This document shows, in pieces, positions 1-64,000 of a stretch of DNA of 64,000 bases. The stretch's first letter is position 1, and every line of letters begins with the position of its first letter. The notes below the pieces were generated by a model. The model did no database searches. It had not been told where the DNA came from and saw only the letters and a list, made by a program, of their open reading frames with translations. The position numbers and the translations under genes were made by a program. The DNA comes from Flavobacterium palustre (GTDB lineage Bacteria; Bacteroidota; Bacteroidia; Flavobacteriales; Flavobacteriaceae): NCBI RefSeq assembly GCF_014639535.1, contig NZ_BMGA01000005.1, positions 214,750 to 278,749 on the forward strand, given 5' to 3'.

Positions 1-1
1 A

Positions 2-604
2 TCGGTGATGATAAAATGCCTGATTGGACTAGAAAAGCCGGACAGTGGCGTCATTATGGTGATGGAAAAAGACATTAGTACACTCGAACGTGAAGAATTG
101 GATGAACTTCGAACAGAAGTTGGATTTCTTTTTCAAGGAAGTGCCCTTTATGATTCGATGACGGTCAGGGAAAATCTTGAATTTCCATTAAGACGCCATA
201 CCAAGAAGTTTGGCATCATAAAAGACACCACCCCATTAGTCATGGAAGCCCTCGAAAACGTAGGCTTGACACATACGCTAAACCTAATGCCGGAAGAACT
301 TTCAGGCGGAATGAAACGGAGGATTGCCCTTGCAAGAACATTGATTCTTCAACCCAAAATTATTCTTTATGACGAACCCACAACAGGATTAGATCCCATA
401 ACGGCAAAAGAAATTATTTTGCTGATGAAATCCATCCAGAAAAAATACAACACCTCATCTATCATAATTACTCATGACGTGGACTGTGCAAGAGCCATTT
501 CGAATAGGATGATTTTACTTGTTGACGGTGTCAATTATGCAGAAGGCACTTTTGAAGAATTAAATACTTCAAAAGACCCAAAAATACAAGCATTTTTTAA
601 ATAA
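2..604 (+). CDS. MlaF-like ABC transporter ATP-binding protein (5' truncated)
   Basis: ATPase subunit of an Mla-type phospholipid/lipid transport ABC system at the inner membrane. The window cuts into the Walker A loop: the first readable codons are Ser-Val-Met-Ile-Lys, the end of a GKSV-type P-loop, so about 40 residues are missing upstream. A Q-loop (LFQGSALYD), the signature LSGGMKRR, Walker B (ILYDEPTTG) and the H-loop (ITHD) follow in order. The MCE-domain gene starts 7 bases later, the usual mlaF-mlaD order. The family call is firm; the transported lipid is inferred from the family. Confidence 0.9.
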   Translation, partial: SVMIKCLIGLEKPDSGVIMVMEKDISTLEREELDELRTEVGFLFQGSALYDSMTVRENLEFPLRRHTKKFGIIKDTTPLVMEALENVGLTHTLNLMPEELSGGMKRRIALARTLILQPKIILYDEPTTGLDPITAKEIILLMKSIQKKYNTSSIIITHDVDCARAISNRMILLVDGVNYAEGTFEELNTSKDPKIQAFFK

Positions 605-611
605 CATAAAA

Positions 612-1589
612 ATGGAAAAAACAACATCACAAAAAATACGCCTTGGTTTATTTGTAATCATTGGATTATTGATTTTTATACTTGCCATTTATTTCATTGG
701 CGACAAAGAAAAAATGTTTGGCAAAACCAATCACCTGAAAACCATATTCAACAACGTCAATGGTTTACAATTAGGTAACAGTGTTCGTTATTCTGGGATA
801 AGTGTGGGAACAGTTCGGGGAATTGAAATGATAAACGACACCTCCATTCGTGTTGATATGATTATAGACAAAACCATTTTTCCCTACATAAAAAAAGATG
901 CGGTGGCCACCATCAGTTCCGATGGACTGGTAGGCAACATGATTATTAGTATTATTCCCGGAAAGGGAAACGAATCATCAGTTGATCCGGGCGATGAGAT
1001 TTCTTCCAGCAATCGGATTCGTACAGAAGACATGATGAACACTCTAAGTGTAACCAATGAAAATGCAGCTAAACTTACAGCCAATTTACTCAAAATTACC
1101 AATGAAATAATTGAAGGAAAAGGAACATTAGGCTTGTTACTCAATGACACTTTGATGTCCAAAGACCTGAGAGAAACCATGCGCTATTTGAAATCAACCA
1201 CCAAGAAAACCTCTGAAACAGTAACAAAAATAGACAACCTTATAACTTCATTAGACAAAAGCGACAATACTATAGGAGTGATTAAAGATCCGGCTGTAGC
1301 CAATAAAATAAAAAACATGGTCACCAATTTAGATCAATCCACCATTGAATTAAACAAAGTAATTAGTCATCTTGATGCAACAATCCTGAATCTGAAAGAA
1401 GGAAAAGGCACGATAAACTACCTTTCGAACAATCCCGAATTAGTTCAAAAAATTGATTCCACTATGACAAACATCAATGATGCCAGTTTCAAGTTGAATC
1501 AAAATATGGAAGCCCTGAAACATAATTTCCTGTTTAGAGGATATTTCAAAAAACAAGAAAAGGAAAAAGCAAAAGCCGCTAAAAAATAG
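612..1589 (+). CDS. MlaD/MCE-domain lipid-binding protein
   Basis: Periplasmic substrate-binding partner of the preceding ATPase. It has an N-terminal membrane anchor (about residues 10-30) followed by one MCE domain (about 38-115, with the pattern GNSVRYSGISVGTVRGIE) and a long polar helical tail rich in Lys, Asn and Thr. The length of 325 residues and single MCE domain match Bacteroidota MlaD proteins. MCE proteins form hexameric rings that carry lipids between the membranes. It is the last gene of the operon; a hairpin with 8-base arms follows at 1596-1621. Confidence 0.9.
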   Translation: MEKTTSQKIRLGLFVIIGLLIFILAIYFIGDKEKMFGKTNHLKTIFNNVNGLQLGNSVRYSGISVGTVRGIEMINDTSIRVDMIIDKTIFPYIKKDAVATISSDGLVGNMIISIIPGKGNESSVDPGDEISSSNRIRTEDMMNTLSVTNENAAKLTANLLKITNEIIEGKGTLGLLLNDTLMSKDLRETMRYLKSTTKKTSETVTKIDNLITSLDKSDNTIGVIKDPAVANKIKNMVTNLDQSTIELNKVISHLDATILNLKEGKGTINYLSNNPELVQKIDSTMTNINDASFKLNQNMEALKHNFLFRGYFKKQEKEKAKAAKK

Positions 1590-1595
1590 AGACCA

Positions 1596-1621
1596 TTGAA
1601 AATAATTATTTCTTTTCAATA
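1596..1621. terminator. Hairpin after the mlaD-like gene
   Basis: Arms ATTGAAAA and TTTTCAAT flank a 10-base loop just after the stop of the MCE gene. The convergent DUF2851 gene ends about 100 bases further on. The hairpin is AT-only and weak, so its role as a terminator is tentative. Confidence 0.35.
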
Positions 1622-1724
1622 TCATAAAAAAATATACCAATCTCATTTACTGCAACAAAGCGGCAAGGAACTCAATTGCAAAACATTTTATTTTATCTGA
1701 TGATAGCTATAAAAAAACAAACCT

Positions 1725-2999
1725 TTAACTACTTTTCTTTAGCAATTCCATTCCAATAGCACAGTCTAAACATCTTCCGCTGACACAATACTCATTCTTT
1801 AACTGTAATAAAGATTGCGTTTCAAACGAATTAGCTGCTTTTATACCAAAAGAAGTAAATTTATCAATAACAGCATTTTTTTCAGGAGCAACTAATACCA
1901 ACATTTCTATTAAATTATCAACGGATTCCTTACCCAAACTTTTAGCATAAGCAAACTGAATGGGAATAATGGTATTAATCAATAACAAATCAACAAAAGA
2001 CTTAGATAGTTTTTTAACCTTTTTCGGACTTTCTTTATCAAACTGATAGTGATTTTCCCAATAAGCGGAAGTGCTTAGTTGAAACAATTCATAAATAGTT
2101 GCTACCGAAGAAACGCTGTTGATTTTCGAAAAAACATTCTGGTGGATATGATACAAATGAGCTAATTGCGAAAGTCGAATAGTGGGAAAATTATCCGGAC
2201 GATGTTTAAAAAACTGAAGCTGTCCTTCTGATTTTGATTCTAACTGGTATTTGTGCAGTAAATAAAAATATCGGAATTTTAAATCTTTGAAATAAGTATC
2301 TTCTTTCTCTGAATCCAATAATGCTGCTTTTCCAAACAAAAGCGCTTCCAGATTTTCTACTTCAAAACTTTCTTTTCTTATAACTGAAAAAGGAATTGAT
2401 TGGGCAATTTTCAGAAAGACTTCTCCATTAGTATTCAAACCAAAATTTTTAGACAGCATACAGAACAACACCGCTTCCCAATCATTATTTGTTTCCTCTA
2501 ACAATTCATAAATTGCTTTTGACTTTCGCTCTAAACGTTCAAAAAACAAACGTTCCTGCCAATTTTTAAAAACAAAATCATCTACTTCTCTAAGTTGTTT
2601 TTCGCAAAAAATCCATGATTTTGGAGTTAACAGTCGCTGGTAATTATTTAGCACAGCCTTATCCACATAATTTTTAAGTTCCAAAACAGGAATTTCGGTA
2701 TTGTTTTTTCTAAAAACATCTACATCATGCTCCCAGACTACATGAAGAATTACATTTTCATAAGCAGCATCTTTTTCATGATGATGTACATACCAGTCAG
2801 AAGATTTAAGATGGATTTCTACATTACCCGCCCATTTTTGATTTCCAATAACAATTTGGGCATTAAAAAAATCAGGACCGGCTTGTTCTAAATATTGTCC
2901 AACTCTGGTAATATTTATTGCTTCACCATTAGTTGTTTTCAAATCAAGGCCATTCCACTTTTTATACTTCCATATATAATGTAAAAAATCTTCTTTCAT
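1725..2999 (-). CDS. DUF2851 family protein
   Basis: Matches the DUF2851 family of Bacteroidota in length (424 residues) and in its N-terminal pattern (FLHYIWKYKKW, then GPDFFNAQI and WAGNVEIHLKSSDWYVH with several His and Asp). The C-terminus carries a Cys cluster, CVSGRCLDC. No signal peptide or membrane segment is visible, so it is probably cytoplasmic. The family has no established biochemical function; the conserved acidic and histidine residues suggest metal or nucleic-acid binding, but that is a guess. Confidence 0.85.
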   Translation of the reverse strand: MKEDFLHYIWKYKKWNGLDLKTTNGEAINITRVGQYLEQAGPDFFNAQIVIGNQKWAGNVEIHLKSSDWYVHHHEKDAAYENVILHVVWEHDVDVFRKNNTEIPVLELKNYVDKAVLNNYQRLLTPKSWIFCEKQLREVDDFVFKNWQERLFFERLERKSKAIYELLEETNNDWEAVLFCMLSKNFGLNTNGEVFLKIAQSIPFSVIRKESFEVENLEALLFGKAALLDSEKEDTYFKDLKFRYFYLLHKYQLESKSEGQLQFFKHRPDNFPTIRLSQLAHLYHIHQNVFSKINSVSSVATIYELFQLSTSAYWENHYQFDKESPKKVKKLSKSFVDLLLINTIIPIQFAYAKSLGKESVDNLIEMLVLVAPEKNAVIDKFTSFGIKAANSFETQSLLQLKNEYCVSGRCLDCAIGMELLKKSS

Positions 3000-3071
3000 T
3001 ATAAAAACTTATAAGTTAGCTCACTAATTTAATGAAATAACTTACATGATTTACTTTTGAAAGAAATAATT

Positions 3072-3554
3072 TTAGCTTTTAAGAAAAAGTTGAGCACAGG
3101 CTCTGGCATCAGATAATGCCTCGTGGTGATGCAGTTGAATATTCATTTCCCGGCAACAATCGCTGAGTTTAGTAGGTTTTATACCTTTGGCTTTATAAAT
3201 TTTTACGGTACACTCCCATCGGGAAGCGATGTTCAAATCGGCATAATCCAAGCCATAATACGCCATAGATTTAGCCAAAACATTACGGTCAAAACTCTCG
3301 TTATGGGCAACAACTAATCTATTTTGTAGTCGCTTTTGAATCTCCGGAAAAACCTGTAAAAAATTTTTAGCCCTGGCTGTATCACTCGGATAAATCCCAT
3401 GCACCTGTATTGTATAAGGATTATAAAGGTTATTTGGCGGCTGAATTAAAGTAACAAATTCATCAACAACAATTCCATTTTCAACCGTAACAATCCCTAC
3501 TGAACAAGGATGAAAAGAGGTTGCCGTTTCAAAATCAATCGCGGTGAAAGTCAT
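3072..3554 (-). CDS. DnaQ-like 3'-5' exonuclease
   Basis: A 160-residue DEDDh exonuclease of the DNA polymerase III epsilon superfamily. Exo I is visible as AIDFET (Asp7, Glu9), Exo II as HNESFDRNVL and Exo III as HHEALSDARA with its His and Asp. It lacks a polymerase or helicase fusion, so it is a stand-alone nuclease for DNA or RNA trimming rather than a clear proofreading subunit. It lies six bases downstream of the porin gene on the same strand and may be co-transcribed with it. Confidence 0.88.
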   Translation of the reverse strand: MTFTAIDFETATSFHPCSVGIVTVENGIVVDEFVTLIQPPNNLYNPYTIQVHGIYPSDTARAKNFLQVFPEIQKRLQNRLVVAHNESFDRNVLAKSMAYYGLDYADLNIASRWECTVKIYKAKGIKPTKLSDCCREMNIQLHHHEALSDARACAQLFLKS

Positions 3555-3560
3555 ATTGAA

Positions 3561-5525
3561 TTAATTAAAGAAATTCCAGATCAAACCAAAACGAATGGTC
3601 ATATCACGATACGGATTATTGGGAGCTGAGTAATAATTATTTCCGGTATAAGCCGCATTAAAGTGTTCGGCTTTTAGATAGATTCTGGTGCGTTGAATTT
3701 TTGCATTAATAAAGAAATCCAGATTGGGATAGTTTCCTATTTCTTTTTGCTGTTGAACAAAAAACTCGCCGATTACAGGATTGTAATCATTGGCAAAATA
3801 ATTCGTAAAATAATTCAAAGTAATACCTGTTTGAAGAAACAAAGCTTTCTGAAAGAAATAATTGCTGTAGTAAATAGTATTTCTGGTCACTAAATCCGGA
3901 ACATTTAAAACGGCTTCACTTTGATCTACTTTTTGATACAAAATGGTATTATTCAAAGCAAATTTTCCAAAAGTAAGCTCTTTGCTCAATTTTAAAGAAA
4001 GGTACTTAATAGTTCCTCCAAATTGATTTGGCGTTACAATTTGTTGGGTGGCATCGGTTGCAGTATTTTTAAAGTACAAATGATCTGTCAAAGCCGACAA
4101 TTGCAGTGTAGCTTCGAGCCAGGGTGTTACGGCACTTCCGCTAAGCACATTAATCTTTTCATTTTTAAAATTATTCGACCAATTGTAACTTACATAATTA
4201 CTTTGGTACAAATTATAATTATCATTAGGCAATTTACTTAGATTCTGGTATCCAAAAACAAACTGAAAATCATCGTTCAAATCATAATTCAACTTTGCAT
4301 CTAAATTAAATAAAGACTGCTTTGTGATTGATCTTGACAGCAAAAATCTTCCGTGCCATTTGTTTTTCCAATATTCGTATTGACCGCCTACACTATTTAT
4401 ATTTCTGGATAAAGTAGAAGAAATAGTATCTGTATCTTTAATCAAAATTCGATTGTAATAAAAATTACTGCGGAAATCATCTATAAAAAACTGAAATTTT
4501 CCCAGCAAATTATTCTCATACACTACAGCTGCTTTATTGTACATTTTATTGTAATGCGTTTGATCCTTTAAATTTGAAGTCACAATAGCATCTCCAAATC
4601 GTTTTACTGACTGTGTTCCCACCGCCGAAAGCAATGTGGGTTGGTAGTATTCGAAAAATTTATTCTCATAATTCAACTGATGCGTGACATATAAATTATT
4701 ATCACCCTTGGTTGGGTTGATTCTAAAACTATGATCGGCAAAAATGCGTTTGGCTTTCAAAAAAGACTCTGCATCAGTCAAATATACCTGCAAACGCTGT
4801 CTGTTTTGAAAATCAGGATCTTCACTTTCAAAATCTTCGATGGTTGTAATCCCGCCATTTTCCTCATTTAAAGCATCCTGACCTGTAAAATGGGCGTTCA
4901 AATAATAACGTTTACTGGTATTATTATAACTCGCCGTAAACCTAAAACTGCCTATACTGGTTAAGTGATTAATGTATTTCCCTTCTGAACGCAATCCTTT
5001 GTAAGCAATGGATAAATTCAAATTTGGCGAAAGATTCAGCGTAAAATAAGAATCAACCGAATGTCCTCTTCCTAAAGTTGATTTAAAAAACAATTCGGTT
5101 ACAGGAGTCGCCACCGAGCCATATCGAATTTGATTGGCTTCTAAAAAATTAAAATGTTTGGCCTTAAAACCAAATTCCGGATATGGCGAATTTTCACCTA
5201 AATTATAATAAAGCGTATTATAAGCCTGTCCTTCATTTGGGAAAGCCAATAATCCAAAAAGATCTCTTCGAAGATAATTATGACTGTATTCTCTTTGAAT
5301 AGTAAGCGAAGTGTCTAAATAAGTGGTATCTCTTTCCAGTGTAATAAATCGATACATATCGATGGAAGCTACTTTGGCAGTATCTTTTTCTTTTCCTCCT
5401 TTTAGACGGTCAGAAAAACTTTGCTTAGGAGATTCGTTCTCTCTTGAATCTTTCTTCAAATTTTTATTTTGAGAAAACAGTATTGTTGGCAGTACTAAAA
5501 AATATAAATAAAAGAGAATTCTCAT
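3561..5525 (-). CDS. Putative porin, Porin_10 family
   Basis: Large outer-membrane beta-barrel protein of 654 residues. It has a signal peptide (about residues 1-19, hydrophobic core ending LFSQ), a polar linker, then many alternating aromatic beta-strand segments and a C-terminus ending in Phe-Phe-Asn. These traits match the Bacteroidota Porin_10 group. The substrate is unknown. It is transcribed divergently from rnhB. Confidence 0.8.
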   Translation of the reverse strand: MRILFYLYFLVLPTILFSQNKNLKKDSRENESPKQSFSDRLKGGKEKDTAKVASIDMYRFITLERDTTYLDTSLTIQREYSHNYLRRDLFGLLAFPNEGQAYNTLYYNLGENSPYPEFGFKAKHFNFLEANQIRYGSVATPVTELFFKSTLGRGHSVDSYFTLNLSPNLNLSIAYKGLRSEGKYINHLTSIGSFRFTASYNNTSKRYYLNAHFTGQDALNEENGGITTIEDFESEDPDFQNRQRLQVYLTDAESFLKAKRIFADHSFRINPTKGDNNLYVTHQLNYENKFFEYYQPTLLSAVGTQSVKRFGDAIVTSNLKDQTHYNKMYNKAAVVYENNLLGKFQFFIDDFRSNFYYNRILIKDTDTISSTLSRNINSVGGQYEYWKNKWHGRFLLSRSITKQSLFNLDAKLNYDLNDDFQFVFGYQNLSKLPNDNYNLYQSNYVSYNWSNNFKNEKINVLSGSAVTPWLEATLQLSALTDHLYFKNTATDATQQIVTPNQFGGTIKYLSLKLSKELTFGKFALNNTILYQKVDQSEAVLNVPDLVTRNTIYYSNYFFQKALFLQTGITLNYFTNYFANDYNPVIGEFFVQQQKEIGNYPNLDFFINAKIQRTRIYLKAEHFNAAYTGNNYYSAPNNPYRDMTIRFGLIWNFFN

Positions 5526-5698
5526 CCGAAACAGTTATATAATTGGGCTTTTATTTTAAAACTAATAACGAAGCAAAGGTAAACGATAAAACCGTATAAA
5601 AAAACAACTTAATTATGACTTAGTTATAAGTAAACGTTAGAATAACGAACAATTATCTTAAAATTTTTATAATCTTTGCCACTCCAAAACTTTTCGAT

Positions 5699-6358
5699 AT
5701 GCTTACTGCTAAATTTTCTCAACTCATTCTTGAAGCCGGAACCGATGAAGCCGGTCGTGGCTGTCTTGCCGGACCTGTTACTGCCGCTGCAGTAATCCTC
5801 CCATTGGATTTTGAAAACAGCATTCTGAATGACAGTAAACAATTATCTGAAAAAGTTCGGAAAAAACTAAAACCGATTATCGAAGAACAGGCGCTTACTT
5901 TTGCTGTAACGCATTTATTCCCAAACGAAATTGACGAAATCAATATCCTAAACGCTTCAATGAAAGGCATGCAGGAATCGGTATTGAAATTAAATCCATC
6001 ACCCGAATTTATTATTGTTGACGGCAACAGAGCTATGAATGCCAAACTGGGCTTAAAGAATAATTTTGGAAAACGATTTACTACTGAAGAAATCAATTTA
6101 TTAAAATCAATCCCGAATCAGAGTATTGTAAAAGGAGATTCTAAATATTTAAGTATTGCTGCGGCTTCAGTTCTGGCCAAAACCTATCGCGATGAATATA
6201 TGGATAAAATCCACGAAGAATTTCCAATGTACAACTGGAAAAAAAACAAAGGCTATCCAACCAAAGAACATCGCGAAGCCATTGAAAAATACGGTCCAAC
6301 TAAATACCACCGAATGAGTTTTAGATTGTTGCCGGAACAGCTGAGTTTAGATTTATGA
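5699..6358 (+). CDS. rnhB: Ribonuclease HII
   Basis: Cleaves RNA from RNA-DNA hybrids and starts ribonucleotide excision repair. The catalytic Asp16-Glu17 lie in the family signature [20 protein letters not shown] and a later Asp near [13 protein letters not shown] complete the acidic active site. Length (219 residues) is normal. The start is supported by the close upstream box ATCTTTGCC, a near match to the Bacteroidota -7 promoter element. It is monocistronic. Confidence 0.96.
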
Positions 6359-6371
6359 TTGTAGATTAACG

Positions 6372-6389
6372 TTCCGATAGCTATCGGAA
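6372..6389. repeat. Short perfect palindrome (CCGATAGCTATCGG type)
   Basis: TTCCGATAGCTATCGGAA is a perfect 18-bp palindrome just after rnhB. Related palindromes occur at 7604-7623, 11566-11581 and 46739-46756. Confidence 0.85.
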
Positions 6390-6439
6390 TTGATTGCTAA
6401 TTTTTAAACCATATAAGTCACATAAGTTCATTTATATTT

Positions 6440-6600
6440 AACCGCAAAGCACACAAAGAAGGCGCAAAGTTCGCAAAGATTTACCCATAAAGAAGTTTTA
6501 GAAAAAAATCTGCTAAAATCTGTTAAATCTGCGTGCCAATATTTTTATAGCAGAGAAAAATCAGTGACAATCTGTTACATCAGTGTCATCCGTGTGCCAT
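6440..6600. repeat. Interspersed CGCAAAG / AATCTG intergenic repeat tract
   Basis: The gap between rnhB and lipB holds no gene. At 6440-6480 the core (G)CAAAG recurs four times after AACCGCAAAG, and at 6510-6600 two diverged copies of an AATCTGTTA...ATC...GTGCCA phrase follow. A second AACCGCAGAG...GCAAAG copy lies inverted at 46787-46827. Confidence 0.65.
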
Positions 6601-6606
6601 CTCAAT

Positions 6607-7311
6607 TTAATCAGTCACAAATTCAGCTTCAAACAACTGAGTAAAATGCTTCAGAATTTTTGCTTTTACTTCTTCTTCATCGACTTTTTCAACACCTAAT
6701 TCCACATTTAAAGTAGTCACCGCTTTTCCGCGAATACCACAAGGAATAATATTATCAAAATAACCCAAATCGGCATTGACATTTAATGCAAAACCGTGCA
6801 TGGTAACCCAGCGCGAAGCACGAACTCCCATAGCACAAATTTTTCGGGCAAATGGCGTTCCTACACCCAGCCAGACTCCGGTTTCACCATCACTTCTACC
6901 CGATTCAACTCCGTATTCAGCCAAGGTTAAAATTATCGCTTCTTCCAGAAAACGCAGGTATTTATGAATATCTGTAAAGAAATTTTCTAAGTCCAAAATA
7001 GGATAACCTACAATTTGTCCCGGTCCGTGATAGGTGATATCGCCGCCACGATTGATTTTGTAGAAAGTAGCGCCTTTGGCTTCCAACTGTTTCTCAGAAA
7101 GCAATAAGTTTTCAAAATCGCCGCTTTTTCCCAAGGTATAAACATGCGGATGCTCCACAAAAAGAAAATAATTAGGCGTTGGCAGATTGGTTTCTTCTCT
7201 CCTGTTTTGGATTTTCAAATCGACAATTCCTTTAAACAAAGCTTCCTGAAATTCCCAGGTTGTTTTATAATCTTTGCGTCCTAAGTCCTGAAGTTGGATT
7301 GTTTTATTCAT
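6607..7311 (-). CDS. lipB: Lipoyl(octanoyl) transferase LipB
   Basis: Transfers octanoate from acyl carrier protein to lipoyl domains of dehydrogenase complexes and the glycine cleavage H protein. The active-site signatures are visible: RGGDITYHGPGQIVGYP near residue 85 and PCGIRGKAVTTLN with the catalytic Cys and Lys. Length 234 residues is typical. The region upstream of its start carries a repeat (7315-7353), so its promoter is not obvious. Confidence 0.96.
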   Translation of the reverse strand: MNKTIQLQDLGRKDYKTTWEFQEALFKGIVDLKIQNRREETNLPTPNYFLFVEHPHVYTLGKSGDFENLLLSEKQLEAKGATFYKINRGGDITYHGPGQIVGYPILDLENFFTDIHKYLRFLEEAIILTLAEYGVESGRSDGETGVWLGVGTPFARKICAMGVRASRWVTMHGFALNVNADLGYFDNIIPCGIRGKAVTTLNVELGVEKVDEEEVKAKILKHFTQLFEAEFVTD

Positions 7312-7314
7312 TAG

Positions 7315-7353
7315 TCATTGCGAGGGGTTGCGAGGCACGAAGCAAAGCAATCT
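7315..7353. repeat. Dispersed GTCATTGCGAGG...GAAGCAATC repeat
   Basis: The stretch begins GTCATTGCGAGG, contains GCGAGGCACGAAGC and ends GCAATCT, directly abutting the lipB start. Repeats with these phrases recur in intergenic DNA of many bacterial genomes. It contains a short internal duplication, GCGAGGGGTTGCGAGG. Confidence 0.6.
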
Positions 7354-7489
7354 TATTTCGTTCTTTTATTTGTGAACTGCAAAAATACAATTAATTATTT
7401 TCTTTTGCCACGAAGTCACAAAGTCGAAAAGATTGTTATTTATTGTACTTAATCTATTGAATTAGCTACCCAAAAGTCCGTTTAAGTAT

Positions 7490-7700
7490 TTTATTAAAAA
7501 ATATTATTTTCTTTTTTGCTTGATCAAAAAAGAAACAAAAAAATCAAGTCTTGCGCTTCCTCGTCGGTCAAATTAGTTTTCGAATGCTAAAAGAAAAGAA
7601 CTCGTCCCGAAAGCTTTCGGGACTTAAACAGCTTTTCTTTTTACGCATTCTTCAAACATTTGACACTCGACTGCGGAAGCTAAGGACGTTTGAATCTCGT
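7490..7700. repeat. Nested imperfect inverted repeat element
   Basis: The 404-base gap 7312-7716 holds no gene. A central perfect palindrome (7604-7623, GTCCCGAAAGCTTTCGGGAC) is flanked by arms 7583-7598 and 7632-7649 (AATGCTAAAAGAAAAG and near-complement) and by outer arms around 7555-7571 and 7659-7680 (GCTTCC...TCAAA and TTTGA...GGAAGC). The symmetry around one centre suggests a mobile-repeat remnant or a structured transcript. Confidence 0.6.
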
Positions 7701-7716
7701 AAATAACAAGAATTGA

Positions 7717-8481
7717 TTATTCAAAAACCACATTCAAATTCAGCTTCTCCGGGTTTTCGGAATAGTCCGTAAAAGGATATTCCACCGTAATGGTTTTTCT
7801 GTCGGCACTAAATAAGGCATCAGGATTGGAAACCGATTTTACCGCTTTTGGAAAATGGTATTTCAAAGTATATTTGGACGAAGCAAAAATCATCTTTGCC
7901 ATTCCGGTTGAATCGTTTGCAATCTTTGAAAGCGCCTCTTTAGAAACGATTGCTTTGCGTGTAAACTGCTTTCCATCATAGCTAAAAGTCAATTTAGAAT
8001 TATCATTCCCAATACCACTTAACATCGCAGCAGGATTGCTATTCTTATCTGATTTTCCCTTTAAATCTTTCATAGCCGACATACTTTCCATCAAGCTTCC
8101 TAATTCGTTGACACTTTTAAAAGGCGTATTCATCGAAAACAATAATTGTTGGGCTTCAGGATTCATTTTAATATTCATTACAAAGTTTTCCAACTTTTTA
8201 ATCATAGCCTGTTGCTCCGGAGACAACTTAGCAATGCTGTCTTTTTTGGCTTCAAAAATTTCTTTGAATGAAAAAGTGGAATCTATTGCTTTAGCGTTAT
8301 TTTTCATACCCAATTCATTTCCTAATTTATCACCAGCCATCGCCAGCAAACCTGCCCCATCCATTTCTAATGAAAACTTCCCTGTTCCGTCAGGTTGTAC
8401 ATCGATGTTTTCGGTGAAGTTGCAACTTGTTAAAGTTACTAACAAGATTAAAAAGCTAAGTAATTTGTATAATTTTGTCAT
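7717..8481 (-). CDS. Hypothetical lipoprotein
   Basis: I do not recognise a named family. The start at 8481 gives a clean lipoprotein signal peptide (MTKLYKLLSF onward, lipobox LTSC with Cys20); the longer frame to 8529 would place 16 charged residues before it. The mature part is about 235 residues, polar and helical, with aspartate-phenylalanine repeats and a beta-rich C-terminus (TVEYPFTDYSENPEKLNLNVVFE region). It is probably anchored in the outer or inner membrane facing the periplasm. Confidence 0.75.
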   Translation of the reverse strand: MTKLYKLLSFLILLVTLTSCNFTENIDVQPDGTGKFSLEMDGAGLLAMAGDKLGNELGMKNNAKAIDSTFSFKEIFEAKKDSIAKLSPEQQAMIKKLENFVMNIKMNPEAQQLLFSMNTPFKSVNELGSLMESMSAMKDLKGKSDKNSNPAAMLSGIGNDNSKLTFSYDGKQFTRKAIVSKEALSKIANDSTGMAKMIFASSKYTLKYHFPKAVKSVSNPDALFSADRKTITVEYPFTDYSENPEKLNLNVVFE

Positions 8482-8551
8482 GGTTTTGTTTTTTCCAAAT
8501 GTAATAAGTCTTCTTTTAAATTTTACCATCCATGAACTTATATTAAATATT

Positions 8552-8559
8552 TAAATTTG
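8552..8559 (+). promoter_or_regulatory. -7 promoter box for the DUF2971 gene
   Basis: TAAATTTG matches the Bacteroidota -7 consensus TAnnTTTG and lies 45 bases before the start codon at 8605 in very AT-rich DNA. Confidence 0.5.
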
Positions 8560-8604
8560 TTTAATATATTATTTTAAATAAAATCTAAAAAAGCCAATAT
8601 AAAT

Positions 8605-9636
8605 ATGCGGGAGAACGACCAAATGTTTCAAGATTTCGAAAAAGTCAACGACTTCCAAAAAGAAGTAATTAATCCTGTTTTACCCAACGCTAAATTTGCT
8701 TCAAGTCTAATGATTACCACTCCTGGAGAAGCCGCTAAAAATTTTAAAGGTGATTTATCCCCTATCAAATTATTTGAAAACAGCCCTTACGAATACAAAG
8801 GCAATAATAAATTCACACACTTTACTTCTCTATTTGGCTTAAAAGCTATTTTAGAATCAGGATTTCTAAGAATGTCTGAATTTGGAAATCTTATAGACAA
8901 CAATGAACTCCTCTTTGCTACTTCGGTATTTGAAGATAATAATATATTATTTAAAATTACCGAAGATAAAATTAAAGCACTAAAAGAAAATGTTTTTTGC
9001 TTATCCTTATGTGAGTCAAAAGATAAAACACATAAAAACAATTTCATGTGGGAAGTATACGGCGATAAAGGCAAAGGAGTAATTATAGAAATTGAATTCA
9101 CAAAAAACAATCCTGATTTTTTTCTGTTAGGATCTGTTTTGTATGGAAATAAAAAATTAAAACCAATCAGAGAAATCAAAAGATTAACTGAAGAATTTGC
9201 TTCTAAAAACGATAATTTTATCCCAAACAACTTTCCTGAATTTCTCCTTGAATTACAAGCTTTTCACAAATCAAAAAAATACAATCATGAAAATGAAGTT
9301 CGATTATTAATGAAAGAGAATAAGCAACAATATGATGAACACAAACTTGAAACGATTTACAAAGACTTCAATTCAAACCAAGAAGTAAAATATTTTAATA
9401 AATTATTTTTAAAAGGAAAACATCCTTATTTAAAAGATTATGAATCACAAAATTCAATAAAAATATTAGATGAATTTCCCCAAATTGAAATTAGAAGAGT
9501 AATCCTTGGATATAATATTTCAGTTGAAAACAAAGTAAATATTACCGATTTATTACAAAAAATAAAACATGATAATGATTACGATTTTGAAATTTGGCAA
9601 ATTAATAATGATAAGGAAATATTCGCTATGAGATAA
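8605..9636 (+). CDS. DUF2971 domain-containing protein
   Basis: 343 residues. The DUF2971 pattern is clear: FTHFTSLFGLKAIL, a LIDNNELLF segment, FCLSLCES, and NFMWEVYGDKGKGVIIEIEF, then a central helical part with EVRLL. The family is found near defence and mobile genes in many bacteria but its activity is not established. No signal peptide is present. The gene is more AT-rich than its neighbours, stands alone between repeats and structured DNA, and is probably an acquired accessory gene. Confidence 0.8.
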   Translation: MRENDQMFQDFEKVNDFQKEVINPVLPNAKFASSLMITTPGEAAKNFKGDLSPIKLFENSPYEYKGNNKFTHFTSLFGLKAILESGFLRMSEFGNLIDNNELLFATSVFEDNNILFKITEDKIKALKENVFCLSLCESKDKTHKNNFMWEVYGDKGKGVIIEIEFTKNNPDFFLLGSVLYGNKKLKPIREIKRLTEEFASKNDNFIPNNFPEFLLELQAFHKSKKYNHENEVRLLMKENKQQYDEHKLETIYKDFNSNQEVKYFNKLFLKGKHPYLKDYESQNSIKILDEFPQIEIRRVILGYNISVENKVNITDLLQKIKHDNDYDFEIWQINNDKEIFAMR

Positions 9637-9667
9637 AATTCAATCTATGAAAACGAAACTTTTTAAA

Positions 9668-9741
9668 ATAGCCCTGATGGAAACGGCATCCTTTTAAGCC
9701 GGGGTTCGGCTTAAAAGATAGAGTGTACAGCAGGACAAATC
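9668..9741 (+). ncRNA. Structured intergenic RNA or repeat, Flavo-1-like
   Basis: An element starting AGCCCTGATGGAAACGGCATCC, with an arm TTTTAAGCC and its exact complement GGCTTAAAA around a GGGGTTC loop, then AGTGTACAGCAGGAC whose CAGG pairs with the initial CCTG. The phrase order (AGCCC-TGAT-GGAAACGGCATCCTTTT ... AAAAGATA-AGTGTA-AGC-GGA) is what I recall for the Flavo-1 structured RNA motif of Flavobacteria. I cannot run a covariance search, so the family name is tentative; the hairpin is directly visible. Confidence 0.5.
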
Positions 9742-9814
9742 GTGATAAAAAACGGCAATTTTCTGCTCCTAAAAATTCTAAAAATCTGCATTCTAAAGTC
9801 TGCATTCTTTTTTT

Positions 9815-9822
9815 TATCTTTG
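9815..9822 (+). promoter_or_regulatory. -7 promoter box for lysS
   Basis: TATCTTTG fits TAnnTTTG exactly and lies 22 bases before the lysS start codon. Confidence 0.6.
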
Positions 9823-9844
9823 CGGTCTTAAAAATCAGACTATA

Positions 9845-11545
9845 ATGGCATTATCAGAACAAGAAATCATCCGAAGAGAAAAACTTCAATCTTTACGCAA
9901 CTTAGGAATCAATCCTTATCCTGCTAATCTTTTTCCTGTAAATTATACTTCAATGCAAATAAAGGAAACTTTTGAAGAAGGTAAGAAGGTGATTGTTGCG
10001 GGGCGTTTGATGAGTGTGAGAGATCAGGGAAAAGCTTGTTTTGCCGAATTGCAGGATAGCGAAGGACGTATTCAATTGTACGTGAACCGTGATGTTTTGT
10101 GTGAAGGTGACGATAAAACTTTATACAATCAGGTTTTCAAAAAACTAACCGATTTAGGGGATTATATTGGAATTGAAGGAGAATTGTTTACTACACAAGT
10201 AGGTGCGAAATGTATTCGCGTAAGCGGTTTTACTTTTCTAAGCAAAACCTTACGTCCGCTTCCATTACCAAAAGTAGATGAAGACGGAAAAGTTTTTGAC
10301 GCTTTCAACGATGCCGAATTGCGTTACCGTATGCGTTATGTAGATTTAACGGTAAATCCACAGGTAAAAGAAACCTTTATCAAAAGAACCAAATTATTCA
10401 ACGCCATGCGTGGTTTCTTTAATGATGCGGGATACCTTGAAGTAGAAACTCCGGTTTTACAATCCATTCCCGGTGGAGCTGCGGCGCGTCCGTTTATTAC
10501 TCACCACAACTCATTGGATATTCCGTTATACATGCGTATTGCGAATGAGTTGTACCTAAAAAGATTAATCGTTGGTGGATTTGACGGTGTTTATGAGTTT
10601 TCGAAAAACTTCCGTAACGAAGGAATGGACAGAACGCACAACCCGGAATTTACTGCCATGGAAATATATGTAGCCTACAAGGACTACAACTGGATGATGG
10701 ATTTCACCGAGCGTTTATTAGAGCATTGTGCTGTTGCGGTAAACGGAACAAGTGATGTTACTTTTGGTGACCACAACATCAGTTTCAAAGCACCTTTTGC
10801 CCGTGTAACGATGACGGATTCCATCAAACACTTTACAGGTTTTGATATTTCAGGAAAAAGCGAAGCTGAATTATATGAAGCTGCTAAAGGCATGGGAATT
10901 GAAGTGGATGAAACCATGGGTAAAGGAAAACTGATTGATGAAATTTTTGGAGCGAAATGCGAAGGAAATTATATTCAGCCAACATTCATTACCGATTATC
11001 CAAAAGAAATGTCGCCGCTTTGTAAAGAGCACCGTGACAATCCGGAATTGACAGAGCGTTTCGAATTAATGGTTTGCGGTAAAGAAGTTGCGAATGCGTA
11101 TTCGGAATTGAACGACCCTATTGATCAAAGAGAACGTTTTGAAGACCAAATGCGTTTGGCTGCAAAAGGAGATGATGAAGCGAATGGAATTATTGATGAG
11201 GATTTCTTAAGAGCTTTAGAATACGGAATGCCTCCAACATCAGGATTAGGAATTGGAATGGACCGTTTGATGATGTTCCTGACTAATAATGCTTCTATTC
11301 AGGAAGTATTACTGTTCCCGCAAATGAGACCTGAGAAAAAACAAACTATTGAACTGTCTGACGAGGAAAAAGTAATTGTTACTTTATTAAAAGGAAACGA
11401 AAATAAAATGGATTTATCTCAACTTAAATCTACAGCTGGTTTAAGCGGAAAAAAATGGGATGCTTCCATGAAAAACTTATCCAAACACGGTTTGACTAAA
11501 GTAGCTGTTGATGGCGAAAGTAAAGTGGTGGAATTAGTGGGGTAA
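9845..11545 (+). CDS. lysS: Lysyl-tRNA synthetase, class II
   Basis: Charges tRNA-Lys in the cytoplasm. An N-terminal OB-fold (about residues 50-160) precedes the class II catalytic core with motif 2 FRNEGMDRTHNPEFT and motif 3 GLGIGMDRLMM. The protein has 566 residues; after the core (from about residue 500) there is an extra 60-residue Lys-rich helical module absent from shorter bacterial LysS, as is usual in Bacteroidota. Its own -7 box precedes it and a strong terminator follows. Confidence 0.97.
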   Translation: MALSEQEIIRREKLQSLRNLGINPYPANLFPVNYTSMQIKETFEEGKKVIVAGRLMSVRDQGKACFAELQDSEGRIQLYVNRDVLCEGDDKTLYNQVFKKLTDLGDYIGIEGELFTTQVGAKCIRVSGFTFLSKTLRPLPLPKVDEDGKVFDAFNDAELRYRMRYVDLTVNPQVKETFIKRTKLFNAMRGFFNDAGYLEVETPVLQSIPGGAAARPFITHHNSLDIPLYMRIANELYLKRLIVGGFDGVYEFSKNFRNEGMDRTHNPEFTAMEIYVAYKDYNWMMDFTERLLEHCAVAVNGTSDVTFGDHNISFKAPFARVTMTDSIKHFTGFDISGKSEAELYEAAKGMGIEVDETMGKGKLIDEIFGAKCEGNYIQPTFITDYPKEMSPLCKEHRDNPELTERFELMVCGKEVANAYSELNDPIDQRERFEDQMRLAAKGDDEANGIIDEDFLRALEYGMPPTSGLGIGMDRLMMFLTNNASIQEVLLFPQMRPEKKQTIELSDEEKVIVTLLKGNENKMDLSQLKSTAGLSGKKWDASMKNLSKHGLTKVAVDGESKVVELVG

Positions 11546-11565
11546 ATTTCAAAATTCCAATTTTA

Positions 11566-11581
11566 TCCCGAAGCTTCGGGA
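11566..11581. repeat. Short perfect palindrome TCCCGAAGCTTCGGGA
   Basis: A 16-bp perfect palindrome 20 bases after lysS, before the terminator hairpin. It belongs to the same CCGA...TCGG palindrome group as 6372 and 46739. Confidence 0.8.
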
Positions 11582-11609
11582 CAAATTCCAAACTGGATTA
11601 AATAATATA

Positions 11610-11645
11610 AAAAAGGAACTTCATCAAGGAGTTCCTTTTTTTATT
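11610..11645 (+). terminator. Rho-independent terminator of lysS
   Basis: Arms AAAAAGGAACT and AGTTCCTTTTT with a 9-base loop, followed by a run of T. Confidence 0.9.
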
Positions 11646-11787
11646 TGAATAAAAAACAGACTAATTTTATCAAACTACATTGAGTATATAAATCGGCATA
11701 AAACATCAATTGAGCAGAACTATTGCTTAAAGTTTCTTTTAAAACAGCAAACCAAGTATATTTACATAAATAAAAAACTGGAAAAGC

Positions 11788-13443
11788 ATGCACATCAAAA
11801 CATTAATACTGATTATAATTAATAGTTTAATCGCATTGGTAATTGCTTTATTATCTTTTTCTTCATACAAACAGTTTTCGAACGTTTTAAACGATCGTAT
11901 TTTACTGCAATTAAATTCGATTAAAACACTCAAGCAAAACCAAATTGAACATTTATTAAAATCAGAATGGGAGCGTTTTGAAACTTCCGGAACGTACAGC
12001 CAAAATATTGACACTACTGTTATGAAGCTTCCGGACAGTATTAAAAACAGTACCGGAATTTATGATTTGACACCTTATCATGTTGCTAAAAAAACAACAA
12101 TAGGTTTTATCTCTAATTCGAAAAGGGGTACCCAAATTAAAATTTTGGATTACAACAAAATCAAAAAAATTCTCCTTGAACGTACCGGAATGGGCGACAG
12201 TGGAGAATCTTATCTTGTGGGAGAAGATTACCGGATGCGTTCGCAGTCGCGTTTTTATCCCAATAAAATCCCTTACTCCTTATTTGCTAAAACAGAAGGC
12301 GTGAGCAAAGCTTTTAAGGAAATAAATGGCAGAGGTGTCTTTAAGGACTACAGAGGAATTAATGTATATAGTGTGTACAGCCTTATTGCAGTTCGAAATT
12401 TAAAGCTGGTTATTCTGTCTGAAATGGATGTTGAAGAAGTTACTATCCCTTTAAAAGAATTAAAAGAAAGACTTGTAGGCCTAACTATTGCTATTTTTTT
12501 ACTGGCTGTTATGCTTTCTCTTTTTCTGACACGAATTATTACCAACCCAATTAAAAATATGCAAAAAAGTCTCAAAATCATGGCGGAAGGAGACTATAAC
12601 CAAACCAATGAATTTATAAAAAACTCCAGTGAAATAAAGGAAATGTTTGATGCTTTGGCCAATTTAAAAGCTTCTTTGCAGGGTGCCGTAAAATTCTCTG
12701 ATGACATTGGAAAAATGAATCTGAATACCGATTTTAAACCTAAAAGTCCGAATGATTTGCTGGGAAAAAGTCTTCTGGCAATGAGAGATAAGCTAATAGA
12801 ATTTAGAAATAATGAAGAAAATACCCGAATACTATCCAAACGCATGTTAGTAAACGGTATGGAAAATGAAAGACGCCGACTTTCGCGGGAACTCCATGAC
12901 GGTATTGGTCCGTATTTAACTTCTTTGAAACACTATATCGAAAACAGAGTGGAAAATGAAGTAAAAAAAACAGAAATGAAAAAAATAGTAGATGATACTA
13001 TTTCTGAAATCAGACTGATGTCCAATGCTTTAATGCCTGCTTCCATAGATGATTTTGGAATTGGAGTTACCTTAACCAACTTCATTGAAAACCTGAAAAA
13101 ATCGACAACGGTAACTATTGAATATGAAGATTTAACGCGGCAGGAAAGTTCTAATATTACTAATCAACAGGCTATTCATCTTTTTAGAATTTGCCAGGAG
13201 TTAATTAATAATTCGTTAAAACATGCTAATGCCAAAAACATCCGAATTACACTTTCCGAATTTGATGATTTTATTTCTCTCTATTATTTTGATGATGGCA
13301 TTGGGTTTGACATCAATACTGTTAAATTAGGACTCGGAATTAGTAACATCAAAGAAAGGGTAGAAATTTGCAATGGTACCATTACTATCAATGCAACTCC
13401 CGGAAATACAAACTTTGAAATTGAATTACCCGTAGAATTATGA
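11788..13443 (+). CDS. Membrane sensor histidine kinase (HisKA_3 type)
   Basis: 551 residues. One N-terminal transmembrane helix (about 5-25), an extracytoplasmic sensor region (about 26-225) with the Cache-type phrase GESYLVGEDYRMRSQSRF, a second helix (about 230-250), a HAMP region starting TNPIKNMQKSL, then a NarX/LiaS-type dimerisation domain with phospho-acceptor His370 in SRELHDGIGP and a HATPase domain (HLFRICQELINNSLKHA, DDGIGFD, GLGISNIKERV). It overlaps the response regulator gene by four bases (ATGA). The ligand is unknown; a link to the nearby nitrogen-oxide genes is possible but not shown. Confidence 0.92.
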   Translation: MHIKTLILIIINSLIALVIALLSFSSYKQFSNVLNDRILLQLNSIKTLKQNQIEHLLKSEWERFETSGTYSQNIDTTVMKLPDSIKNSTGIYDLTPYHVAKKTTIGFISNSKRGTQIKILDYNKIKKILLERTGMGDSGESYLVGEDYRMRSQSRFYPNKIPYSLFAKTEGVSKAFKEINGRGVFKDYRGINVYSVYSLIAVRNLKLVILSEMDVEEVTIPLKELKERLVGLTIAIFLLAVMLSLFLTRIITNPIKNMQKSLKIMAEGDYNQTNEFIKNSSEIKEMFDALANLKASLQGAVKFSDDIGKMNLNTDFKPKSPNDLLGKSLLAMRDKLIEFRNNEENTRILSKRMLVNGMENERRRLSRELHDGIGPYLTSLKHYIENRVENEVKKTEMKKIVDDTISEIRLMSNALMPASIDDFGIGVTLTNFIENLKKSTTVTIEYEDLTRQESSNITNQQAIHLFRICQELINNSLKHANAKNIRITLSEFDDFISLYYFDDGIGFDINTVKLGLGISNIKERVEICNGTITINATPGNTNFEIELPVEL

Positions 13444-14072
13444 ACGAAATTAAATTAATAATAGCTGATGACCATGAGCTTTTTAGAAACGGACTTGCTG
13501 AGCTGTTAAGAAAGCATGACGACATCAAAATTGTCAAAAGCGTTGCTGATGGTTTGGAATTGATGGAACTTGTAAATACTCAATTTGAGGCGGATATTGT
13601 ATTGCTGGACATTACTATGCCTAATATGGATGGTTTTGGGGTTTTAAAAGAATTAAAAGCCTTAAATTCTGAAATAAAACCCATTGTAATTTCTATGCAC
13701 GATGATGGTAATTACATCGCAAAATGTGCTAAAATGGGTGCTTACGGCTACCTGTTAAAAAACACAGATGAATCGGAATTAATCCTTGCAATACGAAGCG
13801 TTGCTAACGGAAAAAAATATTTCAGTGCTGAAATTTCGGAAAAAATGATCAACTTCATGTCTGAACAAAGTATCAGTGAGAATATTTTATCCAATAAAGA
13901 AACCGAAGTTTTAGCATTAATTGCCAAAGGATTAACCACAAAAGAAATTGCCACAAAACTATTTGTGAGTTCCCGCACCATAGAAACCCATCGCGCTAAT
14001 ATTTTGAAAAAATTAGAGGTAAAAAATACCGCCGAACTCATTAAAAAAGCAGCAAAAAAGAATTTAATTTAA
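13440..14072 (+). CDS. NarL/LuxR-family response regulator
   Basis: 210 residues. The receiver domain has DD at 10-11, phospho-acceptor Asp57 in LLDITMPN and the Lys loop YLLKN. The C-terminal LuxR helix-turn-helix runs about 149-203 (LSNKETEVLALIAKGLTTKEIA, SSRTIETHRANILKKL). It is translationally coupled to the kinase upstream. A palindrome ATCCGTA-TAAA-TACGGAT at 14092-14109 in front of the next gene is a candidate target. Confidence 0.94.
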   Translation: MNEIKLIIADDHELFRNGLAELLRKHDDIKIVKSVADGLELMELVNTQFEADIVLLDITMPNMDGFGVLKELKALNSEIKPIVISMHDDGNYIAKCAKMGAYGYLLKNTDESELILAIRSVANGKKYFSAEISEKMINFMSEQSISENILSNKETEVLALIAKGLTTKEIATKLFVSSRTIETHRANILKKLEVKNTAELIKKAAKKNLI

Positions 14073-14091
14073 ACGCATTAAAAACAACAAT

Positions 14092-14109
14092 ATCCGTATA
14101 AATACGGAT
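14092..14109. promoter_or_regulatory. Palindromic candidate operator ATCCGTA-4-TACGGAT
   Basis: Seven-base arms around TAAA, about 47 bases upstream of the -7 box of the following gene (TAAATTTG at 14156-14163). That spacing suits an activator. The adjacent response regulator is the obvious candidate; it could also be a hairpin ending the regulator transcript, but there is no T-run. Confidence 0.5.
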
Positions 14110-14155
14110 GCAAATTGAGTAAATTCACAGAATCCTAAAAGCCTGTTACTGAATG

Positions 14156-14163
14156 TAAATTTG
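14156..14163 (+). promoter_or_regulatory. -7 promoter box of the GPAYKN-repeat gene
   Basis: TAAATTTG matches TAnnTTTG 26 bases before the start codon at 14189. Confidence 0.55.
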
Positions 14164-14188
14164 TAAAAAAACATTAAAAGTAATAGTC

Positions 14189-14551
14189 ATGAAAAAAATA
14201 GCATTAATTTTAGGATTCTTAGTAATATCTTTCAACGCAATGGCACAAGAAGAAAACAATGTAAAACAAAGTGATTTAAAAGGTCCTGCGTATAAAAATT
14301 TTAAATCCTGGATGCACAAAGCTGTGCCAACTAAAGTATATTCCGAAAGCAATAAAGTGTCACTTCAGGGACCGGCATACAAAAACCAACAAACCTGGAA
14401 AAACACTCCAAAAGAAAATCTGGTTTTAGTACAAACAACTGGTAGTGAAAAACAAAAGTTAACCGGACCGGCGTATAAAAACCATGGCCCTTGGAATAAC
14501 ACTTCAAAACAAGAGCTGGTTGCAGTTGAAACAGTTGGTACGGAAAAATAA
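14189..14551 (+). CDS. Small secreted protein with GPAYKN repeats
   Basis: 120 residues with a signal peptide (MKKIALILGFLVISFNAMAQ, cleavage after residue 20). The mature part is three diverged copies of a roughly 30-residue unit opening Leu-x-Gly-Pro-Ala-Tyr-Lys-Asn and followed by a Trp (FKSW, QQTW, HGPW). I know no family for it. It sits directly downstream of the kinase/regulator pair with its own -7 box and a palindrome upstream, so it may be an output gene of that system. A terminator follows. Confidence 0.75.
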   Translation: MKKIALILGFLVISFNAMAQEENNVKQSDLKGPAYKNFKSWMHKAVPTKVYSESNKVSLQGPAYKNQQTWKNTPKENLVLVQTTGSEKQKLTGPAYKNHGPWNNTSKQELVAVETVGTEK

Positions 14552-14587
14552 GACACTATCCCAAAAAGTGTGTAAGTTGAAAAATTA

Positions 14588-14618
14588 AGGCTCCGGTTTT
14601 TATAATCGGAGCCTTTTC
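14588..14618 (+). terminator. Rho-independent terminator
   Basis: AGGCTCCG and CGGAGCCT arms with a T-rich tail, 37 bases after the stop of the GPAYKN gene. Confidence 0.88.
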
Positions 14619-14654
14619 TTATAAAGAAGAATAAATAAGTCTAAAAACGATAAC

Positions 14655-14695
14655 AAAAAAAGGATTAACTTTTATAATTAAGTTAATCCTTTTTT
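14655..14695. terminator. Bidirectional hairpin, terminator of the nitrate-reductase-like operon
   Basis: AAAGGATTAACTT and AAGTTAATCCTTT arms flanked by A and T runs on both sides. It lies just after the stop of the minus-strand gene ending at 14729. Confidence 0.8.
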
Positions 14696-14728
14696 CCCTG
14701 ACAATTAAAATCAGTGATACCAACGTAC

Positions 14729-14983
14729 CTATTTTTTTGTATGAGTTCCATTTCCTGTTGGCAAATAATAGAGCCAGCTAAAACCTATCAAAAATAAAAT
14801 TAAAGAGGCTACAAAAGCAGGAATAAGAATCTCTTTGTTATTATCTAAAGCATTATTTAGTGACGCATACAACAACCAGATTTGGATACTCACATTAAGT
14901 ATTAATATAAAAATTAACGACGAAAGAATGGCGTTTAATTTATTAGGATTAGACTGGTTTTGACTTCTTCTAAAATTACTCAT
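14729..14983 (-). CDS. Small two-helix membrane protein (possibly DUF6755)
   Basis: 84 residues with a basic, Asn/Gln-rich N-terminus and two hydrophobic helices (about 18-42 and 50-72: LSSLIFILILNVSIQIWLLY and IPAFVASLILFLIGFSWLYY). It follows the Rieske gene by 20 bases at the end of the nitrate-reductase-like operon. I recall small proteins called DUF6755 beside Bacteroidota Rieske genes, but cannot confirm the match. A role as an assembly factor or anchoring subunit is inferred from position only. Confidence 0.65.
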   Translation of the reverse strand: MSNFRRSQNQSNPNKLNAILSSLIFILILNVSIQIWLLYASLNNALDNNKEILIPAFVASLILFLIGFSWLYYLPTGNGTHTKK

Positions 14984-15002
14984 ACTGATTTATTTTAATG
15001 AT

Positions 15003-15524
15003 TTATCCTAGTTTCGCTTCCTGAATTGGAGTTGCTGCTTTTACATATACCTCATTTCCTTTAAAAAACACATCCAAACTTGGTAAGGCTCTTGGCGGCG
15101 GTCCTGCCAAAACATCTCCTGTTTTTGCATCAAATGATCCTTCGTGACAAGGACAATGGATTATTCCGGTTCCTGGCTTGTAAAAAACAGAACAGGAAAG
15201 GTGGGTACATTTCTGCTCGTAAGCTTTAAACTCGCCCGTTTCCAGATGAATCAAAATATAAGGAATAGTACTGCCTTCGATTACAAAAGCGCGGGTTCCT
15301 CCTAATGGTACTTCCTCTTTTTTACATACAAAATGCTCACCTTCTACTTCTTCTTTGGGATACATATAAGCCTTAGCGGCAACTAAACCACTACCTACCA
15401 TCAACCCTCCGGAAACTAAAGTCAAAAACTTTGCAAAATCACGACGACTTACATTAGTTGCCTGCTGTTTTTCAATCGGAAAATCCTTTTTCCAATTTTT
15501 ATTTAAATTATCTTCTTTAGACAT
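15003..15524 (-). CDS. Rieske [2Fe-2S] protein with Tat-type N-terminus
   Basis: 173 residues. A twin-arginine stretch (SRRDFAKFLTLVSGGL, about residues 26-41) precedes a hydrophobic segment, so the protein is probably exported folded and kept as a membrane anchor. The Rieske ligands are visible as CTHLSC and CPCHEGSFD near residues 110-130. It lies between the four-cluster ferredoxin gene (11-base gap) and the small membrane protein. No cytochrome b6/bc1 gene is near, so it most likely serves the nitrate-reductase-like complex. Confidence 0.88.
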   Translation of the reverse strand: MSKEDNLNKNWKKDFPIEKQQATNVSRRDFAKFLTLVSGGLMVGSGLVAAKAYMYPKEEVEGEHFVCKKEEVPLGGTRAFVIEGSTIPYILIHLETGEFKAYEQKCTHLSCSVFYKPGTGIIHCPCHEGSFDAKTGDVLAGPPPRALPSLDVFFKGNEVYVKAATPIQEAKLG

Positions 15525-15535
15525 GTGTGTATTCT

Positions 15536-16105
15536 TTAATATATTATCAGTTCGGTACTTCCTTTAGGCATCATAATATTGACCTTCGTATTCACTATTT
15601 CTTTTCCAAATACAAAACTATTTACCGGAGTACTATTAGGACGCATTTCCTGAATTTCGTCTTTTGTACCATAGAATAAAGCCCCACTCGGACAAACTGT
15701 TGCGCACATTGGTTTTTTCCCCACACTGGTTCTGTCGTAACACATCGTGCATTTCATCATCAAATCGTAATTTTCCTCTTTCTTTGGCACTCCAAAAGGA
15801 CAAGCCATCACACAATTAGAACATCCAATACATCTTTCGGTATTAGCCGTGTGAACAATTCCGAATTCGTCTTTTGAAATTGCATCGGCCGGACAAACAT
15901 TAGCACATACGGGATCATCACAGTGCATACACACCTGTACCGTTGTTTGAACTGTTGTTGCACGATCTACATAATTAACATGTATCATCGATTCCTGACC
16001 GTTAGTTTCGCATTCTGCACAAGCCAATTCGCAAGCTTTACAGCCAATGCAACGTTGCATATCTACAAAAAACTCTTCATTTTTATTAAAACTAGTATAG
16101 TTCAT
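15536..16105 (-). CDS. Four-cluster [4Fe-4S] electron-transfer subunit (NrfC/DmsB-like)
   Basis: 189 residues with four Cys clusters: [43 protein letters not shown] and [21 protein letters not shown]. This is the beta-subunit architecture of complex-iron-sulfur molybdoenzymes. There is no signal peptide, which fits a cytoplasmic partner for the catalytic subunit encoded immediately upstream. It would carry electrons from the membrane subunit to the molybdenum site. Confidence 0.92.
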
Positions 16106-16126
16106 TTTATATCAATTCTTTATAGA

Positions 16127-18343
16127 TTAAATACTCGCATAAGCCGTCGATTCACTTGAAGGCGGAGCAATTTCATTAAGTGGTTCCAAATGACAGGCAC
16201 AAACTTTAAATTCAGGTATTTTAGAAATTGGATCTAATGTTCCCGGTGTCAGTTGGTTCGCTGATTTTTTTCCGGACCAGTGGTACGGAATAAAAACAGT
16301 ATCTTCCCTGATAGTTTCCACAATATTAGCCGGAAAAATTCCTTCACCTCTTCGGGTAGAAACACGAATTAATTCCCTTTGTTTAATACCATATTGTTTA
16401 GCCAAATTAGGATGAATTTCCAATAATGGCTCAGGATACTGATCTACTAATTTTCCAATTCTACGAGTTTGTGTCCCACTTAAATATTGAGAAACCACAC
16501 GTCCTGTTGTCAAAATCACTGGAAAATCAACACAGGTTACTTCACCCGGAAGTTTATAAGGCGCCGGATTAAAATGGGCTTTCCCATCAGGCGTTTTAAA
16601 CTTTCTGTCTTCCCATAAACGAGGCGTTCCAGGATGACCTATTTCTGGACAAGGCCAAAAAACACCCATTTCATCCTCAATTTTTTTATATGTGATTCCG
16701 TAATAATCAGCTGTTCCTCCTTTGGATGCTACACGCAATTCATTAAAAATAGCTTCACTATTTTCATAAGTAAATTTATCTTTAACTCCCAAACGCCTGG
16801 CTAATTCCAGAATAATATCCGTATCGGTATGAGCATTCCCGGGAGGTGTTACAGCTCGACGAATACGAATCACACGCCCTTCGGCTGAGGTAGTTGTTCC
16901 CTCTTCTTCTTCTTGCAAGGAACCTGCTAAAACAACATCGGCATGGCGAGCGGTTTCGTTTAAGAAAAAGTCAATACAAACGTAGTATTCCAATTTTTCC
17001 AAAGCCTCACGCACATAATTACTGTTAGGTAAAGAAACCAACGGATTGAAACAAATAGACAATAATCCTTTAATTTCTCCTCTGTGAATAGCTTCGATAA
17101 TTTCATAAGCCGATAAACCTTTTCCGGGTAAATCTTTCTCATCTATTCCCCAAACCTCCGAAATATATTTACGGTGTTCCGGGTTTTCAATGTCTCTGTT
17201 CCCTGGTAACTGATCACATTTATGTCCGTGTTCTCTACCTCCCTGACCGTTTCCTTGTCCGGTAATAGTTGCATAACCGCAATAAGGTTTTCCAATTCTA
17301 CCTGTTGCCAAAACCAAATTAATACAGCCCAAAACGTTATCTACACCTTTAGAATGATGCTCAATTCCACGGGCATGAAGTAAGAAACTCGTTTTCGCTT
17401 TACCCCATAACTCAGCGGCAGCTTTAATTTTTTCTTTCTTAATTCCGGTAACTTCTTCAGCCCATTCTAATGTATTATCTTTTACAGCATCTAAAGTTTC
17501 CTGAAATCCTGAAGTATGATTGTCAATAAAATCATGATCCAGCATATCATGATCAGCCAAATATTTCAACATCGCACCATACAAAGCCGAATCCGTCCCC
17601 GGACGCACATCCAAGTGAAGATCGGCTGTTCTGGCCAATGGAATCATCCTTGGATCTATCACTATTATTTTTGCTCCTCGGTCTCTGGCTTTCCAAATCC
17701 AATGGGTCAATGTAGGGAAGGTTTCGCTGATATTAGCTCCGGCCACAATAATCACTTCAGCATATTCTAAATCCGAATAATTATTAGAACCTCTGTCTAA
17801 ACCAAATGCTTTTTTGTTTCCTGCTCCTGCACTTACCATACACAAACGTCCATTGTAATCCAGGTTTTTGGTTTTTAATGCCACACGAGCAAATTTCCCC
17901 ACCAAATAACTTTTTTCATTGGTTAATGAAACTCCCGAAAGCATCGAAAAAGCATCGTTACCATATTTTTCCTGAATTCTTTTGATTTCCGAAACCGTTT
18001 TGGTCAATGCTTCATCCCAAGAAGTAGGTACAAATCCCTGTCCCGGAACGCTTTTAAGCGGAGACATCAATCGGTCGGGATGGTTATTTTGCAAATAGCG
18101 TTGCACTCCTTTTGGACAAAGACGCCCTTCGTTGAAAGGAAATTCCATCCAGGGTTCAAAACCTACAACCTTATTTTCTTTTACAGATAATTGAATTCCA
18201 CATTGCATTCCGCAAAAACAACAATGTGTTTTGACCAACTCATCTGGTTCATCTCTTCCTTCATAGCCTTCCTTTGGACTATAATTTTTATGTGGTCCAA
18301 ATTGTGCAATAATATGCTCTTCTGAAACAGGTAATTTTGCCAT
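16127..18343 (-). CDS. Nas/Nap-clade molybdopterin oxidoreductase, probable nitrate reductase
   Basis: 738 residues, a complete catalytic subunit of the MGD molybdoenzyme family. The N-terminal [4Fe-4S] ligands are Cys41-x2-Cys44-x3-Cys48 and Cys76. Cys168 in [12 protein letters not shown] aligns with the Mo-ligating Cys of NapA/NasA. The C-terminus carries the molydopterin-dinucleotide domain ([26 protein letters not shown]). There is no Tat signal, so it should stay cytoplasmic. The two NarK genes upstream and nirK nearby support nitrate as substrate. Its partners (ferredoxin, Rieske, membrane subunit) are unlike NarGHI or Nap. Confidence 0.87.
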
Positions 18344-18366
18344 GTTTATATACTTTTATCTTTAAA

Positions 18367-19416
18367 TTATCCAAATAAATTCCCGCCTGTCTGTCTTGCT
18401 CTCAAGTGTGCTTGAGCCAATCGGGATCTTTTTCCTTCAGGACTCAAATCCAAATGTGAACCTCCGTCTTCCATTGAAAAGTCAAAACCTAATTGTTTAG
18501 TTACTAGTTTCAAATCATCAATATGCAATTTGGTAGCAAATTCTTCACCTGTATGTGGACAAACTGCCATTCCTTTTCTTCTTCCTTCCTTATTATATAT
18601 GTGTGCCCCAATTTGCGCCGGACGCTGAATGATATGAAAGAATTTTCCAAACGGAATCCAAATCAAAAACATAATTACCGTAACCGCATGCAATACCGCT
18701 AAAAAGTCGAAAGCAAAACCTTTCATGAATTGGTACGAATAAGTCAATCCCAATCCAGTAACCGAAATAGCAATCAATAAAATCAACGGTAACAAATCGC
18801 CTTCAAAAGTTTGAGTTGCAATCAATCCCGGATTAGTCAATCGTCTTCTTAAATAATAAACAGAACCAAAAATCACCAAATAAGATGACCAGTTTAATGC
18901 ATGAAATGTCAGGAATGCCATGATAGAATCCAGTTCAAAATCCATTACTTTGAAACCAAAGAAATGTGCTTCGTAAACCGAAATCGAATTAGGAGCCATT
19001 GTAAAGTGAATCCATCCAAACGTAAGCGGAATGGTGATTAAAAAAGCAGATGTACAGCCTATAGCAATCATAAAATGCGCCACCCAACGGTATTTTCCCC
19101 TTGGATAAATAAATTTCTGAAAGGCAATATTTTCAATCGATTCCTTAGAAGCAAACCAAAAATGAGAAAACACTTTTCCTGTAAATAAAAAGGTAATTCC
19201 TCTTTTGAAATAAATCCAGGTGGGTGGTCTTTGCAACCATACCGTATAACGGTAAACAATTCCAAAGAAAGCAAATACAGTCCCAAATAAATAGGTAATT
19301 AAAGCTGCATCAAAATTTTGCAATTCTCTGGAACCATAAAACACTAACACAATCATAAATACCGAAAGTAGTGTGGCAATGAGCAATGCTTTTACATTAT
19401 ATGTTCTGTTTTTCAT
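18367..19416 (-). CDS. NarI-like membrane subunit (probable cytochrome b)
   Basis: 349 residues with about six hydrophobic helices in the first 260 and a polar C-terminal tail containing AVCPHTGEEFATKLHIDDLK. Several His lie in or next to helices (FGWIHF, FLTFHALNW, AVLHAVTV), as expected for heme b ligands of a quinol-oxidising subunit. It is the first gene of the operon with the ferredoxin, molybdoenzyme and Rieske genes. The quinol-dehydrogenase role is inferred; sequence similarity to classical NarI is weak by eye. Confidence 0.75.
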   Translation of the reverse strand: MKNRTYNVKALLIATLLSVFMIVLVFYGSRELQNFDAALITYLFGTVFAFFGIVYRYTVWLQRPPTWIYFKRGITFLFTGKVFSHFWFASKESIENIAFQKFIYPRGKYRWVAHFMIAIGCTSAFLITIPLTFGWIHFTMAPNSISVYEAHFFGFKVMDFELDSIMAFLTFHALNWSSYLVIFGSVYYLRRRLTNPGLIATQTFEGDLLPLILLIAISVTGLGLTYSYQFMKGFAFDFLAVLHAVTVIMFLIWIPFGKFFHIIQRPAQIGAHIYNKEGRRKGMAVCPHTGEEFATKLHIDDLKLVTKQLGFDFSMEDGGSHLDLSPEGKRSRLAQAHLRARQTGGNLFG

Positions 19417-19726
19417 CTTAATTTATAGTATTAGACGCTTACAATTACAAATCTGTTTTTAAATCTATTTTATCCAAAAATCCAAAGGCTTTTCTTCGGG
19501 AGTAAAATTAAACAAAAGAAAAACTAAGTGAAACTACTTAAGTAGTTTTCTAAAGTACAAAAACACTTAAATATGTTATAATTCACGTATAAATCACTAA
19601 TTTACAACAACAAATCCCATCAATTGTCATCAAACCATGAATTTTCGATATAAAATTGTAAAAAACGGACTGCTTTATTGAATATAAGCTTAGTTCAATG
19701 AATGTTCAAATTAAGTAGTACTTCAT
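19417..19726. promoter_or_regulatory. 310-base promoter region of the nitrate-reductase-like operon
   Basis: No gene. It contains a perfect 18-bp palindrome AAACTACTTAAGTAGTTT at 19531-19548, and part of it (TTAAGTAGT) recurs at 19711-19719 as TTAAGTAGTACTT. The CTACTT heptamers resemble NarL-type half-sites only loosely. I found no exact minus-strand TAnnTTTG box. The region separates the narK transcription unit from the reductase unit. Confidence 0.5.
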
Positions 19727-21388
19727 TTAACTTGGTCTTTCACATCCTTTTCGATTATAAAACCACCAATTTATAACAGTAGCTAATATTGTAAAAACAA
19801 TCAAACCAATAAAGAATTGAGTCACAGTTCCATTGGCAGAAATGTTATTTCCAATTAATTTTGAAAAAATGAAAGGACCAAAAGCTGCAATGGCTGCCGT
19901 CCAACCAATAACACCTGCTGCCTGTCTTTGATTTTCTGAAAAGATAATTGGAAACTGTCTAAAAGTACCCGCATTTCCAATACCTGTAAAAAAGAACATT
20001 GCTAAAATTACTCCAACAAATAACGGAAACTGATCCATACTGGTAGGAGATACTAATCCCTGAGTAATTAAAATAACAGCTCCTGCTAAAATCCCAATAC
20101 CTGTAATAGTTGTCAAGATGGCTCCTCCTACTTTATCTGCAATAAATCCAAAAGCTATTCTGCTGGCAGAACCAATAAGCGGACCATAAAAAGCATACAC
20201 TAACGGATCCGGAGCATTTGGAAAATCACCATATAAAAATTTTATCATCAAAGGAAAAGCTGCCGATAATCCTGCAAACGTTCCAAAAGTCATTAGATAA
20301 GTAATTGTACAATACCAGGTATGTTTGTTTTTAAAAATATCCATCTGCTCTTTTACCGAAGCCTTCATCGGGATACTTTTTAAAAAAAACCAACTCATAA
20401 ACGCCAAAACCAAGAGAAAACCAATATACCAAAATGCAGCAGATTGAATATAGATACTCCTTTTATTTACCGCCTCATTTTGAGGGCTTATTTTGTTTAA
20501 TATTTTTTCAGCTAATTTAGGATTGGCATTAGCTATGGCTTTAGATTTTACTTCCAAAGGCAAAGCTGTAAAAACTACTGTATTATCTGCTGATTTTACG
20601 GCAGTTGTTACTGAATCTAAAACCGGTTTCTTTACAGTAGCCAAAATTTTATTTTGCGTTTTGACGTCCAAAGCAGCAAAAACTTCTTTTTGCTTTTCAA
20701 TTGTTGAGTCTGTTAAAACATTTTGTGTTTCTTTAGCATCGATACTTGTAAATACCGAAGTGGTCCCGTAAATACTAACACTCAAAATAATCGGAGTAAT
20801 AAACTGAGCTAAAGAAACCCCAAAATTCCCAATACCGGCTTGGATTCCCAACGCTGTTCCTTTTAATCTTTTTGGAAAAAACAGACTTGTACTAGGCATA
20901 AAAGATGAAAAATCTCCGCCACCAAAACCAGTGGTAATAGCCAAAAGAACAAATACCCAAAATGGAGTAGTCGTATCCATCACTGCAAACCCGATTCCAA
21001 TTGCTGGAATTAATTTGAGTAAAGTTGCCACAGTCACTACATGCCTTGTACCGAAAATAGGCAGAATAAAGGTGTGTATAATTCGTAAAAAACCCGCAGC
21101 TAATCCCGGAATAGCGACCAACCAAAAAAGCTGATCTTTAGAAAATGAAAAACCAAGTCCGGGAAGTTTCACCGCAATGACACTCATCATAAACCAGGAA
21201 GCAAATGATAAGATTAATGAAAGAGTGGTTACTGTTAATGTTTTCCAGGCAATTTTGCTACCTGTTGCTGCCCAGAATGCTTCATCCTCAGGCTCCCACT
21301 TGGTCAACCATGTAGTACTTTGATTGGTTTGGGTTTCATTAGATACATTTTCAGGCTCTGATCCTATTTTTTTTAAGTAAGTATCCAT
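19727..21388 (-). CDS. narK: Nitrate/nitrite transporter NarK (copy with insertion)
   Basis: 553 residues, MFS superfamily. The nitrate signature appears as GFGGGDFSSFMPSTSLFFPK near residue 160. After an N-terminal polar extension of about 45 residues the first six helices run to about 210; then an 80-residue Ala/Lys/Thr-rich hydrophilic insertion (about 215-295, including LDVKTQNKILATVKKP and SPQNEAVNKRS) precedes the second half. Ordinary NarK proteins have only a short loop. Encoded 27 bases downstream of the second NarK in a two-gene unit, like the NarK1/NarK2 pair of other denitrifiers. Confidence 0.93.
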   Translation of the reverse strand: MDTYLKKIGSEPENVSNETQTNQSTTWLTKWEPEDEAFWAATGSKIAWKTLTVTTLSLILSFASWFMMSVIAVKLPGLGFSFSKDQLFWLVAIPGLAAGFLRIIHTFILPIFGTRHVVTVATLLKLIPAIGIGFAVMDTTTPFWVFVLLAITTGFGGGDFSSFMPSTSLFFPKRLKGTALGIQAGIGNFGVSLAQFITPIILSVSIYGTTSVFTSIDAKETQNVLTDSTIEKQKEVFAALDVKTQNKILATVKKPVLDSVTTAVKSADNTVVFTALPLEVKSKAIANANPKLAEKILNKISPQNEAVNKRSIYIQSAAFWYIGFLLVLAFMSWFFLKSIPMKASVKEQMDIFKNKHTWYCTITYLMTFGTFAGLSAAFPLMIKFLYGDFPNAPDPLVYAFYGPLIGSASRIAFGFIADKVGGAILTTITGIGILAGAVILITQGLVSPTSMDQFPLFVGVILAMFFFTGIGNAGTFRQFPIIFSENQRQAAGVIGWTAAIAAFGPFIFSKLIGNNISANGTVTQFFIGLIVFTILATVINWWFYNRKGCERPS

Positions 21389-21415
21389 AATATTATTTTT
21401 TAAAATTATTATATT

Positions 21416-22891
21416 TTATTGGTTGCGCTCAATTCCTTTTGTAAACTGAGGCATCTTTTCTCTCATAATATTAATAATGGTTCGGTGCATCCATAATAAA
21501 CAGCCCACAGAAATCAGGAAGATAAATATCCAGGAACTCGTCCATAAACCCGTTGCATTCAATAAGTATCCAAATAATATTGGCCCTATAAATCCGCCTA
21601 AACCGCCTATTAATCCCACCATTCCACCTACAACTCCCACCTCATTAGGGAAATATTCAGGTATGTGTTTAAAAACAGCTGCTTTACCAATTCCCCAGGA
21701 AATCCCGATTAAAACTACCAGTACAAGATAAATCCACATATTGGCATTAAACTTTATTTGGGTGATTCCTTCTGCCAACAGTTCTTTCTTTTTGACTTCC
21801 TGATTTTGTTTGACTACGATTTCCTGCCATGAATTTCGAACAGGCAAAATATCAGAATCAGATGAACTAATGGTTGATTTTGCATTAACATTATAGGTTC
21901 TTTCTCCTACTTTAATTTCAGAAGCTGATATTTGATTAACCACTCCATTATTTGTGGCTAAAACTCCGGGACCTGATGTAAAAACTTCCATTTTAGGAAA
22001 CATCAATAAAAAACTAATTGCTATTGAAGAACCTAAAACCCAATACATAACCGATCTTGCTCCATATTTATCAGACAAATAACCTCCAAAAGCCCTGATA
22101 ATTCCTGATGGCAAACTAAATAAAGTGGCAAACATTCCTCCCATTACTAAAGTGGTGTGATACACATTCATGAAATTAGGTAACAACCATTGTGAGTAAG
22201 CCACAAAACATCCAAAGACTAAGAAATAATAAGCTCCAAATCGCCAAACACGTACATTTTTTAAAGGAGCCAATAACTCTGAAGTTGATCGGGATACTGT
22301 TGCTGCTTTTTTATTTTTGGCAAAAAACACAAACAACAATCCAATTACTACTAATACAATTCCATAAATCACAGGAAGCATTTTCCAGCCGTTTTCGGTA
22401 TCTGTTTCTGATAAAAAATTTAATAAAGTTGGTGCAAAAAACGTTGTTACCGCAGCACCCGCATTTCCCATTCCGAAAATCCCCAAGGCTCTCCCCTGCC
22501 ATTCTTTAGGATACCAAACTGAAGTATAACCTACTCCGACAGCAAAACTGGTTCCTACTAATCCAAACAAGAAACTCAATAGGGCAAATTCCCAAAATGA
22601 ACCAGCAAATGGCAATAAAAACAATGGAATAGAACAAAGTAACAACAAAGTCGAGAATACTTTTTTACCACCGTATTTATCGGTCAAAATCCCAATTGGC
22701 AAACGAAAAATGGCTCCCGATAAAATAGGCAATCCTAACAACCATCCTACCTCAACAACCGACCAATTGAAAATTCCTCTATCTACTAAAAAAGTAACCA
22801 AAACACCGTTTAAAGTCCAACAGGCAAAACTGATTGTAAATGCCAGTGTATTCAAAAATAAAATACGATGTGACTGTGATAAATTGCTCAT
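21416..22891 (-). CDS. narK: Nitrate/nitrite transporter NarK (first copy)
   Basis: 491 residues, 12-helix MFS transporter of the nitrate/nitrite porter group; the motif region reads GVGYTSVWYPKEWQGRALGIFGMGNAGA. A hydrophilic insertion of about 75 residues lies around residues 300-380, in the second half, containing VGERTYNVNAKSTIS and NSWQEIVVKQNQEV, and looks beta-rich. It is the first gene of the narK pair; a 19-bp element shared with nirK, norC and RIC promoters and an FNR-like site lie upstream. Confidence 0.92.
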   Translation of the reverse strand: MSNLSQSHRILFLNTLAFTISFACWTLNGVLVTFLVDRGIFNWSVVEVGWLLGLPILSGAIFRLPIGILTDKYGGKKVFSTLLLLCSIPLFLLPFAGSFWEFALLSFLFGLVGTSFAVGVGYTSVWYPKEWQGRALGIFGMGNAGAAVTTFFAPTLLNFLSETDTENGWKMLPVIYGIVLVVIGLLFVFFAKNKKAATVSRSTSELLAPLKNVRVWRFGAYYFLVFGCFVAYSQWLLPNFMNVYHTTLVMGGMFATLFSLPSGIIRAFGGYLSDKYGARSVMYWVLGSSIAISFLLMFPKMEVFTSGPGVLATNNGVVNQISASEIKVGERTYNVNAKSTISSSDSDILPVRNSWQEIVVKQNQEVKKKELLAEGITQIKFNANMWIYLVLVVLIGISWGIGKAAVFKHIPEYFPNEVGVVGGMVGLIGGLGGFIGPILFGYLLNATGLWTSSWIFIFLISVGCLLWMHRTIINIMREKMPQFTKGIERNQ

Positions 22892-22916
22892 AAATTCCCT
22901 GAATTAATTATGATGT

Positions 22917-22958
22917 AAAGATAAAATAGTCCTTTATCTATAAATATGATAAATATCA
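22917..22958. promoter_or_regulatory. Regulatory sites upstream of narK
   Basis: AAAGATAAAATAGTCCTTT at 22917-22935 is one of four copies of a 19-bp element, and TGATAAATATCA at 22947-22958 has both FNR half-sites (TGAT-4-ATCA). Both lie within 70 bases upstream of the narK start. TAAAGATA at 22916-22923 is a near match to a minus-strand -7 box. Confidence 0.65.
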
Positions 22959-23005
22959 GCTAGACTAATATTCTTAATGAATTGGAAAAACATTGATTTT
23001 TAAAA

Positions 23006-23058
23006 CAAAAACCTCTACATAAAAGCCCTAAAGCTTTCCTATAGAGGTTCTTAAAAAA
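23006..23058 (-). terminator. Terminator of the nirK operon
   Basis: On the minus strand AACCTCTA...TAGAGGTTTTT forms the outer stem with an inner AAAGC/GCTTT pairing and a following T-run, 17 bases after the porin stop. Confidence 0.8.
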
Positions 23059-23074
23059 AATGAATTAATAGACT

Positions 23075-24337
23075 TTATTTTAATGAAAATAGTTTAGGAT
23101 TAAAAGAAATCATGACCCACGCCCAATTGTTAGTATTTGCAGCATCCGTTACATTTTTAAGTCTTTCTAAAGTTGCAGAAACAAACATCTGTGAATATCC
23201 AGCGGAAACCATAATATCTTTTTGAACAGCGTAGCCCAAAGTAAAATCAATTTCTGTTCCTAAATAACTGTCCATTTTTTCATTGGAAACATCTAAAACT
23301 GTATTGGGCGCATTAAATACATGGGGAGTTAAGGTAAACTGCCATTTCTTAAGAGAATAATTTAATTTCAAATAAGCATCTTGCAATCCCACGCTATTTT
23401 GATGATTACCTACATAGAAATAATCCATAAAACCATTAAAAGCGTGATTGGTTCCAAAAATCGGACTGAATGATTTGACAGTCAAACTCGTATTGTCCTG
23501 ATCTTTTCCTGAGAGGAATTCATATCCCAAAGTTGCTTTAAAAGCATCGGTTAAGGCATATCCTAAATTAGCTCCGGCATACCAGGCACTGACATTGTTA
23601 TTAAAACTTTTTCCTGTTTGTCCGTACAAACCTAAATTGCTATCCCATTTTTTATCTTTAAAAACAAGATAGGTTCCAAAAGTTTGTTTGTAATCGACTT
23701 CTAAATTTCCAACCGATTTTTCGAATTCATAACCCGTATTCAACACTAAAAAACTGCTGCTTATTTTACCAATTTGCGTATGATACCAGGCATATTGCAT
23801 CGATTTATAATTAGTGATATAAGGGGTTTTGGGAGCAACTAAATTTTCAGCATTGGCATTCATGGCAAAACCTAAATCCAGTTGATGATTTTTTGGATGA
23901 AAAGAAAACAGAGCAGCATCATGGCTTTGTCCTTGTTGTATCCAATCGATTTCACCCAAAATACGCTGATTGTCATACGAAATCACCTGACGTCCAAAGC
24001 GGGCACTCCAATTAGGACTAAAATCATATTGTGCCCAGGCTTCAAAAACAGCCACTCCATTTTTATCTGCGGTAGCAGTTGTGCTAACATCACCCCAGCT
24101 TCGGATGTTCTGTAAAGTCAGTTTGGCTTTTAATTTTTCCTGTTTGAAATTAAAATTCAAACGGGAACGCTGAGAAACAAATGAAGTCGCATCTTCTCCG
24201 TTTGAAATCGGGCTTTTAAATCCGTTTCGATATTCATAACGGGGTCTGAATTGTAAATTGGCATCCAATTCCTGTGCATGAGTTCCCAGACTTATCATTG
24301 CTATGAATGATAAACCGATTATTTTAAGTGCTTTCAT
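23075..24337 (-). CDS. Outer-membrane porin, alginate-export family
   Basis: 420 residues: signal peptide (MKALKIIGLSFIAMISLGTHAQ), then a beta-barrel with the family phrase LQFRPRYEYRNG, ARFGRQVISYDNQRI and alternating aromatic strands to a C-terminal Leu-Lys. The name alginate export is a family label; here it is the last gene of the nirK operon, four bases after the SCO gene, so passage of nitrite, nitrate or copper is a more likely job. That role is inferred from position. Confidence 0.82.
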   Translation of the reverse strand: MKALKIIGLSFIAMISLGTHAQELDANLQFRPRYEYRNGFKSPISNGEDATSFVSQRSRLNFNFKQEKLKAKLTLQNIRSWGDVSTTATADKNGVAVFEAWAQYDFSPNWSARFGRQVISYDNQRILGEIDWIQQGQSHDAALFSFHPKNHQLDLGFAMNANAENLVAPKTPYITNYKSMQYAWYHTQIGKISSSFLVLNTGYEFEKSVGNLEVDYKQTFGTYLVFKDKKWDSNLGLYGQTGKSFNNNVSAWYAGANLGYALTDAFKATLGYEFLSGKDQDNTSLTVKSFSPIFGTNHAFNGFMDYFYVGNHQNSVGLQDAYLKLNYSLKKWQFTLTPHVFNAPNTVLDVSNEKMDSYLGTEIDFTLGYAVQKDIMVSAGYSQMFVSATLERLKNVTDAANTNNWAWVMISFNPKLFSLK

Positions 24338-24341
24338 AATT

Positions 24342-24980
24342 TTAATTTATTTTTTGAGCTTCTTCTTTGATTTTAGCAATTGTTGGATCGGAGTTAACAC
24401 CCAAACCTTCTTGCTGATATGTCAGTTCTCCATCGGCATTGAATACGCTTATGATATTAGAATGAGAAAAATCCATTGGTGAAACTTTTTTATAATTTAC
24501 CGCCAAAACCGCTGCAAACTCTCGGGTATTTTCTTCAGTAGAACGCAGGAAAACCCATTGATTACTATTCATTTTATTTTCGATAGCAAAGGCTTTAAGA
24601 CGTTTAGGTGTGTCTGCTTCCGGGTCAATACTCACTAAAACCATTTTCACCTTGTCTTTGATATTTTCCGGCAAACGCTGTTCGATATTACGCATATCAG
24701 CAACCAAACGGGGACAAGCAGCTTTACAGGAAGTATAAATCATCACCATCACCAAAACTTTTCCTTTCATATCTTTCATTTCGATATTTTGTCCGTTTTG
24801 ATTGGTCCATTTTGATGGAAGATTATAAATGGATAAATCAGAAATCGCTTTGTCTTTTTCGGCAGCTTTTGCTTTTTGGTTACAGGATTGTAATGTTATT
24901 GCCAACGCAAATATTCCTAAAAAAAGCAGGCTAAGGATTCCTTTTTTTATTTTCTGGCATTCTATTTTTGATTTCATCAT
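24342..24980 (-). CDS. SCO1/SenC-family copper chaperone lipoprotein
   Basis: 212 residues with a lipobox-like end to the signal peptide (ITLQSC) and a thioredoxin-fold domain. The copper ligands are visible as YTSCKAACP (Cys-x3-Cys) and a His in DFSHSN. SCO proteins deliver copper to cytochrome oxidase CuA or to other periplasmic copper enzymes. Its overlap of four bases with the NirV-like gene places it in the nirK operon and suggests copper loading of NirK. Confidence 0.9.
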   Translation of the reverse strand: MMKSKIECQKIKKGILSLLFLGIFALAITLQSCNQKAKAAEKDKAISDLSIYNLPSKWTNQNGQNIEMKDMKGKVLVMVMIYTSCKAACPRLVADMRNIEQRLPENIKDKVKMVLVSIDPEADTPKRLKAFAIENKMNSNQWVFLRSTEENTREFAAVLAVNYKKVSPMDFSHSNIISVFNADGELTYQQEGLGVNSDPTIAKIKEEAQKIN

Positions 24981-25780
24981 CTTAGATTTTGAAAGGTTTT
25001 TACAAAAGCAACTTTATCTTTAGCACAACGAAATCCCAAATTTCTGGTAGTATATCGCGCTTTCAAACTACCTCTGAAAGCATAGCGCATAAAGGCAGCA
25101 TAATTCATTAAATCGGTAGCATTCACCGAACCGCTTCCGCAAAATAAATTCTTATCGGTATCCCTGTCTTTTCTGGATTCACCGGAAAGAAAAATACTGT
25201 TGAAATCGGCCGTCCATTCCCAAACCAATCCGTGCATATCGTAAACACCCCAATAATTTTTAAAAGTCTGCCCTATCGGATTAGCATAAGTTTTTGGTTT
25301 TTCATACCAGGACATGATGTATTTGTTGAAAGCTTCTTTGGATCTGGCATCGATTCGTTTCTCATCTGCCATAGCTACATATTCCCATTCGTCCATGGCG
25401 GGCAAACGTTTTCCCTGACATTCACAATATTTTTTAGCAGCAAACCAGGAAACATTGGTTACGGGAGCATTACTCAAATTATTTTTACCATAATCAAAAT
25501 CACTCTGCCAATGTGATAAATAGCTTTTATCAGCAAAAATTCCTTTGATTTTAGAACGGCTGTATTCAGGATATTTTTTTAGAAAAGCCAGATATTGCGC
25601 ATTGGTTACAGGAAACACATCGATTTCAAAAGCAGTGATTGCAACCGGCTTCTTATCGGCAGTTCCATAAAGAGGAACGTAAGTTCCTCCTTTTATTAAA
25701 ACCATTGGTGTTTTCTGAGCCCAAAGCGTTGTCCCAATTCCTAATAAAAATGAGAATAAAACTATTTTTGCCTGTATCAT
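24977..25780 (-). CDS. nirV: NirV-like formylglycine-generating-enzyme family protein
   Basis: 267 residues with a signal peptide (to about residue 21, LWAQ) and a SUMF1/FGE sulfatase-modifying-factor fold: FEIDVFPVTNAQYLAFL, NAPVTNVSWFAAKKYCECQGKRLPAMDEWEY, GLVWEWTADF and TRNLGFRCAKD. NirV, encoded beside nirK in other denitrifiers, belongs to this family. The canonical FGE Cys pair is not clearly retained (a single FCGSGS Cys and the terminal RC are seen), so sulfatase activation is unlikely. The nirV name rests on the nirK neighbourhood. Confidence 0.78.
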   Translation of the reverse strand: MIQAKIVLFSFLLGIGTTLWAQKTPMVLIKGGTYVPLYGTADKKPVAITAFEIDVFPVTNAQYLAFLKKYPEYSRSKIKGIFADKSYLSHWQSDFDYGKNNLSNAPVTNVSWFAAKKYCECQGKRLPAMDEWEYVAMADEKRIDARSKEAFNKYIMSWYEKPKTYANPIGQTFKNYWGVYDMHGLVWEWTADFNSIFLSGESRKDRDTDKNLFCGSGSVNATDLMNYAAFMRYAFRGSLKARYTTRNLGFRCAKDKVAFVKTFQNLR

Positions 25781-25806
25781 GACTCACTGCTTTTAAAATG
25801 ACTATT

Positions 25807-26184
25807 TTATTTTCGCTGCGCCTTTACCATAACTGCTGTCACAACTTTTTTGCTATTTCCCCAGCTTGAATATACATACGTGAGTACGTCGGCAATTTGT
25901 TGATCGCTTAATGCCTGAGGAGGCATGGCTCCACTAAATTTCTTGCCATTTACAACTATAGGACCGTTCAATCCTTTTACTACCCCTTTGATAGCTCTGT
26001 TAACATCTTTGTTAAGATAATCTGATTTAGCCAAAGGAGGAAAAGCACCCGGCACCCCTACTCCTGTTGCCTGATGACAGGCAACACAGGTTTGCATATA
26101 AACTGATTTTCCTTTGGTTGCATTCTGACTGTAACCATACAAACCTATTCCCATCATTACGATACTTAATACATACTTTTTCAT
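25807..26184 (-). CDS. Monoheme cytochrome c (paralogue of the NirK C-terminal domain)
   Basis: 125 residues: signal peptide (to about residue 19) and one heme site CVACH followed by [12 protein letters not shown] and the Met-containing GAMPPQ. The sequence is closely similar to the cytochrome domain fused to NirK in the next gene upstream (shared [21 protein letters not shown] and SWGN). It probably feeds electrons to NirK in the periplasm. The gap to nirK is 31 bases. Confidence 0.92.
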   Translation of the reverse strand: MKKYVLSIVMMGIGLYGYSQNATKGKSVYMQTCVACHQATGVGVPGAFPPLAKSDYLNKDVNRAIKGVVKGLNGPIVVNGKKFSGAMPPQALSDQQIADVLTYVYSSWGNSKKVVTAVMVKAQRK

Positions 26185-26215
26185 TGGTATTTCTTATTTA
26201 TTATTTATTTGAATT

Positions 26216-27703
26216 TTAATGTTCGGCTGTTACTTTTGGTGCCGGCTTTGCTCTGATTGCTTTTACTTTGGCCGGAGTTACAACTGTTTTATTGTTTCCC
26301 CAACTGTTGTACACATAGGTTAACACATCGGCGACTTCTTCGTCTGTTAAATTCTGACTGGTCATGACATTATTGAATTTTTTACCATTTACTGTAATTT
26401 CTCCACTCAATCCATGTAATACGGCGCTAATGGCCCTATTAGGATTGGCATTCAGAAAATCAGATTTTGCTAACGGAGGGAAGGCATTCGGTACTCCTTG
26501 TCCTTCTGATTGATGGCAGGCAAAACAGGTTCTTCCGTACAATTCTCTACCTGATTTAATTTGCTCCGCAACGGTTTTAGCTACAACACTTTTCGCAGTA
26601 CCATTCTCTTTTGGCATGTTTTGTATTGTTCCGCCTTCAGGCAAATAAATTCCTTCCTGGGTTGTTCCTGAATAGACTTTTTTATTCTCATCGCCTTCCA
26701 CTTTTAGCATTCCCAAAGCTCCTTTGTTAAATGCTCTGAAAATAGAGTGATCAACCAGAATAAAAGTTCCCGGAACATCTACTTTAAACTCGACTATGGC
26801 TGAACCACCCGCAGGAATTAAAGTAGTCTGTACATTTTTATTAATTACATCTCCTCCTTCGATGTGTACTTTATCGAAAATTTCCCCGATAACATGGAAT
26901 GAAGAAACCAAATTTGGCCCACCATTACCCATATAAATACGAACCGTTTCTCCTACTTTGGCCGTAATGGCTTTATCTCCTGTTACCGCTCCTACTTTTC
27001 CATTAAAAACTACATAATCAGCTTGTTCCTTGATGGCTTTATTCATATCAAAGGGTTGTTTTCCTTGTTCGCCATAACTTCCTTTGGTATAAAAATCCCC
27101 TTGCATCACATAGTATTCTTTATCCACCGGCGGTAATCCTCCTTCGGGTTCGACCAAAATCAAACCATACATTCCGTTAGCAATGTGCATCCCAACAGGC
27201 GCTGTGGCACAGTGATAGACATACAAACCGGGATTTATAGTCTTAAAATTGAATACTTTTTCGTGTCCCGGCGCTACCAAAGAAGAAGTTGCTCCTCCAC
27301 CCGGTCCGGTTACGGCATGCAAATCGATGTTATGCGGCATTTTATTATCAGGATGGTTTTTTAAGTGAAATTCGACTTCGTCACCTACTCTCGTTCTGAT
27401 AAAACTTCCCGGAACAGAACCACCAAAAGTCCAATAGGTATATTTTACCCCGTCGGCCATTTCGCCTTCCTGTTCTTTAATTTCCATATTGACTATCAGT
27501 TTCATCGCCGCCCGGTCTCCCACCGGTTTAGGAACCAATGGCGGTGCTGTAAGCTCGGCTTCTTTTTGACCTTCGACTTTGATGTCCTGATAATATTGAG
27601 CATCTTTGTCTTCTTTTTTGGCACAAGAAAACAAACCAAAAGCCATTGCAATTGCTACGGCAATTCTGATGCTTTGTTTCTTTAAATTTAGTTTGGGTTT
27701 CAT
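26216..27703 (-). CDS. nirK: Copper nitrite reductase NirK with C-terminal cytochrome c
   Basis: Reduces nitrite to NO in the periplasm. 495 residues: lipobox (GLFSC), two cupredoxin domains (about 60-345) and a cytochrome c domain (about 380-495, CFACH). Copper ligands are visible in [23 protein letters not shown] (type 1 Cys, His, Met) and [17 protein letters not shown]. Lipid anchoring and a fused donor domain make it a self-supplied membrane-tethered enzyme. A -7 box TATATTTG (minus strand, 27740-27747) and the shared 19-bp element lie upstream. Confidence 0.97.
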
Positions 27704-27739
27704 AGTTATTTGGTGTTAAATTTATCTTGATTTGTACTA

Positions 27740-27783
27740 CAAATATAAAAGATAAAAACATCCTTTATTATGATATTTGTCAT
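27740..27783 (-). promoter_or_regulatory. nirK promoter with -7 box, 19-bp element and FNR-like site
   Basis: Minus-strand -7 box TATATTTG at 27740-27747. The 19-bp element AAAGATAAAAACATCCTTT (plus strand) at 27748-27766 directly abuts it, so it would cover roughly -33 to -14. ATGATATTTGTCAT at 27770-27783 is a near-palindrome resembling an FNR site. The start codon is 30 bases after the predicted start of transcription. Confidence 0.65.
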
Positions 27784-27804
27784 GTTTGTACTTTTTATTC
27801 TAAT

Positions 27805-28047
27805 TTATTTCATCAAAAAAATGACTAAAACCAAGACTCCTAAAACCAGACTTAAACTATATTTCCAAAACGGATTTGCTTTCTTCAGTTCCATAAATTG
27901 GAAAGCAACTAAAAGAAATTTTATAGAAGAAAAAAAAAGAATTAAAAGGATTATATCATCAGAAAAAAGGTCAGCATTTGAAATTAAAGCAGTAACCAAA
28001 GTCAGTACAATCAATAATCCATACGTAAATACCAGTGATTTTTTCAT
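27805..28047 (-). CDS. norF: NorF-like small membrane protein (cytochrome oxidase subunit IV family)
   Basis: 80 residues, three hydrophobic helices (about 5-25, 30-52, 60-79), of the small cytochrome c oxidase subunit IV family that includes NorF. It directly follows the norE-like gene with a 3-base gap. NorE/NorF support maturation or stability of nitric oxide reductase in other denitrifiers; the role here is inferred from order and topology. Confidence 0.75.
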   Translation of the reverse strand: MKKSLVFTYGLLIVLTLVTALISNADLFSDDIILLILFFSSIKFLLVAFQFMELKKANPFWKYSLSLVLGVLVLVIFLMK

Positions 28048-28050
28048 TTG

Positions 28051-28632
28051 TCAAAAAATTAAATAGAGAATTGGGAATAACAACAACCAGATCAAATCGC
28101 ACATGTGCCAGAAAGCAGCACAGGCTTCCACATCTTCAATTTGAGTATCCGATTTTTGCTTTGTCATTCCGTAATTCGTCCAGATTAAAATAACCAATCC
28201 GATAATAACATGAATCAGATGAAATCCTGTTAACAACCAATAAAACGTGAAAAACATATTGGTATCCAATGCAATCCCCGACTCGATTTTATGATAATAT
28301 TCCAGGCTTTTTAGGAGTAAAAATAATAATCCGCCCAGCATGGTCAGTTTAAAATAAAACGATGATTTTTGAATATTTTTCTCTTTAAATTGCTGCACCG
28401 CATTGACCATAAAAAAACCACTTGACAACAGAAAAACAGTATTTATGGCTCCAAAAGTAGTATTGAGTTGTAATCTTGATTGATGGAATAATTCTGTTTG
28501 CTCACTTCCGTAAAAAACCAATGCAACCATTGCCATCCCGAAAGTAATCAGTTCCAAAAAAATAATAATCCACATCAGAATACCTCCCGGCGGATAATAA
28601 ATATTTTTATAATTGATTTTTAGTGTTTCCAT
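28051..28632 (-). CDS. norE: NorE-like cytochrome oxidase subunit III family protein
   Basis: 193 residues from the Met at 28632 (MYYF... further upstream comes from an intergenic repeat tract and is unlikely to be translated). Five or so helices, with the subunit III-type patterns YYPPGGILMWIIIF, FHLIHVIIGLVIL and CAAFWHMCDLIWLLLFPILY. Lone small subunit III genes next to norCBQD are called norE. It is separated from the DUF438 gene by a tandem TCTAAAT repeat. Confidence 0.82.
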   Translation of the reverse strand: METLKINYKNIYYPPGGILMWIIIFLELITFGMAMVALVFYGSEQTELFHQSRLQLNTTFGAINTVFLLSSGFFMVNAVQQFKEKNIQKSSFYFKLTMLGGLLFLLLKSLEYYHKIESGIALDTNMFFTFYWLLTGFHLIHVIIGLVILIWTNYGMTKQKSDTQIEDVEACAAFWHMCDLIWLLLFPILYLIF

Positions 28633-28713
28633 ATATAATAATTTTAGATTGCAGATTTGTGATTTTAGATTGTAAAATGGAAAAAATAAAAAGTAATACA
28701 ATCATGGAAAAAA

Positions 28714-28741
28714 TCTAAATTCTAAATTCTAAATTCTAAAT
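28714..28741. repeat. Tandem heptamer repeat TCTAAAT x4
   Basis: Four exact copies of TCTAAAT between the DUF438-type gene and the norE-like gene. Confidence 0.9.
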
Positions 28742-28754
28742 TCTTAAATCAAAC

Positions 28755-29720
28755 CTACTCCCAATCCAGCAATCGTTTTTCGCCTTCAATTTTCCTGATA
28801 TCGGTTATATCCTGAGACATTTCGATAACACCTCTATAATTTTTATCAGCATCACGAACAGCGAAATAGCGAATGTAAATCAGACGTTCTTTGTAATTGA
28901 TCCAAAAAGAAGATTCATTTTTGGTTCCTTTTCGAAATTCTTCCAGGATTCTAAGAACCGTTCCTACACTTTTGGGCGGATGGCAAAATTTCACCTCACG
29001 ACCAATGATTCCGGCGCTTCTGGGAAAAACGCGCTCTTCTCCGCGATTGTAAAAAATCACTCTGTCATTTTCATCCACATAAGTCAAATCCAAAGGCATC
29101 GTTCTGAAAAGTAAATTCACCTGCTCCACAGTCATATAACCTTCATCATAATGCGAAGTGTTTTCAAGCGAAAAAGGCAACTCCCGCTGTGTAAAATCCT
29201 CACTTGGATGAATGTATTCTTCTTGAGTAAAAGGCGCAGGATTTTGCGGTAACATCCAGCCTATTTCTTCTTCACCGGCACGCATTTTTATCCAGTCTTC
29301 TTCAGTAAGCAAGTCCAACGCATTGGGAAACAAAACCGTTTCTTCCACATGCATCAGCCGATAAATCCCATCCACCAGAAACGGAGTATTGATAGTTACT
29401 TTCTCAAAATTTTGATTCCTAAGATAATAACGAATCAAACGAAATTGATCTCTCAAATTATCATGAAATGACCACATTCCCTGTGAAGGACCAACCCAGT
29501 TTTTCTTTTCTAAAAAGGGAAAAAGCTGGTTTTCTTTTCGCGCAAATCGTTTTTCAATCGTGGATAACTGATTAAAAACATTGGTATATTTTTGAAAATC
29601 CTCTTCTGGAATGGTATTCGATAATTCTTCTAAAAGAGAATGAATCAGGTCATTTTCCTGAAAATACACCCGAATGGGATGTCCTTCAGGAAGTTTTGTA
29701 GTATGTGTTGTTTTTATCAT
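28755..29720 (-). CDS. DUF438-type hemerythrin-PAS protein
   Basis: 321 residues from the Met at 29720 (MIKTTHTTKLPEGH). The N-terminal part (about 1-150) is a hemerythrin-like helical region with His and Glu in FARKENQLFPFLEKK, SFHDNLRDQ and LMHVEETVLFPNA; the C-terminal part (about 195-315) is a PAS domain (MTVEQVNLLFRTMPLDLTYV, GREVKFCHPPKS). There is no membrane segment or output domain. A diiron/PAS pair beside nor genes suggests a sensor or scavenger of NO or oxygen. It lies between norD and norE, separated from norD by a strong inverted repeat. Confidence 0.85.
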   Translation of the reverse strand: MIKTTHTTKLPEGHPIRVYFQENDLIHSLLEELSNTIPEEDFQKYTNVFNQLSTIEKRFARKENQLFPFLEKKNWVGPSQGMWSFHDNLRDQFRLIRYYLRNQNFEKVTINTPFLVDGIYRLMHVEETVLFPNALDLLTEEDWIKMRAGEEEIGWMLPQNPAPFTQEEYIHPSEDFTQRELPFSLENTSHYDEGYMTVEQVNLLFRTMPLDLTYVDENDRVIFYNRGEERVFPRSAGIIGREVKFCHPPKSVGTVLRILEEFRKGTKNESSFWINYKERLIYIRYFAVRDADKNYRGVIEMSQDITDIRKIEGEKRLLDWE

Positions 29721-29750
29721 TGTAATAAATTTTTCCCACCCCACCCGTTG

Positions 29751-29806
29751 GGCACCCCTCCAGAGGAGGGGAATTTAAGCGACTTCCCCTCCTCTGGAGG
29801 GGTGCC
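29751..29806. repeat. 23-bp perfect inverted repeat element
   Basis: Arms 29751-29773 and 29784-29806 are exact complements (GGCACCCCTCCAGAGGAGGG... ), separated by 10 bases. Each arm is itself near-palindromic and outer CCACCCC/GGGGTGG arms (29738-29849 region) extend the symmetry. It lies between norD and the DUF438-type gene and stands out as GC-rich. Confidence 0.9.
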
Positions 29807-29855
29807 TGACACAAGCGACAGCGAACTGGCGAAGCAAAGGCGGGGTGGATTTTAG

Positions 29856-31631
29856 TTATTTTTGGTGTCTTATCTTCTCGTATAATTTGACTAAAGACTG
29901 TAACAGCTCGACTGCTGTTGTTAAAATCTGATAATGATTTTGCCCGAACATTTGCGGCAAATAGTACTTGGCTTCAGCTTCAATTGCCAAAGCATAAGAA
30001 TTAATATTTTTACTATTCAATTCCCGAAGTGCCTGTTTGACATCGTTGATGCCGTATTTTCCTTCGTACTTATCGTAATCATTGGGCTTTCCGTCAGAAA
30101 TCAGGATGACCCATTTATTTTTAGTATTTCTTTGATCTAGTCGGGCACCGGCATGACGCAACGCAGCGCCAATTCGGGTATAACCGTTAGGTTCTATGGC
30201 TCCAATTTTATGTTTGCCAATGTTCCAATTTTCATCAAAATCCTTAACCGTCAAATAGGTCGAATAGTTTCGGGTTTTTGAATAAAAACTGTCTATCGAA
30301 AAATCGATATTGAATTCGTTCAGGATTTCTCCAAACAAAATTGAAACCTCTTTTTCTACATCAATCACTCGGTTTCCGGCAGCATAACTGTCACTGGACA
30401 GACTGATATCCAAAAGAATCAGAATGGATAAATCTTTCTCTTTTTTACGATTTGAAATATAAACTTTCTCCGAAGGTGTTCTTTTCGAATGCACATCAAC
30501 ATACAAATCGGTAATGGCATCAATATCAAATTCCTCGCCTTGTGTCTGACGCTTTTGCTGCTGCATTTTGTTGTTAACATTCGTCAACATTTTGCGCAAG
30601 CCTAATAAAGTTGAAGCGTTTTTTGCAATTGTCATTTTGTAATAATCAGCATCCGTTTTTTGCTGTAATTTGGGATAGACTTTACAAAAGTCTTGTTTGT
30701 AAACCGCTTTGCTACAATCCCATTCGTCATAGAGCAAATGATAACCTTTAGCATCCACTTCGGCACTTTCTGAAATAGAAGTGTTTTCGATAAAATCAGC
30801 CTGATAAACCGAATGTGCCGTATCATCGACACGAACGGTATATTTCATATTCAATTCTTCCAGCGCATCCTGATGTTCTTCAAGTTCGTCACTACCATCA
30901 AAATCGCGCCAAACTCCATTGAATTCTTCAGCCGTTTCTACCTTTTCAAAATTATGCAGCATGACATAATCTTCCTGTTGTTTTTTATCCAATTCCACCG
31001 TTACCACTTCTTCCACTGCTGTTGCTTTCAATGTAGTTGTCGGCTGATTTTCAATTCCTTTTTTGGTAATATCAGCGAAATTTTCGAGTAACGTTTCAGA
31101 ATTTTGTTCCACTTCGTTTTTCATCCATTTGCCATAAAGCCAGGAAAAATCAGCAGCTTTTTTCTCAGTTGCCTGTTCGATAAAATGCTGCTTTGCCCGG
31201 GAATGAAAATTTCTGTCGATAGCATATTCTTCGAAAATAATTTTCAAAATCGCATCAGCACTTTCGAATGCTTTTTGCTGCGAAAGTTCCAGTGACGGTT
31301 CATTTTCTTCAGAAGTCCAATTGAGATTTAATCGTTGTTGAACACTTAAAAACAGTGTTCGAAAAAGATAAAAAGTCAGATTTTCTTCTTTCGTATCTAA
31401 TTCGGCAAAGGAAATTGGAAGGAAAAAATTATTGTTTTTATAACCGCCTTCCCTTTCAGCCGGATAAATAGCGATAGCCTTTCCGGTTAATGCCCGCGCC
31501 AGAATGGTCAATCGCGGTTTGATGTCAATTAGAAAAACCGTTTTTTCTAAAATTTCGGGAGCTGTTTTTTTTCTTTTTTTCAATTGCTTGAAAAACTTCC
31601 CAACTAAATATTCGTCTAATTCAAATCCCAT
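29856..31631 (-). CDS. norD: Nitric oxide reductase activation protein NorD
   Basis: 591 residues; the C-terminal third is a von Willebrand A domain with the MIDAS motif DISLS (ILILLDISLSSDSYAAGNR) and ISDGKPNDYDK. The long N-terminal part is the usual NorD region. NorD works with the AAA+ protein NorQ to insert iron into NorB. It follows norQ by 109 bases. Confidence 0.93.
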   Translation of the reverse strand: MGFELDEYLVGKFFKQLKKRKKTAPEILEKTVFLIDIKPRLTILARALTGKAIAIYPAEREGGYKNNNFFLPISFAELDTKEENLTFYLFRTLFLSVQQRLNLNWTSEENEPSLELSQQKAFESADAILKIIFEEYAIDRNFHSRAKQHFIEQATEKKAADFSWLYGKWMKNEVEQNSETLLENFADITKKGIENQPTTTLKATAVEEVVTVELDKKQQEDYVMLHNFEKVETAEEFNGVWRDFDGSDELEEHQDALEELNMKYTVRVDDTAHSVYQADFIENTSISESAEVDAKGYHLLYDEWDCSKAVYKQDFCKVYPKLQQKTDADYYKMTIAKNASTLLGLRKMLTNVNNKMQQQKRQTQGEEFDIDAITDLYVDVHSKRTPSEKVYISNRKKEKDLSILILLDISLSSDSYAAGNRVIDVEKEVSILFGEILNEFNIDFSIDSFYSKTRNYSTYLTVKDFDENWNIGKHKIGAIEPNGYTRIGAALRHAGARLDQRNTKNKWVILISDGKPNDYDKYEGKYGINDVKQALRELNSKNINSYALAIEAEAKYYLPQMFGQNHYQILTTAVELLQSLVKLYEKIRHQK

Positions 31632-31740
31632 ATTTTTTTTAGTATTCAGTGTTCGGTTAATTAGTAATCAGTGATTTAGAATAGTCAATATTTTCGCCAG
31701 TTCACTGAACACTAAAAATCTGACCACTGACCACTCTTTT

Positions 31741-32532
31741 CTATATCATCAAATCGCATAAATCTTTCAGGGCTTGAATTGTTTGTAAATCATCTGTCAA
31801 CGGTTCAACAATAGCCACATGAACAGACAATCGTTTAGGCAATCCGCTGTGGATGATTTTAGCGGCATCAACCAGCAATCGGGTGGAAACCGTTTCGGTC
31901 AATCCTAATTCAGTCAGATTCCTAATTTTATTCCCAATGGCGACTAATTTCTTAGCGGTATCCGAATCAATTTCGGTTTCATTAATCAGGATTTCTGTTT
32001 CAATTTTTGGTTCGGGATAATCAAAAGAAACTGCAATAAATCGCTGGCGTGTGGATGGTTTTAGTTCTTTAAAACCTCTTTGATAACCCGGATTAAAAGA
32101 AGCAACCAACATAAAATCCTCATGTGCTTTTACCGTTACGCCCAGTTTATCGATAAACAATTCGCGTCGGTGATCGGTCAGGGAATGGATGGCCACAATC
32201 ACATCGGGACGGGCTTCGGCAACCTCATCGAGATAAAGGATAGAACCTTCTTTTACGGCTGTTGTCAAAGGTCCGTCAAGCCAAACGGTTTCTGCTCCTT
32301 TGATGATAAATCGCCCAATTAAATCAGTGGAAGAAGTTTCTTCATGACAACTAATCGTAATTAGTTTTTTATCCAATTGATGCGCCATGTATTCTATAAA
32401 ACGGGATTTTCCCGTTCCTGTTGGTCCTTTCAATAAAATAGGAATTTTGTTTTTATAAGCTTGCTTAAAAACATCCATCTCTTTGCCAACAGCATGGTAA
32501 TAAGGTATATTTATTAAAGTATCTACTAACAT
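31741..32532 (-). CDS. norQ: MoxR-type AAA+ ATPase NorQ
   Basis: 263 residues. Walker A GPTGTGKSR, Walker B ILYLDEVAEA, sensor 1 region VASFNPGYQ and arginine-finger-like SKTRQRF-type segment (STRQRFIAVSFDYPE). Partner of NorD in activation of nitric oxide reductase. It follows norB by 114 bases containing an inverted repeat. Confidence 0.95.
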   Translation of the reverse strand: MLVDTLINIPYYHAVGKEMDVFKQAYKNKIPILLKGPTGTGKSRFIEYMAHQLDKKLITISCHEETSSTDLIGRFIIKGAETVWLDGPLTTAVKEGSILYLDEVAEARPDVIVAIHSLTDHRRELFIDKLGVTVKAHEDFMLVASFNPGYQRGFKELKPSTRQRFIAVSFDYPEPKIETEILINETEIDSDTAKKLVAIGNKIRNLTELGLTETVSTRLLVDAAKIIHSGLPKRLSVHVAIVEPLTDDLQTIQALKDLCDLMI

Positions 32533-32554
32533 ATTTTTAAAATTTTTAGAAAAA

Positions 32555-32626
32555 AACCGGAATTCCCAACAAAGGTTTTCATGGAAATGCAGTAACTAAG
32601 AAACAGTTGTTAAAGTCTTCCGGTTT
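32555..32626 (-). terminator. Long-range hairpin between norB and norQ
   Basis: AAACCGGAA (32555-32563) and TTCCGGTTT (32618-32626) pair over a 54-base loop and are followed by T-runs on both strands. It could cut norQ-norD-norE expression relative to norCB or protect the upstream mRNA end. The long loop makes strong termination uncertain. Confidence 0.45.
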
Positions 32627-32646
32627 AAAAAAAAGGGATTCGTTAG

Positions 32647-33981
32647 TTATTTTATTTCTAAAGCTTCATCCGAAGGACGTCCGTATTTAAAGAAATCATA
32701 AATAAACAGACTTATTCCGATAGTAAACATCGTGGCACAAATGAGCAGCACAACAAAATGAATACTGATTTCGTTTTGAACCACCATAAATTCCATTTTC
32801 ATTTTGCGTTCCAAATAGACCTGAACCACACCGGCAACTCCAAAAGCAGTTGTCATTCCCAGCATTCCAACATTGGATAACCAAAATGCTACATTTCCCT
32901 GTGTACTATTGTAGCGTTTGCGCCCAGTTAAATTTGGAAGTGCATAACTGATAATTGCCAAAACAATCATCGCATAAGCGCCCCAAAAAGCGTAATGTCC
33001 GTGCATAGCCGTTACTAATGTTCCGTGTGTATATAAATTAGTTTGAGGTAAAGTATGTGCAAAACCTAATAATCCGGCTCCAATAAATGAAACAATAGAA
33101 GCGCCAATAGTCCAGAATAAAGCTATTTTGTTAGGATGACTTTTTTCTCCTTTGCGGTACATATTCACTGCGAATAATGCCATAGCCAGGAAAGCCAGAG
33201 GTTCCAAAGCAGAGAAAATTCCACCAACAATCAACCAGATTTTATTCACTCCAATATAATAATAGTGATGTCCGGTTCCTAAAACTCCTGAAAGAAAAGT
33301 CAAACCTACAATTACATACAGCCATTTTTCGATAACCTCTCTGTCAACTCCGGTTAATTTGATTAACAGGAATGAAAGAATCCCTCCCATAATTAACTCC
33401 CAAACTCCTTCAACCCATAAATGCACTACCCACCAACGGAAGAAAGAATCCGTTACCTGACTGTCAAACCAAATCATTCCCGGGATATATAATAAAGCGG
33501 CAAAGAATAAGCCCATGACCAGCACTATTGCAGTAGTCGTTTTTTGTTTTCCTTTATACAGCGTTCCTATAATTAGAGATAAGAAAAGTAAAACGTTAAC
33601 TACTACTAAATAATCCAGCTCTCTTGGAATCTCCAGAAACTTTCTTCCTTCCCAATGATTTAAGTGAAAACCAATAATGGCTACAACTCCTACCACTGCT
33701 AAGGAAATTAATTGGACATAAGCCCATTTTACGCTTATGAGTTCGTGTTGCGCTTCTTCAGGAATAATGTAATAGGCTGCTCCCATAAAACCCGTTAGCA
33801 ACCAAACTACCAGTAAATTAGTATGTACGGCACGCGCTGTATTAAACGGAATAATATCGTGTAATCCCTGAATTCCTATTCGGTCAAAGCCCATGATAAA
33901 GCCATAAACAATTTGCAATAAGAACAATAACATACACAATGCAAAAAACCAATAGGCGACTTTTTGTGATTTATATTTCAT
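32647..33981 (-). CDS. norB: Nitric oxide reductase large subunit NorB (cNor type)
   Basis: 444 residues, 12 transmembrane helices, heme-copper oxidase superfamily; contains the NorB-type pattern NTARAVHTNLLVVWLLTGFMGAAYY and His residues in VVHLWVEGVWE, GTGHHYYYIG and AMHGHYAFWGAY. Reduces NO to N2O in the inner membrane with electrons from NorC. There is no N-terminal extension, so this is the cytochrome-c-dependent type, not qNor. It follows norC by 11 bases. Confidence 0.96.
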   Translation of the reverse strand: MKYKSQKVAYWFFALCMLLFLLQIVYGFIMGFDRIGIQGLHDIIPFNTARAVHTNLLVVWLLTGFMGAAYYIIPEEAQHELISVKWAYVQLISLAVVGVVAIIGFHLNHWEGRKFLEIPRELDYLVVVNVLLFLSLIIGTLYKGKQKTTTAIVLVMGLFFAALLYIPGMIWFDSQVTDSFFRWWVVHLWVEGVWELIMGGILSFLLIKLTGVDREVIEKWLYVIVGLTFLSGVLGTGHHYYYIGVNKIWLIVGGIFSALEPLAFLAMALFAVNMYRKGEKSHPNKIALFWTIGASIVSFIGAGLLGFAHTLPQTNLYTHGTLVTAMHGHYAFWGAYAMIVLAIISYALPNLTGRKRYNSTQGNVAFWLSNVGMLGMTTAFGVAGVVQVYLERKMKMEFMVVQNEISIHFVVLLICATMFTIGISLFIYDFFKYGRPSDEALEIK

Positions 33982-33992
33982 ATTTGTAAAAT

Positions 33993-34427
33993 TTAATTAT
34001 TTTCTTTTGCTAATGGTGAAACCACTCGGTCAAAACCATTCAAATCAATTTTCCCAATCCATTTTAAGTAGGCAACAACAGCATCGGCGTCTTTTTCATT
34101 CATTTTATAAACTACCATTTTTCGTCCGTTGGGTGCCCAGGGTACCGGCGACATCAAAGCAGCTTTGATATATCCTTCTCCTCTTCGCTCCACTACTTTT
34201 GTCAATTCCGGAGCATAATAACCTCCTTCTCCCATAATGGAATGGCATCCCATACAATTATTGGTTTCCCAAAGCTCCTTTCCCCGTACTACCTGTTTAT
34301 CAATTTTGGTATAATTTGTTTGGTCATTTCGGGGCATGAACGAATAAATGGTCAGTCCTATAAAAATTAAAAAGGTGACCAGGGTTCCTCCCAAAAAAAA
34401 TGCTCTTGCTTGTGATTTTGAAAGCAT
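33993..34427 (-). CDS. norC: Nitric oxide reductase cytochrome c subunit NorC
   Basis: 144 residues from the Met at 34427 (MLSKSQARAFFLGGTLV), which gives the usual single N-terminal membrane anchor; an upstream extension would run through promoter sequence. One heme site NCMGCHSIMGEGGYYAPEL. It passes electrons from soluble cytochromes to NorB. First gene of norCBQD, with the shared 19-bp element upstream. Confidence 0.95.
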   Translation of the reverse strand: MLSKSQARAFFLGGTLVTFLIFIGLTIYSFMPRNDQTNYTKIDKQVVRGKELWETNNCMGCHSIMGEGGYYAPELTKVVERRGEGYIKAALMSPVPWAPNGRKMVVYKMNEKDADAVVAYLKWIGKIDLNGFDRVVSPLAKENN

Positions 34428-34471
34428 AATTACTTGTTTTTTTTTGTTAATAAAATTACTCGAATTCAAAT

Positions 34472-34490
34472 AAAGGATAAATTTGTCTTT
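34472..34490 (-). promoter_or_regulatory. 19-bp element in the norC promoter
   Basis: On the minus strand AAAGACAAATTTATCCTTT, directly followed by ATTTG, a partial -7 box. It matches the nirK, narK and RIC copies and lies 45-63 bases upstream of the norC start codon. Confidence 0.65.
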
Positions 34491-34529
34491 TATTTGATAT
34501 TGCAAAGAAAAGGCTGATATGAAATTTAA

Positions 34530-34549
34530 AATATGATTTAAATCATATT
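34530..34549. promoter_or_regulatory. FNR-like perfect 20-bp palindrome between norC and RIC
   Basis: AATATGATTTAAATCATATT is a perfect palindrome containing TGAT-TTAA-ATCA, the two half-sites typical of FNR/CRP-family activators. It lies in the divergent region between norC and the RIC gene and may serve both. Confidence 0.7.
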
Positions 34550-34659
34550 CTGTCTTTTTTATTCTTCTTAAAATTACATTCTCAAATAAGAGTATTCAAT
34601 ACCATCCTAAACAACTAATTAAAAACAAATTACAAAACATAATTTGGCACAGTATAATT

Positions 34660-34678
34660 TAGGACAATTTTATCCTTT
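34660..34678 (+). promoter_or_regulatory. 19-bp element in the RIC promoter
   Basis: TAGGACAATTTTATCCTTT, 16 of 19 bases identical to the norC copy and followed by TTATTTA, close to a -7 box. Confidence 0.6.
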
Positions 34679-34732
34679 TTATTTAAAACATTATTTTATA
34701 GCAAAAAAATTAAAACTTAAAGAACAACAATT

Positions 34733-35461
34733 ATGGAAACATTAGAAAAAACAACCATCGGAGAATATGTAGCAAAAGATTTCAGAACAGCAGCCATTTT
34801 TTCAAAATACGGCATCGATTTTTGCTGCAAAGGAAACAGAACAATTGAAGAAGCCTGTGACAAAAAAGGACATGATTCAGAAACTATTTTAAATGAAATC
34901 AATGCTGTTTTAAACACTAAAAATGATAACAACATCGATTTTCAATCATGGCCTCTGGATTTATTAGCCGATTATATCGAGAAAACCCATCACCGTTATG
35001 TGGAAGAAAAAACTCAAATCTTACTTCCTTTCTTAGACAAATTGTGCAGAGTACACGGCGCATCTCATCCTGAATTATTTGCCATCAATGAATTGTTCAT
35101 TGGCTGCGCAGGCGAGTTGGCACAACACATGAAAAAAGAAGAACTGATTTTATTTCCTTTTATCAAAAAAATGGTCAAAGCAACACTACAGGATGAGTTA
35201 GTAGAACAACCTCATTTTGGAACTGTCGAAAATCCAATTGCCATGATGATGCACGAACACGATGCCGAAGGAGAGCGTTTTAGAAAAATAGCCGGATTAA
35301 CCAATGATTATACCCCACCGGCAGATGCCTGCAATACTTACAAAGTAACCTTTGCCATGCTTCAGGAATTCGAACAGGATTTACACAAACACATTCACCT
35401 GGAAAACAACATCTTATTCCCAAAAGCAGTCGAATTAGAGAAAAAAATTTCAGCACAATAA
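34733..35461 (+). CDS. Iron-sulfur cluster repair di-iron protein (RIC/ScdA/YtfE)
   Basis: 242 residues. The N-terminal ScdA domain carries the double Cys (IDFCCKGNRTIEEAC) and the C-terminal part is a hemerythrin-like diiron domain with His/Glu in KTHHRYVEEK, GASHPELF, QHMKKEE, MHEHDAEGERF and KHIHLENN. It repairs Fe-S clusters damaged by NO or oxidants. Transcribed divergently from norC, fitting an NO-stress role. Short start: the ATG follows a spacer with the shared 19-bp element. Confidence 0.96.
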   Translation: METLEKTTIGEYVAKDFRTAAIFSKYGIDFCCKGNRTIEEACDKKGHDSETILNEINAVLNTKNDNNIDFQSWPLDLLADYIEKTHHRYVEEKTQILLPFLDKLCRVHGASHPELFAINELFIGCAGELAQHMKKEELILFPFIKKMVKATLQDELVEQPHFGTVENPIAMMMHEHDAEGERFRKIAGLTNDYTPPADACNTYKVTFAMLQEFEQDLHKHIHLENNILFPKAVELEKKISAQ

Positions 35462-35666
35462 TAAAAACAAATAAGTAAACAGGGGAGCGCTTAAAAAAAA
35501 GTTAGACACGAATTCCACCAATGGTCACTAATTCTAATCAATAAAAAATCAAATAACAAAATTTCTTTCTGCCTTTGGCAGATTCGTGGAATTAAAAAGA
35601 GTACAATTTGTGGTAATTATTTTTAAATGTGAATCCCAGGTAAGTAAACTAAAATCATCAAATGCT

Positions 35667-37757
35667 ATGGAAAAATATGTTATAAAAAGAAACGGCCAAT
35701 ACAAGCCTTTTGAACCTTTTAAAATAAAAGACGCTATCGAAAAAAGCTTCCTGAGTGTTTCCATGGCAATTGATGAAAACATTTTTGAAAATGTTATCCG
35801 GGACTTAGAGTCTAAGGAAACCTGGGCGGTAGAAGAAATTCAGGATTTAATCGAGAAAAATCTTTTTGAAAAAAAGTATTTTGAAGTCATGCGTTCGTTT
35901 ATGCTGTTCCGCCATACCCGAAAACTGCAACGCGAGCATATTGATGGTTTAAACGAAGACACCACTTATGTGGACAGCACTCAGACTATCGAAGAATACA
36001 TTGAACAAACCGATTGGCGCATTAATGCCAATGCCAATACCTCCTACTCTAATGCCGGTTTGGTCAATAATGTAGCGGGAAAAATCATTGCTAATTATTG
36101 GCTGGATAAAGTGTATACCAAAGAAGAAGGTTATGCCCACCGTAACGGAGATATTCACATTCATGATTTGGATTGCCTGACCGGCTATTGCGCCGGCTGG
36201 AGTTTGCGGGTATTATTGAACGAAGGTTTTAACGGTGTTCGCGGTCGTGTGGAAAGCAAAGCACCGTCGCATTTCAGGGAAGCGCTGGGACAAATGGCAA
36301 ATTTTCTTGGGATTTTGCAAAGCGAATGGGCAGGTGCTCAGGCTTTCAGTTCTTTCGATACTTATTTGGCGCCTTATGTTTTCAAAGACAATCTCTCTTT
36401 TGATGATGTACTGAAAGCGGTTCGCAGTTTTGTTTACAATCTGAATGTTCCGGCGCGTTGGGGACAATCGCCTTTTACCAACATCACTTTGGACTGGGTG
36501 GTTCCTGAAGATTTAAAAACGCAAATTCCGACGAAAAATGATTTACACTTTTTTGAAGGTAACTTCAATTATGATCTTTTAGTCAGAGCCAAAGAACGAG
36601 GTGTAACTAAATTAACCGATTTGCGTTACGAGCATTTCCAAGCCGAAATGAATCTCATCAACAAAGCTTATTACACCGTAATGACCGAAGGCGATGCCAA
36701 TGGACAGCCTTTTACCTTCCCGATTCCAACGGTAAATATCACCGAAGAATTTGACTGGAACGGAGAAAATACCGATTTACTTTTCGAAAATACAGCTAAA
36801 ATTGGTTCTTCTTATTTTCAGAACTTTATCGGGAGCCAATATGTTTTGGATGAAAACGGAAATAAAACAGAAAATCCGAATGCTTATAAACCCAATGCCG
36901 TTCGCTCTATGTGTTGTCGTTTACAATTAGATTTACGCGAATTGTTAAAACGCGGAAACGGTCTTTTTGGAAGTGCCGAAATGACGGGAAGTATTGGTGT
37001 TGTGACCATCAACATGGCGCGTTTGGGCTATTTGTACAAAGGAAATAAAGCCGAATTATTCGAACAATTAGACCAATTATTATACATTTCAAAATCGACT
37101 TTGGAGAAAAAAAGAATCTTTATTCAGGAAATGTACGACCGTGGTTTGTATCCGTACACCAAGCGTTACCTGCAACATTTCAGAAATCATTTTTCTACCA
37201 TCGGCGTAAACGGAATCAACGAAATGATTGTCAATTTTTCCGAAAATCAGGACACAATAACTTCCAACACAGGAATCGCATTAGCTTCTGAAATTCTGGA
37301 TCATATTCGCAACCGAATGAAAGAATTTCAGGAACAAACCGGAAATTTATATAATCTGGAAGCCACGCCAGCCGAAGGAACGACCTATCGTTTTGCCAAA
37401 GAAGACAAGAAACGCTTTGCCGATATTTATCAGGCGGGACAGGAAGAAAATATTTATTACACTAACAGTTCGCAAATTCCGGTAAATCATACCGAAGATC
37501 CATTCGAAGCCTTGTTTTTACAGGATGAATTACAATGCAAATACACCGGAGGAACGGTTTTACATTTGTATATGAGTGAAAAAATCAGTTCTCCTGAAGC
37601 CTGTAAACAATTTGTAAAAAAAGTGTTGTCTAACTTCAAACTGCCTTACATCACCGTAACGCCGGTATTTAGTGTTTGTCCTGTTCATGGTTATTTGAAC
37701 GGCGAGCATGAATATTGCCCGAAATGTGATGATCTTTTATTAATGGAAAAAAGTTAG
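35667..37757 (+). CDS. nrdD: Anaerobic ribonucleoside-triphosphate reductase NrdD, main part (lacks glycyl-radical tail)
   Basis: 696 residues from the Met at 35667 (MEKYVIKRNGQYKPFEPF, the normal ATP-cone start; the longer frame begins in repeat DNA). ATP-cone about 1-90, then the class III reductase barrel. The C-terminus has the zinc-site Cys of NrdD (SVCPVHGYLNGEHEYCPKC) but stops at LLLMEKS, about 40-50 residues short of the RVxGY glycyl-radical tail. That tail is on a separate downstream gene (37847-38011). It makes dNTPs without oxygen, in line with the denitrifying neighbourhood. Confidence 0.93.
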   Translation: MEKYVIKRNGQYKPFEPFKIKDAIEKSFLSVSMAIDENIFENVIRDLESKETWAVEEIQDLIEKNLFEKKYFEVMRSFMLFRHTRKLQREHIDGLNEDTTYVDSTQTIEEYIEQTDWRINANANTSYSNAGLVNNVAGKIIANYWLDKVYTKEEGYAHRNGDIHIHDLDCLTGYCAGWSLRVLLNEGFNGVRGRVESKAPSHFREALGQMANFLGILQSEWAGAQAFSSFDTYLAPYVFKDNLSFDDVLKAVRSFVYNLNVPARWGQSPFTNITLDWVVPEDLKTQIPTKNDLHFFEGNFNYDLLVRAKERGVTKLTDLRYEHFQAEMNLINKAYYTVMTEGDANGQPFTFPIPTVNITEEFDWNGENTDLLFENTAKIGSSYFQNFIGSQYVLDENGNKTENPNAYKPNAVRSMCCRLQLDLRELLKRGNGLFGSAEMTGSIGVVTINMARLGYLYKGNKAELFEQLDQLLYISKSTLEKKRIFIQEMYDRGLYPYTKRYLQHFRNHFSTIGVNGINEMIVNFSENQDTITSNTGIALASEILDHIRNRMKEFQEQTGNLYNLEATPAEGTTYRFAKEDKKRFADIYQAGQEENIYYTNSSQIPVNHTEDPFEALFLQDELQCKYTGGTVLHLYMSEKISSPEACKQFVKKVLSNFKLPYITVTPVFSVCPVHGYLNGEHEYCPKCDDLLLMEKS

Positions 37758-37813
37758 ATGTTAAGAGTTAAGCGTCAGTAAAATTGGCAACTAACTCCTA
37801 ACCCTTAACACAT

Positions 37814-37834
37814 AACTCATAACTCATAACTCAT
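37814..37834. repeat. Tandem heptamer AACTCAT x3
   Basis: Three exact copies of AACTCAT lie in the 89-base gap between nrdD and its separate tail gene. Confidence 0.9.
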
Positions 37835-37846
37835 AATCCGAAAAAC

Positions 37847-38011
37847 ATGAAAACAGCCACGAACCCTATTTTAGAAGAAAAACAGCATTTAAGAACCAAA
37901 TGCTTAGTGTACACCCGAGTAATGGGCTATCACCGACCTGTAGAAAGTTTCAACATTGGAAAAAAAGGAGAACACAAACAACGCACTCATTTCAATGAAG
38001 GAAAATGTTAG
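37847..38011 (+). CDS. Separate glycyl-radical C-terminal fragment of NrdD
   Basis: 54 residues, start MKTATNPILEE. Residues 16-48 carry RTKCLVYTRVMGYHRPVES and FNIGKKGEHKQRTHF, matching the last segment of class III reductases, where the Gly of RVxGY (here Gly27) bears the radical. The main NrdD gene ends without this segment. In-frame stops occur upstream of its ATG, and the 89-base gap with a repeat argues against a single-base sequencing error. Its end overlaps the nrdG start by 17 bases, suggesting translational coupling. Whether the two parts assemble is inferred. Confidence 0.85.
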   Translation: MKTATNPILEEKQHLRTKCLVYTRVMGYHRPVESFNIGKKGEHKQRTHFNEGKC

Positions 38012-38684
38012 TACACCTATTTACAGCATAACGCCTTTTACTTTATTAGATTATGCGCATCAATCAGCCTGTATTCTTTGGTTTGCAGGCTGTAATATGC
38101 GTTGCCTTTATTGTTACAATCCCGAAATTGTTCTTGGAAAAGGAAGTATTTCTTTCGAAAAAACGCTTGCTTTTCTTCATTCCCGTAAAAATTTACTCGA
38201 TGCAGTTGTTTTTAGCGGAGGCGAATGTTTGTTACACAAAAACATCATTGAACTGATTATCGAAGTCAAAAAAATGGGCTTCCTGGTAAAAATTGACACC
38301 AACGGTTCAAAACCAAATATCCTAAAAACACTGATAGAAAAGCAATTAATTGATTATGTCGCTTTGGATTTTAAAACCCTGCCAGAGCATTTTGAAAAAA
38401 TAACCCAATCACTGCTTTTTTCTCCGTTTGAAAAATCCTTACATTTATTGCTGGAAAGCCCGCTTCCGTTTGAAGTACGCACCACTGTTCATTCGGAATT
38501 GCTTACTGAGAAAGACATCCAACAAATGATTGTTTATTTAGAAAAGAAAAATTACACCGGAAATTATTACATCCAGCATTTTGTAAATGATGTAAAAACT
38601 CTGGAAAAATTAGGGCATTCGTTCCGGAAATTAGACAGTCAACAACTTTCTACACCAAAAATCAACGTCCATTTTAGAGGATAA
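37995..38684 (+). CDS. nrdG: Anaerobic ribonucleotide reductase activase NrdG
   Basis: 229 residues from the Met at 37995 (MKENVSTPIYSITPF); the longer frame begins inside the glycyl-tail gene. Radical SAM motif CNMRCLYC (Cys-x3-Cys-x2-Cys) followed by FSGGECLL and DTNGSKP, typical of glycyl-radical activases. It uses S-adenosylmethionine to create the glycyl radical on the reductase, here apparently on the separate small protein. Confidence 0.92.
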   Translation: MKENVSTPIYSITPFTLLDYAHQSACILWFAGCNMRCLYCYNPEIVLGKGSISFEKTLAFLHSRKNLLDAVVFSGGECLLHKNIIELIIEVKKMGFLVKIDTNGSKPNILKTLIEKQLIDYVALDFKTLPEHFEKITQSLLFSPFEKSLHLLLESPLPFEVRTTVHSELLTEKDIQQMIVYLEKKNYTGNYYIQHFVNDVKTLEKLGHSFRKLDSQQLSTPKINVHFRG

Positions 38685-38686
38685 TT

Positions 38687-39904
38687 ATGCAAAAATCCTG
38701 GCTTTTAATCTGTTTTATCAATTTCTTTATCGCAGCTCTCATGGGATTACTGCTTCGATTGCTGTATGTATTCTCTGTTGAAAGTATCAATTATCAGTTT
38801 TTATTGCACGGACATTCTCATGTTGCCATGTTAGGCTGGGTTTACCTGATGATTTACAGTTTGATTGTTCATTTTTTTATTCCAAAAACAGCACAACAAA
38901 AACCCGTTTACAACCGATTATTCTGGCTAACCGAAATTGCTGTTATCGGTATGATGTTTCGCTTTCCTGTTGAAGGATATGCTTTATTTTCGATTACCTT
39001 TTCTACACTACATATTTTTTGCAGTTATTATTTCTGCCGATTAGCCTGGAAAGATGCCCGTACTGAGTCGCTGCCTGAAAAACTACTTTTGAGAACGGCT
39101 TTATTTTTTATGATTGTATCAACTTTAGGTGTTTGGTGTTTGGGTCCGGCAGTTGGATTATTAGGTAAAGCCAGTGCTTTTTATCAAATTGCCATTCAGT
39201 TTTTCCTGCATTTCCAATTTAACGGTTGGTTTTTGTTTGCCATTTTAGCCTTATTTTTTAATCAGTTAAAAGGCAATATCAACGAAAAGCAATTTCAACT
39301 ATTCTATAATTTATTGGTTACAGCTACCGTTTTAACTCTTGCTTTGCCGGTGAGTTGGTATCTTCCTAATCCTGCTTTTCATTGGATAAACAGTCTGGGA
39401 GTGCTATTGCAACTGCTTTCTTTTATCCTTTTTATTCAAATAATCAGACCGCATTTTCAAACTTTCTTTGCCAATTTAAAACCCGTTGAAAAACTGGTTT
39501 ATGGTTTTGCCTTAACCTCATTGTTCTTGAAAATTATCATTCAATTAGTGGTTTTAATTCCGGAATTAGCCCAAATTTCACATCAGATTCGGAATTTTGT
39601 CATTGGTTATATCCATCTGACGATGTTAGGGATTATCACTGGTTTTTTGTTTGCTTTTCTGCTAAAAAATTCTTTTTTAAACGACTCAAAAAAAATATCC
39701 AATTGGGAAATAAAACTATTCATTTTTAGCTTTGTACTAACCGAATTGCTGTTATTCGGACAAGGCATTTATCTCTTTTTAGGCCTTGGACAATTTCCAT
39801 GTTATTACCAAAATCTATTTTTATCTAGTATTTTCTTACCTATAGCTATTTTTATGCTTGTTTTAGGGCTTTTTAAAGGCACAATTAAATCACATAAATA
39901 CTGA
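38687..39904 (+). CDS. Histidine-rich 12-helix membrane protein, heme-copper-oxidase-like or NnrS-like
   Basis: 405 residues, about 12 transmembrane helices. His41, His43 and His45 in LLHGHSHVAMLGW, a His near 175 (FFLHFQFNGWF) and His310 (GYIHLTMLGIITGF) sit in helices and could bind heme or metal, as in heme-copper oxidase subunit I or NnrS, a membrane protein of NO tolerance. The proton-channel and Cu-ligand motifs of a true oxidase are not clear. It starts two bases after nrdG and precedes the NsrR-like gene, so an NO- or anaerobiosis-linked role is likely but unproven. Confidence 0.65.
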   Translation: MQKSWLLICFINFFIAALMGLLLRLLYVFSVESINYQFLLHGHSHVAMLGWVYLMIYSLIVHFFIPKTAQQKPVYNRLFWLTEIAVIGMMFRFPVEGYALFSITFSTLHIFCSYYFCRLAWKDARTESLPEKLLLRTALFFMIVSTLGVWCLGPAVGLLGKASAFYQIAIQFFLHFQFNGWFLFAILALFFNQLKGNINEKQFQLFYNLLVTATVLTLALPVSWYLPNPAFHWINSLGVLLQLLSFILFIQIIRPHFQTFFANLKPVEKLVYGFALTSLFLKIIIQLVVLIPELAQISHQIRNFVIGYIHLTMLGIITGFLFAFLLKNSFLNDSKKISNWEIKLFIFSFVLTELLLFGQGIYLFLGLGQFPCYYQNLFLSSIFLPIAIFMLVLGLFKGTIKSHKY

Positions 39905-39936
39905 AAATTGAGTCGAATAATAACGCTTATTTTCTA

Positions 39937-39944
39937 TAAATTTG
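39937..39944 (+). promoter_or_regulatory. -7 box of the NsrR-like gene
   Basis: TAAATTTG, 13 bases before the start codon; the preceding AATAATAACGCTTATTTT contains AATAA and TTATT arms. Confidence 0.5.
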
Positions 39945-39957
39945 TAAAAAACTAATT

Positions 39958-40392
39958 ATGTTCTCTAAAACCTGTGAATACGGGATTCGGGCAACTATTT
40001 TCATTGCATCTGAATCCTATCAAAACAATAGAGTCGGACTGAAAGATATTGCCAAAAAGATAGATTCTCCTGAGGCTTTTACTGCCAAGATATTACAGAT
40101 TTTATCCAAAAACAATATTATCAATTCTATCAAAGGTGTGGGCGGTGGCTTTGAGATTCCAAAAGAAAAAATGAGTCAACTCAAATTGTCTCAAATTGTA
40201 ACGGCACTGGAAGGCGATTCTGTTTTTACCGGATGTGGTTTGGGTTTAAGCCATTGTTCTGAGGAACATCCTTGTCCGGTACATGAAAAATTCAAATCGA
40301 TTAGAAATGAATTGGCTTTTATGTTAGAAAACACTAATTTGGAGGAATTAGCAATGGGAATTAAATCAGGAGATACTTTTTTAAGGTATTAA
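39958..40392 (+). CDS. NsrR-like Rrf2-family regulator
   Basis: 144 residues. A winged-helix domain (MFSKTCEYGIRATIFIA, KKIDSPEAFTAKILQILS, KGVGGGFEI) is followed by three Cys (93, 100, 106: TGCGLGLSHCSEEHPC), spaced as Cys-x6-Cys-x5-Cys, like the Fe-S ligands of NsrR. NsrR senses NO through an Fe-S cluster. It is adjacent to NO-related genes and could bind the shared 19-bp element, which is inference. IscR is an alternative, but there are no suf/isc genes nearby. Confidence 0.82.
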   Translation: MFSKTCEYGIRATIFIASESYQNNRVGLKDIAKKIDSPEAFTAKILQILSKNNIINSIKGVGGGFEIPKEKMSQLKLSQIVTALEGDSVFTGCGLGLSHCSEEHPCPVHEKFKSIRNELAFMLENTNLEELAMGIKSGDTFLRY

Positions 40393-40468
40393 CTTTTTAA
40401 ACTAAATTAGCTTTACAAAACAAAAACAACAAACAACAACATAGTACACTTGTAATCAAGATTAAACA

Positions 40469-41413
40469 ATGGACACAAACAAAATAAAAGATCTGAAAGA
40501 GCGCATCTTACAATTAAAAAAAGAGAAAAATGCAGTTCTTTTAGCACATTATTATCAGGAAAATGATATTCAGGATATCGCGGATTATGTAGGGGACAGC
40601 TTGGGATTATCACAAGAAGCAATGAAAGTGGATGCCGATATTATTCTTTTTGCAGGAGTCCATTTTATGGCTGAAACAGCTAAAATTTTAAATCCAAACA
40701 AAAAAGTAATTCTTCCGGATTTGAATGCAGGATGTTCTTTGGCAGAATCCTGTCCTCCGGACTTATTTAAAAATTTCATCAATCAGCATCCAGACCATAC
40801 CGTTATCACTTATGTGAATTGTTCTGCCGAAGTAAAAGCTTTGACTGACATTGTGGTTACTTCAGCAAATGCAGTGAAAATTGTAGAATCTATTCCAAAA
40901 GACAAGCCAATTATCTTTGCTCCGGACAAGAATCTAGGAAAATATGTAATTAGCAAAACAGGTCGTGACATGTTACTTTGGGATGGTTCCTGCGTAGTGC
41001 ACGAAGCCTTTTCGTTGGATAAATTAATCGAATTGCACAAACAACATCCGGATGCAAAAATCATTGCGCACCCGGAATCTGAAACCCATATTTTAGCTAC
41101 TGCCAGCTATATTGGTTCGACTTCAGGAATGATTGATTATGTAAAAAACAATCCGAACAATAAATTCATTGTAGCTACTGAATTTGGTATTTTGCACAAA
41201 ATGCAACAGGAAGTACCTGATAAAATCTTAATTCCTGCTCCGGCAAAAGAGGATAATACTTGTGCTTGCAGCGAATGTGGTTACATGAAAATGAATACTT
41301 TACAAAAAGTATACGATTGTTTAGTAAACGAAAGCCCTGAAGTTTACGTATCCGAAGACATTATCCAAAAAGCATTAGTTCCAATTGAGAGAATGCTTGA
41401 ATTATCAAAATAA
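40469..41413 (+). CDS. nadA: Quinolinate synthase NadA
   Basis: 314 residues, [4Fe-4S] quinolinate synthase of NAD biosynthesis, condensing iminoaspartate with dihydroxyacetone phosphate. Starts of the three domains are seen as [29 protein letters not shown] and [10 protein letters not shown]; cluster Cys are in [16 protein letters not shown] and [14 protein letters not shown]. It overlaps nadB by one base. Confidence 0.97.
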
Positions 41414-42963
41414 TGACAAATACCAATTACCTGATTATCGGTTCTGGTGTTGCCGGTTTGACATTTGCGCTTCGGATAGCAGAGCAATTTCCGAACAAAA
41501 AAATAACCATTGTAACCAAGGCCAATGCCGACGAATCAAATACCAAATATGCCCAGGGTGGTATAGCTATTGTTACCGATAAAAACGAAGATTCATACCA
41601 AAAACACATCGAAGATACTTTGATTTGTGGAGACGGATTATGTGATGAAGCCGTTGTAAAAATGGTCGTTACCGAAGGTCCCAAACGATTAAAAGAACTA
41701 ATCGAATGGGGAGCTAAATTTGACAAAAACTCCGATGGTAATTTAAATTTAGGTAAAGAAGGCGGGCATTCAGAAAATCGTGTGGTGCATCATAAAGACC
41801 AAACTGGTCATGAAATTGAACGCGCAATCTTGATGCAAGTTTATCAAAAAGAAAACATCACAGTTCTGGATCATCATTTTGCTGCCGATTTAATTACCGC
41901 TGACAACTACTGTTTAGGAGCTATTGTTTTAGACGAAAGCACCAAACAAATAAGCACTTACCTATCTGACATTACGCTATTGGCAACAGGCGGAATAGGT
42001 CATCTTTATGGACATACCACTAATCCTGTAATTGCAACCGGAGACGGAATTGCTATGGCATACCGTGCGCATGCCAAGATTAAAGAAATGGAATTCATCC
42101 AATTCCATCCTACCGCTTTTTATGAAGAATCTACCGGTTCTAAATTTTTGATTTCAGAAGCGGTTCGCGGTTTTGGTGCTTATTTGCGTACCAAAAAAGG
42201 ACATCGTTTCATGATCGATTATGATGCCCGTGAAGAATTGGCTTCCAGAGATATTGTTTCTCAAAGTATTGATTTGGAACTGAAAAAATCAGGTGATGAT
42301 TGTGTCTATTTAGATTGCACTCATCTGGATATAGAAGCTTTCAAAAAGCATTTTCCAATGATTTACAATCATTGTCTGAAATCAGGAATTGACATTGCAA
42401 AAGACTGGATTCCGGTAGTACCGGCACAACATTACATTTGTGGCGGAATTGTAGTTGATATGAACGGAAAAACATCGGTAACCAATTTATTTGCCTGTGG
42501 CGAATGTTCTCAAACCGGTTTGCATGGTGCCAACCGATTAGCATCCAATTCATTATTAGAAGCATTAGTGTATTCTAGTAGAATTTACGAATATCTGGCC
42601 AATCCTAATTTGGAAATAAAAACAATAAAGAAGGAGATTCAGGAAACAGAAACATCTGAAAAACCGGAAATAGATGCTAACTATTTGACAAAATTAAAAG
42701 CTAATCTTCAGCACTTAATGAGACAAAATGCAGGTATTGTTAGATATGACGCGGATTTGATTAAAGCTAAAGAACAACTTTTAAATTGGAAACAGGAAAT
42801 AGAAGCAATTGGTAAAACACATCAAATCAACACTTCCTATTATGAATTATTAAACATGATTACTATAGGATATTTGATTGTAACCCAATCTATTGAAAGA
42901 CATGAAAATCGTGGTGGTTTTGTAAAATTTGAATCGGCTTCATTCGTTAAAAAAAATTCCTAA
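41413..42963 (+). CDS. nadB: L-aspartate oxidase NadB
   Basis: 516 residues, FAD flavoprotein. N-terminal dinucleotide fold IGSGVAGLTFALRIAE; the substrate-site segment reads FIQFHPTAFY, and a further conserved stretch ANRLASNSLLEALVYSSR. Oxidises L-aspartate to iminoaspartate for NadA, with fumarate or oxygen as acceptor, so it can work without oxygen. Translationally coupled to nadA by an overlapping TAATG. Confidence 0.97.
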   Translation: MTNTNYLIIGSGVAGLTFALRIAEQFPNKKITIVTKANADESNTKYAQGGIAIVTDKNEDSYQKHIEDTLICGDGLCDEAVVKMVVTEGPKRLKELIEWGAKFDKNSDGNLNLGKEGGHSENRVVHHKDQTGHEIERAILMQVYQKENITVLDHHFAADLITADNYCLGAIVLDESTKQISTYLSDITLLATGGIGHLYGHTTNPVIATGDGIAMAYRAHAKIKEMEFIQFHPTAFYEESTGSKFLISEAVRGFGAYLRTKKGHRFMIDYDAREELASRDIVSQSIDLELKKSGDDCVYLDCTHLDIEAFKKHFPMIYNHCLKSGIDIAKDWIPVVPAQHYICGGIVVDMNGKTSVTNLFACGECSQTGLHGANRLASNSLLEALVYSSRIYEYLANPNLEIKTIKKEIQETETSEKPEIDANYLTKLKANLQHLMRQNAGIVRYDADLIKAKEQLLNWKQEIEAIGKTHQINTSYYELLNMITIGYLIVTQSIERHENRGGFVKFESASFVKKNS

Positions 42964-43072
42964 GTCAAATTTATCATTTAAAAAGTCATTCAACATTTTT
43001 TTATTAATAATTAAACCTTTTATTCTTTTTACTATCTTAATGCTATAACTTTTAACATAAATCAAAAAAGAA

Positions 43073-43516
43073 ATGAAAAAATTAATTATTGCCGCATTAT
43101 TGATTGTTGGAGTAGCAGGTTTTGCTCAGGACAACAATGACAGACCACAAAGAGGTAACATGGGAAACATGACTCCGGAGCAGCGTACAGAACAACGTGT
43201 TGCAAGAATGACTAAAGATTTAAACTTAGATGCAAAACAACAGGAGCAACTAAAACAACTTTATGCTGACGAAGCTAAAAACAGAGAAGCCAGAATGGCG
43301 GAAATGAAAGACAAAAAAGGTCAAGGCAGAGAAATGATGGCTGAACAAAGAAAAGCTATGGAAGGAAAAATGGCCGCTATCTTAACTCCTGAGCAATTAG
43401 CAAAATGGAAAAGTAATCAGGAAAAAATGCAACAAAGAATGCAGCAAAGAATGAGTGAGAGACAAGGTGGTGGAATGGGAGATGACAGACCTGCCGGCGG
43501 TAATATGGAAAACTAA
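43073..43516 (+). CDS. Secreted helical Met/Gln-rich protein (Spy/CpxP-like)
   Basis: 147 residues with a signal peptide (cleavage near GFAQ) and a mature part rich in Met, Gln, Arg, Lys and Glu: LTPEQLAKWKSNQEKM is the helix-turn typical of small periplasmic LTxxQ proteins such as Spy/CpxP and of Bacteroidota DUF4890. Likely a periplasmic stress or metal-binding chaperone. A strong terminator follows immediately. Confidence 0.72.
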   Translation: MKKLIIAALLIVGVAGFAQDNNDRPQRGNMGNMTPEQRTEQRVARMTKDLNLDAKQQEQLKQLYADEAKNREARMAEMKDKKGQGREMMAEQRKAMEGKMAAILTPEQLAKWKSNQEKMQQRMQQRMSERQGGGMGDDRPAGGNMEN

Positions 43517-43554
43517 AAAAAAAGCTTCGAGATTAAACTCGAAGCTTTTTTTTT
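43517..43554. terminator. Strong bidirectional terminator
   Basis: AAAAAGCTTCGAG and CTCGAAGCTTTTT arms with A- and T-runs separate the Spy-like gene (+) from hemL (-). Confidence 0.93.
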
Positions 43555-43566
43555 GCTCTTTAAAAA

Positions 43567-44853
43567 TTACAATGTTTTCGAAACTTTATCAATCGCATTG
43601 ATTGTAAAATCCAAATCTTCATAACTCAAAGCATCGGTTATAAACCAGGTTTCATAAGCTGATGGCGCGATATAAACTCCTTCTTTCAATAAACCGTGGA
43701 AGAATTTCTTGAAAGTTTCATTATCACCTTTAGCCGCCGTTTGAAAATCAACAACCGGACTTTCGTCAAAATGTACCGAAATCATAGATCCTACTCTATT
43801 GATGGTATAAACAATATTATTTGCTTTTAATACTCTATGAATTCCTGCTTCCAGATAAGCTGTTTTTTCTTCTAATCTTTGAAAAATAGCCGCATCATTA
43901 TTTAGAGATTCCAACATAGCTTTACCTGCAGCCATAGCCAATGGATTTCCTGATAAAGTTCCCGCCTGATAAACTGGTCCAAGTGGAGCCAAATAATTCA
44001 TAATTTCTTCACGGGCAGCAAAAGCACCTACAGGCAATCCACCACCAATTACTTTTCCGAAACAAACAATATCGGCATTGATGTTTAATAATTCCTGAGC
44101 ACCACCTTTAGCCAATCTAAAACCTGTCATTACCTCATCAAAAATCAGTAAAATACCGTTCTCAGAACACAATTGACGCAGACCTTCTAAAAAACCTTTG
44201 ATTGGCGGTACACAACCCATATTTCCGGCAACCGGTTCTACTATAATCGCTGCAATTTCGTTAGGATTCGCTTCGATTAAACTTCTTACATTCTCTAAAT
44301 CGTTGTATTTAGCCAATAAAGTATCCTTAGCAGTTCCTGCGGTAACACCAGGACTATTAGGCGTTCCAAATGTCATTGCACCACTTCCGGCCTGAATCAG
44401 GAAAGAATCAGAATGTCCGTGATAACAACCTGCAAATTTTATTATTTTATCTCTTTTAGTAAATCCGCGCGCTAATCTTACGGCGCTCATACAAGCTTCG
44501 GTACCTGAATTTACAAAACGAATTTTATCAATATTTGGCACCATCGAAACTGCCAAAGCAGCAATTTGAGTTTCTAATTCGGTAGGCATACCAAAGGAAG
44601 TTCCTAGTTTAGCTTTCTCAGTTACCGCCTGAACTACCGGCTCATAAGCATGTCCTAAAATCATCGGTCCCCAGGAATTAATATAATCAATCAATCGGTT
44701 TCCGTCTTCATCATACAAATAAGCTCCTTTGGCTTGTTTTACAAAAATAGGCGTTCCTCCTACCGATTTGAATGCTCTAACTGGCGAATTTACGCCTCCT
44801 GGAATTACTTTTTCTGCTTCAGCAAATAGCTGACTACTTCTTTGGTATAACAT
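43567..44853 (-). CDS. hemL: Glutamate-1-semialdehyde 2,1-aminomutase HemL
   Basis: 428 residues, class III PLP aminotransferase; the C5-pathway enzyme that makes 5-aminolevulinate for heme. Seen are [16 protein letters not shown], the PLP-Lys region [16 protein letters not shown] and [15 protein letters not shown]. Heme supply matters for NorB/C and the cytochromes here. The upstream gap (44854-44942) has AATTTAGA-like low-complexity repeats. Confidence 0.97.
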
Positions 44854-44942
44854 TTTTAATTTAAAATTTCTGATTTTAGAGTTTAGAATTTAGATTTACA
44901 ATCTTAATTTCTAACAACTCATTATTTTTTAATAACTTATAA

Positions 44943-45773
44943 TTAATTCACTTTCAACTTTTGCCCCACAAAAAGAGTATTATCTAAAAGATTATTCTTT
45001 TGCTTTAAATCATCTACTAACAGATTGTACTTTTTTGAAATAGAATACAGCGTATCTCCTTTTTGAACCTCATAAAAAGTATCATTTCTGGAATCCCTGG
45101 CAATAATCCTTCTATTCTGATTTTCTACAGGCAAATAATTTGTCCCTAAAACCTGAGCGTCATATTGTCCTAAATTGTAGCGTTCTATGTAGGAAATCAA
45201 TTTATCTGGATATTGCGGATCGGTGGCATAACCTGCTTTTCTTAAGCCTTTTGCCCAGGCCCGATAATCGTCTTTATCTAGTTCAAATAAACTGGCATAC
45301 CTCCCTTTACCCGTTAAAAACAAGGCATGATCCCGATAAGATTCTGCTACTTTATTGTATTTTCTGAAGCATTCCTGACTGCTATCATCATCATGTCTTA
45401 CAGAATCTCCTTTCCAATCGGCGTGGCATTTGATACCAAAATGATTGTTGGCCGTTTCAGCCAATTTACCTCTTCCCGCTCCTGATTCTAAAATTCCCTG
45501 AGCCAGAATAATACTTGCCGGAATACCATAAGTCTTCATGTTGTTCATGGCAATATCTTTGTATTGCAACACATAACCGCTAACAACATCATTGGTTACA
45601 ATTGTTCTCGAAGTGGATTCAATCACTTCGTTTCTGCCCTTTATTGATTTTGTTTTCTTAGAATAAGTAGTGTTTTTGCCCGCTGCTTTTTTAGTTGTTA
45701 CAATTGGGGATTTTGTAGCATGACAACTAACCAGCGTAAGAAGAATAAATAAAAGTAGGTTTTTCTTAAACAT
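44943..45773 (-). CDS. Glucosaminidase lipoprotein with LysM domain
   Basis: 276 residues. Lipobox (LVSCHATK, Cys17), an N-acetylglucosaminidase domain of the GH73 type (about 70-215: ILAQGILESGAGRGKLAETANNHFGIKCH, EECF-type RKYNKVAESYRDHALFL, YPDKLISYIERYN) and a C-terminal LysM repeat (about 230-276, FYEVQKGDTLYSISKKYN). It cleaves peptidoglycan at the outer membrane side. It overlaps the next upstream gene by eight bases. Confidence 0.93.
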   Translation of the reverse strand: MFKKNLLLFILLTLVSCHATKSPIVTTKKAAGKNTTYSKKTKSIKGRNEVIESTSRTIVTNDVVSGYVLQYKDIAMNNMKTYGIPASIILAQGILESGAGRGKLAETANNHFGIKCHADWKGDSVRHDDDSSQECFRKYNKVAESYRDHALFLTGKGRYASLFELDKDDYRAWAKGLRKAGYATDPQYPDKLISYIERYNLGQYDAQVLGTNYLPVENQNRRIIARDSRNDTFYEVQKGDTLYSISKKYNLLVDDLKQKNNLLDNTLFVGQKLKVN

Positions 45774-46662
45774 CGATAGCTATTGTTGGTAATTGTTTAT
45801 TTTTTAATCGCTCATTCATTCCATAAATACCCTGCAATCCTCCGGTATGGATTAGTAAAATATTGGAATGCGCCGGAAAATAATCCTTTTGTATCAAATC
45901 CATAACACCAAAAACCATTTTCCCTGTATATACGGGATCTAACGGAATTTGATTCTCAATATAAAACCGATTGATAAAATGAATCAAATTTTCATTGACT
46001 TTACCATATCCGCCAAAATGATAATCTGTTATCAGCTCCCAATTTTGATTCTGTACAAAAATACGGATTTCATCTTGTAAAAAATCGCCTTTCAGTGCCG
46101 GAAATCCTAAAACTTTTTGATGAGACAGCGCACTATTGATAATCCCCGAAATGGTTCCGCCTGTTCCAACCGCACAGCAAACATAATCAAACTCACTGTC
46201 TTGCTGCGTTAAAATTTCCTGACAGCCTTTTATAGCCAATAAATTAGTTCCTCCTTCGGGAATCAGGAAAAAATCGCCAAATTTTGATTGTAAATCCGCT
46301 AAAAAAGCTGCTTCATTTTTCAAACGATAGGCTTCCCGGGAAACAAATTCAAATTGCATACCACATTCCTGAGCAAATTGCAAGGTGGGATTACTTTCTA
46401 TTTTATCGCTTAATTCATCGCCACGGATAATCCCAATGGATTGAAAACCCTGCTCCTGAGCAGCAAAAGCAACAGCTGCAATATGATTAGAAAAAGCCCC
46501 TCCAAAAGTCAGCAGTGTCTTTTTGTTTTCGGCTTTTGCCTGAAGCAAATTGTACTTTAATTTTCGAAACTTATTTCCCGAAACCACAGGATGAAGCAAA
46601 TCTTCCCTCTTGATAGTAAGCGAAATCGAGTTTGGAAATTGTATAGCTAACTTTTGATTCAA
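45766..46662 (-). CDS. PLP-dependent ACC deaminase/D-cysteine desulfhydrase family protein
   Basis: 298 residues of the tryptophan-synthase-beta PLP fold. PLP-Lys region NKFRKLKYNLLQA (Lys near 32), FGGAFSNHIAAVAFAA, GGTNLLAIKGC and CCAVGTGGTISG. ACC deaminase and D-cysteine desulfhydrase cannot be separated by eye; D-amino-acid/cysteine desulfhydration is the commoner activity in this group. A CCGATAGCTATCGG palindrome lies upstream of its start. Confidence 0.88.
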   Translation of the reverse strand: MNQKLAIQFPNSISLTIKREDLLHPVVSGNKFRKLKYNLLQAKAENKKTLLTFGGAFSNHIAAVAFAAQEQGFQSIGIIRGDELSDKIESNPTLQFAQECGMQFEFVSREAYRLKNEAAFLADLQSKFGDFFLIPEGGTNLLAIKGCQEILTQQDSEFDYVCCAVGTGGTISGIINSALSHQKVLGFPALKGDFLQDEIRIFVQNQNWELITDYHFGGYGKVNENLIHFINRFYIENQIPLDPVYTGKMVFGVMDLIQKDYFPAHSNILLIHTGGLQGIYGMNERLKNKQLPTIAIDV

Positions 46663-46738
46663 AACAATTATTTTTTACAAAGGTAAAATTTATACTTATA
46701 TAAATAGCGAACACAGACAAAACTGGTTTTAGCCACAA

Positions 46739-46756
46739 TCCCGATAGCTATCGGGA
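46739..46756. repeat. 18-bp perfect palindrome TCCCGATAGCTATCGGGA
   Basis: A perfect palindrome in the gap between the ACC-deaminase-like gene and the next small gene; differs from the 6372-6389 copy only at its ends. Confidence 0.85.
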
Positions 46757-46830
46757 CACGAATGATTTTTTCTAATCTTTGAACTTTAAAAACTTTGCGA
46801 AAGCTTTTGCGACATCTCTGCGGTTAAAAT

Positions 46831-47172
46831 TCAAATTTTATTTAAAAACAAATACTTCCAAAAACTAAAAAACTTTCTCTTTTTCAAATAATTCAAATCG
46901 GATTCATTCGTATATGCCTCTCTTTCAAACGAAATGTTTCGATAGGCACGATTTTTGCTGCGGAATTGTAATAAACGAACAAAGTATTCGATAAAATACC
47001 AAATAAAAAAAGGAAGAATTAATAATTCTATTTGTTGTCGCAAATGAATGCGCTCGTGATTGATTAAAACTGCATTTTTTTTATCAATACGATATTTTAA
47101 AAACACAAACGGAAAAGCCGTTAATCCACGGAAACCTTTTGGTATTAAATACTTGTTAACAACAAAAAACAT
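46831..47172 (-). CDS. Small HExxH-type putative metalloprotease
   Basis: 113 residues. NHERIHLRQQIELL holds an HExxH motif (His-Glu-Arg-Ile-His), followed about 35 residues later by an FEREAY stretch that could give a third zinc ligand; a hydrophobic helix (LLILPFFIWYFIEYFVRLL) lies between. It resembles a minimal gluzincin domain seen alone in Bacteroidota. Basic N- and C-termini suggest membrane association. Function unknown. Confidence 0.6.
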   Translation of the reverse strand: MFFVVNKYLIPKGFRGLTAFPFVFLKYRIDKKNAVLINHERIHLRQQIELLILPFFIWYFIEYFVRLLQFRSKNRAYRNISFEREAYTNESDLNYLKKRKFFSFWKYLFLNKI

Positions 47173-47187
47173 TGGTTCTTAAATTTA

Positions 47188-47195
47188 TAAATTTG
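47188..47195 (+). promoter_or_regulatory. -7 box for the DUF5522 gene
   Basis: TAAATTTG, 29 bases before the start codon at 47225. Confidence 0.5.
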
Positions 47196-47224
47196 TGTAA
47201 ATTAACAACAACAAAACCCAATTA

Positions 47225-47401
47225 ATGATTGAACAAAGTAATGAAAATAAATTAATAGAAGGTGAAGATTTCTATTATACTCCTGAAGGATATAAATGTT
47301 TTACCGAGAAATATCATTTAAAAAGAGGTTATTGTTGCAAGAGTGGTTGCCGTCATTGTCCTTATGGATACGACAAAAAAACAGGCACAAACAAGAAATA
47401 A
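47225..47401 (+). CDS. DUF5522-type small Cys-rich protein
   Basis: 58 residues. The pattern FYYTPEGYKCFTEKYHLKRG then YCCKSGCRHCPYGY matches the DUF5522 family: one Cys followed by CC-x3-C-x2-C. The four clustered Cys suggest a zinc or Fe-S site. No signal peptide. Short enough to be missed by length cut-offs; a -7 box and AT-rich leader precede it. Confidence 0.75.
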   Translation: MIEQSNENKLIEGEDFYYTPEGYKCFTEKYHLKRGYCCKSGCRHCPYGYDKKTGTNKK

Positions 47402-47498
47402 GAGTTATAAAAGCAATTTGAATCTAATTATCATTTTTTAGCATATATAAGAAACAACCCATTTTTATTCATCTATTTAACAATCAAATAATTGCATT

Positions 47499-48035
47499 AT
47501 GAAAACACTCAAAATACTACCGCTACTATTTATTTTTCTATTGAGTTCATGCAGCTCTGTAAGAGTTTATTCTGATTTTGACAGCCGTGCTGATTTTAGT
47601 CAATACAAAACCTATGCTTTTCACAAAAAAGGCATTGACCGGGTTCAAATATCTGAATTAGACAAAAAAAGAATACTTCATGCTATTGACAATGAATTAA
47701 GTAAAAAAGGAATGAGTAAAAGTGAAAACCCTGATTTACTAATCAATTTTTTCACTAAAGAAAGAGAACAACTTGACGTAAACCAATTCAATATGGGTTG
47801 GGGATACGGCTGGGGATGGGGTTGGAATCCTTTTTTATGGGGCGGCAACACCTATGTTACTTCATCAACCCAAGGCACACTTTATATTGATTTAATCGAT
47901 GCTAAGAAAAAAGAATTAATTTGGCAAGGAGAAGGAATAGGAACACTGACCGAAAACAGAAGAGAAAAAGAAAATCAAATCAATGAATTTGTATCGAAAA
48001 TTCTGGCTCAGTTTCCTCCTACTGAAAAAAAATAA
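47499..48035 (+). CDS. DUF4136 lipoprotein
   Basis: 178 residues. Signal peptide with lipobox LLSSCSSV, then the DUF4136 pattern SDFDSRADFSQYKTYAFH and a C-terminal GTLYIDLIDAKKKELIWQGEGIG. A Trp/Gly-rich stretch NMGWGYGWGWGWNPF sits in the middle. The family is periplasmic and uncharacterised. It stands alone, with no clear operon partner. Confidence 0.85.
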   Translation: MKTLKILPLLFIFLLSSCSSVRVYSDFDSRADFSQYKTYAFHKKGIDRVQISELDKKRILHAIDNELSKKGMSKSENPDLLINFFTKEREQLDVNQFNMGWGYGWGWGWNPFLWGGNTYVTSSTQGTLYIDLIDAKKKELIWQGEGIGTLTENRREKENQINEFVSKILAQFPPTEKK

Positions 48036-48064
48036 TTCTTTCATTCCCGCAACTAAAGAATCCG

Positions 48065-48072
48065 TATATTTG
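48065..48072 (+). promoter_or_regulatory. -7 promoter box for the ilvA leader
   Basis: TATATTTG fits TAnnTTTG exactly; the leader peptide ATG is 18 bases downstream. Confidence 0.6.
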
Positions 48073-48089
48073 TAATACAATCACAAAAC

Positions 48090-48140
48090 ATGAATCATAC
48101 TATTAACATAAATACCACAATTAGCATTATTATCCAATAA
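48090..48140 (+). CDS. Ile/Thr-rich leader peptide of ilvA
   Basis: A 16-codon reading frame, MNHTININTTISIIIQ, with six Ile and three Thr codons, lies 18 bases after a -7 promoter box and before a terminator hairpin and ilvA. Such codon content in a short leader ahead of the Ile biosynthesis gene is the hallmark of ribosome-mediated attenuation. Its stop codon overlaps a second tiny frame (MMECYVNK, 48140-48166) as TAATG. I do not see an unambiguous alternative anti-terminator hairpin by eye, so the mechanism is inferred. Confidence 0.7.
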   Translation: MNHTININTTISIIIQ

Positions 48141-48184
48141 TGATGGAGTGTTATGTAAATAAGTAATCAAGATACCATTTATTC

Positions 48185-48210
48185 AACCTCCCAATACGGG
48201 AGGTTTTTTT
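48185..48210 (+). terminator. Attenuator hairpin before ilvA
   Basis: Arms AACCTCCC and GGGAGGTT with a 5-base loop, followed by seven T; it ends 13 bases before the ilvA start codon. It lies after the promoter and leader peptide, so it should act as an attenuator rather than a terminator of the preceding gene. Confidence 0.82.
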
Positions 48211-48222
48211 ATACCAATAAAA

Positions 48223-49467
48223 ATGAAACTACTAAACCAAATACAAGAAGCCAAAAAACAATTACAGGGCGTGGTTATGGAAACACCATTATCGAAAAAC
48301 TTGAATCTATCAACCGAATTCAATGCCCGAATCTTGTTAAAAAGAGAAGATTTACAAACCGTTCGTTCTTATAAAATCAGAGGTGCTTACAACAAAATCA
48401 GCACGCTTGATCCTGAAGAACAAGAGCAGGGCGTAATATGTGCCAGCGCCGGAAATCATGCACAGGGCGTAGCCTATTCCTGCAAATTGCTGCAAATAAA
48501 AGGCAAAATATACATGCCTAAAACTACTCCGAAACAAAAGATTAAACAAGTAAGGCTTTTTGGCGGCTCTTTCGTGGAAATTGTACTTACAGGAGACACA
48601 TTTGACGATGCTTATGCCGCTGCAATGGCTGATGCTACTAAGAACAAAATGACTTTCATTCATCCTTTTGATGACATTAAAGTTATTGCCGGTCAGGGAA
48701 CTGTAGGTCTTGAAATTCTGGAAAACTACAAAAAACCGATTGATTATGTTTTCGTCCCAATTGGCGGCGGTGGATTAGCCGCTGGTCTTTCGGAAGTTTT
48801 TAAACATTTGAGTCCTGATACTAAAATCATCGGCGTAGAACCCGAAGGAGCAGCATCGATGAAAACTTCTATTGCCAATGGTAAAGTAAGTGTATTGGAA
48901 AACATAGACAAATTTGTTGACGGAGCTGCGGTAAAACAAGTTGGAAAATTGACTTTTGACATTTGTAAAAAAAACCTAAGCGACATTATTCTTGTCCCTG
49001 AAGGAAAAGTTTGCACAACTATTTTGCGTTTGTACAACGAAGAAGCCATGGTAGTCGAACCCGCAGGCGCATTGACTATTTCGGCATTGGATTTTTATAA
49101 AGAAAAAATAAAAGGAAAAACCGTAGTTTGCATTGTGAGCGGAAGCAATAACGATATTGAACGCACCGCCGAAATAAAAGAACGCTCTTTACTCTATGAA
49201 GGATTAATGCACTATTTTATGATCCAGTTTCCGCAACGTCCGGGTGCTTTAAAAGAATTTGTCAACGATATTTTAGGGCCTGATGATGATATTACCTATT
49301 TCCAGTTTACCAAGAAAAACAGCCGTGAAGTAGGTCCCGCTGTTGTAGGTTTAGAACTCAAAAACAAAAATGATATTGTTGCCATAAAAACAAAAATGGA
49401 CAACAAAGGTTTTGAATACAAATACCTTAACGAGAAACAAGATTTATTCAACCAATTAATAGGTTAG
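48223..49467 (+). CDS. ilvA: Threonine ammonia-lyase
   Basis: 414 residues, PLP enzyme converting threonine to 2-oxobutanoate, the first step of isoleucine synthesis. PLP-Lys in VRSYKIRGAYNKI, CASAGNHAQGVAY, GGGGLAAGLSEV and GSGNNDIER-type segments are visible. C-terminal ACT-like region (from about 325, FPQRPGALKEFVNDILG) supports feedback regulation, in the short single-ACT layout. The 5' leader with an Ile/Thr-rich peptide and attenuator indicates transcriptional control by Ile. Confidence 0.96.
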   Translation: MKLLNQIQEAKKQLQGVVMETPLSKNLNLSTEFNARILLKREDLQTVRSYKIRGAYNKISTLDPEEQEQGVICASAGNHAQGVAYSCKLLQIKGKIYMPKTTPKQKIKQVRLFGGSFVEIVLTGDTFDDAYAAAMADATKNKMTFIHPFDDIKVIAGQGTVGLEILENYKKPIDYVFVPIGGGGLAAGLSEVFKHLSPDTKIIGVEPEGAASMKTSIANGKVSVLENIDKFVDGAAVKQVGKLTFDICKKNLSDIILVPEGKVCTTILRLYNEEAMVVEPAGALTISALDFYKEKIKGKTVVCIVSGSNNDIERTAEIKERSLLYEGLMHYFMIQFPQRPGALKEFVNDILGPDDDITYFQFTKKNSREVGPAVVGLELKNKNDIVAIKTKMDNKGFEYKYLNEKQDLFNQLIG

Positions 49468-49512
49468 ATTATTCTGAATTCGATACTTTTACCACCGATT
49501 ATTTTACAAAAC

Positions 49513-49911
49513 ATGACACAATTAACCGACATTAAAAATCTGGACGACATCAAATTATTGGTTGACACTTTCTATGGAAAAGTACAAAAAGACAACTTAA
49601 TTGGTCCTGTTTTTAATGAAAAAATTGGCAATAACTGGCCTACACATTTAGAAAGAATGTACCGTTTTTGGCAAACTATTTTACTGGAAGAACACACTTA
49701 TTCAGGCAGTCCGTTTCCTCCGCACAAGCATTTACCGGTGGAAAAAGAACATTTTAATCGCTGGATGGAAATTTTTACTCAAACCATTGATTCTTTATTC
49801 AAAGGAAAACTAGCCGAAGAAGCTAAGCTCAGAGCCAAAAACATGGCTGAAATGTTCTTTTATAAAATTGAGTATTTCAGAAACGGAGGACGGAATTTTT
49901 TTGAAAATTAA
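49513..49911 (+). CDS. Group III truncated haemoglobin
   Basis: 132 residues. Matches group III trHb in length and in DDIKLLVDTFYGKVQKDNLIGPVFN, ERMYRFWQTIL and HKHLPVEKEHFNRWMEIF with the heme-binding His. Possible roles are NO or oxygen binding and electron transfer. The start codon lies 46 bases after ilvA on the same strand. An NO-dioxygenase-like role would fit the denitrification genes, but that is inference. Confidence 0.88.
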   Translation: MTQLTDIKNLDDIKLLVDTFYGKVQKDNLIGPVFNEKIGNNWPTHLERMYRFWQTILLEEHTYSGSPFPPHKHLPVEKEHFNRWMEIFTQTIDSLFKGKLAEEAKLRAKNMAEMFFYKIEYFRNGGRNFFEN

Positions 49912-49914
49912 AGC

Positions 49915-50535
49915 CTACATTTTAACCTGCTGCCCTAATTCCTTTTCACTTTCAATCACTTTGCCCTCGTATTGCAGTTTCCATCCCATAGTATTGGTAA
50001 GAATCAGGATTTTAGACAATTCACTTATCAATCGGTTTTGAGCATTGGATTTCAGGGATGATTTTGCAATTTTCTTTGACAAATTAGCCTTTACCTGCTT
50101 ATTGATTTTATTGTAATCATCGCCGGTAAAAGGGTTCAGTTTACTTTGCTCCACATCATAAAACTGAAGATCCGGACTGATTTTAATTTCTTCTTTTGGA
50201 ATACTTATAATTGTGATGGTTTTGTTTTTCTCATCAATATCGTATTTCATTTGGTGCAAATCATAAGCTACTGTCACATCGGCATTGACCACAATTAATG
50301 CTTTTTTTTCGAACGAAAGCATGTTCATCAGGTATTTTTCCTGATTTTTATAGGTAATCACTTCTGAAAAATGCCCTTCGGTAACCACTAATTTCCCTAC
50401 GTTAACAATTTGCTGTTGAATCAGATTAGTATTGTAACTAATTTCGGCTTCATCACTTTTTTTGAAATCACAAAACTTGAATAACAAAACGGCAGCAACT
50501 ATGACTGCGGCTCCAATAAGTATATTTTTTATCAT
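49915..50535 (-). CDS. DUF4230 family membrane-anchored protein
   Basis: 206 residues from the Met at 50535 (MIKNILIGAAVIVAAVLLF), giving one N-terminal membrane helix; the upstream extension overlaps the GSCFA gene. The rest is soluble, probably extracytoplasmic, with VGKLVVTEGHFSEVITYK and a C-terminal helix ending QQVKM, matching DUF4230. Function unknown. It follows the GSCFA gene by 2 bases. Confidence 0.82.
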   Translation of the reverse strand: MIKNILIGAAVIVAAVLLFKFCDFKKSDEAEISYNTNLIQQQIVNVGKLVVTEGHFSEVITYKNQEKYLMNMLSFEKKALIVVNADVTVAYDLHQMKYDIDEKNKTITIISIPKEEIKISPDLQFYDVEQSKLNPFTGDDYNKINKQVKANLSKKIAKSSLKSNAQNRLISELSKILILTNTMGWKLQYEGKVIESEKELGQQVKM

Positions 50536-50537
50536 AA

Positions 50538-51488
50538 TTAAAATTTCATAAATGGATATTCCGAACACAATTTAGTAATTCCTGACTGAAGTTTTGCTAG
50601 AAATTTTTGATGGCTTTCTGATTGTGGATTAAACGACCTATGAGATAAGCCTTTCTGAATTCCCTGAACTTCCTCCATAACACTAAGAGCCGTTTTAGAA
50701 ATAAAAGTTTCCTTAAATCGTTGCCAAATATAATCTATTGCTACTTGGTTAGGATGCACCATGTCTTCGGCATAAAAACGATAATCCCGAAGTTCGTCCA
50801 TCATGATTTCGTAACTGGGAAAGTAGTTATGAGTTATTAGTTGTGAGTTATCAATTGCATGAATTGCACAAATTAAATGCGCCTTACTCCTTTGATTTTC
50901 TACAAAACCGTCTTTAATGTGGCGTACCGGTGAAACAGTAAAAGTAAATTTTGCCTCCTGATTGAGCTTTTGTATCAGCTCAATTGTATTTTGAATAGCA
51001 TTTTGAATCCTTTCAATACTAAGTAATTCTTTTGTAAATTCTTTTTGGGGTATTTTATGACAATTAGCCACTATATGCTGATTTTTGATATAGCGATATA
51101 CCCAAGCTGTTCCGTAAGTTATTTGGAAATGAGTAGATGCTGTTATCTGCTGATGTGTTGTTTCGATTAGTTGATTCAGCGTACTTAAAAAAGCTTCTCT
51201 GTCAGGATGAGAAAGTTCTGAATGCACTTCGAAGCAATGCCACAAATCATTATGAAAAAAAATATCATTTTCGGTAAAAAAAACTTTATTTACCACTCTT
51301 TCAATCAATTTTTCGATTGAAACGGGATTGAAAATAATCCCAAACGGATTGCAGCTGTTTTGAAATTTGAAATACTCCAATTTTTCAGCCATATTCACTG
51401 CAAAACAAGAGCCTAAAGACATAATTTTAGCATTATAATCAATAGGAAAATTACTTTCTGAAATAGGTATTGGCGTTCGAAATTGCAT
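50538..51488 (-). CDS. GSCFA-domain protein
   Basis: 316 residues. The family name motif is visible as SLGSCFAVNMAEKLE near residue 26, with FQNSCNPFGIIFNP and YFPSYEIMMDELRDYRFYAEDMVHPN further on, i.e. a serine-hydrolase-like SGNH fold. Substrate unknown. Residues about 210-225 (IDNSQLITHN) are encoded by an AACTCA-type repeat tract like those between genes; see findings. Confidence 0.88.
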   Translation of the reverse strand: MQFRTPIPISESNFPIDYNAKIMSLGSCFAVNMAEKLEYFKFQNSCNPFGIIFNPVSIEKLIERVVNKVFFTENDIFFHNDLWHCFEVHSELSHPDREAFLSTLNQLIETTHQQITASTHFQITYGTAWVYRYIKNQHIVANCHKIPQKEFTKELLSIERIQNAIQNTIELIQKLNQEAKFTFTVSPVRHIKDGFVENQRSKAHLICAIHAIDNSQLITHNYFPSYEIMMDELRDYRFYAEDMVHPNQVAIDYIWQRFKETFISKTALSVMEEVQGIQKGLSHRSFNPQSESHQKFLAKLQSGITKLCSEYPFMKF

Positions 51489-51521
51489 TTTGGTTTTTTC
51501 CCAAAATTAAGTATTATAATA

Positions 51522-52292
51522 TTAATACAAATACTGGATTTTCAAATAATTTGGATTGCTTACACTCGATTCTGAAACCTGTTCCGTAGGATAATTATCG
51601 GCATCGTATTTAAATGTGGTTGGGTATAAATTTGCCGAAGTAATTACTTCTCCTCCATTAACAACTTTTGTTTCCACAACAGTCAAAACAACATTGTTTT
51701 TAGAAATTAAAGACGCATTATCTAATAATTGACTGTATCCTAAAATAGCATAATAAGGATTATTATAAGTATCGTACTCATAAGTAGTTTTAGAAGTTGA
51801 AAGTACTCCTTCGTCAACATTATCAAATGTACGTTCGATTTTAATTAGATTTTTATTTTTAAAAAATAAGGTTCCGTGTTGTACTTTTTGTTCTTGATTT
51901 TGAGTATTAATTTTATATTTTTCATACAAAATTGTCTCACTATTTTGATGAGTATAATAAATCACATAATCATCCGACGAAATCACCTTAATTAATTTAT
52001 CTTCCTGATAAGTATATTGTAAGGTAACACTAAGTTGGTTTTGCTTGTTGTACTTAACTATTTTGGTAATCAAACCGTCAGTATAAGTATAATCGATTCT
52101 TTCCTTAGAATTATCGGAACTTAGTAATTGATTTTGATTGTATGTAAAAACGGAATTTTCAGAAATACCATTCTCGGTAGATTCAATAATTTTAACAAAA
52201 TTCTTTCCTTTAACTTCTTTCTCGTTAGAGCAGGAACTAAAAAGAACAGCAACTATTGTAATGAAAAAAAATATTCTGTTTAATTTTCTCAT
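51522..52292 (-). CDS. Hypothetical lipoprotein with YD-like repeats
   Basis: 256 residues. Lipobox at FSSCSNEK (Cys20). The mature part has repeated Tyr-rich strands of the type IDYTYTDGLITKIVKYN and LQYTYQEDKLIKVISSDD, like RHS/YD or DUF4595-type repeats of extracytoplasmic proteins. No catalytic motif is seen. Separate from its neighbours. Confidence 0.72.
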   Translation of the reverse strand: MRKLNRIFFFITIVAVLFSSCSNEKEVKGKNFVKIIESTENGISENSVFTYNQNQLLSSDNSKERIDYTYTDGLITKIVKYNKQNQLSVTLQYTYQEDKLIKVISSDDYVIYYTHQNSETILYEKYKINTQNQEQKVQHGTLFFKNKNLIKIERTFDNVDEGVLSTSKTTYEYDTYNNPYYAILGYSQLLDNASLISKNNVVLTVVETKVVNGGEVITSANLYPTTFKYDADNYPTEQVSESSVSNPNYLKIQYLY

Positions 52293-52629
52293 GATCCTTA
52301 TAGGTTAATTTTTGAACATAGTATATTGGGGACTTCAAAGCTATATATTAAATACAGCTAAGCCAACAAAACAAGTTCAACAACCTAAAAACTCGTTAAA
52401 AAGAATATTTTACAAAGAAATATCGCAAAATACCAATTCTAAAAAAACAAGCCGGCTTATTCCTTAAATTTCACGGTAAAAAGAATTCCTTATCCTAAGC
52501 AAACTACTGATTTTATCGACAAAATACAACCACCCGGTGATTTGAAGAGTATTTTATCCTTTCAACGATTTTAAATGGTGAACTCATTTTTTGCTTTTAC
52601 TTTTGATAATGAATACTACAACCAACACT
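52293..52629. promoter_or_regulatory. Gene-free region with promoter of the next gene
   Basis: About 340 bases without a gene. TACTTTTG at 52598-52605 matches TAnnTTTG; its start point would fall near 52612, favouring translation of the next gene from the ATG at 52630 rather than 52609. No repeats or strong hairpins seen. Confidence 0.45.
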
Positions 52630-53013
52630 ATGAAAAATATATTCAACCCAATTTACAGACAAGATTATTTAGAAGGTTATTCTAAAGGTCTGGATCCTTA
52701 TTCAAAAGCAAAAGACGACTCAAACAACACTGCTTTTAATGACGGATTTAACTCAGGCAGAATTGATTATGAAAGTGTAAACGGAAGCATTGTTGATGGA
52801 ATTCCTAAAAAAATTATCAACGAAAAAATTCTGGAAGAATTCCTCATGGCCGGATTACTGGGCATCAATATTGACACCGAAGGTTATACACACTTTCAAA
52901 TAAGTGTTTTAGTAAAATGGTATCAGAGTGGTATTGAAAAATACGATCCTAAAGAAAACAATTATTTACTGGATATTTTGGAAGAAAACGGAATCGAACT
53001 TAACCATTCTTAA
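52630..53013 (+). CDS. Hypothetical acidic protein
   Basis: 127 residues from MKNIFNPIYRQDYLEGY (an upstream in-frame ATG at 52609 would add seven residues; the -7 box at 52598 favours the shorter form). The product is acidic and rich in Tyr, Asp and Glu, with DYLEGYSKGLDPYSKAKDD and NDGFNSGRIDYESVNGS. No signal peptide or membrane segment, no family that I recognise. A bidirectional terminator separates it from alaS. Confidence 0.65.
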   Translation: MKNIFNPIYRQDYLEGYSKGLDPYSKAKDDSNNTAFNDGFNSGRIDYESVNGSIVDGIPKKIINEKILEEFLMAGLLGINIDTEGYTHFQISVLVKWYQSGIEKYDPKENNYLLDILEENGIELNHS

Positions 53014-53032
53014 AAATAACTTTTTCATATTT

Positions 53033-53090
53033 AAAAAGAGAAACCCTTTTAGTTTGCTTACACATTCTAAAAGGGGTTCTTATTTTTATA
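53033..53090. terminator. Bidirectional terminator
   Basis: GAAACCCTTTTAG and CTAAAAGGGGTTC pair at 12 of 13 positions with A- and T-runs outside; between the hypothetical gene (+) and alaS (-). Confidence 0.85.
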
Positions 53091-53102
53091 AAGCTTAAAT
53101 TA

Positions 53103-55739
53103 TTACTTCACAAATTCTACAGCTTTAGCTAAAGCTTCCGAAATTCCGGCTGCATTCTTACCTCCGGCTGTAGCAAAGAACGGTTGTCCTCCTCCTCCAC
53201 CTTGGATAAATTTTCCTAATTCACGAACTACCTGACCTGCGTTTAGGTTTTTCTCGGCAACTAATTCTTTAGAAATATAGCAGCTTAACATTGGTTTTCC
53301 TTCTTCGGCTGTAGCCAAAACTAAAAACAAATTGTTACCTAAATTACCTAATTCGTAAGCTAAGTCTTTTGCCCCTTCCGGATTCAAATCCACTTGTTTA
53401 GCTAAGAACTGAACTCCGTTTACTTCCTGAAGTTCGCTAGCCAATTCGGCTTTCATATTTTTAGCTTTCTCTTTCAACAAAGCTTCTACTTGTTTTTTCA
53501 ACTTAGCATTTTCATCCTGTAAAGAAACCACTGCTTTTACAGTATCCTGTGGATTTTTCAATGCTGATTTAATTTCGCCTAACAATTCTTCCTGTGAAGC
53601 AAAAAACTGTCTTACGCCATCCCCCGTAATTGCCTCAATACGACGAATTCCCGCTGCAACCGCTCCTTCAGAAACAATTTTAAATGACCAGATATCTGCA
53701 GTATTGTTCACATGGATTCCTCCACACAATTCCATACTGTCTCCAAATTTAATTGCACGAACATTATCTCCGTATTTCTCTCCAAATAAAGCCATCGCAC
53801 CTTCGTCAAGAGCTTGTTGAATAGGAATACTTCTTCTCTCAATTAATGGTAATTGCTCCTGAATTCTGGCATTTACAAAATCTTCTACTTGTTGTAATTC
53901 TTCGTCAGTTACTTTAGAGAAATGAGAAAAGTCAAAACGTAAATTTTTCGGGTTTACCAAAGATCCTTTTTGCTCCACATGTGTTCCTAAAATGCTTCTC
54001 AACGCCTGGTGCATCAAGTGGGTTGCCGAGTGATTTTTAGAGGTATCCGCTCTTAAATCGGTATTTACTTTAGCAATAAAAGTAGCTTCTAAATTCTCTG
54101 GCAATTTTTTAGCAAAATGCAGAATTAAATTATTCTCTTTCTTAGTATCTATAATTTCGATGGTTTCATTTGCCGAAACCAAAATCCCTTTGTCCCCTAC
54201 CTGTCCTCCGCCTTCCGGATAAAATGGTGTAGCATCTAAAACGATTTGGTACAAAACACCGTCTTTTTTAGAATCTACTTTACGAATACGGGTAATTTTT
54301 ACTTCGTTTTCTGTTTGATCATAACCTACAAAAGATTCTACATTTCCATCAACCAAGATTTTCCAGTCGTCAGTAGAAACTTCCGAAGCAGCACGGGAAC
54401 GTGATTTTTGTTCCTGCATGGCTTTTTCAAAACCGGCTTCATCCAGACTAAATCCTCTTTCTCTAAGAATCAAAGCCGTTAAATCGATCGGAAAACCAAA
54501 AGTATCATACAATTCGAAAGCTTTTGCTCCTACAACTTCTTTTCCTTTGGTTTCCGCCATTACATTTTCTAACAATTGTAATCCCTGATCTAAAGTTCTT
54601 AAGAAAGAAGCTTCTTCTTCACGGATTACATTGGTAACCAATGTTTGTTGTTTTTTGATTTCAGGGAAAAATTCACCCATTTGATCTGCTAACACAGCAA
54701 CTAATTGATTGATAAAAGGCTCTTTGGTATTCAGGAAAGTAAATCCGTAACGAATAGCACGACGTAAAATACGACGGATTACATATCCGGCTCCTGTATT
54801 AGAAGGCAATTGTCCGTCGGCAATAGCAAAGGCTACCGCACGCACGTGATCCACTACTACACGAATAGCAATGTTGATTTTGTTTTGTTCTTCAGATATA
54901 TTTTTAACTTCATTAGAAGTGTATTTCAATCCTGTAATTTGCTCCACTTTTTCGATAAGCGGTGTAAATACATCAGTATCATAGTTTGAAGTTACGTTTT
55001 GCATCGCCATACACAAACGCTCAAATCCCATTCCTGTATCTACGTGTTGTGCTGGTAATTTCTCTAATGAACCATCGGCTTTACGGTTGAATTCCATAAA
55101 TACATTGTTCCATATTTCCACTACCTGCGGATGATCGGCATTCACTAAGCTAAATCCTGAAACTTCCGCTCTTTCAGCATCGGTACGCAAATCGATATGA
55201 ATTTCTGAACATGGTCCACAAGGTCCCTGATCTCCCATTTCCCAGAAATTGTCTTTTTTGTTTCCAAGGATAATACGGTCTTCGGAAACAAATTGTTTCC
55301 AGATATCAAAAGCATCCTGGTCAAAAGGAACATTTTCTGCTTCGTTTCCTTCAAAAACAGAAACATACAAACGGTCTTTGTCTAATTTTAAAACCTCAGT
55401 CAAAAATCCCCAAGCCCATGGAATAGCCTCTTTTTTGAAATAATCACCAAAAGACCAGTTCCCTAACATTTCAAACATCGTATGGTGGTAAGTATCAAAA
55501 CCTACATCCTCCAAATCGTTATGTTTTCCTGAAACACGAAGACATTTTTGCGTATCGGCAATACGATTACTTTTAGGCGTGGCGTTTCCTAAAAAATATT
55601 CTTTAAACTGTGCCATTCCTGAGTTGTTGAACATCAGGGTGGGGTCGTCTTTTAGGACAATAGGTGCCGAAGGAACAATTAAATGTCCTTTACTTTCAAA
55701 GAATTGTAGATACGCTTTGCGAATGTCTTGTGATTTCAT
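53103..55739 (-). CDS. alaS: Alanyl-tRNA synthetase
   Basis: 878 residues, class II synthetase: N-terminal aminoacylation core ([38 protein letters not shown]), editing domain with [12 protein letters not shown] and CGGIHVNNT zinc site, and the C-terminal DHHA1 domain ([14 protein letters not shown]). Full length. Its -7 box appears to lie about 240 bases upstream (55981-55988, minus strand), giving a long leader. Confidence 0.97.
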
Positions 55740-55948
55740 TTTTATAATTTAAAATTAAAAGATTTAAAAATTAAAAAATTCAAATATCTGGTTTTGAACA
55801 ACTTCAATTATTCGCTATACCACTAAATTAAATCTCTTGTAAAATTCATAAATTCAACAATTTTCAAATCATTAAATTTTTAAATCTTTAAATCAATTTT
55901 ATGCAATATTTAATATTTAAAAAAGCCCTAAACAAATAAAACATTTAT

Positions 55949-55956
55949 TAAATTTG
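55949..55956 (+). promoter_or_regulatory. -7 box for the M23 peptidase gene
   Basis: TAAATTTG matches TAnnTTTG, 46 bases before the start codon at 56003. Confidence 0.5.
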
Positions 55957-55980
55957 TTCCAATGTGCTTTTTTAGAGGTG

Positions 55981-55988
55981 CAAAAATA
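55981..55988 (-). promoter_or_regulatory. -7 box for alaS
   Basis: On the minus strand TATTTTTG. It would give alaS an untranslated leader of about 235 bases, AT-rich and largely unstructured except for a TAAAAAAGC/GCTTTTTTA pairing. Confidence 0.35.
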
Positions 55989-56002
55989 GGGTATTTTAAA
56001 AT

Positions 56003-56980
56003 ATGGCGAAAGTAAAATATTATTACGATTCTGAAAATCTGGCTTATCGCAAAATCAAAGTCAAAAAAAGAACAAAATTTGGCTTTGTTGCCTTGTTTTT
56101 ATTGGCTTCCGCTTTATTTGGTTTTATCAGTTTTGTGGTTTTGTTAAATACACCTTATTTTGATACTCCAAAAGACCGTCTTTTGATTCGGGAAATTGAA
56201 AATTTAAAATTAAACTATGCTTTTTTGAATAAAAAAATAGACCAACTCGACAATGTTGTAGAAGCCATTGAAGAGCGCGACAACAATTTGTATCGTACTT
56301 ATTTCAATACTGCTCCTATTCCGGAAGAAGAAAGAAAATCAGGCTACAAAGATGCAAACCGCTACAAAGCACTTCAGGGTTACAACAACAGTCAACTGGT
56401 TTTACAAACCACTAAAAGAGTCGATATTTTAACAAAAGAATTAGTAATCCAGTCTCAATCATTGGATTATATTTTAAAATTAGCCAAAGAAAAAAATAAA
56501 TTATTGGCTGCCATTCCTGCTATTCAACCTGTCAGGAATGAAAATTTAAAACGAATGGCTTCCGGTTTTGGTTATCGTACGGATCCTTTTACAAAAGCAC
56601 GAAAAATGCATGAAGGTATGGACTTTACAGCAAAAACAGGTACACCGATATTTGCAACCGGTGATGGCGTAGTAAAACAAGCTGACAACAGAGCTTCCGG
56701 ATATGGAAATCACATAGTAATCAGACACGGTTACGGATACGAAACCTTGTATGCCCATTTAAGCAAATACAATTGTAAAGCAGGACAACGCATTAAACGC
56801 GGAGATATTATTGGGTATGTAGGAAGCACAGGAAGATCAGAAGCACCGCATTTACATTATGAAGTACACAAAGATGGTCGGGTGGTTAATCCGCTTAATT
56901 TTTATTACGGCAATATCTCGGCAGTGGAATACGTTGCTATTTCGAAACTGGCTAATCAGGAAAATCAATCACTGGATTAA
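56003..56980 (+). CDS. M23 family metallopeptidase with membrane anchor
   Basis: 325 residues. One N-terminal helix (about 27-48), a coiled-coil region (about 55-170), then a LytM/M23 domain with the zinc ligands in HEGMDF (His, Asp) and HLHYEVH, a cell-wall DD-endopeptidase fold. It probably remodels peptidoglycan at the periplasmic face. Downstream genes (MerR, LemA, TPM) run in the same direction. Confidence 0.93.
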   Translation: MAKVKYYYDSENLAYRKIKVKKRTKFGFVALFLLASALFGFISFVVLLNTPYFDTPKDRLLIREIENLKLNYAFLNKKIDQLDNVVEAIEERDNNLYRTYFNTAPIPEEERKSGYKDANRYKALQGYNNSQLVLQTTKRVDILTKELVIQSQSLDYILKLAKEKNKLLAAIPAIQPVRNENLKRMASGFGYRTDPFTKARKMHEGMDFTAKTGTPIFATGDGVVKQADNRASGYGNHIVIRHGYGYETLYAHLSKYNCKAGQRIKRGDIIGYVGSTGRSEAPHLHYEVHKDGRVVNPLNFYYGNISAVEYVAISKLANQENQSLD

Positions 56981-57036
56981 CGATTTTAGAATTCAGATTA
57001 TTGATTTTAGATTTAAAAAACTAAAAACAAAAATAA

Positions 57037-57369
57037 ATGCATATAGAATTACAACCCGGAAAAAGATATTACAGCATAGGCGAAGTTGCCAAAGCCTTTG
57101 ATGTCAATGCTTCGTTGATTCGTTTTTGGGACAGTGAATTTGATATTCTCAAACCTAAAAAAAACGCCAAAGGAAACCGAATGTTCACTCCCGAAGACAT
57201 CAAGAATCTTCAATTAATTTACCATTTGGTAAAAGAACGCGGATTTACATTGGAAGGAGCCAAAACCCATTTGAAAGAAGGGCAAAAGAAAACCTTAGAC
57301 AAATTTGAAATTATCAGCAAACTAGAAGCGATTAAAGTACAGCTGACTAATATTAAGAACGAACTTTAA
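57037..57369 (+). CDS. MerR-family regulator, short form
   Basis: 110 residues. The MerR winged helix is clear: YYSIGEVAKAFDVNASLIRFWDSEFDILKPKKNAKGNRMFTPEDIKNLQLI pattern (ligand-binding tail almost absent). A short effector helix follows (AKTHLKEGQKKTLDKFE). Such short MerR proteins without metal-binding Cys are common in Bacteroidota beside M23 genes. Ligand unknown. Confidence 0.85.
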   Translation: MHIELQPGKRYYSIGEVAKAFDVNASLIRFWDSEFDILKPKKNAKGNRMFTPEDIKNLQLIYHLVKERGFTLEGAKTHLKEGQKKTLDKFEIISKLEAIKVQLTNIKNEL

Positions 57370-57435
57370 TCGATTGCAATATCAATTTGAAATAAATTAA
57401 AACAATAAATAGTAAACTTTAAATTAAACAGAAAC

Positions 57436-58029
57436 ATGGATTTTAAAAAATTTTTACCTTGGATTATTTTAGCAATTATCATTATTGGTGGTTACAGCTG
57501 GGTTAAAGGAATTAACAATACTGCTGTGACTTTAGGTCAGGATGTAGAACAATCCTGGGGAGACGTACAAACTTCTTACCAAAGGCGTAATGACTTAATA
57601 GGAAATCTGGTGAACACTGTTAAAGGAGCTGCCGATTTCGAAAAAAGCACTTTAACGGCAGTAATTGAAGCCCGTGCTAAAGCAACTCAAACTACAATTG
57701 ACCCAACTAACATTACACCAGAACAATTGGCTGCCTTTAATTCTGCTCAAAGTGGACTAAGCAGTTCATTGTCTCGCTTATTAATAACGGTAGAAAAATA
57801 TCCTGATTTGAAAGCCAATCAAAATTTTTTAAAACTACAAGACGAATTAGCCAGTACTGAAAATCAGATTTTAACGGCCCGTACCCGTTTTAACGAAGCG
57901 GTAAAACCATACAACACACACATCAAAACTTTCCCAAATACTTTATTTGCTGGTATTTTTGGTTTCAAAGAAAAAGCGTATTTCAATGCTGTTGAAGGAG
58001 CTGATAAACCAGTGGAAGTAAAATTCTAA
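57436..58029 (+). CDS. LemA family protein
   Basis: 197 residues: N-terminal membrane helix (LPWIILAIIIIGGYSWV) and the LemA helical bundle (WGDVQTSYQRRNDLIGNLVNTVK, YPDLKANQNFLKLQDELASTENQI). Paired with TPM-domain proteins downstream in many bacteria, in envelope stress or phospholipid-related membrane functions that are still poorly defined. A hairpin with arms TTAACGTCC... at 58051-58080 follows. Confidence 0.92.
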   Translation: MDFKKFLPWIILAIIIIGGYSWVKGINNTAVTLGQDVEQSWGDVQTSYQRRNDLIGNLVNTVKGAADFEKSTLTAVIEARAKATQTTIDPTNITPEQLAAFNSAQSGLSSSLSRLLITVEKYPDLKANQNFLKLQDELASTENQILTARTRFNEAVKPYNTHIKTFPNTLFAGIFGFKEKAYFNAVEGADKPVEVKF

Positions 58030-58050
58030 AAAGATATTTCAGATTTTCGA

Positions 58051-58080
58051 TTAACGTCCTGATATTTATCGGGACGTTAA
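58051..58080. repeat. Inverted repeat after the LemA gene
   Basis: TTAACGTCCTGATA and TATCGGGACGTTAA pair around a TT loop with one mismatch; no T-run follows, so it may be a palindromic repeat rather than a terminator. Confidence 0.6.
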
Positions 58081-58102
58081 TCTTCATTCAAAAATTTCAC
58101 CC

Positions 58103-58540
58103 ATGTCAAAAGTAGAAGATTTTTTAACCCCGGAAGAAGAACAGGAAGTCGTTGAAGCTATTCGCATAGCCGAAAAAAACACTTCCGGCGAGATTAGAGT
58201 TCATATCGAAAGAACAACAACTATGGATGCCTATGATCGTGCCAGAGAAATTTTTCATGAATTAAAAATGGATGAAACCGAATTGAAAAACGGGGTTTTA
58301 ATCTATTTGGCAGTGGATGATCATCATTTTGTAATATGCGGAGACAAAGGAATCAACGATGTTGTTGAAGCCGATTTTTGGAATTGTACCCGTGATGCAA
58401 TGGCTACACAATTCAAGCAACATAATTTCAAACAAGGACTTGTCAACGGAATTTTAAGAGCCGGAGAGCAACTAAAAAAGTATTTCCCATGGCAGGAAGG
58501 GAACAGTAACGAATTATCAAACGAAATTTCAAAAGGATAA
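58103..58540 (+). CDS. TPM-domain protein (soluble form)
   Basis: 145 residues. TPM fold seen as FLTPEEEQEVVEAIRIAEKNTSGEIRVH then GVLIYLAVDDHHFVICGDKGIN. No signal peptide. Encoded two bases before the larger TPM protein; the LemA-TPM-TPM order is a common stress-linked cluster. Confidence 0.88.
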   Translation: MSKVEDFLTPEEEQEVVEAIRIAEKNTSGEIRVHIERTTTMDAYDRAREIFHELKMDETELKNGVLIYLAVDDHHFVICGDKGINDVVEADFWNCTRDAMATQFKQHNFKQGLVNGILRAGEQLKKYFPWQEGNSNELSNEISKG

Positions 58541-58542
58541 AT

Positions 58543-59382
58543 ATGAAAATTCCAACAAAGAAAAACTCAAATTCCAAAGGAATTTTTCAATTTGCATTCC
58601 TGCTGATGATGCTTTTATCCGGAAATTGTATTTTTTCTCAATTTACAATTCCTAAAATACCTGATTTACAAACATCCGTTTATGACTATGCCAATCTTTT
58701 TAATGCCAGTGAAAAAAAGCAATTAGAAGAAAAACTCATTCATTATGCCGACACTACGACCACGCAAATTGTAGTCATTACTATAGAAAGTTTAAAAGGC
58801 GAAGACGTTAGTTTACTTGCTACCAAATGGGCACATACCTGGGGAATAGGCGGAACTAAAAAAGATGATAATGGCGTAATAATTTTGGTCTCGAAAAATG
58901 ATCGAAAAATTGCTATCAATCCCGGTTATGGTCTCGAAGACCGATTAACAGCCGGAATTGGAGGTGAAATCATCCGAAATATTATCATTCCAGAATTCAA
59001 AGCCGGCAGTTATTACAACGGAATCAACAAAGGAACTGATGCTTTATTTGATGTTTTTAAAGGCAAATACAAAGGCAGCAGAAAACAAAACAAACAACAA
59101 CAAGATTTCCCTGTTCTTCCTTTTATTATCATCATCGTTTTTATTTTGATTTTAGCATCCAGAAACAAAGGAGGTGGCAGAGGAAACTCAGGAAATAGTG
59201 GTGGTGGAGGCCCAAGTTTGTTAGATGTAATAATCCTGAGCAATCTGGGACGCAACAGTGGCGGATTTGGAGGCGGAAGCTTTGGCGGAGGTTCATCCGG
59301 AGGTGGATTTGGCGGAGGCGGCTTCGGTGGAGGATTTGGCGGCGGAGGATTCTCCGGCGGTGGTTCCAGCGGAAGTTGGTAA
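58543..59382 (+). CDS. TPM-domain protein with Gly-rich C-terminus
   Basis: 279 residues: signal peptide (to about residue 32, FSQ), TPM domain (about 45-180: DYANLFNASEKKQLEEKLI, TTQIVVITIESL, NPGYGLEDRLTAGIGGEIIR), one membrane helix (LPFIIIIVFILILASR) and a long Gly/Ser/Phe-rich tail of GGGFGG units. The tail is likely cytoplasmic or membrane-associated and low complexity. Family function is unclear; some TPM proteins are acid phosphatases. Confidence 0.88.
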   Translation: MKIPTKKNSNSKGIFQFAFLLMMLLSGNCIFSQFTIPKIPDLQTSVYDYANLFNASEKKQLEEKLIHYADTTTTQIVVITIESLKGEDVSLLATKWAHTWGIGGTKKDDNGVIILVSKNDRKIAINPGYGLEDRLTAGIGGEIIRNIIIPEFKAGSYYNGINKGTDALFDVFKGKYKGSRKQNKQQQDFPVLPFIIIIVFILILASRNKGGGRGNSGNSGGGGPSLLDVIILSNLGRNSGGFGGGSFGGGSSGGGFGGGGFGGGFGGGGFSGGGSSGSW

Positions 59383-59534
59383 AACTCTTTATAGAAATAC
59401 AATCATCTAGTTTAAACTAATAAACCATTGGCTACAGCTAATGGTTTATTTATTTTAGAAATTACTTGACTCCTTTGTAAAATTATTTATCTTTATCCTA
59501 AATTTATCTGAACCACATAAGATAACCAATACAA

Positions 59535-59948
59535 ATGCTTTCACAAAAAACCAAATACGCACTTAAAGCCTTACTCTATCTGGCGCAACAAGATGCTAAC
59601 CATATCTCTAAAACAACCGATATAGCCGAAGCAGCTAATATTCCTAAAAAGTTCTTAGAACAAATTCTTTTAGACTTGAAACGCGGTCATTTAGTAGGCA
59701 GCAAGCAAGGAAAATTTGGCGGATATTATCTTTTAAAATCAGGAAACGAAATCACATTAGCCGATATTCACCGATTATTTGACGGTGCTATAGCCTTACT
59801 ACCTTGTGCTTCAATAAATTTTTACGAACGTTGTTTAGATTGTAAAGATGAGTCGGAATGCCTGCTACGACACGGATTAATCACTATTAGAGAAGAAACT
59901 TTAAAAGCTATGCAAGGCATTACTATCAACTCATTGGTAAAAAAATAA
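59535..59948 (+). CDS. Rrf2-family regulator with four Cys
   Basis: 137 residues. Winged helix with SQKTKYALKALLYLAQ and KKFLEQILLDLKRGHLVGSKQGKFGGYYL; Cys at 91, 100, 103 and 109 (LPCASINFYERCLDCKDESEC). The extra Cys suggests Fe-S or sulfur-linked sensing; the group includes CymR and IscR. Its closeness to a TonB receptor with a Met/Cys-rich leader suggests control of sulfur-source uptake, which is inference. Confidence 0.85.
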   Translation: MLSQKTKYALKALLYLAQQDANHISKTTDIAEAANIPKKFLEQILLDLKRGHLVGSKQGKFGGYYLLKSGNEITLADIHRLFDGAIALLPCASINFYERCLDCKDESECLLRHGLITIREETLKAMQGITINSLVKK

Positions 59949-59962
59949 AAAAATATATTTTA

Positions 59963-59980
59963 ATTTCTACTAATTATATA
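59963..59980. promoter_or_regulatory. TTCTACTAATTAtATA element, first copy
   Basis: ATTTCTACTAATTATATA at 59963-59980, repeated as AATTCTACTAATTACATA at 60170-60187 downstream of the leader peptide. The two flank the leader peptide and precede the TonB receptor; candidate operator for the neighbouring Rrf2 regulator. Confidence 0.5.
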
Positions 59981-59992
59981 GAATTAATTATA

Positions 59993-60000
59993 TACATTTG
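59993..60000 (+). promoter_or_regulatory. -7 box of the TonB receptor leader
   Basis: TACATTTG matches TAnnTTTG. The predicted start lies about 27 bases before the leader peptide ATG. Confidence 0.6.
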
Positions 60001-60035
60001 CCCCAGAATTAAAATCAAATATAAAGAACCCAAAA

Positions 60036-60149
60036 ATGAAACTTATGAAAAGGCAACGAACAAAATTTATTTTTTCGGAAAATTATTCAAAAGAATACCA
60101 AACTCTAAATAGTAATACAACCAGAACTATTATGATGTGTATGTGTTAG
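60036..60149 (+). CDS. Leader peptide ending Met-Met-Cys-Met-Cys
   Basis: A 37-codon frame begins MKLMKRQRTKF and ends TTRTIMMCMC (stop at 60147-60149), preceded by a -7 box and followed by 59 bases to the TonB receptor start. Five of the last five codons specify sulfur amino acids, a pattern that suggests stalling when Cys or Met is scarce. There is no GC-rich terminator hairpin between it and the receptor, so control may be by Rho or translational coupling. No homologue is recognised. Confidence 0.65.
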   Translation: MKLMKRQRTKFIFSENYSKEYQTLNSNTTRTIMMCMC

Positions 60150-60169
60150 TCAAAAAAAATTTATTTTTA

Positions 60170-60187
60170 AATTCTACTAATTACATA
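60170..60187. promoter_or_regulatory. TTCTACTAATTAcATA element, second copy
   Basis: AATTCTACTAATTACATA, near-copy of 59963-59980, between the leader peptide stop and the TonB receptor start (60209). Confidence 0.5.
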
Positions 60188-60208
60188 TAACATACATAAA
60201 TAATAAAC

Positions 60209-62773
60209 ATGAAAACATTTTATACAAAATCAATAACCCTAATTGCATTACTATTATTTTTCTCAATTTCTAACGCACAAAATACCTTAAAAGGAAATGT
60301 AAAAAACGCTCAGGATCAAGTGTTATCTGGAGCAAACATCATCCTGAAAGGAACAAAATACACTACTACTACAGATGCCAACGGAGATTTTTCAATTGAC
60401 ACGAAAGACAAGACTTCTTTTTCTTTATTAATCCAATATGTGGGATACAAAACAGAAGAAATTGTTATTACTGAAAATCAAACAGCTCCCTTATCTATAA
60501 AACTTTCTGAAGAGAACGAGCTGGTAGAAGTAGTTATTTCTTCCCGAAGAAGAATTGAAAAAGCACAAAACGTACCTATTCCAATTTCGGTAGTGAGCGG
60601 AAAACAAGCAGAACAAGCTGGTGCTTTCAATGTGAACAGAATTAAAGAATTGATTCCTTCTGTGCAACTTTATTCTTCAAACCCAAGAAATACTGGAATT
60701 AATATTCGTAGTTTAGGTTCTCCATTTGGACTTACTAATGATGGTATCGATCCAGGGGTTGGTTTCTATGTTGACGGAGTATATTATGCCCGTCCGGCAG
60801 CCACCACACTTGATTTTATTGACGTAAGTCAAATTGAAGTATTGCGTGGACCACAAGGAACATTATTTGGAAAAAACACAACAGCAGGAGCTTTTAACAT
60901 CACAACACGCAAACCAAGTTTCACTCCGGGCGCTGATTTTGAAGTAAGTTATGGAAATTACTCTTTCTTGCAGGCCAAAGCATCTATTACAGGGTCTATA
61001 GCCAAAAAAATTGCGGGACGCTTCTCTTTTTCAGGAACACAACGTGATGGTTTAATTGAAAATGTAGCAACAGAGAAAAGAACAAATACATTAAACAATC
61101 AGGGAATCAGAGGGCAATTGCTTTTCACTCCATCAGAAAACACTAATATTTTATTAGCTGCCGATATCACTACACAACGTCCTGATGGATACGCTCAAGT
61201 AATTGCCGGTGTTGCTCCTACTCAAAGAGCTACTTACCGTCAGTTTAATCAAATTATTGCCGATTTAAATTATACTCTTCCAAGTTTGAATCCTTTTGAT
61301 CGCAAAATTGACCATGATACACCATGGCGTTCTAATCAGGATTTAGGTGGAGTATCTCTTAATGTGGATACCAAAATTGGAGAAGGAACTTTAACTTCAA
61401 CTACAGCTTGGCGTTTTTGGAACTGGGATCCTTCTAATGACAGAGATTTTACAGGTTTACAAGTTTTGGCAAAATCACAAAATCCTACCAGACAAACCCA
61501 ATTTACACAAGAAGTACGTTACGCAGGTCAAATATCATCTAAGTTAAGTGGTGTAGCCGGTTTATTTTTCATCGATCAAACATCAAGAACAACCGGAACA
61601 GAAGAATCAGGAAGTGCACAATGGCGTTTTTCTCAAAGCACAACAAGCTCAAAATGGGCAACACCCGATCTTTTTGAAGGATACGGAATAAATACTGACG
61701 CAAGTATTCACGCTACATCTGCTGCGATTTTTGGTCAATTGGATTGGGCTATCACTGACCGTTTACATGTATTACCTGGTGCCAGATATAATTATGATAA
61801 AAAAGATGCCGATTATAGCCGTACAACTTATGGAGGATTACAAACAAATGATCCTGAATTAATTGCATTAAAAAAATTAGTTTACACAGATCAAAGTTTC
61901 AACAAAAATACTGATGCTACTGACTTTTCTGGAAACTTAACTGTTTCTTTCAAAGCATCTGACAGGGTGAATGCTTACGCAACATATGCTAAAAGTTACA
62001 AACCTGTAGGTGTTAACGTTGCCGGACTTCCTACAGTGAATGGACAACCAGCACTTGACCTTGCTGTAATTAAACCTGAAAAAGTAAACCATTTTGAAGT
62101 AGGTGCAAAAACATCACCTTTTAATAATGCTATCTTGAACTTTACTTTGTTTAATACTGATATTAAAGATTATCAAACTAACGTTCAAGCCGCTGAATTA
62201 GGTGTAAATCGTGGTTATTTAGCTAATGCTGATAAAGTACGTGTGAGAGGTGCTGAAATTGATGCCAGCTTTGTTATCAATAGTCACTTCACTGTAAATG
62301 GAGCAGCAACCTATAGTGATGGAAAATATATTAAATTTACTAATGCACCACTTCCATTAGAAGAAACAGGAAAGACTGAAAATGGAGTTCAGGTAGCATA
62401 CAAAGATGTTTCAGGAAGCAGCTTACCCGGAGTTTCTAAATGGGCCGGAAGTTTAGGTGGTGAATACACTACAAACGCAAAATTCTTTGGAAATTTAGGT
62501 AAATTCTTTGTAGCAATTGATTCTTATACACGTTCTGAATTTTCATCAAGTCCATCAGCTTCAAAATACTTGGTTGTACCTGGATATGCAATCTTCAATG
62601 GTCGTTTAGGATTTAGAGCAACAGAAGGATTATCGATCAACTTCTGGGGGCGTAACCTTTTAAACAAAGATTACTTCGAACAATTATTACCTGCTGGTGG
62701 TAATGCTGGTCACTATGCCGGAGTTTTAGGAGATCAAAGAACTTATGGAATTACTTTGAAATATTCGTTATAA
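60209..62773 (+). CDS. TonB-dependent outer-membrane receptor
   Basis: 854 residues: signal peptide (to about residue 23, NAQ), a carboxypeptidase-regulatory-like domain (about 25-110, GANIILKGTKYTTTTDANGDFSI), plug domain (about 120-230, VLRGPQGTLFGKNTTAGAFNI) and a 22-strand barrel ending GITLKYSL. Fits the FecA/siderophore-like TonB group rather than SusC (no paired SusD gene nearby). The substrate is unknown; the Met/Cys-ending leader and Rrf2 regulator suggest a sulfur compound. Confidence 0.93.
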   Translation: MKTFYTKSITLIALLLFFSISNAQNTLKGNVKNAQDQVLSGANIILKGTKYTTTTDANGDFSIDTKDKTSFSLLIQYVGYKTEEIVITENQTAPLSIKLSEENELVEVVISSRRRIEKAQNVPIPISVVSGKQAEQAGAFNVNRIKELIPSVQLYSSNPRNTGINIRSLGSPFGLTNDGIDPGVGFYVDGVYYARPAATTLDFIDVSQIEVLRGPQGTLFGKNTTAGAFNITTRKPSFTPGADFEVSYGNYSFLQAKASITGSIAKKIAGRFSFSGTQRDGLIENVATEKRTNTLNNQGIRGQLLFTPSENTNILLAADITTQRPDGYAQVIAGVAPTQRATYRQFNQIIADLNYTLPSLNPFDRKIDHDTPWRSNQDLGGVSLNVDTKIGEGTLTSTTAWRFWNWDPSNDRDFTGLQVLAKSQNPTRQTQFTQEVRYAGQISSKLSGVAGLFFIDQTSRTTGTEESGSAQWRFSQSTTSSKWATPDLFEGYGINTDASIHATSAAIFGQLDWAITDRLHVLPGARYNYDKKDADYSRTTYGGLQTNDPELIALKKLVYTDQSFNKNTDATDFSGNLTVSFKASDRVNAYATYAKSYKPVGVNVAGLPTVNGQPALDLAVIKPEKVNHFEVGAKTSPFNNAILNFTLFNTDIKDYQTNVQAAELGVNRGYLANADKVRVRGAEIDASFVINSHFTVNGAATYSDGKYIKFTNAPLPLEETGKTENGVQVAYKDVSGSSLPGVSKWAGSLGGEYTTNAKFFGNLGKFFVAIDSYTRSEFSSSPSASKYLVVPGYAIFNGRLGFRATEGLSINFWGRNLLNKDYFEQLLPAGGNAGHYAGVLGDQRTYGITLKYSL

Positions 62774-62792
62774 AATTCAATTTCCTAACAGA

Positions 62793-62840
62793 AAAGAAGC
62801 CGTCTCAATAATACGATTTTGAGACGGCTTCTTCATTTTA
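62793..62840 (+). terminator. Terminator of the TonB receptor
   Basis: GAAGCCGTCTCAA and TTGAGACGGCTTC arms with a following T-rich stretch, 23 bases after the stop. Confidence 0.92.
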
Positions 62841-62975
62841 TTCAATATTGGAAATTACAAAAAAACAACAGCTTAAACAAAATTTAAAATCATTCAAATC
62901 ACTTACAATAAAGACTATTTTTTTTCTATTTTTACATCTTAAGTAAAACACAAATCATAAAACTGTAACAACATA

Positions 62976-63590
62976 ATGCACATAGCAGTAGCAGGAAATA
63001 TAGGCTCAGGAAAAACAACATTAACCGCTTTACTATCCAAACATTTTAAATGGGAACCACATTACGAAGACGTAGTTGACAATCCTTACCTGGATGATTT
63101 TTACCATCAAATGGAGCGTTGGTCTTTTAATCTTCAGATTTATTTCCTCAACAGTCGTTTCCGTCAGGTGATGCAAATTCGCGAAAGCGGAAAAAAAGTA
63201 ATTCAGGACCGAACTATCTATGAAGATGCTCATATTTTCGCCCCAAACTTACATGCTATGGGATTAATGACCAATCGTGATTTTCAAAATTATGCTACGC
63301 TTTTTGAATTGATGGAATCTACGGTTAAAGCTCCGGATTTATTAATCTATTTAAGAAGTTCCATTCCTAATTTAGTAGGTCAAATCCACAAACGCGGACG
63401 CGAATATGAAAATTCTATTTCTATTGATTATTTAAGCCGCTTGAACGAGCGTTATGAAGCTTGGATCCACACTTACAATAAAGGGAAATTATTAATTATA
63501 GATGTAGATCGTATCAATTTTGTGGATAATCCGGAAGATTTAGGAAACATCATCGAACGAATCAATGCCGAATTAAACGGATTATTTTAA
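62976..63590 (+). CDS. Deoxynucleoside kinase
   Basis: 204 residues of the dNK family (deoxyadenosine/deoxyguanosine kinase-like). P-loop GNIGSGKTTL, the DRTIYED-type segment and the arginine lid KRGREYENSI are visible. Phosphorylates deoxynucleosides for salvage. Own terminator at 63612-63650. Confidence 0.93.
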   Translation: MHIAVAGNIGSGKTTLTALLSKHFKWEPHYEDVVDNPYLDDFYHQMERWSFNLQIYFLNSRFRQVMQIRESGKKVIQDRTIYEDAHIFAPNLHAMGLMTNRDFQNYATLFELMESTVKAPDLLIYLRSSIPNLVGQIHKRGREYENSISIDYLSRLNERYEAWIHTYNKGKLLIIDVDRINFVDNPEDLGNIIERINAELNGLF

Positions 63591-63611
63591 AAGTAAAACT
63601 ACACAATATAC

Positions 63612-63650
63612 AACTGCTTAAGACTAAAAAAACCTTAAGCAGTTTTTTTT
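63612..63650 (+). terminator. Terminator of the deoxynucleoside kinase gene
   Basis: AACTGCTTAAG and CTTAAGCAGTT arms, loop of 11, T-run of eight. Confidence 0.93.
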
Positions 63651-63756
63651 ATAATCCTATAATAGAAGATTAAACCATCTTTTTACTTAATCCTCACCTT
63701 TTGAAGCTGATCCAAAAAAGTCAAGGATTAAACATAAAAATTTTGATACAAAACAA

Positions 63757-63785
63757 AAAAACCTATCCAATTGGATAGGTTTTTC
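63757..63785. terminator. Bidirectional palindromic hairpin
   Basis: AAACCTATCCAATTGGATAGG and complement form a perfect 24-bp palindrome (63759-63782) flanked by A- and T-runs. It lies 85 bases beyond the rRNA terminator on the minus strand. Confidence 0.75.
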
Positions 63786-63789
63786 AAAG

Positions 63790-63860
63790 ACTCGAGGGTA
63801 CAGCCCGAATTGAGCGAAGCTAAAGGCGACGAACCGGCTTTAGCCGAACACGTCGCAACT
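63790..63860. other. GC-rich inverted-repeat segment next to the rRNA operon
   Basis: Between the two hairpins, the sequence GCTAAAGGCGACG ... CTTTAGCC ... CGTCGC has GCTAAAG/CTTTAGC arms and a GGCGACG copy that recurs at the 5S end. It is not a tRNA: there is no T-arm GTTCRA. The other parts of the 315-base gap from 63591 to 63905 hold only terminators. Function not seen. Confidence 0.4.
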
Positions 63861-63869
63861 ACAAAACAA

Positions 63870-63899
63870 AAAACCCCGTTTCGTTAGAAACGGGGTTTT
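63870..63899 (-). terminator. rRNA operon terminator
   Basis: AAAACCCCGTTTC and GAAACGGGGTTTT arms with loop GTTA and T-runs, just past the 5S 3' end. Confidence 0.92.
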
Positions 63900-63905
63900 C
63901 AAAGA

Positions 63906-64000
63906 AAGGCGACGACATACTCTCCCACAAAACTGCAGTACCATCTGCGCAGGCGGGCTTAACTACTCTGTTCGGGATGGGAAGAGGTGAGCCCCGCCGC
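63906..64000 (-). rRNA. 5S ribosomal RNA (3' part)
   Basis: On the minus strand the last 95 bases of the window read as the 3' portion of 5S rRNA: CACCTCTTCCCATCCCGAAC, then AGTAGTTAAGCCCGCC, then GATGGTACTGCAG and GGGAGAGTATGTCGTCGCC. The 5' end lies outside the window, so an rRNA operon transcribed on this strand probably lies to the right. Confidence 0.95.

What the first reader, a model, noticed from the sequence alone, without database searches (positions are those of the whole stretch)
35667..38684. Glycyl-radical tail of anaerobic ribonucleotide reductase encoded as a separate 54-residue protein
The main NrdD stops right after its zinc site (HEYCPKCDDLLLMEKS) without the RVxGY glycyl-radical segment. 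An independent 54-codon frame at 37847-38011 supplies exactly that missing segment (RVMGYHRPVES, FNIGKKGEHKQRTHF). It is separated by 89 bases holding an AACTCAT repeat and in-frame stops, and it overlaps the start of nrdG, the activase that acts on this Gly. A class III reductase whose radical sits on a stand-alone peptide would be a natural two-part glycyl-radical enzyme, conceptually like the GrcA spare part of pyruvate formate-lyase. Similar small genes may exist in other Flavobacteria under generic NrdD annotations, but I know of no functional description.
Basis: partly seen in the sequence, partly recalled or inferred. Interest (0 to 1): 0.85.

Follow-up and report, generated by a model that had tools for sequence, protein, structure and literature searches.

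The report
Two-chain anaerobic ribonucleotide reductase
In this bacterium, and in many others, the oxygen-sensitive radical-carrying loop of an enzyme that makes DNA building blocks without oxygen is encoded as a separate small protein, and many virus sequences carry a gene for that small part alone.

Summary
NrdD (35667-37757) ends after its zinc site. A 54-codon gene (37847-38011) supplies the missing RVMGY glycyl-radical loop and overlaps nrdG2 by 14 nt. The genome has no other nrdD.

It is not an error or a decayed gene. All 51 core-bearing genomes of the genus sample have the tail as a separate ORF. The same split occurs in Bacteroidota, Campylobacterota, Verrucomicrobiota/Lentisphaerota and Pseudomonadota, including Cupriavidus necator H16. 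Tails have their own ATG, mostly with a ribosome site outside Bacteroidota, and are under strong purifying selection. In three Campylobacterota the tail+nrdG pair lies 59-125 kb from the core on the opposite strand, so recoding cannot explain it there. A few natural re-fusions and a second split type also occur.

Unexpectedly, viral contigs carry the tail without a core nearby: 78 of 80 in one scan, at least 55 of 67 in a second. Neighbour genes are often lysis, tail, packaging or recombination genes.

Best reading: a two-chain class III reductase whose radical glycine sits on a small exchangeable subunit charged by NrdG, with phages supplying that subunit. The protein-level mechanism is inferred. 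I found no description in the papers held; Siedow et al. 1999 could not be read.

The parts
35667..37757 (+). nrdD core: ATP cone, ten-stranded barrel, MCCR finger loop, zinc site; 696 aa, no glycyl-radical loop
36909..36920 (+). MCCR finger-loop motif, residues 415-418, holding the expected thiyl-radical cysteine
   Evidence: invariant in alignment A5; the motif class is described in PMC9669993 section 9
37677..37727 (+). zinc site CPVHGYLNGEHEYCPKC, last conserved element of the core chain
   Evidence: sequence; C671, C684, C687 invariant, H674 in 90% or more
37758..37846 (+). 89-nt spacer with ATAACTC tandem run and stop codons; not conserved in length or frame
   Evidence: in 77 split relatives the distance from stop to tail ATG runs from -44 to +867 nt
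37847..38011 (+). stand-alone glycyl-radical tail gene, 54 aa; radical glycine codon at 37925-37927
   Evidence: Pfam NRDD 532-562; pN/pS 0.068 over the conserved block in Flavobacterium-type tails; conserved residues tabulated over 139 distinct cellular tails (the selection itself needs the RxMGY motif)
37998..38684 (+). nrdG2, radical-SAM activase; overlaps the tail gene by 14 nt
   Evidence: TIGR02495 NrdG2 194 bits, cut-off 131, scored on the longer ORF from 37956

Best explanation
It is a class III (anaerobic) ribonucleotide reductase made of two chains. The core (ATP cone, barrel, MCCR finger loop, zinc site) ends just before the radical loop. The 54-residue tail carries the RVMGY loop. 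NrdG2, whose gene overlaps the tail gene, abstracts hydrogen from the tail glycine. The tail then threads into the barrel of the core, where the glycyl radical makes the cysteinyl radical for each turnover. Because oxygen cuts glycyl-radical enzymes at the glycine, only the small chain would need replacing after exposure to air, which would suit facultative denitrifiers. Phages that carry the tail alone probably supply this subunit to their host's reductase. Shown: gene anatomy, conservation, independent translation signals, lack of linkage in some genomes, carriage by viral contigs. Inferred: the physical complex, radical formation on the small chain, exchangeability, the use to phages.
For: Genus sample of 150: 51 genomes have a core and all 51 have the tail as a separate ORF; one more (G046) shows only a tail, at a contig edge; the other 98 show no NRDD match. 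Of 80 named loci 77 are split, 0 fused, 3 not classifiable. In 4 of 7 plasmid regions opened (Sulfuricurvum, Cupriavidus necator H16, Aquabacterium, Bradyrhizobium) PGAP lists core, small 'nrdD' and activase as three genes; the other three are fused, not annotated, or a tail without core. In Campylobacterota the tail+nrdG pair lies 95, 59 and 125 kb from the core on the other strand in G1066, G1179 and G1156; a 456-aa ORF separates core and tail in G1118 and G1174; the order is core-nrdG-tail in G1119. SD-like site before the tail ATG in 39 of 45 Campylobacterota and 20 of 23 Pseudomonadota/PVC tails, against 7-8% at any ATG. pN/pS 0.068. Fused window-type rows L199, L202 and L175 nest inside split clades; the fused L202 chain aligns with P. 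copri NrdD to residue 735, through the glycine loop, while the window core stops at 703. [quoted passage not shown]
Against: No experiment on the small chain was seen. The two chains were not modelled together (the tool takes single chains). Relative frames are not even: of 77 split loci the tail is in the +1 frame in 49, frame 0 in 14 and +2 in 14, many with a short overlap, and in part of the Campylobacterota it follows in frame after a stop, so some recoded fused product cannot be excluded in those genomes. The oxygen-replacement benefit is an argument from PFL/GrcA, not data. No Bacteroidota tail shows an SD site (0 of 82); that Bacteroidota seldom use one is recalled. Tails of viral contigs are less constrained (pN/pS 0.36).
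Confidence: 0.85

Rival explanations
1. The two frames are joined by programmed frameshifting or stop read-through into one ordinary NrdD.
For: The +1 frame is over-represented (49 of 77), mostly with a short overlap of the two ORFs; in part of the Campylobacterota core and tail share a frame with a stop between.
Against: All three relative frames and distances from -44 to +867 nt occur; tail and core lie at distant loci on opposite strands in G1066, G1179, G1156; the tail ATG has its own SD-like site in 39 of 45 Campylobacterota tails.
Confidence: 0.05
2. Sequencing error or decayed pseudogene.
For: None found.
Against: The split recurs in 51 of 51 core-bearing genomes of the genus sample and in four phyla; pN/pS 0.068 over the conserved tail block.
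Confidence: 0.01
3. The tail is a GrcA-type spare part only; the core takes its radical from another source, or the tail is regulatory.
For: Extra tail copies occur in some genomes; GrcA/YfiD does this for pyruvate formate-lyase (PMC8683613, passages).
Against: The split cores have no glycine loop of their own and the own genome has no other NRDD piece; nrdG2, a glycyl-radical activase by family, overlaps the tail gene.
Confidence: 0.06
4. For the phage-borne tails: they are decoys that quench or block the host's reductase or activase instead of feeding it.
For: A lone radical-loop peptide could occupy NrdG or the core; sequence alone cannot separate gain from block.
Against: The glycine is present in the tail of all 80 first-type loci and in those second-type tails whose letters I read, though scan patterns and motifs favour it; phage replication needs dNTPs; T4 carries a working spare part, Y06I, for PFL (PMC8683613, passage).
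Confidence: 0.15

Closest known systems
Single-chain class III RNR (NrdD/NrdG; T4, T. maritima, P. copri, S. thermophilus structures)
   Same: Same barrel, ATP cone, zinc site, finger-loop motif and activase family
   Different: The glycine loop is on a second polypeptide with an N-terminal extension (consensus ILE...R[TQS][KR]C)
GrcA/YfiD and phage T4 Y06I, autonomous glycyl-radical cofactors of pyruvate formate-lyase
   Same: A small stand-alone protein bears the radical glycine and is charged by the enzyme's activase; also phage-borne (PMC8683613, PMC12338860, passages)
   Different: The window tail has no hit to that family; GrcA repairs an enzyme that has its own glycine, whereas here the core has none
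Split class II RNR NrdJa/NrdJb (Pseudomonas aeruginosa)
   Same: An RNR divided into a catalytic chain and a small C-terminal chain in one operon
   Different: NrdJb mediates disulfide exchange and is not a radical carrier. [quoted passage not shown]
Split phage RNR genes (six nrdD cases, e.g. phiAS4 and Lactococcus phage 949; nrdA-a/b with mobE)
   Same: RNR genes in pieces
   Different: Described as scattered breaks, several by introns, inteins or homing endonucleases (PMC3653736, passages); no conserved cut before the glycine loop is mentioned in the passages seen. [quoted passage not shown]

Membership tests
Class III RNR, single-chain NrdD as described | NRDD domain over the curated cut-off | tested here: met
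   core 539 bits, tail 28.5 bits, cut-off 26.2
Class III RNR, single-chain NrdD as described | RNR/GRE barrel fold | tested here: met
Class III RNR, single-chain NrdD as described | finger-loop cysteine motif (MGCR or MCCR) | tested here: met
   MCCR invariant in 39 rows; motif from PMC9669993 section 9
Class III RNR, single-chain NrdD as described | radical-SAM activase NrdG | tested here: met
   TIGR02495 NrdG2 at the next ORF
Class III RNR, single-chain NrdD as described | RVxGY glycyl-radical loop in the same polypeptide | tested here: not met
   absent from the core, present on a separate ORF; hence filed as a two-chain variant, not as a single-chain NrdD
Class III RNR, single-chain NrdD as described | glycyl radical and NTP reduction | not testable with these tools
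   needs EPR and enzyme assay
GrcA/YfiD autonomous glycyl-radical cofactor | homology to the PFL glycyl-radical domain | tested here: not met
   the only Pfam hit of the tail at E up to 1 is NRDD
GrcA/YfiD autonomous glycyl-radical cofactor | repairs an enzyme that normally has its own glycine | tested here: not met
   the window core has no glycine loop. For phage tails in hosts with fused NrdD this was not tested
Split class II RNR (NrdJa/NrdJb) | class II catalytic chain | tested here: not met
   the core is NRDD/class III

The most novel reading that the evidence does not exclude
A widespread two-subunit glycyl-radical enzyme: the radical is made and stored on a small replaceable protein that docks into a glycine-less reductase, so oxygen damage is repaired by swapping a ~50-residue part. 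Phages and prophages of several lineages exploit this by encoding only that radical carrier, in two sequence types, to drive the host's anaerobic dNTP synthesis during infection.
Probability: 0.5. Interest if true: 0.92.

Novelty: new variant of a known kind. Interest (0 to 1): 0.83.

Why it matters
In the glycyl-radical enzymes that I know of, the radical glycine lies in the catalytic chain. Here one of the central enzymes of DNA synthesis has it on a separate ~50-residue subunit across several phyla. That gives a natural system for studying activation, docking and oxygen repair of a glycyl radical, and would correct the published view that split class II NrdJ is the only split RNR of cells (PMC4520616). 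It also suggests a testable function for phage genes that now match only a family of unknown function (phrog_4132), and that phages manage host anaerobic dNTP supply with a single small radical carrier.

Tried and rejected
Rejected: assembly error, second nrdD copy, fused frames in the genus. Four genomes whose 'open frame' looked 779-802 aa long in the search listing (G010, G017, G051, G179) have same-frame tails behind a stop, not fusions (L024, L029, L034; L460).

Led nowhere: the annotated phage collection gave no match with the window tail and four weak partial matches, in three records, with two other tails; two of the three records are annotated there as anaerobic reductase. PHROGs gave no family for two phage neighbour genes (L379, L433). 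Allochromatium vinosum plasmid pALVIN01 holds a tail but no core on the plasmid; its chromosome was not searched.

Weak points of my own scripts. Tree: L251 is labelled split because my motif missed its RRTCGY loop; it is an outgroup row with a very long branch. Support is SH-aLRT of a quick search, no bootstrap. Rows dropped before it: near-duplicates (one search keeps 77 rows), nine rows whose blast query L242 was an antisense ORF, L233, L231 (interrupted core), and all but five rows of the two distant NrdD types. In one search L051 was flagged split by a chance downstream ORF; it is fused. In one search the first ATG of the open tail frame was used, so some overlaps there look larger (-83 to -104); searches use the last ATG. 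The glycine count would accept a motif anywhere in the locus; I rely on the peptides printed. Whole-record search for a core was done for 50 of the 80 viral records of the first scan (30 short or near-duplicate records left out) and for none of the second scan's 67 loci.

Limits of the print search: 10 searches of open-licence PMC papers, seen as listings, and passages from 14 papers showed no split class III RNR with a separate glycine peptide in cells, nor phage-borne NrdD tails. Siedow et al. 1999 (PMC93980) is not held and must be read before a priority claim. From recall only: it reports a 76-kDa NrdD, which would fit the 676-aa split core of pHG1.
Full report
**Check of the observation.** The sequence is as described. 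NrdD runs from ATG 35667 to 37757 and ends shortly after its zinc site. Eighty-nine bases later a 54-codon ORF (37847-38011) carries RTKCLVYTRVMGYHRPVESFNIGKKGEHKQRTHF. Pfam NRDD is matched at positions 2-528 by the large ORF and 532-562 by the small one. The activase is of the NrdG2 type; its likely start at 37998 overlaps the small gene by 14 nt. The own genome has these two NRDD pieces only and one large subunit of the class I/II kind (PF02867). The operon lies in what looks like a denitrification cluster, with genes that resemble norB, norC, norQ, norD and a nitrite reductase upstream and an iron-sulfur repair protein directly before nrdD (these names are read from the sequence starts and recalled, not from a family search).

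**How far it is conserved.** Of 150 genomes drawn from the genus, 52 have an NRDD match: 51 have a core and G046 shows only a tail at a contig edge. I read all 51 core loci, and in each the core ends before the glycine loop and the tail is a separate ORF (31 in L001 and L003-L032, 20 in L459-L478). The other NrdD kind of the family, scored lower by the same model, is single-chain in the complete loci read (L036-L059). Split operons of the window's kind recur in other genera, families and orders of the phylum (G243, G445, G179, G537, G676, G916). By their titles they include Flavobacterium, Algoriphagus, Cyclobacterium, Parapedobacter, Campylobacter, Nautiliaceae, Sulfurimonadaceae, Arcobacteraceae, Akkermansia and Lentisphaeria. 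The tail matched 28 plasmid records; I opened 7. Four (Sulfuricurvum, Cupriavidus necator H16, Aquabacterium, Bradyrhizobium) list three genes, the small one as 'nrdD'; Cupriavidus metallidurans has no listed genes there but core and tail as two matches; Allochromatium has a tail without core; Acidiphilium is fused.

Counting the printed listings by eye: in Campylobacterota 100 of 200 genomes match; in 81 the core match ends before the loop or a stop breaks the frame, 16 have an ordinary fused NrdD, 2 a fused window-type NrdD, 1 a fragment (the list of tail matches there is cut). In the class of the pseudomonadotan MAG G978, 21 of 229 match: 16 split, each with a listed tail, 4 fused, 1 weak. 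In the phylum of Akkermansia 99 of 145 match, 16 of them with the window's split type.

**Two proteins, not one recoded protein.** In the 77 split named loci the distance from core stop to tail ATG runs from -44 to +867 nt; relative frames are +1 in 49, 0 in 14 and +2 in 14. The excess of +1, mostly with a short overlap, is unexplained and is the one fact that leans to recoding. Against it, in G1066, G1179 and G1156 the tail sits with nrdG 95, 59 and 125 kb from the core on the opposite strand; in G1118 and G1174 a 456-aa ORF lies between; in G1119 the order is core, nrdG, tail. SD-like sites precede the tail ATG in 39 of 45 Campylobacterota tails, 20 of 23 Pseudomonadota/PVC and 44 of 61 viral tails, but 0 of 82 Bacteroidota; at any ATG the rate is 7-8%. 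The conserved tail block has pN/pS 0.068 (665 of 1431 pairs of 54 distinct tails, mostly Flavobacterium); the N-terminal extension is looser, 0.50. In 139 distinct cellular tails R-8, C-5, RVMGY, R+6, P+7, F+11, N+12, G+14, K+15, E+18 and R+22 stand at 100% as rounded; the selection itself required R-[VIA]-MGY-[HYL]-R.

**Origin.** A tree of 63 NrdD rows, cut before the glycine domain, puts all window-like rows in one group (SH-aLRT 100): 36 split, 4 fused. Three fused rows nest inside split clades and read best as re-fusions (L202 and L199 with 99, L175 with 90); L214 lies at the base of the half that holds the Pseudomonadota rows. A second split type (L292, L309; tails like SRVCGYFRPVSNWNKGK) lies outside that group, with a fused group of 13 rows between or beside them. 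Two separate splits are the simplest reading; one older split with more re-fusions is not excluded. Among window-like ORFs in fetched loci, duplicates included, 175 are split and 5 fused.

**Phage-borne tails.** Extra unlinked tails in Campylobacterota lie near phage genes: L273 (G1066) near holin and phrog_34316 matches, L282 (G1102) near terminase and endolysin, L284 (G974) near phrog_34316; L274 (G1066) has look-alike neighbours that were not scanned. A second-type tail in the phylum of Akkermansia (L298, G1423) lies near Sak4, RusA and SSB families. G1161 also has a second, unlinked tail whose neighbours were not tested. A scan of IMG/VR found 132 tail relatives; in 78 of the 80 kept, neither core nor nrdG lies in the fetched flanks. 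Whole-record search of 50 of them: a core, in pieces, in one (G1585); tail only in 48, one of which (G1568) has a further weak 27-position match; nothing at threshold in one whose tail is printed. With the second tail type, of 67 loci 55 are alone, 3 near a core, 4 fused, and 5 were missed by my motif but show a short ORF with the glycine. Of 20 neighbour proteins scanned from 19 loci that I chose, 18 match a PHROG family, among them holin, amidase, spanin, tail fibre, tail chaperone, terminase, recombinase, helicase and exonuclease families. First-type tails match phrog_4132, of unknown function, but only its positions 114-157 of 179; the second-type tail matches NrdD phrog_487 better. Viral pN/pS is 0.36, looser than in cells. 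IMG/VR records can be fragments, so absence of a core in a record does not prove its absence in the virus; hosts were not determined, except that extra tail and split core share a genome in G1066, G1102 and G974.

**Mechanism.** The anatomy says the radical glycine can come from the second chain alone. Activation by NrdG2, docking of the tail in the barrel and radical transfer to an MCCR cysteine follow from known class III chemistry (PMC12662201 and PMC11226230, passages). That oxygen cuts such enzymes at the glycine (PMC3019208, passage) suggests why a cheap exchangeable carrier is useful. In Cupriavidus necator H16, whose operon is split, nrdDG is reported as essential for complete denitrification (PMC2864759, passage), so such an enzyme very probably works.

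[quoted passage not shown] The passages shown from 14 papers mention no split class III enzyme of cells; none was read whole. PMC8683613 says it is tempting to speculate that spare parts may repair other GREs. Siedow et al. 1999 was not available.

Noticed in passing
L273 1858-2034; L274 1957-2145; L282 1967-2113; L284 1954-2265; L312-L391: Stand-alone NrdD glycyl-radical tails in prophage-like places and viral contigs, nearly all without a core nearby; first-type tails match part of phrog_4132, unknown function.
   Followed up: partly
L292, L308, L309 and viral loci L392-L458: A second split NrdD type in genomes of Akkermansia's phylum, with tails like SRVCGYFRPVSNWNKGK and several tail copies in some genomes (G1550, G1423, G1414).
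   Followed up: partly
L088-L167: Of 77 split loci the tail lies in the +1 frame of the core in 49, mostly with a short overlap; an excess over one third that is not explained.
   Followed up: no
G1318:C2:195825-198362 (L231, L233): A split NrdD core interrupted by a long in-frame insertion (1021-aa frame), possibly an intein. Viral L355 also has an interrupted core in a 1261-aa ORF.
   Followed up: no
L262, L263, L264, L266, L270, L305: NrdD chains that continue past the glycine domain into a C-terminal stretch that resembles a thioredoxin-like domain (APTLVV, NVSNIRRF; recalled likeness).
   Followed up: no
L082 (G877): A 108-aa ORF holding only the zinc site and RVIGY loop of another NrdD type, in a genome with a fused NrdD; fragment or spare part.
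   Followed up: no
L172 (Allochromatium vinosum pALVIN01): Tail gene annotated nrdD with no core on the plasmid.
   Followed up: partly
window 26216-40392: Denitrification-like gene cluster around the nrdD operon, with an iron-sulfur repair protein upstream and NnrS-like and Rrf2-like genes downstream (names recalled from sequence starts).
   Followed up: partly
L094, L108: MAG contigs titled Klebsiella pneumoniae and Bifidobacterium breve carry Flavobacterium-like nrdD tails; probably mislabelled MAGs.
   Followed up: no
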